A stretch of DNA of 34,147 bases from Fusobacterium necrogenes (lineage in GTDB: Bacteria; Fusobacteriota; Fusobacteriia; Fusobacteriales; Fusobacteriaceae): NCBI RefSeq assembly GCF_900450765.1, contig NZ_UGGU01000002.1, positions 1-34,147 of the forward strand, written 5' to 3'. Both the position numbers and the translations under genes were made by a program. Below are positions 1-34,147 of the stretch, one piece after another. Each line of letters starts with the position of its first letter. Positions within the stretch are counted from its first letter, which is position 1. The notes below the pieces were generated by a model that saw only the letters and a list, made by a program, of their open reading frames with translations, made no database searches and was not told where the DNA came from.

Positions 1-2393
1 TGAAGCTAATAATTGCGGAAAAACCAAGTTTAGCTAGAACTGTTGCTAAGGCTTTAGGTAAGTATGAAAACCATACTGAACAAGATAGAACTGGATATGT
101 AGAAAATGAAAATTATATTATTACTTGGTGTATGGGTCATTTGCTTTCTTTAAAAGATGTAGATGATTACTTAGGAAAAAAAACTCCATGGAAAGAAGTA
201 GAACTTCCATTTGTTCCTAGTAATTTTGAATATAAGATCAAAGATGATGATATAATAAAAAAACAAGTTAGTATTATTAAAAATCTTATTGAAAGAGAAG
301 ATGTAAAAGAAATAATACATTGTGGAGATTCAGACAGAGAGGGTCAAATGATTGTAGATAGTTTATTAGCCTTTATAAGCAACGATAAAACAGTTATGAG
401 GTTATGGTTGCCTGAACAGACAGAAGATACTATTAGAACACAATTAAAAGCTACAAAAAATAATTTTGAATATATAAATCTTCATAATGAGGGAATAGCA
501 AGATCTTATATAGATTGGTTATTAGGAATAAACCTTTCAAGGTATTTAACTAATAAAACAGAACATAAATTTGATGTAGGAAGAGTAGTAATTCCTATTG
601 TCAAGTTTATTTATGATAGAGAAATGGCAATTAAAAACTTTCAAGTTGAAAACTATTATCAACTTGAAAGTTTATTAGGAGATACTGAATTAGTATTAAC
701 TGTAGATAAAAAATTTAAAGAAAATGAAGAAAAAGAAGCAATAAAAGAAGCTGAAAACCTTAATAAAAATCAAGCTATTATTGAAAAAATTGAGAGTAAG
801 GAAATAAAAAAATATCCAAGTAAATTATTTTCACTTTCAAAATTGCAAAATCATTTATCTAAAACTAACAAGATGTCTTTTGCAAAATCAGAAAAAATTA
901 TTCAAAATCTATATTTAAACGGATATATTACTTATCCAAGAACAAATACTCAATACTTGGCAGAAAATGAAAAAGAAAAAGTAAGCAAAATATTAGAAGT
1001 GCTTGATATGCCTGATGAGCTTGATTTTCTTGATTCTAAAAGAATATTTGATTCTTCAAAAGTAGAAAGTCATAGTGCTTTAACTATTACTACTAAAATT
1101 CCTAAAGAAGAGGATCTAACAGATGAAGAAAAAATAGTATATAACACTATTTATAATAGATTTATAAGTAATTTTACCAAAGAAGAAACTTTAGTCAATC
1201 AAATAAAAGTAGATCTAAAAGTAGGAACAGAAACCTTTACATTTAAAGGGGAAACTATAACTAAATTAGGATTTATGAAATATGAGCCACAAAAAATAGA
1301 AAATAAATTACCTAACTTTAAAGAGGGAGATAGTTATAACATAGAATTTAAACCAGTTAAAAAGAAAACTACTCCGCCAAAAAAAGTAACAGAGGAAGAA
1401 TTAGGAAATTTTCTTGAAAATCCTTTTAGAAATGAAAAAATGACAGAAGATGAAGAATACAAGGCCATTTTTGATGGGGTAGAGATAGGAACAGTTGCTA
1501 CTAGAACATCAATTATAGAAAATGCAAAGAAAAATGAATATATTTCACAAAAAGGATCTACTTATAGTATAGAGCCTTTAGGAGAAAAACTCGTAGAAAT
1601 TTTAGATACTCTTAAAATTGATCTTTATAAAAATAAGACAGTAGAGTTTAGTAAACTATTGAAAAAAATTTATAAAGGAGAAAGTGAAGTAGAAGAAGTT
1701 GTAAATAAAACAATAGATGAATTAAATAAAATTATAGGTCAAGATATAGAGGTAGAAAAAATAAAAATGGAAGATACCCTAGAAGATTTAGGAATATGTC
1801 CTATGTGTGAAAAAGGACAGATCCATCAAAAAAAATCTAAAGAGGGAAAAATATTTTATACTTGTTCCGAGGAAAATTGTAAGTTCTTTTTATGGGAAGA
1901 TTCAAAACATTTTAACAATCCAATAAAAATAACAAAAGCCAAATTAAAAGGACTACTAGCCGGGAAAAAACAAGCTTTTAAAATGAAAAATAAAGAGGGT
2001 AAAGAATATGAAGCTTATCTAAAGATCAAAATAAATGGAAGCTATGTAAATTTTGAACTTGACGGATTTGTAGGAAATGATGATAGCGATTTAGGAATAT
2101 GTCCTATGTGTGAAAAAGGACAGATCCATCAAAAAAAATCTAAAGAGGGAAAAATATTTTATACTTGTTCCGAGGAAAATTGTAAGTTCTTTTTATGGGA
2201 AGATTCAAAACATTTTAACAATCCAATAAAAATAACAAAAGCCAAATTAAAAGGACTACTAGCCGGGAAAAAACAAGCTTTTAAAATGAAAAATAAAGAG
2301 GGTAAAGAATACGAAGCTTATCTAAAGATCAAAATAAATGGAAGCTATGTAAATTTTGAACTTGACGGATTTGTAAAAAAAGATAAAGAGTAA
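1..2393 (+). CDS. topB: DNA topoisomerase III, type IA (5' end continues at base 34147)
   Basis: Type IA topoisomerase that decatenates and relaxes DNA, commonly carried in conjugative operons. The reading frame runs from base 3 (AAG CTA ATA ATT) and becomes complete if base 34147 (A) joins bases 1-2 (TG), giving 797 aa that begin MKLIIAEKPSLA, the classic TOPRIM start. TOPRIM acidic motif DSDREG lies near residues 110-115. The catalytic tyrosine is in GYITYPRT, about residue 312. The C-terminus carries two near-identical ~96-aa blocks, each with a four-cysteine zinc-finger pattern (CPMC ... CSEENC). It is the eleventh to twelfth gene of the transfer operon, 14 bp after a 31-aa membrane peptide. 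Starting at the internal ATG at 132 would delete half of TOPRIM, so that start is rejected. Family assignment is firm; the role in transfer is inferred. Confidence 0.96.
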   Translation, partial: KLIIAEKPSLARTVAKALGKYENHTEQDRTGYVENENYIITWCMGHLLSLKDVDDYLGKKTPWKEVELPFVPSNFEYKIKDDDIIKKQVSIIKNLIEREDVKEIIHCGDSDREGQMIVDSLLAFISNDKTVMRLWLPEQTEDTIRTQLKATKNNFEYINLHNEGIARSYIDWLLGINLSRYLTNKTEHKFDVGRVVIPIVKFIYDREMAIKNFQVENYYQLESLLGDTELVLTVDKKFKENEEKEAIKEAENLNKNQAIIEKIESKEIKKYPSKLFSLSKLQNHLSKTNKMSFAKSEKIIQNLYLNGYITYPRTNTQYLAENEKEKVSKILEVLDMPDELDFLDSKRIFDSSKVESHSALTITTKIPKEEDLTDEEKIVYNTIYNRFISNFTKEETLVNQIKVDLKVGTETFTFKGETITKLGFMKYEPQKIENKLPNFKEGDSYNIEFKPVKKKTTPPKKVTEEELGNFLENPFRNEKMTEDEEYKAIFDGVEIGTVATRTSIIENAKKNEYISQKGSTYSIEPLGEKLVEILDTLKIDLYKNKTVEFSKLLKKIYKGESEVEEVVNKTIDELNKIIGQDIEVEKIKMEDTLEDLGICPMCEKGQIHQKKSKEGKIFYTCSEENCKFFLWEDSKHFNNPIKITKAKLKGLLAGKKQAFKMKNKEGKEYEAYLKIKINGSYVNFELDGFVGNDDSDLGICPMCEKGQIHQKKSKEGKIFYTCSEENCKFFLWEDSKHFNNPIKITKAKLKGLLAGKKQAFKMKNKEGKEYEAYLKIKINGSYVNFELDGFVKKDKE
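1785..2375 (+). repeat. Tandem duplication of the topB C-terminal zinc-finger block
   Basis: Two direct copies (1785-2072 and 2088-2375, each 288 bp, offset 303 bp = 101 codons) differ at one base that I can find, a silent TAT/TAC change at 2009/2312. They are joined by a short linker (GNDDS). Each encodes the CxxC-type finger plus a basic segment. The near identity points to a recent in-frame duplication, or to ongoing homogenisation. Confidence 0.95.
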
Positions 2394-2409
2394 TACTTTT
2401 AGTATTACT
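2389..2409 (+). repeat. Dispersed 9-3-9 palindrome, copy 1
   Basis: AGTAATACT, TTT, AGTATTACT: a perfect inverted repeat overlapping the topB stop codon and ending just before the trbJ binding site. It is not followed by a T-run, so here it is not an obvious intrinsic terminator. Further copies are at 6468, 11366, 16508 and 33996, with a close variant at 12666. Confidence 0.85.
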
Positions 2410-2422
2410 AAGGAGGTGTAAA

Positions 2423-3181
2423 ATGAAAAGAAAAATATTAATAATAACCCTAAATACTATACTATACATTTCGTCTTTAGCTTTGGAAGTGTATGATCCT
2501 GCTAATCATCAAGAAAATATAACTCAAAGAATAGAGAGTGTTAAACAAACATTAGAAGCAATTAAGCAAACTCAAAATCAAATTGAACAATTAAAAAATG
2601 ATGCAATTAATTTGGCTAGTATAGATGGAATATTAGCAAATAGCCAATTAATTGGATTACAACAAAGTTTTCAAAGTATTTTAGATATTCAAAACAAAGC
2701 TAAATCCCAAATAAATGATTTTAAAAATTTTCAGGAACAATTTAAAAATATTTATATTTCTTTTGAGGATTTAAAAAATTTAAATCCAGAACAATATATT
2801 TATCAAGCGGATAAAATATTAGAGCAAACAAGAAATATAGCAGAAGATTCATTAAGAACAGTTGGAATAACTAATTCTCAACAAATGCAAAATGACGCAC
2901 AAAGAGTAAGAGCTTTAATGAGTGCAGCTAATACAGTTCAAGGGCAAAAAGCAGCTATTCAAGCAAATGTACAAATGACAGGAATGACATATCAAGTTTT
3001 AAATGATATGAAATTATTACTTTCCCAAAGTCTAGCAACACAAGGTACAGCTATGATGAAAGAAATACAAAAAGAACAAGTAGCAAGAGAAGAATATAAC
3101 ACATTAACAACAGGAAAAATAGATACAAGTAATAAAAGTTCAGGATTAAGAGATTTATTAGAGGGAAAGAATATAAAATAA
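2423..3181 (+). CDS. trbJ: TrbJ/VirB5-like conjugal transfer protein
   Basis: 252 aa. Minor pilus/adhesin-type component of the type IV secretion system, exported to the periplasm. An N-terminal signal peptide (residues 1-20, ending near SSLALEVYDP) is followed by a long Gln-rich coiled-coil region (ENITQRIESVKQTLEAIKQ), as usual for TrbJ/VirB5. It starts eight bases after AAGGAGG. The last 21 residues (IDTSNKSSGLRDLLEGKNIK) are repeated at the end of the next protein. Its position between topB and trbL fits Trb operons. Family call by architecture and context, fairly sure. Confidence 0.85.
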   Translation: MKRKILIITLNTILYISSLALEVYDPANHQENITQRIESVKQTLEAIKQTQNQIEQLKNDAINLASIDGILANSQLIGLQQSFQSILDIQNKAKSQINDFKNFQEQFKNIYISFEDLKNLNPEQYIYQADKILEQTRNIAEDSLRTVGITNSQQMQNDAQRVRALMSAANTVQGQKAAIQANVQMTGMTYQVLNDMKLLLSQSLATQGTAMMKEIQKEQVAREEYNTLTTGKIDTSNKSSGLRDLLEGKNIK

Positions 3182-3513
3182 TAAAAGGTGGTTTAAATAT
3201 GAAAAAATTTTTAATAGGAATTTTAACAATTTTAACATTAACTGGGTGTGGAAGTAATTTCCAGTATGAAAGCAAAGAAGAAAAAAAGGAATTTTTAATA
3301 AAACTACTTCAAACAGAAGATAAAAAATTACAACAAGAATATAATGATATTATAAAGGATTTAGAAAGTCAAAATAATGAAAAAGCTTTAGCACAATTAA
3401 GAGATTGGAGAGATTTATATTTTTCTTTATCTTCAAGACATGGAAAAGAAATAGATACAAGTAATAAAAGTTCAGGATTAAGAAATTTATTAGAGGGAAA
3501 GAATATAGAATAA
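3119..3513 (+). repeat. Duplicated 63-bp gene-end cassette (3119-3181 and 3451-3513)
   Basis: The final 63 bp of trbJ and of the following lipoprotein gene are identical except for two bases, including the stop codon. Both proteins therefore end in the same ~20-residue tail (IDTSNKSSGLR-D/N-LLEGKNI-K/E). Confidence 0.93.
3199..3513 (+). CDS. Small lipoprotein between trbJ and trbL (entry-exclusion or VirB7-like candidate)
   Basis: 104 aa. A lipoprotein signal peptide with lipobox LTGC (Cys at about residue 18) is followed by a Lys/Glu-rich helical region and the tail shared with TrbJ. In Trb and VirB operons a small lipoprotein between the VirB5- and VirB6-type genes is often an entry-exclusion protein (TrbK/Eex) or the VirB7 subunit that partners VirB9. 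The position fits either; no diagnostic residue separates them. The start is preceded by AAAGGTGG. Confidence 0.7.
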   Translation: MKKFLIGILTILTLTGCGSNFQYESKEEKKEFLIKLLQTEDKKLQQEYNDIIKDLESQNNEKALAQLRDWRDLYFSLSSRHGKEIDTSNKSSGLRNLLEGKNIE

Positions 3514-3529
3514 CTAAGAGAGGGAAGTT

Positions 3530-4924
3530 ATGAATACATTAACTGAAGTTTTAAGTATTTTTTTAAAAGCTATAATTAATATTCCTGATAATTTAAAGAA
3601 TATATCTTTAGGATTATTATGTGTTTTTACCATAATTGACATAACTTTAGAAGTTTTTAACTTAGAAGAAACAGATTGGAATAAATACATAATAAAGAAA
3701 GTTTTTAGAGTAGGAATATTAATATATCTTATAACTAATTGGTCTTGGTTGCTCAAAGAAGTTATGTTAGGATTTTTAAAAATTGGAAAAGCTGCCATAA
3801 ACATAAGTGTAGGAAATAAAGATTTTATAGATAATCCAAGTGATATAATAGATTTAGGGATAGATTTAGGTTTTAAAATATTAGATCAAGGTAGTTGGTC
3901 AGCACCTTTGACTTATTTAGTATTAGGAATAATTTTTCTTCTAATAATAATAGGATTTTTCTTTTTAGCTTTTTCAGTTATAATAACTTCTATAGAATAT
4001 TATTTTTTAACTGGAATAGCAATAATATTTCTTCCTTTTGGCACTTTAAAAGTAGGAGAGAATTATTATACAAATGTTTTTAAATTGGTAGTTGGTTGCG
4101 GAATAAAAATGTGTATATTAAATCTAATAATGCTAATTAGTCAACCAATAATTGATAATTTGACAATGAATTTAGGAAATAAAACTAATAATTTTCTTCA
4201 TGCAGCAGCAGTAATAATAATACTTGCATATATAGCTTTGCAAATTCCAAGTATGGCCGCTTCATTAATGACTGGTAGTCCTGCATTAAATGCTAGTGCT
4301 GCACTACAAACTGGATTAGCAGGATTAAGAACAGCAGTAGCAGGAGTTGGGGCAGCAGCTACAACTATAGCAGCCGGAGCCGGAGCATATGCCGGGGCTA
4401 TGGGTGGGGCTAACTCTATGGCCGATAAAGGAGGAATGGCAGGAAGTAAACTCGGTGGAGCTATAGGAGGAATTTTCGGTCCCGGTGGTGTAGCAGTTGG
4501 ACAAGCTATAGGTGGAGCATTTGGAACAGCAGTAGGTGGAGTAGCAGGAATGGCAAGCGGAGCAGCACAAGGAGCTTATTCATCATTAAATAAAAATAAA
4601 GGAGAAACTAAAACAGACAATAAAAAAGAAGATAATAACGCTAACAATAAAGCAACAAACGCAAATAATAAAACTACTCCAAGTAATACTAATGGTAATA
4701 CTGACAGCGGATCAGTAAACACAGATACTGGAACTACTCCAAGTAATACTAATGGTAATACTGACAGCGGATCAGTAAACACAGATACTGGAACTACTCC
4801 AAGTAATACTAATAGTAATACTGACAACGGATCAGCAAATACAAATACTGGATCTAAATTAAAAAGAGAAGATATGTACTCTAATATAAACCATAAAACT
4901 AAATTAAATGGAGAAGAAATTTAA
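3530..4924 (+). CDS. trbL: TrbL/VirB6-like polytopic inner-membrane protein
   Basis: 464 aa. Inner-membrane channel component of the secretion system. Several hydrophobic spans lie in residues ~10-240 (for example LTYLVLGIIFLLIIIGFFFLAF). They are followed by an Ala/Gly-rich region with glycine-zipper-like GGxxGG and GAIGGIFGPGG segments (residues ~245-355), typical of TrbL C-termini. A hydrophilic Asn/Thr-rich end contains three 20-residue repeats (TTPSNTNGNTDSGSVNTDTG). The gene starts after GAGAGGGAAGTT and overlaps traF by one base. Confidence 0.88.
   Translation: MNTLTEVLSIFLKAIINIPDNLKNISLGLLCVFTIIDITLEVFNLEETDWNKYIIKKVFRVGILIYLITNWSWLLKEVMLGFLKIGKAAINISVGNKDFIDNPSDIIDLGIDLGFKILDQGSWSAPLTYLVLGIIFLLIIIGFFFLAFSVIITSIEYYFLTGIAIIFLPFGTLKVGENYYTNVFKLVVGCGIKMCILNLIMLISQPIIDNLTMNLGNKTNNFLHAAAVIIILAYIALQIPSMAASLMTGSPALNASAALQTGLAGLRTAVAGVGAAATTIAAGAGAYAGAMGGANSMADKGGMAGSKLGGAIGGIFGPGGVAVGQAIGGAFGTAVGGVAGMASGAAQGAYSSLNKNKGETKTDNKKEDNNANNKATNANNKTTPSNTNGNTDSGSVNTDTGTTPSNTNGNTDSGSVNTDTGTTPSNTNSNTDNGSANTNTGSKLKREDMYSNINHKTKLNGEEI
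4673..4852 (+). repeat. Three 60-bp tandem repeats in the trbL 3' end
   Basis: Units at 4673-4732 and 4733-4792 are identical; the unit at 4793-4852 has diverged at several bases. The period is a multiple of three, so copy-number changes would keep the frame. Confidence 0.95.
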
Positions 4925-5412
4925 TGAAAAAAATAATACTAATTTTTATTATTTTTATAGGTTGTTTATTATCTCAAAGGAATAAATATATAATAAATCC
5001 CTCTAAATCTTTAACTAGGGGGATTTATAAAACTTTTCCAGTAGAAACAATAAATAAAGGGGATATAGTAGTTTTTAATATTCCTAATGATATGAAAAAA
5101 ATGGCTAAAGAAAGAGAATATATCTTAAAAGACGCACAAACATTAATGAAAATAGTAGCAGCAACTAAAGATGATATGGTAACAATAAAAAATGATGAAC
5201 TCTTTATAAATGGTATATCTTGGGGAAAAATGGCCTATAAAGATAGTCATTCAAGAAAACTAGAGCCTAAAAGTGAAAAAGAATTACAGCCTAAAAATGA
5301 TGATGAATATTTATTACTTTCTAAAGTGAAAAATTCTTTTGATGGCAGATATATAGGAGTGGTAAAAAGAAAAGATATAATATATAAAGCAGAATTATTT
5401 ATAAAATTTTAA
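4924..5412 (+). CDS. traF: TraF-like conjugative signal peptidase (S26 family)
   Basis: 162 aa. A periplasmic-facing serine protease related to leader peptidase. In RP4 the homologue TraF matures and circularises the TrbC pilin. An N-terminal membrane anchor (IILIFIIFIGCLL) precedes NPSKSLTRGIY, which holds the likely nucleophile Ser29. LMKIVAATKDD holds the likely general base Lys76. SFDGRYIGVV matches the S26 signature near the end. The ATG overlaps the trbL stop (TAATG), so the two are translationally coupled. It is the last gene of the transfer operon. Confidence 0.88.
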   Translation: MKKIILIFIIFIGCLLSQRNKYIINPSKSLTRGIYKTFPVETINKGDIVVFNIPNDMKKMAKEREYILKDAQTLMKIVAATKDDMVTIKNDELFINGISWGKMAYKDSHSRKLEPKSEKELQPKNDDEYLLLSKVKNSFDGRYIGVVKRKDIIYKAELFIKF

Positions 5413-5420
5413 TAAAACAA

Positions 5421-5449
5421 TTGAAAAAAATAATTATATATGATACAAT
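5421..5449 (+). promoter_or_regulatory. Promoter of the type III antitoxin array
   Basis: TTGAAA at 5421-5426, a 17-bp spacer and TACAAT at 5444-5449, with a TG extended -10. It sits immediately after traF and about 20 bp before the first 46-bp repeat. Confidence 0.75.
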
Positions 5450-5467
5450 ACTATATATGAAAGATTT

Positions 5468-5598
5468 TTAGGAAACCAAACCTAAGTGTTCAAAAATGCG
5501 GTGTGATCGGAAGTTAGGAAACCAAACCTAAGTGTTCAAAAATGCGGTGTGATCGGAAGTTAGGAAACCAAACCTAAGTGTTCAAAAATGCGGTGTGA
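5468..5598 (+). repeat. 46-bp tandem repeats, 2.85 copies
   Basis: Units begin with TTAGGAAACC at 5468, 5514 and 5560. The first two are complete and identical; the third matches for 39 bp up to GTGTGA. There are no spacers, so this is not a CRISPR array. Confidence 0.96.
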
Positions 5599-5604
5599 AA
5601 GATA

Positions 5605-5631
5605 AAAAGTCCTTTAAGGACTTTTTTTTTT
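5605..5631 (+). terminator. Intrinsic terminator between antitoxin RNA and toxin
   Basis: AAAAGTCCTT and AAGGACTTTT arms run into a T-run ending at 5631. In type III loci this leaky terminator sets the excess of antitoxin RNA over toxin mRNA. Confidence 0.88.
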
Positions 5632-5644
5632 ACAAGGAGGAAAA

Positions 5645-6463
5645 ATGAAATTAAAAAATAGTGGTGTTTATACAATAAAAGAAGAATTTTTTGAAAAACA
5701 TCAAGATAAATATTTAAGTGAAAATAGAGGAACAGGACGTCCATATTATTATGTATATAAAGATAAAAAAATTGATGGAATTTATTGGTTAATTCCAATG
5801 TCTACTAAATTAGAAAAAGCTATTAATAAAATAAATACTCAATATGGTGGTAATGAGGAAAAATGTCCTTTTTATGTGATAAATACTCAACAAAAAAAAT
5901 CTGTTTTTCTTATTGGGAATGTTTTTCCTATAACTGAAAAATATATCGAGGGCGAGTTTATAGAAACTTTAACAAATAAACCATTAGTAATAAAAGATAC
6001 TAAATTAATTCAAAAAATAGAGAAAAAAACAGCTAAATATATAAACTATTCTATGAGAGTAACAAAAGAAAATACTATTAATTTGAAAAAATTATTAAAT
6101 GAATTAACTGAAGAACTAAAACAAGAGAAAAATATCTCTCAAGAAATAGTTTATAATCCATTGACAGGGCATGAATTAAAAACTCTTAAAGGGTATGAGC
6201 TGCCAAAATATGATACTAACCAATGGATCAGTAAAGTAGAAGTTGAAAAAAATAATCTAAAGGTAGTAGATGGATCAGCTGCAACTGTTCCAGTAGTATT
6301 AAAGAAAGATGATAAATTAATAACTAAAGATATAGAATTTTATAATATAGCACAATTAGATATATCTAAGGAATTTAAAAAAGAACACTTTAAGGATCTA
6401 AAACTAGAGCCTAAAAAAGAACAGAAAATTTCTAAACAAAAAAGTCGCGGTATAGAAAGATAA
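5645..6463 (+). CDS. TenpN/CptN-like type III toxin with ArdC-N-like C-terminal extension
   Basis: 272 aa. Residues 1 to ~150 match the TenpN/CptN endoribonuclease pattern as I recall it: GVYTIKEEFFEKHQDKYL, then GRPYYYVY, YWLIPMST, KSVFLIGNVFPITEKYI and a lysine-rich helix. Such toxins are normally about 160-175 aa, so roughly 100 residues are extra. The extension contains NPLTGHELKTLKGYE, a central part with a W and an EFYNIAQLD segment that aligns loosely with the ArdC N-terminal domain (compare NPTTGARYKGGN and FNVFNAEQIEG in the plasmid's own ArdC), and a basic end (KKEQKISKQKSRGIER). A shortened copy of the extension ends the zeta toxin at 15001. It starts after AAGGAGG. Toxin family fairly sure; function of the extension inferred. 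Confidence 0.82.
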   Translation: MKLKNSGVYTIKEEFFEKHQDKYLSENRGTGRPYYYVYKDKKIDGIYWLIPMSTKLEKAINKINTQYGGNEEKCPFYVINTQQKKSVFLIGNVFPITEKYIEGEFIETLTNKPLVIKDTKLIQKIEKKTAKYINYSMRVTKENTINLKKLLNELTEELKQEKNISQEIVYNPLTGHELKTLKGYELPKYDTNQWISKVEVEKNNLKVVDGSAATVPVVLKKDDKLITKDIEFYNIAQLDISKEFKKEHFKDLKLEPKKEQKISKQKSRGIER

Positions 6464-6494
6464 AAAAAGTAATACTAAAAGTATTACTTTTTTA
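6462..6494. terminator. Bidirectional terminator built on the 9-3-9 palindrome, copy 2
   Basis: AGTAATACT, AAA, AGTATTACT at 6468-6488, flanked by an A-run on the left and a T-run on the right. It lies between the convergent toxin gene and the 118-aa gene. Confidence 0.85.
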
Positions 6495-6532
6495 CCTATT
6501 TTTAAAAATCCGATAATTAAAATGATATAAAA

Positions 6533-6889
6533 TTACCATGAACTATAAAAATATATATTATGTGTGTTTAGTTCTGCTTCTATTTTTTTTAGAATTTCTA
6601 TATTCTTTTGTTCTTCTACTGTCTTTGTTAAAAAATTAAAATCCCGTTTAGTTAATTTTAAAAACTTATAATTAAAACTGTCTATATTATCATTTTTTTT
6701 CTTCTTTTGCCATACTTCAAAAACTGCTTCTTGTAAATCATAATTTTTATTAAAATACTTTATACATTCGGCCGTTTCTTCAAATTTTTCTAAGCTAATA
6801 TCCCCGTAATTTACTTTTCTATTTAATTCTTGAATGTCTTTCTCTGATATACTTTTCTTTGTTTTATAAAAATATTGATCTAAACCCAT
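6533..6889 (-). CDS. Hypothetical protein of the small MGLDQY type
   Basis: 118 aa, function not recognised. The N-terminus MGLDQYFYK resembles a class of small phage and plasmid proteins beginning MGLDMY/MGLDQY, seen in mobile elements without known role. The rest is hydrophilic and helical (charged, many Lys/Glu), with no membrane segment. It starts after AGGAGGTAAAAAA and follows the 71-aa gene, from which an RNA hairpin separates it. Probably the second gene of a two-gene accessory operon. Confidence 0.7.
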   Translation of the reverse strand: MGLDQYFYKTKKSISEKDIQELNRKVNYGDISLEKFEETAECIKYFNKNYDLQEAVFEVWQKKKKNDNIDSFNYKFLKLTKRDFNFLTKTVEEQKNIEILKKIEAELNTHNIYFYSSW

Positions 6890-6921
6890 TTTTTTACCTC
6901 CTATTTTGAATTTTTCCTATA

Positions 6922-6943
6922 GGGTACACCTTTAGATGTACCC
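6922..6943 (-). promoter_or_regulatory. Intercistronic hairpin
   Basis: GGGTACA and TGTACCC arms around an eight-base loop in the gap between the 71-aa and 118-aa genes. A comparable GC-rich hairpin lies at 17213-17235 in the related operon. Either mRNA processing or partial attenuation is possible. Confidence 0.5.
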
Positions 6944-6950
6944 CTTTTAT

Positions 6951-7166
6951 TTATTGTCTTTCTGCTCTTGCTATTAATATTTCATCTTCTAAATCTTGAT
7001 ATTTTAAGTAGTAACTATTTTCAATTTTTTCTATTCTTATATTTTTTACATCTACTTCTAAAACATCTTGATTTCTGATTAATTCTAATTTTGATTGTAA
7101 AGCTTCTAAATAATTTAATTTTTTTCCTTTAAATAAATTTTCTTTGGCTTTCTCTAATGTCATCAT
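6951..7166 (-). CDS. Small hypothetical protein, MMTLEKAK family, copy 1
   Basis: 71 aa starting MMTLEKAKENLFKG. The upstream in-frame ATG at 7184 would place the GGGAGGAG binding site inside the gene, so the start at 7166 is chosen. The first eight codons and the whole upstream leader are shared with the 87-aa gene at 17637-17900, but the remainder differs. Acidic, no membrane segment, not recognised. First gene after the long palindromic leader. Confidence 0.7.
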   Translation of the reverse strand: MMTLEKAKENLFKGKKLNYLEALQSKLELIRNQDVLEVDVKNIRIEKIENSYYLKYQDLEDEILIARAERQ

Positions 7167-7222
7167 ATATACTCCTCCCATCAAAAATGATTTTTTTCTT
7201 TTTTTTATTTTTTAGTTAGCCA

Positions 7223-7251
7223 AGAATAAGCAAATTTTCGAGGGAAATCAA
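7223..7251 (-). promoter_or_regulatory. Candidate promoter inside the palindrome stem, copy 1
   Basis: On the minus strand TTGATT (7251-7246), 17 bp, TATTCT (7228-7223), upstream of the 71-aa gene. Both boxes lie in the left arm of the palindrome: the -35 box is paired with TTGATTT at 7322-7328, and the -10 box faces a partly mismatched stretch. The same arrangement recurs at 17956-17984. Confidence 0.5.
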
Positions 7252-7391
7252 TATTTTTTTGAAAAGTTTTTGAGGAACGAAGTGTAAAAAAAAGTTTTCA
7301 AAAAACTCGAAGAGCTTGATGTTGATTTACCGGGCTGAAAGAGAAAATTTGCAAAAATTCGCAGGCTGAAAAATAAAAAAAGAAATTAAAT

Positions 7392-7419
7392 AAAAAAAAC
7401 AAGGGATTTATCCCTTGTT
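7392..7419 (-). terminator. Intrinsic terminator, minus strand
   Basis: AACAAGGGAT, TT, ATCCCTTGTT at 7398-7419, followed on the minus strand by a T-run. It ends the 125-aa/270-aa operon and insulates the palindromic leader downstream. A copy follows the ardC gene. Confidence 0.88.
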
Positions 7420-7544
7420 ACATTATTTAATAATCTTTTCTAAAAAATCGAGCTTCTAAAATCCTTTTTAAGGCCTTTCCAAAAAGTTATAGGTGTTAAA
7501 TTACCTTTAAAAATTCTTCTTTTTATAAAACACGTACTTTTATA

Positions 7545-7563
7545 ACATATGATATTAACATAT
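7545..7563. promoter_or_regulatory. Shared operator-like site, copy 1
   Basis: ACATATGATATTAACATAT, reverse complement of the site at 8766 and 10690. It lies directly after the 270-aa gene and overlaps its stop codon. About 140 bp between it and the terminator contain no convincing gene. Confidence 0.7.
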
Positions 7564-8375
7564 TAAAATATATTCATTTGAATACCTTTTTTTTCTTTGA
7601 TATAAATTTTACAAATCGTTGGGAATGGGAACTCATATTTTTCTAATGTATTTTCAAGACAATGTGTTCTTTTAGCTTCTTTATTAGCTTTATTTATTCT
7701 TGCTTCTTTATCTAAAATTACAAAACCATATCTATATCTTTTAGATCTATTCTCTCCTACTTTTCTTACATTTAATATATATTGATTTCCAGTTGAAATA
7801 TGTATTTGTAATTTATTAGTATTTGTTAAATCTAATAAGTCTTTATATTTTATTTTTACAAAACAGAGTTTTATTTCTTTACTTTTTTTATTTTGTCCAT
7901 ATCCTATTGTCCTAAATAAAGTAATAAAACTAAATCTAAGATGATATTTTTCTTGTAATTTATAAAATGTTAAAAAACGAGGATCTGTTTTAGGCTCTAC
8001 ATTTGTTTCAAAAGTACATAAAGTTAAAGTTTTATCTAGTTTTTCTTTATCTAGTCTATTTATAGGAAAAGATTTTGTAGCAGAATTTATATTAATATTG
8101 ATATTTTCTACCCCTTTTAAAATAACTGGAAAATTTTGATGTAATTTTTTATTATCATTAATTTTTTTATAAAATTTCTCTAACTTTCCTAAATTCTCTT
8201 CTATTATTTTTAATGTATCTTTATTTGAAGTATAGTTTATTTTTCTAATATACTCGCCGTCACTATCCATAGATAAATTTATAGTATTTTCTTCTATAAA
8301 CTCCATCATTCTATCTTGTTGATGTAAATATTTACTCCATTCTTCCCTTTGTTTATCAAGTGATTTACTCTTCAT
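7563..8375 (-). CDS. Hypothetical protein, 270 aa
   Basis: Not recognised. It starts MKSKSLDKQREEW after TTGGAGG; the longer frame to 8411 lacks a binding site. It is soluble and strongly basic in the C-terminal half (NRSKRYRYGFVILDKEARINKANKEAKRTH), which could bind nucleic acid. The start overlaps the end of the upstream 125-aa gene by 11 bp, so they form one operon. Copies of an operator-like repeat lie at both ends of the gene (7545 and 8395). An IncFII- or Rep-like role cannot be supported. Confidence 0.65.
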   Translation of the reverse strand: MKSKSLDKQREEWSKYLHQQDRMMEFIEENTINLSMDSDGEYIRKINYTSNKDTLKIIEENLGKLEKFYKKINDNKKLHQNFPVILKGVENINININSATKSFPINRLDKEKLDKTLTLCTFETNVEPKTDPRFLTFYKLQEKYHLRFSFITLFRTIGYGQNKKSKEIKLCFVKIKYKDLLDLTNTNKLQIHISTGNQYILNVRKVGENRSKRYRYGFVILDKEARINKANKEAKRTHCLENTLEKYEFPFPTICKIYIKEKKGIQMNIF

Positions 8376-8742
8376 TTTTCCTCCAATTTTTATAACATAT
8401 GATATTATCATATTTATGCTTGATAAAAAATTCTTCTAATAATTGATAAGGATATTTTTCCTTTTCTTTTTCCATTCCATTTAAAATAATTTCAAATAAC
8501 TCTTCTAAGATTCCATCAACATTTTTTTCATATTTTTTTATAAAGTCAATAGTATTATCTATTTCTTCTGTTTTATCTTCAAATGTTACCTCATTAGCTG
8601 TTAAATGAAATATATCTGTAAATCCTTTACTTTTAGCAAAATTATCAAGTAAATAAAAACTCCATTCTAAAAACTCTTCCTTTGCTTCTTCCTCTTGGTA
8701 TTCACTCATCACAAATTTTATGTACTCAATAATTTTTTTCAT
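8365..8742 (-). CDS. Hypothetical acidic protein, 125 aa
   Basis: Not recognised. Highly acidic and helical, with no membrane span and no cysteine motif except one near the end. First gene of the 125-aa/270-aa operon. Its own promoter (8789-8817) has an operator-like palindrome just downstream of the -10, identical to that of the resolvase promoter, so the two are probably co-regulated. Start codon preceded by AGGGGGGTAAAA. Confidence 0.65.
   Translation of the reverse strand: MKKIIEYIKFVMSEYQEEEAKEEFLEWSFYLLDNFAKSKGFTDIFHLTANEVTFEDKTEEIDNTIDFIKKYEKNVDGILEELFEIILNGMEKEKEKYPYQLLEEFFIKHKYDNIICYKNWRKNEE
8395..8413. promoter_or_regulatory. Shared operator-like site, copy 2 (one mismatch)
   Basis: ACATATGATATTATCATAT; differs at one base from the other three copies, which makes it a more symmetric palindrome. 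It lies inside the 3' end of the 125-aa gene, about 20 bp upstream of the 270-aa start. Confidence 0.7.
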
Positions 8743-8765
8743 TTTTACCCCCCTTTTTTTATATA

Positions 8766-8784
8766 ATATGTTAATATCATATGT
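8766..8784. promoter_or_regulatory. Shared operator-like site, copy 3
   Basis: ATATGTTAATATCATATGT. The identity with the resolvase copy extends to 28 bp (8758-8785 against 10682-10709). It begins four bases downstream of the -10 of the 125-aa gene, so a bound protein would block transcription. Confidence 0.8.
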
Positions 8785-8788
8785 ATCT

Positions 8789-8817
8789 ATTATAACAAAA
8801 ATACTGTTTATAGTCTA
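8789..8817 (-). promoter_or_regulatory. Promoter of the 125-aa/270-aa operon
   Basis: Minus strand TAGACT (8817-8812), 17 bp, TATAAT (8794-8789). Confidence 0.7.
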
Positions 8818-8824
8818 TATAAAA

Positions 8825-8846
8825 AAACAAGGATTTTTCCTTGTTT
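8825..8846 (-). terminator. Intrinsic terminator, minus strand
   Basis: AAACAAGGA and TCCTTGTTT arms overlapping the stop codon of the 180-aa gene; on the minus strand a T-run follows. Confidence 0.85.
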
Positions 8847-9387
8847 ATAAATTTTCTGCTTTTATTACTAAAGTTTTATTTTTTACTTTATAGTATAATT
8901 CTTCCGTATCTTTATTTACTTTCTTTATCATTTTTTTATCACTTAAAGGTTTTAGAAAAAATTTCTTTTCCCCTAAGAAAAGTTTATCTTCTTCAATCTT
9001 CTCTATTTTATAATATTTATTTTTCTGTATAAAATTAGTACTTAAATATAAATCTTTTCCATCTTGATATACTAGATAATCTTTATTTTTTATAAGAATA
9101 TAATCTATTTCCTTTAATTGTAAATAATTCATATAAGTACCTAAATAGTTTTCTAAAGCAACATCATCATAATCTAAAATTAGTTGCTTATCTCTAAACT
9201 CTGATCCAATAGTAATTAATTTATCTGTAGGATCATTTTTAGCAATAATTATTCTTCCATTTTCTGCTATTCTTTCAAATCCTCTTATACTTAAAAGTAA
9301 ATCTTTATCAACTAAACTATAAAGATAAAATACCATTATTATTAATATAATTTCTAAAAACCACTTAACATTATCTAATTTTTTCAT
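8845..9387 (-). CDS. Membrane-anchored hypothetical protein, 180 aa
   Basis: One N-terminal transmembrane helix (VKWFLEIILIIMVFYLYSLV) is followed by a ~150-aa soluble domain rich in Lys, Asp and Tyr. Topology predicts an anchored protein with its domain outside the cytoplasm. It starts after AAAGGAGAGTTT. A promoter candidate (TTAAAA, 17 bp, TATAAT; 9447-9419 on the minus strand) lies just upstream, overlapping the end of the 247-aa gene. Family not recognised. Confidence 0.68.
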   Translation of the reverse strand: MKKLDNVKWFLEIILIIMVFYLYSLVDKDLLLSIRGFERIAENGRIIIAKNDPTDKLITIGSEFRDKQLILDYDDVALENYLGTYMNYLQLKEIDYILIKNKDYLVYQDGKDLYLSTNFIQKNKYYKIEKIEEDKLFLGEKKFFLKPLSDKKMIKKVNKDTEELYYKVKNKTLVIKAENL

Positions 9388-9424
9388 AAACTCTCCTTTT
9401 TTCTTTTATTTCAAGCTAATTATA

Positions 9425-10168
9425 TCATAAGTTTTTAAAGGTTTTAAGAATTTCTTTTTGTTCCTCTAAATTTATTTTTTCTTTTCTTATAGATTCGTTT
9501 TTATCTTTTTCTTCAATAAGTTTATAAATTTCATTTCTAATATTGTTAATCTGCTTATAGCCTTTTGAAGAAATTACTTTATCTTTCAAATGTTTTTTTT
9601 CATCTAAAGATAATTCAAGGTTATTATCTATTTCTATCATGGTATCAATTTTTTCAATCAATTCGTTTAACTCATAGTTATCAAAGTGTAAAGTCTTTTT
9701 AATATCTATATCTATATATTTATCTAATCCTATCTTTTTGAGATTATACTCTTTAGTCAAAGAAATATAATTTCTCCTAGGAAAGTTTTTAAATTTTTCT
9801 ATCTCTCCTACTATAACTCTAAAATGCTTATTTATATTCGGTTCTATAATTTCTATTTCTTCATTTATTATAGTAAATGTCAAAATTACTGTTGAAAATA
9901 CTATTCCTAAAGCTATACCATATGATGGTATTATACAATTTTCTATTATATTCATACAGTTTATTTTTTTTTTTAAAATTATAGAATAAATTATGTTTAT
10001 AATAAATAAAATTCCTAAAATAACAAGTACTATTGCACACATTAAACCAAATAATATTGTTATCCTTAAAAATTTCTCCATTATTAATCCATTTTTAATT
10101 CCATGTATCATCATTATAAGAAGATGTATATATTTTATATTTATCAAAAAATCTACTATTTCAACCAT
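9425..10168 (-). CDS. Multi-span membrane hypothetical protein, 247 aa
   Basis: Three to four hydrophobic segments in the first ~105 residues (for example ITILFGLMCAIVLVILGILF and GIALGIVFSTVILTFTII) are followed by a ~140-aa charged, coiled-coil-prone cytoplasmic tail. It starts after AAGGAGG. It follows the AbrB-like gene in the same direction, across a gap that holds an antisense RNA candidate on the opposite strand. Function unknown. Surface exclusion or host envelope interaction is only conceivable, not supported. Confidence 0.68.
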   Translation of the reverse strand: MVEIVDFLINIKYIHLLIMMIHGIKNGLIMEKFLRITILFGLMCAIVLVILGILFIINIIYSIILKKKINCMNIIENCIIPSYGIALGIVFSTVILTFTIINEEIEIIEPNINKHFRVIVGEIEKFKNFPRRNYISLTKEYNLKKIGLDKYIDIDIKKTLHFDNYELNELIEKIDTMIEIDNNLELSLDEKKHLKDKVISSKGYKQINNIRNEIYKLIEEKDKNESIRKEKINLEEQKEILKTFKNL

Positions 10169-10185
10169 AAAATCCTCCTTATTAA

Positions 10186-10214
10186 TTGAATTTTTAGGAG
10201 TTTTACTATATAAT
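10186..10214 (+). promoter_or_regulatory. Promoter of a short opposite-strand RNA
   Basis: TTGAAT (10186-10191), 17 bp, TATAAT (10209-10214), pointing right in a region where all neighbouring genes point left. The -10 lies in an inverted repeat ACTATATAA/TTATATAGT (10205-10213, 10230-10238). Confidence 0.6.
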
Positions 10215-10220
10215 GTAATT

Positions 10221-10278
10221 GCTAGGTACTTATATAGTGCTCCTCCATAATAATACTTTATTGTGGGGGGCTTTTTTT
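10221..10278 (+). ncRNA. Candidate ~58-nt antisense RNA
   Basis: From the expected start near 10221 the transcript would run about 58 nt to a hairpin (10239-10271, arms GCTCCTCC and GGGGGGC with G-U pairs) and a T-run (10272-10278). It is antisense to the leader between the AbrB-like gene and the 247-aa membrane gene and contains CUCCUCC, an anti-Shine-Dalgarno sequence. No reading frame. Expression is inferred from promoter plus terminator. Confidence 0.5.
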
Positions 10279-10456
10279 ATTTAATTTCTACTTTTCTTAT
10301 TTTTATTACTTTATCATCACTTATAGAAATTTCAATATTATCCCCCTCTTTGAGTTCTAAATCTTCCCAAAAATTTTTAGGAATTAAAACTCTCCAATGT
10401 TGATTATTGACACCTCCTTTACTTAATTTAAACTTTTTAATTACCTTATCATTCAA
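10277..10456 (-). CDS. AbrB/SpoVT-type transcriptional regulator, 59 aa, TTG start
   Basis: Small DNA-binding protein starting from TTG, eight bases after AAAGGAGG: begins MNDKVIKKFKLSKGG, then NQHWRVLIPKNFWEDLEL and KEGDNIEISI, the swapped-hairpin AbrB pattern (R-V/I-x-IPK-x-W-x-DL-x-L-x-x-GD). It has a strong promoter with a perfect inverted repeat between the -10 and the gene, suggesting autoregulation. It may control the downstream membrane genes. It could also be an orphan MazE-like antitoxin; no toxin partner is adjacent. Confidence 0.82.
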   Translation of the reverse strand: MNDKVIKKFKLSKGGVNNQHWRVLIPKNFWEDLELKEGDNIEISISDDKVIKIRKVEIK

Positions 10457-10473
10457 ATAAATACCTCCTTTCT

Positions 10474-10496
10474 ATAACGTACGTTTTGTACGTTAT
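10474..10496 (-). promoter_or_regulatory. Operator of the AbrB-like gene
   Basis: ATAACGTAC, five bases, GTACGTTAT: perfect nine-base arms between the -10 box and the ribosome binding site. Likely autoregulatory site. Confidence 0.75.
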
Positions 10497-10501
10497 AATT
10501 T

Positions 10502-10530
10502 ATCATAACACATTTAATTATTTAAGTCAA
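10502..10530 (-). promoter_or_regulatory. Promoter of the AbrB-like gene
   Basis: Minus strand TTGACT (10530-10525), 17 bp, TATGAT (10507-10502). Confidence 0.8.
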
Positions 10531-10556
10531 TCTTTTTATCAATAATTATACTTTTT

Positions 10557-10638
10557 GATAAAAAAATAATAATACGATTTTATTAGAGTAAGCAGCCGTC
10601 TTTTTTTGAAAAAACTTTATCAAAATTATTATTTTTTC
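10557..10638. repeat. Imperfect inverted repeat upstream of the resolvase
   Basis: Left arm GATAAAAAAATAATAAT (10557-10573), right arm ATTATTATTTTTTC (10625-10638), about 50 bp apart. AT-rich, so chance is possible; a res-type recombination site is one option given the adjacent resolvase. Confidence 0.4.
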
Positions 10639-10653
10639 TTCTATATATTTTGA

Positions 10654-10682
10654 TTGATTTTTACTTATTTTTATTATATAAT
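10654..10682 (+). promoter_or_regulatory. Resolvase promoter
   Basis: TTGATT (10654-10659), 17 bp, TATAAT (10677-10682). Confidence 0.8.
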
Positions 10683-10689
10683 TTATATA

Positions 10690-10708
10690 ATATGTTAATA
10701 TCATATGT
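10690..10708. promoter_or_regulatory. Shared operator-like site, copy 4
   Basis: ATATGTTAATATCATATGT at the expected transcription start of the resolvase gene, identical to the sites at 8766 and (reversed) 7545. Confidence 0.8.
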
Positions 10709-10728
10709 AAGTAAGAGTGGGAGGAATT

Positions 10729-11370
10729 ATGAGAAAATATTTATATATACGTGTTTCCACTAGAGAACAAAACGAGGACAGACAATTAAAATTAAAAGAA
10801 AAATATAATTTAAGAAATTCAGATATTTTTATTGATAAGTCTACAGGAAAAAATTTCAACCGGCCTGAATATCAAAAATTAAAAGAAGAAATACAATCAG
10901 GAGATACATTAATTATAATGAGCTTGGATCGTTTAGGAAGAAATAAAAAGCAATCTCTTGATGAACTAAGAGAACTTAAACAAAAAGGAATTAGATTAGT
11001 TGTTGATGATATTCCTACAACTGCTATTGAGTTAGATGATAATAAATTAATAATAGAAATGATAAATAATATATTAATTGAAGTTTATGCTACTTTGGCA
11101 GAAGAAGAACTAAATATCTCAACCAAAAGGAGAGAACAAGGAATTGCCGCCATGCCAATTAATGAAAATGGAAAAAAATATTCTAAAAAGACTGGCAGGG
11201 AAGTAGGTAGGCCTAATAAACAAAAAACTCTTTCTAAAGAACAACAACGTTATATTAAAGCTTGGATAGAAAAAAGTATAAAATTATCTGACTGTATTAA
11301 ATTTACTGGATTAAGTCAAGCTACTTTATACAGAATAAAAAGTCATTTTTATAAAAATATAGAAGAGTAA
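10729..11370 (+). CDS. Serine resolvase/invertase
   Basis: 213 aa. Site-specific recombinase of the resolvase/invertase family, probably resolving plasmid multimers or inverting a segment. N-terminal catalytic domain: YIRVSTREQ with nucleophile Ser10, MSLDRLGRN (Arg motif), long E-helix region (EEELNISTKRREQGIAA). C-terminal helix-turn-helix: LSDCIKFTGLSQATLYRIK. The start is chosen after GGGAGGAATT; a GTG at 10717 would sit on the binding site. It shares an operator with the 125-aa gene, and resolvases often repress their own promoter. It ends inside a bidirectional terminator. Confidence 0.93.
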   Translation: MRKYLYIRVSTREQNEDRQLKLKEKYNLRNSDIFIDKSTGKNFNRPEYQKLKEEIQSGDTLIIMSLDRLGRNKKQSLDELRELKQKGIRLVVDDIPTTAIELDDNKLIIEMINNILIEVYATLAEEELNISTKRREQGIAAMPINENGKKYSKKTGREVGRPNKQKTLSKEQQRYIKAWIEKSIKLSDCIKFTGLSQATLYRIKSHFYKNIEE

Positions 11371-11393
11371 TACTAAAAGTATTACTCTTCTAT
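11359..11393. terminator. Bidirectional terminator on the 9-3-9 palindrome, copy 3
   Basis: Core at 11366-11386, extended on both sides to a perfect 16-bp stem (ATAGAAG ... CTTCTAT). The stem spans the ends of both converging genes, so both proteins end in Ile-Glu-Glu. Confidence 0.88.
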
Positions 11394-11972
11394 TTCTTTT
11401 TCTAAAGTTTCTATATCAAATTTTTCATATTTTACATTTTTTCTAATTTTATGGGTAAAATAAATAATAAATAAAATTTCTTCTATTTCCTTAGTTTCTT
11501 CATCTTCTAAAAGATTTTTTGTATTTAACAAAATTTTAGAGATCTCCTGATATTTTTCAAATTCTTCTTGTTCTTCTAAACTTAATGACTTTTTTAAACT
11601 CTCAATATCTTTTTTATTTTTTAAAAATTTATTAACTCCTAATTTTTCCCCTACAGCTGCACCAAATTTATTTTTACTTAAATTTATTCCTCTAATAAAA
11701 CTAAAAATATATCCTGTCAAATTATAAAATGGGTACGTACTCCAATTTTTATAAAATTCTTGATCTGTACCATACAATTTACACAGCTTTTCTATTGCTT
11801 CTACTGGAATTTTTTTAGTTTTTCCATCTTCATATCTCGTAAATGTTGCTATTGGTATTCCAGTTTGTTTTACTGCACTATCTAAAGATATTTTTCTTTT
11901 TTTTCTACTATCTTTTAATTTCTTGTAATTGAATGTATTTTCAAAAAAATCTTCTAAAATAGGATCTAACAT
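11382..11972 (-). CDS. XRE-family transcriptional regulator
   Basis: 196 aa. Helix-turn-helix of Cro/CI type at residues ~15-70 (RKKRKISLDSAVKQTGIP, FTRYEDGKTKKIPVEAIEKLCKLYG). The C-terminal ~110 residues are a helical, acidic domain without a recognisable peptidase. It starts after AAAGAGGTATAAT. Expressed from 12040-12012 (minus), divergent from the pre-replication operon. Candidate repressor for one of the plasmid operators; which one is not shown. Confidence 0.85.
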   Translation of the reverse strand: MLDPILEDFFENTFNYKKLKDSRKKRKISLDSAVKQTGIPIATFTRYEDGKTKKIPVEAIEKLCKLYGTDQEFYKNWSTYPFYNLTGYIFSFIRGINLSKNKFGAAVGEKLGVNKFLKNKKDIESLKKSLSLEEQEEFEKYQEISKILLNTKNLLEDEETKEIEEILFIIYFTHKIRKNVKYEKFDIETLEKEIEE

Positions 11973-12011
11973 ATTATACCTCTTTTTATAATAAAATTGA
12001 TTAATAATTTA

Positions 12012-12040
12012 TTTATACTATATTTTTCTACTAAATGCAA
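12012..12040 (-). promoter_or_regulatory. Promoter of the XRE regulator
   Basis: Minus strand TTGCAT (12040-12035), 17 bp, TATAAA (12017-12012). Confidence 0.7.
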
Positions 12041-12062
12041 TCTATTTTAGTCAAAAAAATAA

Positions 12063-12138
12063 AGTATTACTAAAAGTATTACTTGACATTCTCCATTAAA
12101 AGTATTATACTTTAATTAAGTAATACTAATAGTAATAC
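12063..12138 (+). promoter_or_regulatory. Promoter bracketed by paired 9-bp half-sites
   Basis: TTGACA (12083-12088), 17 bp, TATACT (12106-12111). Upstream are two AGTATTACT copies 12 bp apart (12063, 12075); downstream are two AGTAATAC copies 12 bp apart in inverted orientation (12119, 12131). These are the same half-site and 12-bp spacing as in the dispersed palindromes. Likely an operator or partition-type cluster controlling the 47-aa and 184-aa genes. Confidence 0.78.
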
Positions 12139-12203
12139 CCTATGGCTTATCATAATATAAATACTTTATTTTACTATATTTCTTTAATGTTATATTATGT
12201 AAA

Positions 12204-12233
12204 AAAGAAGTCTATATCAGACTTCTTTCTAAG
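12204..12233 (+). terminator. Leader hairpin, probable attenuator
   Basis: AAAGAAGTC, seven bases, GACTTCTTT between the promoter at 12083-12111 and the 47-aa gene at 12304. The trailing T content is weak, so read-through is expected. Confidence 0.6.
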
Positions 12234-12303
12234 ATATATGATATATACCTAACTCGCAACTAGATTATATCACATATCTAAAAAAAAATAAAGGAGTGAT
12301 ATA

Positions 12304-12447
12304 ATGAAAACAACAATTTTAGAAAATGGATTAATTGAATGTTATTTTAAAGCTCTTGATGTTACTTATCTAGTAGATGATATGGACAAAGCAATATTAA
12401 TTGGTATGGCTTTAGGATATTACAACAAAAACTTACAATCAAAATAA
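12304..12447 (+). CDS. Small hypothetical protein, 47 aa
   Basis: MKTTILENGLIECYFKALDV, then YLVDDMDKAILIGMALGYYNK. It has a strong site, AAAGGAGTGATATAATG, and good coding character. It is 14 bp upstream of the 184-aa gene, so co-transcribed. Not recognised; its position at the head of the replication region suggests a copy-control or partition accessory. Confidence 0.7.
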   Translation: MKTTILENGLIECYFKALDVTYLVDDMDKAILIGMALGYYNKNLQSK

Positions 12448-12461
12448 TTAGGAGGGATTTT

Positions 12462-13016
12462 ATGAAAAAGTTATCTGATGAACAAAAGAAATTATTGTTA
12501 AATATGCTAATTGAAGATGTACCTTTTACACAAATCAGAAAAAATTTAGGTTTAGGGCTAAGTTATAACTTAAAAACTCTATGTGAATACTTAGGACAAA
12601 AATATATAAAAGCTTATAATTTACATATAAACAATTTTAATAAGAAAGATCTTGCATTAATAGAAAGTAATACTAATAATATTACTAATGAAGAAATTTT
12701 AACAAAAGAAGATTTTTTAAAAGGAATGGACTTTCTAGTATCAAAATTAGCAGAAAATAAAAATATTCCTTTAGTCGAATTTGATTCTAAAATTAAAAAT
12801 AATGATGATGAAATACTTGAAATAGTTGCTCTTCCTAAAGTTCTACCTCAAAGACTTCAAGGAGAAAATTATATAATTAAGCAAACCTCTGTTAAAGTTG
12901 TAGACAATGTATGGCAAGAATTTCAACAATTTGTAAAAAGTCACAAAAATTATTCAGGTATTGAGTATTTATCACTTGCAATACTCGAATTTTTAGAAAA
13001 ATATAGAACTAATTAA
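12462..13016 (+). CDS. Putative DNA-binding protein of the replication region, 184 aa
   Basis: Not a clear family member. The first ~60 residues look like a helix-turn-helix (EDVPFTQIRKNLGLGL, YNLKTLCEYLGQKYI). The middle is acidic and Asn-rich. The C-terminal ~50 residues (TSVKVVDNVWQEFQQFVKSH, then IEYLSLAILEFLEKY) resemble the helix pair of ribbon-helix-helix or partition accessory proteins. An internal copy of the 9-3-9 palindrome (12666-12686), plus half-sites around its promoter, make it the best candidate for the protein that binds those sites. Starts after TAGGAGGG. Confidence 0.6.
   Translation: MKKLSDEQKKLLLNMLIEDVPFTQIRKNLGLGLSYNLKTLCEYLGQKYIKAYNLHINNFNKKDLALIESNTNNITNEEILTKEDFLKGMDFLVSKLAENKNIPLVEFDSKIKNNDDEILEIVALPKVLPQRLQGENYIIKQTSVKVVDNVWQEFQQFVKSHKNYSGIEYLSLAILEFLEKYRTN
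12666..12686 (+). repeat. 9-3-9 palindrome variant inside the 184-aa gene
   Basis: AGTAATACT, AAT, AATATTACT: one mismatch from the canonical half-site on the right. Confidence 0.6.
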
Positions 13017-13059
13017 ATGGTATAAGAACATATGTTATACTAAATATTCAAAAATAAAC

Positions 13060-13087
13060 TTGACAAATTGACATTAAAAATTATAAA
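13060..13087 (+). promoter_or_regulatory. Candidate rep promoter
   Basis: TTGACA (13060-13065), 16 bp, TATAAA (13082-13087). A second TTGACA starts at 13068. Transcription would give a leader of ~240 nt overlapping the antisense RNA completely. Confidence 0.6.
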
Positions 13088-13106
13088 ATAGTTAAAATTA
13101 ATATAG

Positions 13107-13190
13107 TAAAAAAATAGCTCCTAAAATGCTGGCAACATTTTAAGAGCTTCTTAACAAAGTTAGCACCATCTAACTATGTTTTTAACTTTT
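13107..13190 (-). ncRNA. Counter-transcribed copy-control RNA
   Basis: From a consensus promoter at 13225-13197 an RNA of about 84 nt runs left. It forms an AGTTAG/CTAACT hairpin (loop ATGGTG) and then a terminator stem (AGCTC..AAAATG with CATTTT..GAGCT, 13116-13148) followed by seven Ts (13114-13108). It is fully complementary to the leader of the rep mRNA, the classical arrangement for plasmid copy control. Inferred from sequence, not shown expressed. Confidence 0.78.
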
Positions 13191-13196
13191 GTAAAT

Positions 13197-13225
13197 ATTA
13201 TACTCTTTTTTTGGGAGTGCGTCAA
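13197..13225 (-). promoter_or_regulatory. Promoter of the counter-transcribed RNA
   Basis: Minus strand TTGACG (13225-13220), 17 bp, TATAAT (13202-13197), near-consensus. The surrounding sequence is locally GC-richer than its neighbours. Confidence 0.82.
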
Positions 13226-13271
13226 CCCCAATTTTAAAGATTTACAATATAATATTTTCCTAAAAATAGTG

Positions 13272-13312
13272 AAAGAACAGGTACTAACTTCGTTGAGATC
13301 TGTTCTTTTTTT
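13272..13312 (+). terminator. Transcriptional attenuator directly upstream of rep
   Basis: AAAGAACAG, a 19-base loop, CTGTTCTTT and a T-run to 13312, ending about 11 bp before the rep binding site. Together with the antisense RNA this matches pT181/pIP501-type attenuation. The ~320 bp between 13016 and 13336 hold no gene. Confidence 0.78.
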
Positions 13313-13335
13313 GCTATAAAAAATAGGAGGAATTT

Positions 13336-14382
13336 ATGGACTTTAATTTAACACAAGAACAAAAAGAAGCATTGGGAATTGTAGATGAAAGAAAAGACTT
13401 TTACTTTAGAGTTGAAAACGCAGCTATAGATAATCCAAAACTATTTGATACTGATAGAGAGTTTATTCTATTTATAGTCTTATCAAGATATTGTAATGGG
13501 CAAGTAGGATATCCAAGTTTAGAAACATTAGCAAAAAAAAGTCGTTGCTCTAAAAAAAATATGTTAATAGCTTTAAAAGGATTGATAGAAAAAGGGTTAG
13601 TAAAAAAAGTTCAAAGATACAATCCAGAAAATAATAGTTATCAAAGTAATTTATATTCAGTTCAAAATATAAAAGAATATATTAGTAAAGATAAAGATTT
13701 AGCAGAAACTAAAGAAGGTAGTGTCGGTAGCGACACTAGGGTAGTATCGGTAGCGACACTAGGAGGTAGTGTCGGTAGCGACACTAGGGTAGTATCGGTA
13801 GCGACACTTAATAAAGAACAAGTTATAAAGAACAATAAAAAAAATCATGGTATAGATGATGAACTTGATTTTTTTGAAAATTTATTTAAGGAATTTGAAA
13901 TAAACTTCACTAAAACAAATAAAAATTCGGTATTAAAATTAAGAAAACATTTATCACTTAAAGATACAGAAAACTATTTGAGAGAAACTTATATAGCAAT
14001 AAAAGAAAATAAAGATGTAAAAAATATAGCTGCTTTATTTTCTACCAAAATAGCAAAAGAAGAAAGACAAATTAATTCTAAAAAAAATAAAGAATATACA
14101 GAAAAAAATGATACTATAGAAAAACCTATAGAGATAGAAAAAAATAATAGCACAGAAAGATCTACAGAAATAGACTATATGGCAATATATGAAAACTTAG
14201 ATATTTATGATAAATTAAAAATAGAAGAAGAAGCAATAAATCTCTTAGTTCAGGAACAACAAATTGAAGAAACTTTTATTCTAAAAACAAAAGAAGCTCA
14301 ACCCACAATTTACAATGGAATGATGAAAAGCTATTTAAAACGTGTAATACTTAAATATAATGGTTTTAAATCCGTTGTTTAG
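13336..14382 (+). CDS. rep: Plasmid replication initiator with HTH_36-like winged helix
   Basis: 348 aa. The N-terminal domain (residues ~25-110) has FIVLSRYCNGQVGYPSLETL, then KSRCSKKNMLIALKGL and IEKGLVKKVQR, the winged-helix pattern of Firmicute/Fusobacterial plasmid and phage replication proteins. Residues ~129-158 are two 16-aa repeats (GSVGSDTRVVSVATL) encoded by iteron-like palindromes. The C-terminal part is Lys/Glu-rich and helical, possibly a host helicase contact (DnaD-like). Starts after TAGGAGG. The antisense RNA, attenuator and internal iterons support the replication role. Family level moderate, role fairly sure. Confidence 0.8.
   Translation: MDFNLTQEQKEALGIVDERKDFYFRVENAAIDNPKLFDTDREFILFIVLSRYCNGQVGYPSLETLAKKSRCSKKNMLIALKGLIEKGLVKKVQRYNPENNSYQSNLYSVQNIKEYISKDKDLAETKEGSVGSDTRVVSVATLGGSVGSDTRVVSVATLNKEQVIKNNKKNHGIDDELDFFENLFKEFEINFTKTNKNSVLKLRKHLSLKDTENYLRETYIAIKENKDVKNIAALFSTKIAKEERQINSKKNKEYTEKNDTIEKPIEIEKNNSTERSTEIDYMAIYENLDIYDKLKIEEEAINLLVQEQQIEETFILKTKEAQPTIYNGMMKSYLKRVILKYNGFKSVV
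13720..13808 (+). other. Probable replication origin: four 18-bp palindromic iterons inside rep
   Basis: AGTGTCGGTAGCGACACT at 13720-13737 and 13768-13785, and AGTATCGGTAGCGACACT at 13743-13760 and 13791-13808. Spacing alternates 23 and 25 bp (48-bp superrepeat), about two helical turns. GC-rich in an AT-rich plasmid. Internal iterons in Rep genes are known as initiator binding sites in several plasmid and phage families; the origin function here is inferred. Confidence 0.75.
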
Positions 14383-14452
14383 ATATATAACTAAAATAAC
14401 AAAATCGTTTTTAAGCATATTTTAGAGCTTTTTAAAAGGTAGTGTGTATTGA

Positions 14453-14713
14453 ATGAAATTAATTGTATATTTTCTTATTATCATTGTAAGTTTATTAATA
14501 ATTATCATGGATATTTTTAAATTTTTAGGGTATTTCTTTATTTTTGAAATAATTTTTATATATCTAGCTGATAAAACTCAAACTAGAGCTTTAATTTATC
14601 TTACAACTTCATCAATATTTTGTTTTGCTATTTTTTATGGATATTTTGCTATTATAGATTTCTTGGTTGGTGTAAAAATAGGATTGATACAGAGCCTAGA
14701 AAAAGATCAATAA
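14453..14713 (+). CDS. Small membrane protein, 86 aa
   Basis: Two to three transmembrane helices (LIVYFLIIIVSLLIIIM, FFIFEIIFIYLA, IFCFAIFYGYFAIIDFLV). Weak binding site (AAAAGGTAG, 13 bases upstream). Located between rep and the zeta-toxin operon. Similar in design to the membrane proteins at 15996 and 16321, but function unknown. Confidence 0.6.
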   Translation: MKLIVYFLIIIVSLLIIIMDIFKFLGYFFIFEIIFIYLADKTQTRALIYLTTSSIFCFAIFYGYFAIIDFLVGVKIGLIQSLEKDQ

Positions 14714-14716
14714 AGA

Positions 14717-14745
14717 TTGATTTTTTTTAGAAAAAATGGTATAAT
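14717..14745 (+). promoter_or_regulatory. Promoter of the zeta-toxin operon
   Basis: TTGATT (14717-14722), 17 bp, TATAAT (14740-14745), about 55 bp before the first gene. Confidence 0.82.
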
Positions 14746-14800
14746 TTTATCAAGAAACAAAGAACAAAAAACCAAGAAAAAATAAAAAGGAGTGGTTTTT

Positions 14801-14983
14801 ATGACTGAAAAAGAAAAATATTTTGATGATTTTTTTGAAACTTGTAAAAAACTTTCTTTAGAAGAAATGAGAGAAATAGCATTTAATGCTAAAGATGATG
14901 AAACTAGATTTTTTATAAGTTCAATTATTGATTATTTTATTGAAATTAGTTTTAATAAAGCTTTAGAAACTGAAAAATATTAA
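14801..14983 (+). CDS. Putative antitoxin of the zeta toxin, 60 aa
   Basis: Starts MTEKEKYFDDFFETCKK after AAAAGGAGTGG; a GTG at 14792 lies too close to the binding site. Small, acidic and all-helical, directly upstream of the toxin as for epsilon-type antidotes of Gram-negative zeta systems. Sequence does not match a family I know, so the antitoxin role rests on position and size. Confidence 0.65.
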   Translation: MTEKEKYFDDFFETCKKLSLEEMREIAFNAKDDETRFFISSIIDYFIEISFNKALETEKY

Positions 14984-15000
14984 TCAATAGGATGTTTTTT

Positions 15001-15750
15001 ATGAATGAAAAAAAATTATATATTTTTGCGGGAGTAAATGGAGCAGGAAAATCAACTTTATATAGATTATCTTCAATACATTATAAAACTTTTGATTTTG
15101 GGGAAAGAATTAATACTGATGAAATTGTTAATCAAATTGGAGATTGGAGAAATCCAAAAGATCAAATAATGGCTGCAAGAATAGCTTTAACTAAAAGAAA
15201 AGAATATATAAAGCAAGGAATATCATTCAATCAAGAAACAACTCTTACAGGAAATAGTATTTTAAAAGCTATTGAAGAAGCTAAAAAAAATAGATATAAA
15301 GTAATTATGGCTTATGTAGGGGTTGAAAGTCCTGAAATAGCAAAAGAACGGGTAAAAATAAGAGTAGAAAAGGGTGGACATGATATTCCTAATGAGATAA
15401 TAGAGAAAAGATATTATGAAAGTTTAAAGAACTTAGAAAAAATAGCACCTTTATGTGATAATTTAATTATATATGATAATAGCCAAAAAAAGCATATAGA
15501 AGTTTTAGAAAAAAAAGACAATACTATAAGATATTTAATAAATGAGTATAAAATCCCTGATTGGGTAAAAGAAATAAAAGTTGTTCTTGAAAAACAGCTA
15601 GAAAATGAAAAAAATCTTTCCCAACAAATAGCCTATAATCCATTGACAGGGCATGAATTAAAAACTCTTAAAGGGTATGAGGATCTAAAACTAGAGCCTA
15701 AAAAAGAACAGAAAATTTCTAAACAAAAAAGTCGTAGTATAGAAAGATAG
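15001..15750 (+). CDS. Zeta-toxin-family kinase with tail shared with the type III toxin
   Basis: 249 aa from the ATG at 15001 (AGGATG upstream; the ATG at 14992 has no site). Zeta toxins phosphorylate UDP-N-acetylglucosamine. Visible: Walker A GVNGAGKST (residues 11-19), INTDEIV, FNQETTLTG (substrate-side Glu motif), AYVGVESPEIAKERVKIRV and GGHDIP, KRYYESL. Residues ~210-249 (NPLTGHELKTLKGYE, then KKEQKISKQKSRSIER) are not part of the kinase. They are nearly identical in DNA to the type III toxin's end, with its central 65 codons missing. Context: small gene upstream, AbrB-like gene downstream. Confidence 0.85.
   Translation: MNEKKLYIFAGVNGAGKSTLYRLSSIHYKTFDFGERINTDEIVNQIGDWRNPKDQIMAARIALTKRKEYIKQGISFNQETTLTGNSILKAIEEAKKNRYKVIMAYVGVESPEIAKERVKIRVEKGGHDIPNEIIEKRYYESLKNLEKIAPLCDNLIIYDNSQKKHIEVLEKKDNTIRYLINEYKIPDWVKEIKVVLEKQLENEKNLSQQIAYNPLTGHELKTLKGYEDLKLEPKKEQKISKQKSRSIER
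15634..15750 (+). repeat. Gene-end repeat shared with 6152-6463
   Basis: 15634-15681 equals 6152-6199 (48 of 48 bases). 15682-15750 equals 6395-6463 except for three bases. Relative to the type III toxin gene, an exact 195-bp (65-codon) segment, 6200-6394, is absent. Confidence 0.95.
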
Positions 15751-15759
15751 AGGTAAAAT

Positions 15760-15999
15760 ATGAAGTTTGATAAAATAATAGCAATTTCTTCAAAAAAACA
15801 AATTACTTTACCTAAGAAAGTTTATGAAGAGTTAGGATTTACAGATCAAGTTAGATTAGTAGTAGATGATGATAATTCTATAAAATTATTTCCAGTAATT
15901 AAAGAGAAAAAAAGTGATGTCTTAGAAGAATTAATAAAAAAAGGATTATCAGGAGAAGAACTTTTAAAAGAATTTAAAAAGAGAGAGGAAAAAGAATGA
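15760..15999 (+). CDS. AbrB/MazE-like DNA-binding protein, 79 aa
   Basis: SSKKQITLPKKVYEELGFTD and VRLVVDDDNSIKLFP form the AbrB swapped-hairpin domain; the C-terminal KKSDVLEELIKKGLSGEELL helix region resembles MazE-type antitoxin tails. Nine bases after the zeta toxin, overlapping the next gene by ATGA. May autoregulate the operon or act as an additional antitoxin. Family call good, role inferred. Confidence 0.82.
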   Translation: MKFDKIIAISSKKQITLPKKVYEELGFTDQVRLVVDDDNSIKLFPVIKEKKSDVLEELIKKGLSGEELLKEFKKREEKE

Positions 16000-16310
16000 A
16001 TGTTTTAATTTTATTATCAATATTTTTTGTAGTAATAGGAGTAATAATGTTACTTTTAGGTTTTAAAGCAGGAGAACGTGGCGGAATAAAATTAGTATAT
16101 TCAGGATCAGTAGTTATAGTTATTGCATTTATGATATTTTATATAAATTTACAACTAAGAGATATAAAAGCTAAAAAAGACTATTTAATAAAAATAGAGC
16201 AAGTTTTATCTAAAAAAAATGTTCCTAATAAAGAATTAATTGTAAAAGAATTAAAAAATAAAACTTTAGAAGAGTTACAAGAATACTATTTAAAAAAATT
16301 AGAAGAATAA
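15996..16310 (+). CDS. Two-span membrane protein, 104 aa
   Basis: Two transmembrane helices (ILLSIFFVVIGVIMLLLGF, LVYSGSVVIVIAFMIFYINL) followed by a charged ~50-aa helical tail. Overlaps the AbrB-like stop by four bases (ATGA), so coupled. Its partner in size and layout is the broken gene at 16321. Function unknown. Confidence 0.68.
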   Translation: MNVLILLSIFFVVIGVIMLLLGFKAGERGGIKLVYSGSVVIVIAFMIFYINLQLRDIKAKKDYLIKIEQVLSKKNVPNKELIVKELKNKTLEELQEYYLKKLEE

Positions 16311-16320
16311 AGGAGTTTTA

Positions 16321-16496
16321 ATGTTATTAGAGTTATTTTATCTAACTACTGTAATGATTGTAATAAGTAGCATAGGAATTTTAATAAGTATAACTCAAAA
16401 TAGAAGAAAAGGAATGTTTTTTTCTGTGGAGTATTAACAGTAGCGGCAATAGTTTCATATATAGGATTTTACTTGACTTTATTTAAACTTTCTTAA
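16321..16496 (+). pseudogene. Frameshifted small membrane protein
   Basis: Starts after AAAGGAGTTTTA. The frame gives MLLELFYLTTVMIVISSIGI and so on, but stops at 16437 after 38 aa. A one-base gain in the seven-T run (16417-16423) would restore a second span (CGVLTVAAIVSYIGFYLTLF) ending at the stop at 16496, about 58 aa in all. Could be a dead gene, a sequencing error in a homopolymer, or a slippage/phase-variable gene. Confidence 0.72.
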
Positions 16497-16497
16497 T

Positions 16498-16538
16498 ATT
16501 AAAGAAAAGTAATACTTTTAGTATTACTTTTCTTTAAA
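16498..16538. terminator. Bidirectional terminator on the 9-3-9 palindrome, copy 4
   Basis: Core at 16508-16528, extended by TTAAAGAAA and TTTCTTTAA to a ~18-bp perfect stem between convergent transcription units. Confidence 0.88.
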
Positions 16539-16563
16539 AAAATTAGGTAGATTTTTAATCTAC

Positions 16564-16842
16564 CTAAAGCAAAGAATTTAATATTAAGATATTTTCAATT
16601 AAGTAATCTTCATTTTCAATTAATTTATCCTTTTCTTTCTTCGGATCAAGTTCTATACACCATGTAATATATTTTAGAATATCACTAAAAGAAAAGTCAG
16701 AATATAACATTATATTTGGGATTCTATTTCGATCTAAACTATTGTATATTTTTAAAAGCGGTTTTGATAATTTTCTTGAGATCTCTGTATTAATGGGTTT
16801 TTCAGCTAATAAATAATTAAATGCTAACATATTTTTAGGCAT
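16564..16842 (-). CDS. Hypothetical protein, 92 aa
   Basis: Starts MPKNMLAFNYLLAEKP after TAGGAGGTAATATCT. No membrane span; helical with moderate charge. Last gene of the minus-strand run from 17900. Not recognised. Confidence 0.62.
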   Translation of the reverse strand: MPKNMLAFNYLLAEKPINTEISRKLSKPLLKIYNSLDRNRIPNIMLYSDFSFSDILKYITWCIELDPKKEKDKLIENEDYLIENILILNSLL

Positions 16843-16862
16843 AGATATTACCTCCTAAAAAA

Positions 16863-17186
16863 TTACTGGTTAAAAAAGTTTTTATATCCTATCTCTGAAA
16901 TTAAATATTTTAAAGCTTCAATATAATTTTTAAATTCTGTATGACACATGGGCAGATCATTCATCAATGTTGTTACTCTCCAGTCTTTAACTTTTGTACT
17001 TGTTAGATGTAAAATATAAGTAAATTCTTTAATTTTAAAGATTCTAACAATTTGATTTTTAGGATCTCTAAATTGAGAATAAAATTCTTCTTCTAGGTCA
17101 TCATATTGATCTAATAATTCTATATTTTTTAGTAAATTATTTACAAAATTTCTATCATCTAAATTTATTAAAGATAAATAATTCAT
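16863..17186 (-). CDS. Hypothetical protein, 107 aa
   Basis: Begins MNYLSLINLDDRNFV after AAGGGGGGAAC. Mixed alpha/beta composition, acidic N-terminal half, with ILHLTSTKVKDWRVTTLM in the middle. Not recognised. Co-directional with its neighbours, 20 bp before the 92-aa gene. Confidence 0.65.
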   Translation of the reverse strand: MNYLSLINLDDRNFVNNLLKNIELLDQYDDLEEEFYSQFRDPKNQIVRIFKIKEFTYILHLTSTKVKDWRVTTLMNDLPMCHTEFKNYIEALKYLISEIGYKNFFNQ

Positions 17187-17212
17187 AAGTTCCCCCCTTT
17201 TTATTTAGTTAG

Positions 17213-17235
17213 TATAGGGGAAAATGTCCCCTATA
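17213..17235 (-). promoter_or_regulatory. Intercistronic hairpin
   Basis: TATAGGGG, seven bases, CCCCTATA, overlapping the stop of the 126-aa gene. No T-run on either side, so more likely an mRNA stability or processing element than a terminator. Confidence 0.5.
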
Positions 17236-17611
17236 ATTTGTGTAAAAAATTTTTTATTTCTAAAACTTCTTCAATCTCTTCATCAGTAAGGCCGTCTATT
17301 AATTCTTCTAGCTCATTTTCTATTGTAATAATTTGCTCAATTTTTTTTAATTCAATGTCATATATTGAATAGCCATTACTTACAATTAATTCTTCTAACT
17401 TTCCTTTTTGATCCCTTAAATTCTCGTCAGCACAGATATAGAAATCTCCGATTGTATTGTAATATAGATTTTTTCTGCACCATTGATAAAATGAAAGGTC
17501 AAAATTTTGTTCTTCTACCATATCATTAAAAAATCTTTCTAATACTTCTTCAGCTCTTCCCTCATTTTCCATCATACTTCTGAAATCTTCATATAATCTA
17601 ACATTTAGCAT
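17231..17611 (-). CDS. Hypothetical acidic protein, 126 aa
   Basis: Begins MLNVRLYEDFRSMMENEGRA after AGGAGGTTTT. Strongly acidic (long Glu-rich helices such as ELEELIDGLTDEEIEEVLEI), soluble. Small acidic proteins in transfer regions are sometimes DNA mimics or anti-defence proteins; that is only a possibility here. Confidence 0.65.
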   Translation of the reverse strand: MLNVRLYEDFRSMMENEGRAEEVLERFFNDMVEEQNFDLSFYQWCRKNLYYNTIGDFYICADENLRDQKGKLEELIVSNGYSIYDIELKKIEQIITIENELEELIDGLTDEEIEEVLEIKNFLHKL

Positions 17612-17636
17612 TTTAAAACCTCCTATTTTTAATTCT

Positions 17637-17900
17637 TTAAAAGTTTTTTAAATATCTTTTTAACATCTTTTCAACATTTTTTAAAGTTGTTCCATATGGA
17701 TACCAATGTTGTTTTCTCGAATATAAATTATCCATTTCTTCATAATATACATAGTATTTTACTTTTTTGTTTTTTATTTCTTTTCTAATATATAGTTCTA
17801 TTAATATATCTAAATCCTCCTCTTCATTTCTTTCTGTTTTTTTAAGGCGTAGGCTCCCATTTGTTAAAATTTCCTTTTTTGCTTTCTCTAATGTCATCAT
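17637..17900 (-). CDS. Small hypothetical protein, MMTLEKAK family, copy 2
   Basis: 87 aa from 17900 (MMTLEKAKKEILTNGSL); the ATG at 17918 precedes the GGGAGGAG site and is rejected. It shares its first eight codons and its leader with the gene at 6951-7166, then diverges completely (a basic, Tyr/Trp-rich protein with KVKYYVYYEEMDN and KQHWYPYGTT). First gene of the operon that runs to 16564. Confidence 0.7.
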   Translation of the reverse strand: MMTLEKAKKEILTNGSLRLKKTERNEEEDLDILIELYIRKEIKNKKVKYYVYYEEMDNLYSRKQHWYPYGTTLKNVEKMLKRYLKNF

Positions 17901-18158
17901 ATATACTCCTCCCATCAAAAATGATTTTTTTCTTTTTTTATTTTTTAGTTAGCCAAGAATAAGCAAATTTTCGAGGGAAATCAATATTTTTTTGAAAAGT
18001 AAAGTTTTTGAGGAACGAAGTGTAAAAAAAAGTTTTCAAAAAACTCGAAGAGCTTGATGTTGATTTACCGGGCTGAAAGAGAAAATTTGCAAAAATTCGC
18101 AGGCTGAAAAATAAAAAAAGAAATTAAATAAAAAAAAACAAGGGATTTATCCCTTGTT
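17881..18158 (-). repeat. Long dispersed repeat with an imperfect ~195-bp palindrome, copy 2
   Basis: 278 bp, matching 7147-7419 apart from a 5-bp insertion at ~18000-18004 and two homopolymer-length changes. It lies between ardC and the MMTLEKAK-type operon. The 17956-17984 promoter candidate (minus strand TTGATT, 17 bp, TATTCT) is conserved exactly. Confidence 0.9.
18131..18158 (-). terminator. Intrinsic terminator after ardC, minus strand
   Basis: AACAAGGGAT, TT, ATCCCTTGTT (18137-18158) followed on the minus strand by a nine-T run. It ends the relaxase-to-ardC operon and is part of the long repeat. Confidence 0.88.
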
Positions 18159-18170
18159 TCCTTATTAGCA

Positions 18171-20201
18171 TTATAGTGCCATTGATAATTGAGCTTTTTT
18201 ATCTTTTGATTTTTCTTTTACTTTTTCCTTACCTAATTCTTTGCTAATAACCTTTTCATAGCCTAATACTCTATCAGTTACTTTTTCTGCCTGTGCTGCT
18301 GCTCTAAATAGAACATTAGGGTCATTTTTTAATAGTTGTACCCAACTTTGAATATAAGCTTTGTTATTCTCAAAATTATATTTTAAGCCTTTTTCTTGTC
18401 CTATAAAAACACTTGAAAACTCTGCTATTAATTCTTCATAAGCATAATCTTTAGTACCAAATTTATTATTAAGAGGTCTATTTAATCTACTTGGGTGGCC
18501 TGTTGAATGTGCTATTTCATGCAACATGGTAGCATAATAGGAATTTGCACTTTTAAAACTTTCTCTTGGTGGCATACATATTTTATCATCAGTAACTGAA
18601 TAAAAAGCCATATCCCCGCCAAATGTTATTGGAACACCACAGTTTTGTTCTATAAGTTTGATTTTATTATAATTAACAGATCTTTTCTTTTCCTCAAGTG
18701 GAGGAATACCCTCTATTTGTTCTGCATTGAAAACATTGAAAGTTTTACAGAATGTTTTTACGTTAGTTTTAAGGTATTGTCTTTTTTCTTCTTTTGATAA
18801 GGTTTTAATAAAGTCTATATCTAAATCTTTTTTTGTAGAAGTGTCATAATATTTAAAAACTTCTAAAGTAACAGATTTAGCACCTTTTTTTATTTTCCAA
18901 CCTTGCTCTTTTGCCTGTAAAAACGTTACCCATCTAGGATCTTTATAGTTATGTTTTACAGCTTCAAGAGATAGTTTAATACTATTTCCACCTTTATATC
19001 TTGCTCCAGTAGTTGGGTTATAACTAGGGTTTTCCCAAGATTTTTCCCATGGAATTTTATTGTTTTCTAAGGATTTAATAACTTCTTCAACAAATTGTTT
19101 TCTACTTTCCTTAAATTTATCTTTAATATCAGCTTGCTTATATGTTTCTCTTTTAAATTTAATACTTTCCTCACTTATTTCTGTTTCTTTCATCTGATTT
19201 TTTCTAAGATTTTTGAGTAACATTCCCTCTTCACTAAAACTAAATATATCATTACCTATTATATAATGATCTGTAAGTTGTTTTTCAAGAAGAATAGAAA
19301 GATCTTCTATTGCTTCTGTTAAGCTTATATCTTGTTTAGATGGCCTAACATTTCCTGATGGGTGATTATGGATCAATTGAATACCTTTTATATCTTCTCT
19401 TAATAACGTTGAAGTTACTATTCTTAAATCAACTTGAGATTTATCTATTTGTCCTACAAAAGGATTTATAATATCTTTAATATTATTATTTTGATCGTAT
19501 AATATTACCCCTAATTGTTCTTGTGAAAGGCCGCCATAAGTTTTAATTAAAGTATTTTTAACTTCTTCTCTATTCTCAATTAAATTAAGTCCTTTTAATT
19601 CCTGTTTAGCAATATGATTTGCAAACTCTCTATATTCTTCATCATAAGAAAAGTTTTTAATTTCTTTTGAAAAATAATTTTTATTACTAGGACTAGGAGA
19701 AAAATCAGCAAAATAAATATAATCATCATAAATAATTTTATTATCTCCAGTTATAACTTGTCCTGTAAGTTTACTATATCCAATATCTTCTAGTTTATCT
19801 GTAATATATTCTAAATCTTTAAATGGTTCAGTATAAGAAATTTTTCTTAATTCAGTAGATTTAAGATCAGGAAGATTAGCAGTTAATATAAATTTTGTAG
19901 CAGAAGTGTCATAAGTATCTTTGATAACATCTTTAATAGTGTAGTCATTAATATCAAAATTTTTACATGTTCTAATTTTCCCTGAATTATTTACCATAAT
20001 AACTTGTATTTCATTTTTATTTGGAGGGTATGCGTTAATAAATTCAAGAAGTTCTTTTTCTATATTTACAGACACTTGTAATTCTCTATTTTTTAAAAAC
20101 TCAAAATAAGCTGATAATTCTTGAACTTCATTATTTCTATATTTTTGATAAAGTTCTTCTTTAGACTCACAATCAAAATATTTATAAAAACTATTCTTCA
20201 T
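18171..20201 (-). CDS. ardC: RadC/JAB-ArdC fusion antirestriction protein
   Basis: 676 aa. ArdC proteins bind single-stranded DNA, protect incoming DNA from restriction, and in plasmid pSa were reported to enter the recipient with the T-strand. Order: ~190-aa unassigned N-terminus; RadC-type JAB domain with HNHPSGNVRPSKQD (HxHx10D metal motif, residues ~275-290); ArdC N-terminal domain (~367-495: NPTTGARYKGGN, DPRWVTFLQAKEQGW, FNVFNAEQIEG); zincin metallopeptidase with MLHEIAHSTGH (HExxH, about residue 558) and the downstream ELIAEF glutamate. The JAB fusion is larger than a typical ~300-aa ArdC and resembles the multidomain 'polyvalent' proteins of conjugative elements. Last gene of the mobilisation operon. 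Confidence 0.9.
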   Translation of the reverse strand: MKNSFYKYFDCESKEELYQKYRNNEVQELSAYFEFLKNRELQVSVNIEKELLEFINAYPPNKNEIQVIMVNNSGKIRTCKNFDINDYTIKDVIKDTYDTSATKFILTANLPDLKSTELRKISYTEPFKDLEYITDKLEDIGYSKLTGQVITGDNKIIYDDYIYFADFSPSPSNKNYFSKEIKNFSYDEEYREFANHIAKQELKGLNLIENREEVKNTLIKTYGGLSQEQLGVILYDQNNNIKDIINPFVGQIDKSQVDLRIVTSTLLREDIKGIQLIHNHPSGNVRPSKQDISLTEAIEDLSILLEKQLTDHYIIGNDIFSFSEEGMLLKNLRKNQMKETEISEESIKFKRETYKQADIKDKFKESRKQFVEEVIKSLENNKIPWEKSWENPSYNPTTGARYKGGNSIKLSLEAVKHNYKDPRWVTFLQAKEQGWKIKKGAKSVTLEVFKYYDTSTKKDLDIDFIKTLSKEEKRQYLKTNVKTFCKTFNVFNAEQIEGIPPLEEKKRSVNYNKIKLIEQNCGVPITFGGDMAFYSVTDDKICMPPRESFKSANSYYATMLHEIAHSTGHPSRLNRPLNNKFGTKDYAYEELIAEFSSVFIGQEKGLKYNFENNKAYIQSWVQLLKNDPNVLFRAAAQAEKVTDRVLGYEKVISKELGKEKVKEKSKDKKAQLSMAL

Positions 20202-20352
20202 GCTTCATCACTTCATTTGCATAAGCTATGAACTCTTGGTATTCTTGAACAATAGAATTATTTTTATTTTCAGGATCATTTAAAAAATCATATAATTCAT
20301 CAAAAGATTTTAAGTTTAGATCTTCCATTAATTTTTTTAAACCATTATTCAT
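20191..20352 (-). CDS. Small hypothetical protein, 53 aa
   Basis: MNNGLKKLMEDLNLKSFDEL, then YDFLNDPENKNN and YANEVMKHEE. Good site TAGGAGGTATATTTT; overlaps the ardC start by 11 bp, implying translational coupling. Acidic, helical. Not recognised. Confidence 0.72.
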   Translation of the reverse strand: MNNGLKKLMEDLNLKSFDELYDFLNDPENKNNSIVQEYQEFIAYANEVMKHEE

Positions 20353-20447
20353 AAAATATACCTCCTATTTCTTTAGATATTTATAAATTAATATTAGAAA
20401 TATAAAAATTAATATACTGATATGTCCAGTAATTATAATAAAAAAAG

Positions 20448-20858
20448 TTATTGTTTTAAAAGTGTAGAAGCTACTTTTTCATCTATAATAAATTCTTCCC
20501 CCGAAAAATCGTTATAATCTCCTGTTTCATCAACTAAAAGGCCTAATTCATCAGCTATTTCATCAGGAGTTTTTCCAGTAAAAGGATTTCCTAAATATAA
20601 ACCATTACTATATTGTACTTTTTCGATTTCGTTTCCTAATCTATCATATCTTGTAACCCAACCATCTATACCTAAAGCGTTTTTCATTCCTTTTTCTTTA
20701 ATTGTTACTCCATCTTCGTAGTAAGCAATATATTCAATAGGGTAAGATATATCTTGATTCTCTTGCTTGATTTTTTGACTTTCTAGCTTGATTTCTTTTT
20801 TTTCTTCTTTAATTTCTTGATTTTTTTCAAATAAAAAACTAAATATTTTTTTTATCAT
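20448..20858 (-). CDS. Hypothetical protein, 136 aa
   Basis: Charged coiled-coil N-terminus (NQEIKEEKKEIKLESQKIKQ), then a short beta region with YYEDGVTIKEKGM and GWVTRYDRLGNEIEKVQYSNG-type repeats reminiscent of MORN/toxin-antidote repeats, and an acidic end. Overlaps the TraD-like gene by 20 bp. About 95 bp between it and the 53-aa gene hold nothing obvious. Not recognised. Confidence 0.62.
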   Translation of the reverse strand: MIKKIFSFLFEKNQEIKEEKKEIKLESQKIKQENQDISYPIEYIAYYEDGVTIKEKGMKNALGIDGWVTRYDRLGNEIEKVQYSNGLYLGNPFTGKTPDEIADELGLLVDETGDYNDFSGEEFIIDEKVASTLLKQ

Positions 20859-21315
20859 TTTTTTTCTCTCCTTTTTTTAAAAAGTATAATTTTCCTTTTA
20901 CATTACAATCATTAATATAATTTTGATCTTTTTTATGTAAACTATAACAATATCCGGTAATAATATCAAGATTAATATTTATCAAATTTGCTATTTCAAA
21001 TAAAGCACCAATTCCAATTAATTTATGATTTCTTGCTTTTTTTTCTTCTGTAGTTAGAGTAATGACAGTTTCCTTATCATGTTCTTCTATTTCTTTAAAT
21101 ATTTTTTCGCCATCATTTTTTAGAGATTCTTTTTCTAAAGGACTAACATTTTTAAATTTCAATAAATGTCCTAAAATTATATAAGTACCATATTCAATTA
21201 TGTATGTTATTTCTGCTACTAATCCAAATTTTAATAAAATTCTTGCTCTTAATTTTCTTTCGTTATTCCTCTTTTTCTGTTCCTCTATCTTCTCCTTTCT
21301 CGTCAATGTTTTCAT
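20839..21315 (-). CDS. traD: TraD-like (small) conjugal transfer accessory protein
   Basis: About 158 aa from the ATG at 21315. Basic, with RKLRARILLKFGLVAEI and KKARNHKLIGIGALFEIANL. The latter matches the R-x-R-x-x-K/R-L-I-x-x-G-A-L-x-E pattern of the small TraD of Ti-type plasmids, a relaxosome-associated protein. The frame is open back to 21384, so the start is uncertain and a longer form is possible. Overlaps the exported-protein gene in another frame, as in a compact mobilisation operon. Confidence 0.65.
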   Translation of the reverse strand: MKTLTRKEKIEEQKKRNNERKLRARILLKFGLVAEITYIIEYGTYIILGHLLKFKNVSPLEKESLKNDGEKIFKEIEEHDKETVITLTTEEKKARNHKLIGIGALFEIANLININLDIITGYCYSLHKKDQNYINDCNVKGKLYFLKKGEKKNDKKNI

Positions 21316-21565
21316 CTTCTTTTTGCTCTCTAGTAGTTTCTTCTTTAGTGTCTGATGTGTTTTGATTAAACATTTTAAAGTCATTAGAATGATCCTTTAT
21401 TTCGATTTTTATTTGATTTGAATTAGTAAAGAAAATAGACTTTCCAGTAACTGGCTCTTGTTCTTCTTGCTGAATATAATTTTCATCATAAATATCTAAA
21501 TCCTCTTCTGCATATATTAAAGAAAATAAATTAATTAAAATAATGATTAATAATAATTTTTTCAT
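21263..21565 (-). CDS. Small exported acidic protein, 100 aa
   Basis: Signal peptide MKKLLLIIILINLFSLIYAEE, then an acidic, disordered-looking C-terminus (KEETTREQKEDENIDEKGED). ATGA overlap with the relaxase stop. It also overlaps the TraD-like gene by ~50 bp or more, so either this C-terminus or the TraD-like start could be shorter. Function unknown; periplasmic location predicted. Confidence 0.68.
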   Translation of the reverse strand: MKKLLLIIILINLFSLIYAEEDLDIYDENYIQQEEQEPVTGKSIFFTNSNQIKIEIKDHSNDFKMFNQNTSDTKEETTREQKEDENIDEKGEDRGTEKEE

Positions 21566-24087
21566 AATGAAATACCCCTTTCTTTCTCTCTTTCTAATTT
21601 TATTTCAAGATTATTATATCCTCTTTCTTCTTGAGGTTGTAAAACTTCACTTAAATTAAATGATAGTTCTTTAAATTTATTAGTATTATATAATTTTCTA
21701 ATAGAATTAGGAGTTAATTTAATTCCTCTTTCTTTAATGTATTTTTTATCTTCCATTTCCTTAATAATTTGTAATTTCTTAAATGCTAAGGATCTTTCAT
21801 TATTAATAACTTTTAAATCTTTTTCTAATTTAGATAAGGATTTTTTAAAAGATGAAATAATATTTTCTTTTTTTTGATTAAAAGATTTATTATTTTTATA
21901 TCTTTGTATAATTTTTCTTTCTATTTCATAATAAGTTGATAGTTCTTTTTCTTTAGTTTTAATCTCTTTCATAATAAATGGTTTTTTCAAGAAATTAGAA
22001 GAGGTATATTCTTTTTCTAATCTTTCTTTTTCATTTTCTAAACTTTGAATAACTTTGTAATTTGATGAAAACTTACCTTTACTTACTTTATTTATAGTAA
22101 TTAAATCTATTGAAGTAAGATTTTCTTTTACTGGATCAGAAGATAACAATTCATTTATATTTGTAATGGCAGTCTTTATTTTTATTTCTTTATCATTTAA
22201 CATAGAAATATTATTTTTCTCATTAGTTCTTATTTCATTAAAAATAATATTTTTATCAACACTATTAATTTTTTCAAGATCGTTATATTTAGTTTCGATA
22301 ACATTAGAAATTATTTCTATATTTACACCAGTTAAAAATATAGACTTACTATATTTTTCAGGATTATTTTTTTCTATAAAATAATTATATAATGTTTTAT
22401 TTCTTTCTAAATCCGCCATTAAATTAATATTATCCATAATTAAGGTTTTATGACGTTCAAATGTAGGAAGTGAATTTCTTTCCTCTAATCTATTTTGTAA
22501 AATTTCATTAATAACAGATCTTTCTATTGAAGTATTATTATCTATTAAATTAGTAAGTTTATCAAGTTCTTCAATACTATGTTTTTTATTTAATTCATTG
22601 ATGATATTATTAGATTGAGTATTATTTTTTTCAATTTTTAAATTAAGTTCTTTAATGTCATTTTCTAAAACTTTTATAGATGATTCATCAGAAAATAGTC
22701 TAGCATTGATAAGGGCAGTATTTTTAGCTTTTAATTCTTCTTTGTATTTTAAAGTACTTTTAATAATACCCTCAATCTTGTAATTAGTCAGGATTTGAGT
22801 AGCTTTATAATTACTAGAAACAAGTTTAAATTCTTCTAATTTATACATTAATTCTAATGTATTTTTCTTAATGTATTTTTCTCTTATTTTAATAGCTGTA
22901 TTCTTAGTTTTTTCCTCATCAAATTCTTTCTTACTAACTGTATATTCTTTTTTATAAATATTTTTTAGATTTTCTAGGTGCATTTCTTTTTCACGAACTA
23001 AATCTCTTTTTAATTGTTCTACAATTCTATTATATTTATAAGATAATATATGAGTATCAGCTAACTCTAAAATTTTATTTTCTAAATTTGATTTTTTTCT
23101 TAGTAAAATTTCATTAGTTGGATTAGCAATTAATGATTTTTCAACTCTTCTTAATTCATAGTAATTTTTATTAAGTTCTCCTTTAGTAAGTATATTTAAA
23201 GTAAGTTTTTTAATTGCTCCCTCATCTAATTTATTTATTTCATCTAATCTCTCAATAATTTCAAATTCTTTAGGAATAATTTTTCCTTTTCTAATATTTA
23301 GTTTTCTTTCTTTTTCTTTTTTTAATTTTTTAGCTTGGTTGAAATTATCAACTTGTTTCTTCTCTTTATCAGAAAGTTTATTATATCCTACAGTCTTTAA
23401 TTTTTTTATAATTTTACCTGAAAGATTAATAGCTTTTCTTTCTAAACTTTCTGCTTTGTTTAAATCTCCTTGTTCAAGAGCTTCCTTTCTTCTTTCAGCT
23501 AAAGATCTACAGTCTACCCTTTCAGAAAAACCATTTTTTTCTAAGCTTGCATTTTGCAAAATTTCCCAAGATTTTCTAAGCTGCAATAATCTTTTTTTTG
23601 ATTGCCATATTCTATCTTTTTTGGCACCGCCTAAACTAGGATTTTTAGTATTAGCTTTTTTAAAAAATCTCTCTTTTTCTCTTTCTACATTATCTAATTT
23701 TCTTTCAGAAAACATTAAATGACAATGTAGATTTTTCTCTCCAGTTTCTTGATTAAAACTTTCATGTATAGCAAATGTATATGGGAAGTTCTCTCCAATT
23801 TCTTTTGTTACGAAATCTTTGATAAGATTAATAGCTTCTTGATGATTTAACTCATTAGGAATATTTAATTCAAACTCTCTATAAGCATTTCTATTTACTC
23901 CTTCAAATTCATCTGCTGCACACCAAAAATCAAGGGCATTATTACCACTAAATAGAGGTAAATTTCCATGCTCTTTATATATTAAATCCTCTTTATATTT
24001 GTATTTACTTTCTCTCAAAATATATGCAGCATGACTACCTGCATATCCTACTTTTCCTCTTTTATATGACAACCTATATTCAGCCAT
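21562..24087 (-). CDS. mobA: MOBQ-family relaxase (MobA/MobL type)
   Basis: 841 aa from the ATG at 24087, which has AAGGAGGTGTAAT upstream; the longer frame to 24204 runs through oriT. Relaxases nick oriT and stay bound to the 5' end of the T-strand. Visible: MAEYRLSYKRG, likely catalytic Tyr22 in SHAAYILRESKY, then LPYTF-like PYTFAIHESFN and the histidine motif NLHCHLMFSERKLD (about residues 118-131), then GGAKKDRIW as in RSF1010 MobA. Residues ~260-841 are a long Lys/Glu/Asn-rich coiled-coil tail without a recognised primase domain; they may carry the secretion signal. First gene of the minus-strand mobilisation operon. Confidence 0.93.
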   Translation of the reverse strand: MAEYRLSYKRGKVGYAGSHAAYILRESKYKYKEDLIYKEHGNLPLFSGNNALDFWCAADEFEGVNRNAYREFELNIPNELNHQEAINLIKDFVTKEIGENFPYTFAIHESFNQETGEKNLHCHLMFSERKLDNVEREKERFFKKANTKNPSLGGAKKDRIWQSKKRLLQLRKSWEILQNASLEKNGFSERVDCRSLAERRKEALEQGDLNKAESLERKAINLSGKIIKKLKTVGYNKLSDKEKKQVDNFNQAKKLKKEKERKLNIRKGKIIPKEFEIIERLDEINKLDEGAIKKLTLNILTKGELNKNYYELRRVEKSLIANPTNEILLRKKSNLENKILELADTHILSYKYNRIVEQLKRDLVREKEMHLENLKNIYKKEYTVSKKEFDEEKTKNTAIKIREKYIKKNTLELMYKLEEFKLVSSNYKATQILTNYKIEGIIKSTLKYKEELKAKNTALINARLFSDESSIKVLENDIKELNLKIEKNNTQSNNIINELNKKHSIEELDKLTNLIDNNTSIERSVINEILQNRLEERNSLPTFERHKTLIMDNINLMADLERNKTLYNYFIEKNNPEKYSKSIFLTGVNIEIISNVIETKYNDLEKINSVDKNIIFNEIRTNEKNNISMLNDKEIKIKTAITNINELLSSDPVKENLTSIDLITINKVSKGKFSSNYKVIQSLENEKERLEKEYTSSNFLKKPFIMKEIKTKEKELSTYYEIERKIIQRYKNNKSFNQKKENIISSFKKSLSKLEKDLKVINNERSLAFKKLQIIKEMEDKKYIKERGIKLTPNSIRKLYNTNKFKELSFNLSEVLQPQEERGYNNLEIKLEREKERGISL

Positions 24088-24129
24088 ATTACACCTCCTT
24101 TTTTTAAATGGCGAGAGCCTTAAAAAAAC

Positions 24130-24175
24130 ACGATTGCATATCTCTGAAAGAGATATGCGTAAGCGTGCCTTTTCT
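24130..24175 (+). other. oriT: Origin of transfer (IncQ/MOBQ type)
   Basis: A perfect inverted repeat GCATATCTCT, GAA, AGAGATATGC (24136-24158) is followed directly by GTAAGCGTGCC (24159-24169). RSF1010 and pSK41 oriTs have the same order: an inverted repeat with GAA loop and then GTAAGTGCG/CCC. By analogy the nick falls after 24167. The + strand would then be transferred, with its 5' end entering through the secretion genes first and the relaxase gene last. Confidence 0.88.
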
Positions 24176-24216
24176 ATTTTTAAAAAAAAATTGCCGAATG
24201 ACAAATTTTTTTTTAC

Positions 24217-24235
24217 TCTGTATTCTTAATACAGA
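24217..24235. promoter_or_regulatory. Perfect inverted repeat between oriT and the divergent promoters
   Basis: TCTGTATT, CTT, AATACAGA. Possible operator for the relaxase operon or relaxosome accessory site; no T-run, so not a good terminator. Confidence 0.6.
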
Positions 24236-24268
24236 AATAGAAAAGGATTTTTTATTATTTACAATAAA

Positions 24269-24297
24269 ATTATATCATAAATTATTGATTTTTTGAA
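24269..24297 (-). promoter_or_regulatory. Candidate promoter of the mobilisation operon
   Basis: Minus strand TTCAAA (24297-24292), 17 bp, TATAAT (24274-24269). It overlaps the T4SS promoter face to back, so the two may compete. The leader includes oriT. Confidence 0.55.
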
Positions 24298-24313
24298 GAA
24301 TTTATTATATAAT
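24285..24313 (+). promoter_or_regulatory. Promoter of the type IV secretion operon
   Basis: TTGATT (24285-24290), 17 bp, TATAAT (24308-24313), ~80 bp before trbC. Confidence 0.82.
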
Positions 24314-24394
24314 AGAAAAAAATATTTTACAAATATAGTATTAATTATTTGTAAAACAAATATCAAAATAACTTAGGAGGAAATAGGAGGAAAA

Positions 24395-24715
24395 ATGAAA
24401 AAAATTATTAAAAAAAATTTAAAAATTTTTCTATTATTATTAGCTATAATAGCTATATCTAGTAGTTCTTTTGCAAGTGCTACTGACTTGCCATGGGAAG
24501 GGCCATTAGATAAATTATTGAAGTCATTTACTGGGCCAGTTGCTAGAGCTGTATCGATTATAGCTGTAGTTGCTTGTGGTGGTATGGTGGCTTTTGGAGA
24601 AGCTGGATCAGCTATGAAAAGAATGTTAAATATAGTGTTTGGAATATCAATAGTTTTTGCAGCAGTTACATGGGTTCCAACTTTCTTTGGATTTACAGGA
24701 TCAGCATTATTTTAA
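24395..24715 (+). CDS. trbC: TrbC/VirB2-like pilin
   Basis: 106 aa. Major pilus subunit. A long signal peptide (cleavage near SSFASA) precedes a short polar segment and two hydrophobic helices (VARAVSIIAVVACGGMVAF, MLNIVFGISIVFAAVTWV) separated by a small loop GEAGSAMKR, the standard VirB2/TrbC layout. Starts after GGAGGAAAAATG (two AGGAGG motifs in a row). First gene of the operon; a TraF peptidase is encoded at its far end. Confidence 0.92.
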   Translation: MKKIIKKNLKIFLLLLAIIAISSSSFASATDLPWEGPLDKLLKSFTGPVARAVSIIAVVACGGMVAFGEAGSAMKRMLNIVFGISIVFAAVTWVPTFFGFTGSALF

Positions 24716-24728
24716 TAAGAGGTAAACT

Positions 24729-25424
24729 ATGGAAGATAAAAGAAGTTATATGCAAGAAGTTACACCTAAAAAAGACACTTCTTCAAATCCGTATTCAGAC
24801 TGGAATGATAGATATTTTAAATTAAATAGATCTAAAAGAAATTGGCAAATAGCTTTTTTAGTTTCAAGTATTATAACTTTATTCTCTTTAGTTATTATTT
24901 TAAAAATGTCAACACAAATTTCAGTAGTTCCATATATAATAGAAGTTGATAAGGAATTAGGGATTATTAGAAATATAGGAGATTTAAGAAATATTCATTA
25001 TCAACCAGGAGATCAAAATATTATAGCTGTACTAAATGAACATATTAAGTCTACAAGAGCAATTCCATTAGATCCTGTACGATATGGAAAAGACATTCAA
25101 GAACAATATGCTTTTTTAACAGAAGTTACTCAACAAAAATTACTTGAAAATATTGAAAAAGATAATGTACAACAAAAAATGAAAAATAGAGAGAGTAGAG
25201 ATATAAATATTACATCTATTTTAAAAATAAGAGAGAAAACATTTCAGGTAAGATGGATAGAAAAAAACTATACAGAAAATGGAAATATTTATTCTGAAAA
25301 TAATATGACAGGAATATTTACTGTTGATTTTATTAATCCAAAAGAACTAAATGAGAATATTTTAATATTAAATCCAATGGGAATTGTTATTACAGATTTT
25401 AGTATTTCTAGGGAAAATTTTTAG
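24729..25424 (+). CDS. trbF: TrbF/VirB8-like assembly factor
   Basis: 231 aa. Bitopic inner-membrane protein needed for channel assembly. NPYSDWNDRYFKLNRSKRNW before the transmembrane helix (AFLVSSIITLFSLVIIL, residues ~38-55), then a periplasmic NTF2-like domain (VPYIIEVDKELG ... VRWIEKNYTENG). Starts after AAGAGGTAAACT. An attenuator-like hairpin follows. Confidence 0.92.
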   Translation: MEDKRSYMQEVTPKKDTSSNPYSDWNDRYFKLNRSKRNWQIAFLVSSIITLFSLVIILKMSTQISVVPYIIEVDKELGIIRNIGDLRNIHYQPGDQNIIAVLNEHIKSTRAIPLDPVRYGKDIQEQYAFLTEVTQQKLLENIEKDNVQQKMKNRESRDINITSILKIREKTFQVRWIEKNYTENGNIYSENNMTGIFTVDFINPKELNENILILNPMGIVITDFSISRENF

Positions 25425-25425
25425 T

Positions 25426-25453
25426 AGTAAGGGGATTTTCCCTTACTATTTTT
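25426..25453 (+). terminator. Intrinsic terminator or attenuator between trbF and trbG
   Basis: AGTAAGGG, six bases, CCCTTACT then ATTTTTTAT. A strong hairpin inside the operon: trbC-trbF would be made in excess of the rest, which fits a pilin gene. Confidence 0.82.
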
Positions 25454-25478
25454 TATCTTATTATAAAAAGGAGAAATT

Positions 25479-26303
25479 ATGAAAAAATTAATATTATGTA
25501 CATTATTTATATTAGCAGCAAACTCATATTCAAATGAGGTTATTTATGAAGATTTTTCTTTTAAAGAGCCAGTAATTCAAACTGGATTGAAACAAGCTAA
25601 ACAAAATGTAAAAACTACTTTTGTCTATAATGAAAATGACATGTATAGAATATATGCAAGAGCCGGATTTATAACAACTATTAATCTAAATCCTGATGAA
25701 GAAGTAACATACTTAGCAGGAGGAGATACAGCAAGATGGGTAATAGATGTTGGAATGGCAGGAAGTTCACAAGGACAACACCCAATACTTGCTATTAAAC
25801 CATTTTTTCCAGGAATAAAAACTAATTTAATTGTAAGCACTAATAAAAGAACTTATCAATTCTTTTTACATAGTGCTAATGAATGGTATAATCCGACAGT
25901 AAGTTTTGTATATCCTCATGATCAACTTATGGCAAAAATAAAAGAACAAAAATTAAAAGAAGAAAGTACACCAATTAATTTAGATTCATTAAATTATAAA
26001 TATGAATGGAAAAAAACAAAAGATAGATGGTGTCCGCAACAAGTATTTGATGATGGAGAAAAAACATTCATTTTAATGCCTGAAAAAGTTGAACAAGGAG
26101 AATTACCAATATTATTAATTCGTGATGAACAAACTGGAGAGGGAGCTATCGTTAGACATAGATATAATCCTAACAATAGATTTTTTATTGTAGATAGATT
26201 ATTTGAACAGGCTATATTAAAGTTAGGTAAAAAAGAAATTGTCATAAAAAGAGAGGGTAGCTTTATTAAATCTAAAAACGATCATTACCCAGTAACTAGA
26301 TAG
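25479..26303 (+). CDS. trbG: TrbG/VirB9-like outer-core protein
   Basis: 274 aa. Periplasmic/outer-membrane core subunit. Signal peptide (LILCTLFILAANSYS), an N-terminal beta domain (TTINLNPDEEVTYLAGGDTARW, IKPFFPGIKTNLIVSTNKRTY) and a C-terminal domain with PQQVFDDGEKTFILMP and VDRLFEQAILKLGKKEI, as in TrbG/VirB9. Starts after AAAAGGAGAAATT. Confidence 0.92.
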   Translation: MKKLILCTLFILAANSYSNEVIYEDFSFKEPVIQTGLKQAKQNVKTTFVYNENDMYRIYARAGFITTINLNPDEEVTYLAGGDTARWVIDVGMAGSSQGQHPILAIKPFFPGIKTNLIVSTNKRTYQFFLHSANEWYNPTVSFVYPHDQLMAKIKEQKLKEESTPINLDSLNYKYEWKKTKDRWCPQQVFDDGEKTFILMPEKVEQGELPILLIRDEQTGEGAIVRHRYNPNNRFFIVDRLFEQAILKLGKKEIVIKREGSFIKSKNDHYPVTR

Positions 26304-26316
26304 AGGTGTTTTATAT

Positions 26317-27438
26317 ATGGGAATGTTTAAAAAAAATCAAGAGAAAAAACAAGAAGAAAATCAAGGAAATAATAAACCTAAAATTCAAGGGAAATTTTAC
26401 AATTTAAAATTAATAAAAATAATTATAACTGTAGTTGTTTTATTCATAATTTATAATATTTTTAAAACTGATAATAAGCCTAAAAAAGTTGAAACTATCA
26501 ATAATGAAGAAAAAAAAGATATGACAACAAAAACAAATCCATATCAGACAACATATGCAGATATAAAAGACATAAAGACTAATACTACTATTAATCAAAC
26601 TACTAATTCTATTACTAATAATAATTCTACTAATACTATGACAGAAGAACAAAAAGAAAAGTTAAGACAGTTAGAAGAGCAAGCAAATCAAGCTAAAAAA
26701 AGTCCTATAGCTTTTCAACTATATAATAGACAAGATACTCAAAATAATAATACACAAAATGCAAATAATTTTCCACCTGATTACGATCAAAATAGACAAA
26801 ACTCTAAAAAGAATTTTCTTTTTAACGAAGCACAAAAAGCTTTATATTCAACTTCTACAATTGTAGAAAGTATTTCTCCATATGAACTTAAAACTGGAGA
26901 TTTTTTCCCGGCAGTTGTTGAAACCGCTATGAACTCTGATATATATTCAAAAGTTATTGTTGCTAGAGTAAGTCAAAATATATATGATACAGTAACAGGG
27001 AAATACCTTTTAATACCTCAAGGAACTACTTTAACAGGAGTATATGACAGTAATATAACTTGGGGTCAAGATAGACTATTAGTTGTATGGCAACAACTAA
27101 GATTTCCAAATGGCGACATGTTAAGTCTTGATAATATGCAAGGTGTCGACATGATAGGTCAAGCAGGAATACCGGGTAAAGTAAATAATCATTTTACAAC
27201 TTTATTAAAAGGTGTATTACTATCATCAGCTATGGGAGCGGCAGCAGCTATAACAACATCAAATGATGATGATTGGAGATCTGACGCAGGAGAAGCAGCA
27301 GGACTTTCAATAATACAAATAGGAGATAAATATACTGCAAAAGCTTTAGATAGACAACCTACTATAATGATTAAAGCAGGGGATAGATTCAATGTTATGG
27401 TACATAGCAATTTAATTTTAAAACCATATAATAAGTAG
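26317..27438 (+). CDS. trbI: TrbI/VirB10-like core protein
   Basis: 373 aa. It spans both membranes in the core complex. A transmembrane helix (IIITVVVLFIIYNIF, ~residues 33-48) precedes an Asn/Thr-rich linker in place of the usual Pro-rich one, a short helix EEQKEKLRQLEEQANQAKK, then the TrbI domain with PYELKTGDFFPAVVETAMNS, LIPQGTTLTGVYDS, RLLVVWQQLRFPNGD and the C-terminal RFNVMVHSNLIL. Starts after AGAGGTG. Confidence 0.93.
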   Translation: MGMFKKNQEKKQEENQGNNKPKIQGKFYNLKLIKIIITVVVLFIIYNIFKTDNKPKKVETINNEEKKDMTTKTNPYQTTYADIKDIKTNTTINQTTNSITNNNSTNTMTEEQKEKLRQLEEQANQAKKSPIAFQLYNRQDTQNNNTQNANNFPPDYDQNRQNSKKNFLFNEAQKALYSTSTIVESISPYELKTGDFFPAVVETAMNSDIYSKVIVARVSQNIYDTVTGKYLLIPQGTTLTGVYDSNITWGQDRLLVVWQQLRFPNGDMLSLDNMQGVDMIGQAGIPGKVNNHFTTLLKGVLLSSAMGAAAAITTSNDDDWRSDAGEAAGLSIIQIGDKYTAKALDRQPTIMIKAGDRFNVMVHSNLILKPYNK

Positions 27439-27446
27439 GTGGTTAA

Positions 27447-29324
27447 ATGACTAAAAAGAAAAAAATAGCAATAATTATTTATTTATTAATGTTCCCTATT
27501 TCTATAACTTTAGCAACTCAAATTTTTGCTAAATATGTGGGATATGCTAAGGGATTAGGAGAGCCTTTATTTATAATAAATAAAATTCCTTTTTATCCTC
27601 CATTTAAAATTATTGAATGGCAAATATATAGAAATCAAGCACCTATAGCTTTTGAAAAAGCATTAACAAGTGGAGGAATAACTTTAGTAATTTTTGTATT
27701 TTTAATAGGATTCTTAACAAAGAAAAAACATGTAGAAACAAGTCACGGAGCTGCAAGTTTTGCAACACAAGATGATATAAAAAAAATGAAGTTATTACCC
27801 AAAGAAAAAGATATTTTAAAAAGCTATGATAAAGAGGGAATGACACAGATTTATAAAGAAGCTATCTATAATAATTTTCCCGATAAAATAGCAAATGAAG
27901 ATTTTAAAACTAATGGAATAGTAATAGGACAAGATGAAAAAGGAAATTATTTATATGATAATCAACCCGGTCATGTTATATTAGCAGCACAAACTGGAGC
28001 AGGAAAAGGAGTAGGATTTGTACTTCCAACATTATGGACATGGAAAGAAAGCTCAATTATAAATGACATAAAAGGGGAAAACTGGCAGCTAACTGCAGGA
28101 TATAGAAAACTATTAGGGCATAAGGTTTTAAAGTTCGACGCTACCTCATTAAATACTGTACATTTTAACCCTATGGCAGAGATAAGAAAAGGTACAGTTT
28201 ATGAATATCAAGAAGCTAAAAATATAGCTGATACTATTGTTTCCCCTGATAAAAAAACAGATAGATTTTTCGGACCAAATGGTGTGGAGTTTTTAACTGG
28301 TGTAATACTTCATGTTTTATATATGGTGAAAGAAAGAACAGCAAATTTAACTGATGTATATAGATTTTTGACTACTCCAACATTGACAGAAGAAGAAAAA
28401 TTAAAACAGATGACATGGGGAGAACATAATACAACTTCTGATACTGGATTATTTCAAAAAATTTATAACAATGTAATAACAGAAAAAGACGGAACATTAA
28501 GGCCTGATGTACACCCAATGGTTTCAGGGATTGGGAATGATATGTTAAATAGGGCAGATAATGAAAGATCAGGTATTATTTCAACTGCCAAAACTGAATT
28601 AGCTATATTTGCTGATCCAGTAATTTCAAGAGCTGTTCAATATAGTGATTTTAAAATAAAAGATTTAATGAACTATGATGTTCCAGTTGATCTATATTTT
28701 GTTACACCACCTAAAGCTATAGGAATTACAGCAACTTTAATAAAGTTGCTTATTAATCAAATTATCTTTATACTAACTGATGAAATGATAATATCTGATA
28801 GTGGACAAAATGAAAACTTCAAACATAGATTATTACTAATGATAGATGAGTTCCCTGCCATAGGGAAAATTGAACTTTTACATAAAGCTTTAGCATATGT
28901 AAGAGGATATGGAATGAAAGTAGCTTTAATTACTCAAGATTTAAAACAATTATATGAAATTTACGGAGAGAATAACTCTATTTTAAATAACTGTAAGACA
29001 CAAATTTTCTATACCCCAAGTGATGATAAAACTACAACATTTATTGAACAAAAATTAGGAAAGAAAACTGTTGAACAACAAACTAAATCATGGAAAGGTT
29101 TTAAATACTTTTCAGATTGGAACATTTCAACATCTTATGTTGGTCGTAGCTTGATGACATTTGATGAGATTCAACAATTATCAGATGAAGAAAGTTTAAT
29201 ATTTATAACTGGACAAAAACCTATTCATGGTAAAAAAATAAGATGGTATAAGGAAGAAAAGTTTAAATTAAAAGCAAAATATAAAGCACCTGAAAAAAGT
29301 GATATTATACAAGAAACAAGATAA
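27447..29324 (+). CDS. traG: TraG/VirD4 type IV coupling protein
   Basis: 625 aa. Hexameric ATPase that links relaxosome to channel and selects substrates. Two N-terminal transmembrane helices (IAIIIYLLMFPISITL, GGITLVIFVFLIGFL), Walker A AAQTGAGKGVG (~residues 176-186), Walker B LLLMIDEFPAIGK (~residues 460-472) and ALAYVRGYGMKVALITQDL. In TraG relatives the all-alpha domain and C-terminus contact substrates; here any toxins with the shared tail would be candidate clients (inference). Confidence 0.95.
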   Translation: MTKKKKIAIIIYLLMFPISITLATQIFAKYVGYAKGLGEPLFIINKIPFYPPFKIIEWQIYRNQAPIAFEKALTSGGITLVIFVFLIGFLTKKKHVETSHGAASFATQDDIKKMKLLPKEKDILKSYDKEGMTQIYKEAIYNNFPDKIANEDFKTNGIVIGQDEKGNYLYDNQPGHVILAAQTGAGKGVGFVLPTLWTWKESSIINDIKGENWQLTAGYRKLLGHKVLKFDATSLNTVHFNPMAEIRKGTVYEYQEAKNIADTIVSPDKKTDRFFGPNGVEFLTGVILHVLYMVKERTANLTDVYRFLTTPTLTEEEKLKQMTWGEHNTTSDTGLFQKIYNNVITEKDGTLRPDVHPMVSGIGNDMLNRADNERSGIISTAKTELAIFADPVISRAVQYSDFKIKDLMNYDVPVDLYFVTPPKAIGITATLIKLLINQIIFILTDEMIISDSGQNENFKHRLLLMIDEFPAIGKIELLHKALAYVRGYGMKVALITQDLKQLYEIYGENNSILNNCKTQIFYTPSDDKTTTFIEQKLGKKTVEQQTKSWKGFKYFSDWNISTSYVGRSLMTFDEIQQLSDEESLIFITGQKPIHGKKIRWYKEEKFKLKAKYKAPEKSDIIQETR

Positions 29325-29336
29325 GGAGATAGAAAA

Positions 29337-29651
29337 ATGGAAGAAAAGAAAAAATTATCAGCAATAGAGAGAGAAAAATTAAAGATGGAAAAATTACAAC
29401 AAGAAATGTCAAATTCTAGGAAAAGAATAGAAGAAGCTAAAAATAAGGAAGCTTTAAAAATATGGAAAAAAATAAAACCTTTATTATTAAAAGATGAAAT
29501 ATTAGATCAAATACAAGATCCTGAATTTGTTGAAATGATTGTTTTAGATATTCAACAAGTTTTGGAAAAATATATTCCAGTAATAGAAAGTAAACAAGAA
29601 GATAAAAAACAATTTGAAGAAGAAAACAAGGAAGATAATATAAATGAGTAA
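29337..29651 (+). CDS. Small coiled-coil protein between traG and trbB
   Basis: 104 aa. Basic N-terminal coiled coil (EREKLKMEKLQQEMSNSRKR), then a helical body (IWKKIKPLLLKDEILDQI) and an acidic tail. It starts after AAGGAGATAG and overlaps trbB by eight bases. It resembles MobC/TraC-like relaxosome accessory proteins in the coiled-coil pattern only; assignment uncertain. Confidence 0.6.
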   Translation: MEEKKKLSAIEREKLKMEKLQQEMSNSRKRIEEAKNKEALKIWKKIKPLLLKDEILDQIQDPEFVEMIVLDIQQVLEKYIPVIESKQEDKKQFEEENKEDNINE

Positions 29652-30573
29652 TGTATTGTTAGATACTCTATTAATTTCTTTCGGAAGTGAAATTAATAAT
29701 TATCTTAAAGATCCTGATGTAATAGAAGTCTATTTGAATGACGATAAAAAATTATGGATAGATACTCTTTCATCAGGAAGAAAATATACTGGAATAGAAA
29801 TTGATCCTCAAATTGCAAAAAATATAATATATTTAGTTGCTAGTTCGGTAGAAACAGAAGCTAACGAACATAACCCAATTATAGACGCAGAATTACCGGG
29901 AAATGGAGAAAGATTCGCAGGGATTTTACCTCCAGTTGTAAAAAATCCATCTTTTGCAATAAGAAAAAAGGCTTTAAAAATATTTACACTTGAAGATTAT
30001 ATTAAAAATAATATTATGACAGAAAAACAGTATAATATTATTTGTGAAGCTGTAAAAAATAGAGAAAATATGCTAGTTGTAGGGGGTACTTCAACAGGAA
30101 AAACTACTCTAACTAATGCAATTATCAATGAAATGAGTAAATATCCAAATAGATTAATAATAATTGAAGATACTCAAGAATTACAATGTAGTGCAGAAGA
30201 TAGATTATTTTTAAGGTCAACAGATTACGCAACCATAAGAAGATTACTTATGGCAACTTTAAGATTAAGGCCGGACAAGATTATAATTGGAGAGATAAGA
30301 GATGGAGCAGCTTTAAATTTAATCAAAGCATGGAATACAGGACACCCGGGAGGAATTTGTACTTTACACGCAAATTCAGCTTTAGAGGGATTAGAACAAC
30401 TTGAAAGCTATATTTCAGAAGTTTCTATTCAAGAACAAAAAAAGACAATATCTAAAGCTGTAAATCTAGTAATAAATATTAGAAAAATAGGTACTCAAAG
30501 GAAAATACATGAGATTATAAAAATTACTGGATTAGATGACAAAGGAAATTATCTTTATGAGAATATAAATTAG
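29644..30573 (+). CDS. trbB: TrbB/VirB11-like secretion ATPase
   Basis: 309 aa. Hexameric traffic ATPase at the cytoplasmic face. N-terminal domain (NDDKKLWIDTLSSG), RFAGILPPVV, Walker A GGTSTGKTT (~residues 147-155), Asp box IIEDTQELQC, LRLRPDKIIIGEIRDGAAL (Walker B), His box GHPGGICTLHANSA. All hallmarks present at usual spacing. Confidence 0.95.
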   Translation: MSNVLLDTLLISFGSEINNYLKDPDVIEVYLNDDKKLWIDTLSSGRKYTGIEIDPQIAKNIIYLVASSVETEANEHNPIIDAELPGNGERFAGILPPVVKNPSFAIRKKALKIFTLEDYIKNNIMTEKQYNIICEAVKNRENMLVVGGTSTGKTTLTNAIINEMSKYPNRLIIIEDTQELQCSAEDRLFLRSTDYATIRRLLMATLRLRPDKIIIGEIRDGAALNLIKAWNTGHPGGICTLHANSALEGLEQLESYISEVSIQEQKKTISKAVNLVINIRKIGTQRKIHEIIKITGLDDKGNYLYENIN

Positions 30574-30585
30574 GAGGGTAGAACT

Positions 30586-30828
30586 ATGATAATACACCCT
30601 ATATGTAAAGCTTTAACTACAGATATAACAATAGCCGGTGGAGCGAGAACACCAGTTATACTAAATGGAACATTGGCAACTGTATCAATTTTATCATTAC
30701 AAAGTTGGCAGTTAGGAATATTTTTTATTTTTACTCATTTTGTAATAGTTTATTTAACTAAAAAAGATCAAAAATTTTTTGATTGTTTTAAAAACTATAT
30801 CAAATATGATGAATATTATGACAGTTAG
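30586..30828 (+). CDS. trbD: TrbD/VirB3-like membrane protein
   Basis: 80 aa. IHPICKALTTDITIAGGART is the conserved VirB3/TrbD start, followed by hydrophobic helices (TLATVSILSLQSWQLG, IFFIFTHFVIVYLT). Begins after TAGGAGGGTAGAACT, nine bases before trbE. Small inner-membrane partner of the VirB4 ATPase. Confidence 0.9.
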   Translation: MIIHPICKALTTDITIAGGARTPVILNGTLATVSILSLQSWQLGIFFIFTHFVIVYLTKKDQKFFDCFKNYIKYDEYYDS

Positions 30829-30836
30829 GAGGGAAA

Positions 30837-33257
30837 ATGTTTCACGAATTTGAAAGAAAAGCAAGAAAAAGTTTTACCTCTCTTTTACCTTATGAAAGTT
30901 TTTTAGAAGAGTCAGTTTTAGCAAATAAGAATAATACTCTTCAAACAAGCTTTATTTTTAGGGGATCAGATCTTGATTCTTCAACAGATGATGAATTGGA
31001 AGTTATTACAATAAGATTAAATAATGTTTTAAAAAGATTAGATGGTAACTGGGCAATATTTGTTGATACCATAAGAGAAAAAAGTAAAAAGTATAATTAT
31101 AAAAAGGGAATAAATAAAATTCCTACTCGAATATTAGAAATTGAGAGAGCTAATTTTTTTAAATCAGGTCATCATTTTGAGAATAAATATATTATAACTT
31201 TTGTCTATTTTCTAAAAACTGATAACTTTAAAAAAGTAAGTAAGTTATTTTATAAAGAAACTCAAGAAGAAGAGGTAAAATCAAATATAGAGGAAGAGAT
31301 AAAAGAATATAAACAAGAAATAAATAATATATATGCACTTTTCTCAACAGTTTTTAAAGAGATTAGAATTATGAGTAGTGAAGAAATGGTAACTTTTTAT
31401 CATAATTGTATAAGTGATACTAAAATGGAAACAGTAAAGATTCCATCAAATAATAGACTGTTAGATAATTATATTTCAGATTGTCCATTAGTAGGAGGAC
31501 TAGAGCCTAAAGCAGGAAAAGAGTATATAAATGTTATATCACTATATAATTTTCCTAATGTATCAACTCCTAGTTTATTTGATAGGTTGAATAGAATAGA
31601 TGTTGAATATAGATTTTCAACAAGATATATTTCACTTGATAAAATAGATGGAAATAATATTTTAGGAAAATTTACAAGAGAATGGAACGCAAAGAAAACC
31701 TCTATAAAAAATATGATTAGAGAGATTATGACAAAAGAAAAGAAAGCAGATGATGAATTTGCTGCAAATATGGAAAGACAAGTAAAAGAAATTAAAGAAA
31801 ATTTAGATGCCGATAATATAGGACTTGGTTTTTATACTTTCTGTATCATAGTAAAAGATGAAAATAAAATAGAATTAGAAAAAAAATCATCTAAGATAAA
31901 AAATATATTAAATGGTTTAGGATTTACAGCAGAAATAGAAAGCGGAAATGCACTTGACGCATATGTAGCAAGTATTCCCGGAAATATAGTGTGTAATTGT
32001 AGAAAGCCACCAATGCCAACAATAAATTTAGCTGATCTATTGCCTACCAGTTCAGTATGGGCAGGAGATGAATATAATAAACATTTGAATGAAGCCGCTT
32101 TATTATATACGCAAACTACAGGAAATACCCCTTTTAGGTTAAATTTACACTACGGAGATGTGGCTCACACTCTTATAGTGGGGCCAACTGGTGCGGGAAA
32201 ATCTACATTGTTAGCAACGTTAGAAGCTCATTATACAAAATATACTAATTCTCAAGTAATAAATTTTGACAAGGGAGGGTCTACAAGAATATTAACTCAA
32301 GGAATGGAAGGTAAATTCTATGACTTGGGAGCTGATAATATTAGATTTCAACCTCTTAGAAATGTAGATAAAGAGAAAGAATGGTGTCAATCATGGATTG
32401 AAGAGATATTAACAGTAAATGAAAATGTTACATTAGATCCAATAAGAAAATCTTATATAAGTAATGCCTTAGATTCTGTAGCAAATTTACCTATTCAAAA
32501 TAGAACTTTAGGAGCTTTTGTAAGTTTCTTAGGTGGACAGGATAACCACTTAAAACAAGCTTTAGCTAGTTATCATGGAGCAGGAATTTATGCTAAATAT
32601 TTTGATGGAAATAGTGATTTCTTAGAGGATAATGACTTCATAACTTTTGAAATGGAGCAAATAGCAAATAATAAAAATGCTATAGTTCCTACTCTTTCTT
32701 ATTTGTTCCATAAATTAGAAATTGAAAAATTTACCGGGCGGCCAACTTTATTAACTTTAGATGAGTGCTGGTTATTTTTAGATAATCCAATATTTAGTGC
32801 AAAAATTAGAGAATGGTTGAAAGTATTAAGAAAGAAAAATGTCGGTGTTATATTTGCAACTCAATCATTAGCAGATATAGCAAACTCAAACATTTTAAGT
32901 GCTGTTTTAGACTCTTGTTATTCAAGAATATATTTACCAAATGCAAGTGCTAATGAACAAAAAGATCTTTATAAGAATTTTGGACTAAATGAAACAGAGA
33001 TACAAATATTAAGAAATGCTATTCCAAAAAGACAGTATTACTATAAAAATCCTAATGGAAGTAGATTATTTGAATTAGCATTAAGCGGATTAGAGCTTGC
33101 ATATGTTGCTGCGTCAAGTCCTGAAGATCAAAATATGTGTAAACAATTAGCAAATTTACCAGTTGAAGAATTTAATATAAATTGGCTAAATTACAAAGGG
33201 TATGATGGTAAAATAATTTTAGAAAATTTAAAAAATGAGGTGTTAGAAAATGAATAA
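30837..33257 (+). CDS. trbE: TrbE/VirB4-like ATPase
   Basis: 806 aa. Largest ATPase of the channel. The N-terminal CagE/TrbE domain (residues ~1-400) precedes Walker A LIVGPTGAGKST (~443-455), GQDNHLKQAL, Walker B RPTLLTLDECWLFLDNP (~633-650) and the KKNVGVIFATQSLADI motif. Complete. Overlaps the mipA start by eight bases, so coupled. Confidence 0.95.
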   Translation: MFHEFERKARKSFTSLLPYESFLEESVLANKNNTLQTSFIFRGSDLDSSTDDELEVITIRLNNVLKRLDGNWAIFVDTIREKSKKYNYKKGINKIPTRILEIERANFFKSGHHFENKYIITFVYFLKTDNFKKVSKLFYKETQEEEVKSNIEEEIKEYKQEINNIYALFSTVFKEIRIMSSEEMVTFYHNCISDTKMETVKIPSNNRLLDNYISDCPLVGGLEPKAGKEYINVISLYNFPNVSTPSLFDRLNRIDVEYRFSTRYISLDKIDGNNILGKFTREWNAKKTSIKNMIREIMTKEKKADDEFAANMERQVKEIKENLDADNIGLGFYTFCIIVKDENKIELEKKSSKIKNILNGLGFTAEIESGNALDAYVASIPGNIVCNCRKPPMPTINLADLLPTSSVWAGDEYNKHLNEAALLYTQTTGNTPFRLNLHYGDVAHTLIVGPTGAGKSTLLATLEAHYTKYTNSQVINFDKGGSTRILTQGMEGKFYDLGADNIRFQPLRNVDKEKEWCQSWIEEILTVNENVTLDPIRKSYISNALDSVANLPIQNRTLGAFVSFLGGQDNHLKQALASYHGAGIYAKYFDGNSDFLEDNDFITFEMEQIANNKNAIVPTLSYLFHKLEIEKFTGRPTLLTLDECWLFLDNPIFSAKIREWLKVLRKKNVGVIFATQSLADIANSNILSAVLDSCYSRIYLPNASANEQKDLYKNFGLNETEIQILRNAIPKRQYYYKNPNGSRLFELALSGLELAYVAASSPEDQNMCKQLANLPVEEFNINWLNYKGYDGKIILENLKNEVLENE

Positions 33258-33993
33258 AATATTACTAGGAATAGTTTTAGTTGGAAGCACAGCATTAGCA
33301 GTAAATGAAGTTCAAACAGTAGGAGTAGCAGCAAGTTATACAAATACTATGTACAGAGCAGAAAATCAATTTATACCAATACCCTTAATAAATCTTAATT
33401 ATGGAAGATTCTTTATAAAAGGATTAAAATCAGGATTTAAAATTCATGAAGAGTCTGAATTTAATTTTTCAATTATTGTAGATCCTTTAGCAGGATATTT
33501 TGATGGTTGGTATATTAAAGGATCGGATATGAAAGAGGGCTATAAAAATATTGATGATAGAGATTATCAATTCATGTATGGATTAGAAGCTAATTATAAC
33601 TTTACAGATGATATTTTTGGAACATTAAGTTATATGTGGGGTAGTGATGGAAGCAAGGGAGAACTTGCTATCACTCATGTTAAATATTTAACTAATAGAT
33701 TAGTATTCATGCCTAACTTTAGTTTAAAATACTACGATAATAAATTTGTAGATTATTATGTAGGAGTAACTAAAGAAGAAACTTTAAAAAATAGTAAAAT
33801 AGATAAAGAATATAATACTAATGATTCTTTTATAGCAGGAATTACTATGACTTTTGAATATGCTGCAACTGAACAAACAACAATAAGTGTATTTGGTGGT
33901 TATGATTATTTTGATGATAAAATAGCAGATTCGCCAATAGTTAATAAAAACGGACAGTTTTATGGTGGAATAGGATTAAGATATAGTTTTTAA
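33250..33993 (+). CDS. MipA/OmpV-family outer-membrane beta-barrel
   Basis: 247 aa. Signal peptide (ILLGIVLVGSTALA), alternating hydrophobic beta strands, and the typical aromatic C-terminus GIGLRYSF. MipA in E. coli scaffolds murein synthases and hydrolases. In this operon no VirB1-type lytic transglycosylase was found, so a peptidoglycan or outer-membrane anchoring role for the channel is plausible but inferred. Translationally coupled to trbE. Confidence 0.85.
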   Translation: MNKILLGIVLVGSTALAVNEVQTVGVAASYTNTMYRAENQFIPIPLINLNYGRFFIKGLKSGFKIHEESEFNFSIIVDPLAGYFDGWYIKGSDMKEGYKNIDDRDYQFMYGLEANYNFTDDIFGTLSYMWGSDGSKGELAITHVKYLTNRLVFMPNFSLKYYDNKFVDYYVGVTKEETLKNSKIDKEYNTNDSFIAGITMTFEYAATEQTTISVFGGYDYFDDKIADSPIVNKNGQFYGGIGLRYSF

Positions 33994-34022
33994 AAAGTAA
34001 TACTTTTAGTATTACTTTTTAA
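33990..34022 (+). terminator. Terminator on the 9-3-9 palindrome, copy 5
   Basis: Core at 33996-34016 with TTTTTAAAA-type flanks giving a ~18-bp stem, ending in T-run then A-run. It lies inside the secretion operon, before the 31-aa gene and topB, so it is probably partial. Confidence 0.75.
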
Positions 34023-34036
34023 AAAAGAGAAAGTAA

Positions 34037-34132
34037 ATGAAATTAAATAACAATGAGAAATATTTATATTATTTGGGAATAATTTTAGCTTTAATCTTTC
34101 TTATAATAATCTACTATTTGGTAAAAAGATAG
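34037..34132 (+). CDS. Single-span membrane peptide, 31 aa
   Basis: MKLNNNEKYLYYLGIILAL, then IFLIIIYYLVKR: one hydrophobic helix and a positively charged end. Weak site (GAGAAAG). It ends 14 bp before the topB start, which lies at base 34147 if the molecule is circular. Small membrane peptides of this kind occur in transfer operons without known role. Confidence 0.55.
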   Translation: MKLNNNEKYLYYLGIILALIFLIIIYYLVKR

Positions 34133-34147
34133 AAAGGAGAAAAACCA

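Follow-up and report, generated by a model that had tools for sequence, protein, structure and literature searches.

Early gene expression of conjugative plasmids is little known outside Enterobacteria and Bacillus. Single-strand origins (sso), e.g., those of ICEBs1 and of rolling-circle plasmids, are long imperfect palindromes that start complementary-strand synthesis on single-stranded DNA. The establishment gene regulatory sequences of type 1 (EGeRS1) of the pLS20-family Bacillus plasmids are repeated regions rich in inverted repeats, each of which runs up to the RBS of one of several establishment operons with variable genes. They lack a constitutive sigma-A promoter, block read-through, and are most alike within one plasmid (PMC8708921). 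They are branched, 420-750 bp long and GC-richer than their own plasmid, and their authors rejected a single-strand-promoter model for them because the transferred strand is the non-template one (PMC8708921). F and ColIb-P9 have single-strand promoters known as Frpo and ssi (PMC9849209, PMC11541004), and F carries two copies of Frpo that are 92% identical and lie about 5 kb apart (PMC9849209). Here, we describe a repeated hairpin on plasmids of Fusobacteriota and compare it with these systems.

A palindrome repeated before two operons

The window, i.e., the whole stretch of DNA that was analysed (contig G000:C2, 34,147 bp), is a complete circular plasmid, because the start codon of topB straddles both contig ends. 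It encodes a MobA/MobL relaxase, a VirB-like T4SS, topB, a resolvase, a zeta-toxin-like gene, and many small genes without assigned function (Table 1). It also encodes, at 18171-20201, a single fused protein with a RadC-like JAB domain, an ArdC N-terminal domain and a zincin peptidase (RadC-ArdC-metallopeptidase). In topB, the region of the C-terminal zinc ribbon is present as a tandem duplicate (1785-2375, 99.7% DNA identity), and an intergenic stretch at 5468-5598 contains short direct repeats that recur about every 46 bp. A 272-aa protein and the zeta-toxin-like protein (5645-6463 and 14992-15750) end in near-identical C-terminal tails (NPLTGHELKTLKGYE ... KLEPKKEQKISKQKSRxIER; underlying DNA repeats of 88-97%), and this common tail is possibly a T4SS export signal. 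Two small contigs, G000:C4 and C5 (L101, L102), have end repeats of 4.7 kb and 3.5 kb, which suggests that they are circular plasmids probably assembled over-long.

A first-pass annotation had pointed to a duplicated palindrome before two minus-strand operons, and we recovered it as a 284-bp repeat with 97% identity (95.7% over 301 bp in a self-BLAST of the window, 7135-7427 / 17867-18166). Each copy forms a single imperfect, AT-rich hairpin of ~190 nt directly upstream of its operon, and the genes of the two operons are unrelated: the similarity of the copies continues past the RBS but ends within the first codons (MMTLEKAK). Folding the + strand as single-stranded DNA bore out the structure (-50 kcal/mol, z = -5.65, 0/200 shuffles as good), and in a sliding 220-nt fold scan of the whole plasmid the three most stable stretches were the oriT region, copy 1, and copy 2.

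Searches with the element retrieved no full copy on the host chromosome, no Rfam family, no match at the DNA level in the plasmid collection (queries: window 1-24000 and the element), and no exact pattern in viral contigs or genome contigs. An integron attC was rejected for want of a core pair, an intrinsic terminator formed by the big hairpin itself because no T-run follows it on either strand, and a MITE because chromosomal copies are absent.

Table 1. Positions of the features discussed; coordinates refer to the window unless another contig is named
Feature	Coordinates	Strand	Remarks
Element copy 1 (w1)	7147..7430	-	Repeat of copy 2, 97%; conserved in G002:C73; serves operon 7169->6533
Element copy 2 (w2)	17881..18166	-	Repeat of copy 1; serves operon 17903->16564
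Long imperfect hairpin, copy 1	7190..7385		From folding; core 7218-7367 used for covariance model R1
Long imperfect hairpin, copy 2	17925..18121		From folding; core 17951-18105
Intrinsic terminator, copy 1	7398..7419	-	Strong; just upstream of palindrome; predicted to end upstream minus-strand transcripts
Terminator-like hairpin, copy 2	18138..18159	-	Same sequence as copy 1; abuts palindrome
72-aa protein (MMTLEKAKENL...)	6951..7169	-	First gene behind copy 1; no known family
118-aa protein (MGLDQYFYK...)	6533..6889	-	Second gene behind copy 1; weak match to phrog_27588, function unassigned
88-aa protein (MMTLEKAKKEI...)	17637..17903	-	First gene behind copy 2; only first residues common with copy 1 gene
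126-aa protein	17231..17611	-	Behind copy 2; two relatives (46%, 56%) behind c1 of G002:C73
107-aa and 92-aa proteins	16564..17186	-	Last genes behind copy 2; no known family
MobA/MobL (MOBQ-type) relaxase	21562..24087	-	Pfam PF03389, E 2e-21
oriT	24136..24168	+	10-bp inverted repeat (24136-24158) and GTAAGCGTG/CC; putative nic 24167/24168
G005:C22 palindromes	1890-2281, 5549-5937, 14208-14601		Positions in piece L077 (G005:C22 20001-35691)

The first-pass annotation had further supposed that anti-defence genes lie behind the element. Family searches of the genes behind the window copies gave no informative matches and no anti-defence function, and ardC directly precedes copy 2 rather than following it. 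Two proteins from the downstream genes had no match in the plasmid collection. The 118-aa protein has no relatives in the viral contigs and a poor predicted structure (pLDDT 43). The predicted structure of the 126-aa protein (pLDDT 79) has no PDB match with E below 1, and, apart from those given in Table 1, relatives of this protein were absent from 96 other Fusobacteriota genomes.

The hairpin is conserved on a second plasmid

We compared the window with a phylum-level set of 98 genomes, which includes the host and is taken as Fusobacteriota by gene content and base composition, and with a family-level set of 61 genomes. In the former, the only other plasmid with the element is G002:C73 (36,147 bp, same genus; C73 hereafter), which carries two copies (c1 and c2, at 8025-8262 and 12875-13097), both directly before minus-strand operons. 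The four homologous copies are each followed at once by an RBS and the start of an operon, and the genes of these operons differ. The terminator adjoins the palindrome in three copies (w1, w2, c1) and is absent at c2. The C73 copies are 82-85% identical to those of the window, so that identity is higher within a plasmid (96-97% in the window, 87% in C73) than between plasmids. A covariance model run on the 61 family genomes gave strong scores for the four copies only, and element matches outside the two plasmids were short and low-scoring. One weak match to the model (G018:C74:2749-2873, E 0.008; L165, about 2720-2935), which lies before small genes of a plasmid fragment, agrees with the copies in apical stem, in a 1x1 mismatch, and in the size of the loop, and is no more than suggestive of a relative.

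Between the two plasmids, identity reaches 93-95% in paired columns, against 46-55% in unpaired hairpin columns and 28-47% in the flanks. Among 271 alignment cells, 99.3% are paired, and three pairs have changed on both sides; a sliding partner loses both. Because paired bases are conserved far above unpaired ones, with a few compensatory changes, the hairpin itself is under selection, although the support from covariation is thin since clear homologues occur on only two independent plasmids. The wobble pairs of the hairpin are all G-T on the + strand, with zero A-C, and in every copy the fold of the + (template) strand is better than that of the - strand (DNA fold z of -6.1, -5.7, -6.0, and -4.6 vs -3.0, -3.3, -3.7, and -4.0). 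These few sites and 60 shuffles hint that the folded form would be + (template) strand DNA or RNA of that sense.

The stem also contains the sequence that the first-pass annotation had read as a promoter, TTGATT-17-TATTCT. It is there, with the -35 fully paired and the -10 partly facing unpaired bases, but it matches in just 8/12 positions, which is at chance level: 88% of 240-bp plasmid pieces do as well on that strand. The -10 is not conserved, TATTCT becoming CTTTCT or TTTTCT in the C73 copies, and, as the varying bases are the unpaired ones, conservation follows pairing and not the promoter. No sigma-70-like site is common to the window and C73 elements on either strand.

Transfer polarity as read from oriT

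The nic site of RSF1010 reads ...GAAACCGGTAAGTGCG/CCCTCCC (PMC4814116), and the GTAAGCGTG/CC of the window matches it. The earlier reading of an RSF1010-type oriT, with transfer of the + strand, therefore agrees with the sequence, and the minus-strand operons of the window would then face the right way for a single-strand promoter. The window oriT points away from mobL. Of 27 MobL loci in the phylum, 19 have the nic signature upstream of mobL, in each case directed away from that gene, and a script search found a perfect inverted repeat in most of these 19; two matches to the nic motif that point the opposite way are merely the GTG start codon of mobL. The genes behind the element had also been expected to be among the first to enter recipients, which the oriT does not support: the T4SS operon would enter first after nic, and the elements would follow, behind the whole of it, at 17.1 and 27.9 kb on this 34-kb plasmid.

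On C73, mobL is on the + strand, oriT points along the - strand, and nic lies at about 15780. The elements are 2.7 and 7.5 kb after nic, i.e., in the leading region, and the transferred - strand would be the coding (non-template) strand of the downstream genes. Judging from these oriT sequences, the window and C73 are opposite in transfer polarity, whatever the absolute direction of nicking. If the element has one function, it cannot then be a single-strand promoter on the T-strand of both plasmids. One escape is that the C73 elements are non-functional now, and their conserved pairing argues against this. The better folding of the + strand persists on C73, where this strand would not be transferred, so that the bias follows gene direction and not transfer.

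Unrelated palindromes in the same place

A third plasmid from the same genus, G005:C22 (35.7 kb, with MobL), bears three ~390-bp palindromes that are 97-99% identical (z = -11.8), are its three best-folding stretches, and are unrelated in sequence to the window element. They end 14-79 nt before minus-strand gene starts, one of their operons including a DUF4942/methyltransferase-like gene, and a conserved + strand TTGTCT-17-TATAAT (10/12) points into each. Its oriT suggests that the transferred strand is the template one. As these palindromes are unrelated to the window element, the layout recurs independently of sequence. For a further non-homologous palindrome, at 37.1-37.5 kb of G010:C3, the transferred strand would be the non-template one. 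When operon starts were scanned for long-hairpin leaders, 38/320 chromosomal starts scored as well, so that the scan is unselective in such AT-rich DNA and yields no genome-wide rate.

Discussion

A number of traits make EGeRS1 the closest described parallel. First, conjugative plasmids carry several conserved copies of either element, each directly before the RBS of a separate variable operon, and the copies are most alike within a plasmid. Second, both have strong predicted secondary structure and no recognisable sigma-A promoter. Third, the transferred strand is non-template for EGeRS1, as it would be on C73. Fourth, EGeRS1 blocks read-through from upstream, and here a terminator stands at the palindrome in three of the four copies. 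The Fusobacteriota element, likened here to EGeRS1 by description, differs in being an AT-rich single hairpin of ~190 nt, and the window copies are outside the leading region and have no ardC behind them. Quite possibly, the two work alike.

We favour, with a probability of about 0.5, the view that the element acts as a structured cis-regulatory leader, present in repeated copies, through which separate small-gene operons come under common control, in an EGeRS1-like layout. The mechanism would involve 1) a terminator that stops incoming transcription (in w1, w2, and c1); 2) transcripts of the downstream operons that start in or just after the palindrome; and 3) the folded palindrome, as template-strand DNA, cruciform or same-sense RNA, deciding whether they start. 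Since the same element is found on plasmids with opposite transfer polarity, this control would work whether or not the T-strand is the template. From sequence we infer the regulatory role itself, and expression may be tied to transfer or establishment.

The first-pass annotation had favoured a promoter of the Frpo type, in which the incoming T-strand would fold and RNA polymerase would read the hairpin as a duplex promoter and transcribe the operon behind it until the plasmid becomes double-stranded. This reading is supported in part: the hairpin is real, the + strand is probably the transferred one, and it is also the one that folds better, in all four copies and with G-T wobbles on this strand only. 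A duplicated, long and stable stem-loop before operons, with a template-strand fold, is what Frpo and ssi look like; F has just such a pair of near-identical copies about 5 kb apart (PMC9849209), and the geometry is the same on the window plasmid, where, as on G005:C22, the transferred strand would be the template. Yet the window elements lie outside the leading region, 17 and 28 kb from nic, and their supposed promoter matches no better than chance, with a -10 that differs between the plasmids, so that the element falls outside Frpo in its promoter boxes and in its position. Moreover, the C73 elements keep their fold, and its + strand bias, on a plasmid whose transferred strand would be non-template, as is also the case for the palindrome of G010:C3. 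We consider this explanation unlikely.

Distinctly unlikely, too, is a structured antisense or regulatory RNA made on the + strand through the palindrome and targeting the minus-strand mRNA at its 5' end. The better fold of the + strand and its wobbles would suit such an RNA, and the inward-pointing + strand TTGTCT-17-TATAAT of the G005:C22 palindromes could serve it, but the window and C73 copies have no conserved + strand promoter and the element matches nothing in Rfam.

A single-strand origin (sso/ssi), at which the complementary strand is started following transfer or in the course of replication, would account for a long imperfect palindrome on a mobile element, for palindromes with that role on single-stranded DNA are known, e.g., in ICEBs1. 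We nevertheless find it quite improbable: the Fusobacteriota element comes in multiple copies bound to operon starts, every copy ending at an operon RBS that an sso does not need, and its orientation to the transferred strand is not fixed, T-strand polarity being opposite on the window and C73. A passive duplicated repeat or recombination site with no regulatory role, which the direct repeats and the resolvase genes of the window, C73, and G005:C22 might suggest, is very improbable given the selective conservation of paired bases, the constant place before operons, and the short low-scoring matches elsewhere.

Returning to the structured leader, a broader reading, which we offer tentatively, is that conjugative plasmids of Fusobacteriota may carry a class of long-hairpin operon leaders of unrelated sequences, co-switching several small-gene operons independently of the transferred strand. 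Such leaders would be neither single-strand promoters nor a simple repressor system, and might possibly share the unsolved mechanism of EGeRS1. The elements provide a sequence handle on Fusobacteriota plasmid regulons of uncharacterised small genes. The same element on plasmids of apparently opposite transfer polarity would be a natural control, separating the single-strand-promoter model from other models of structured leaders, EGeRS1 included.
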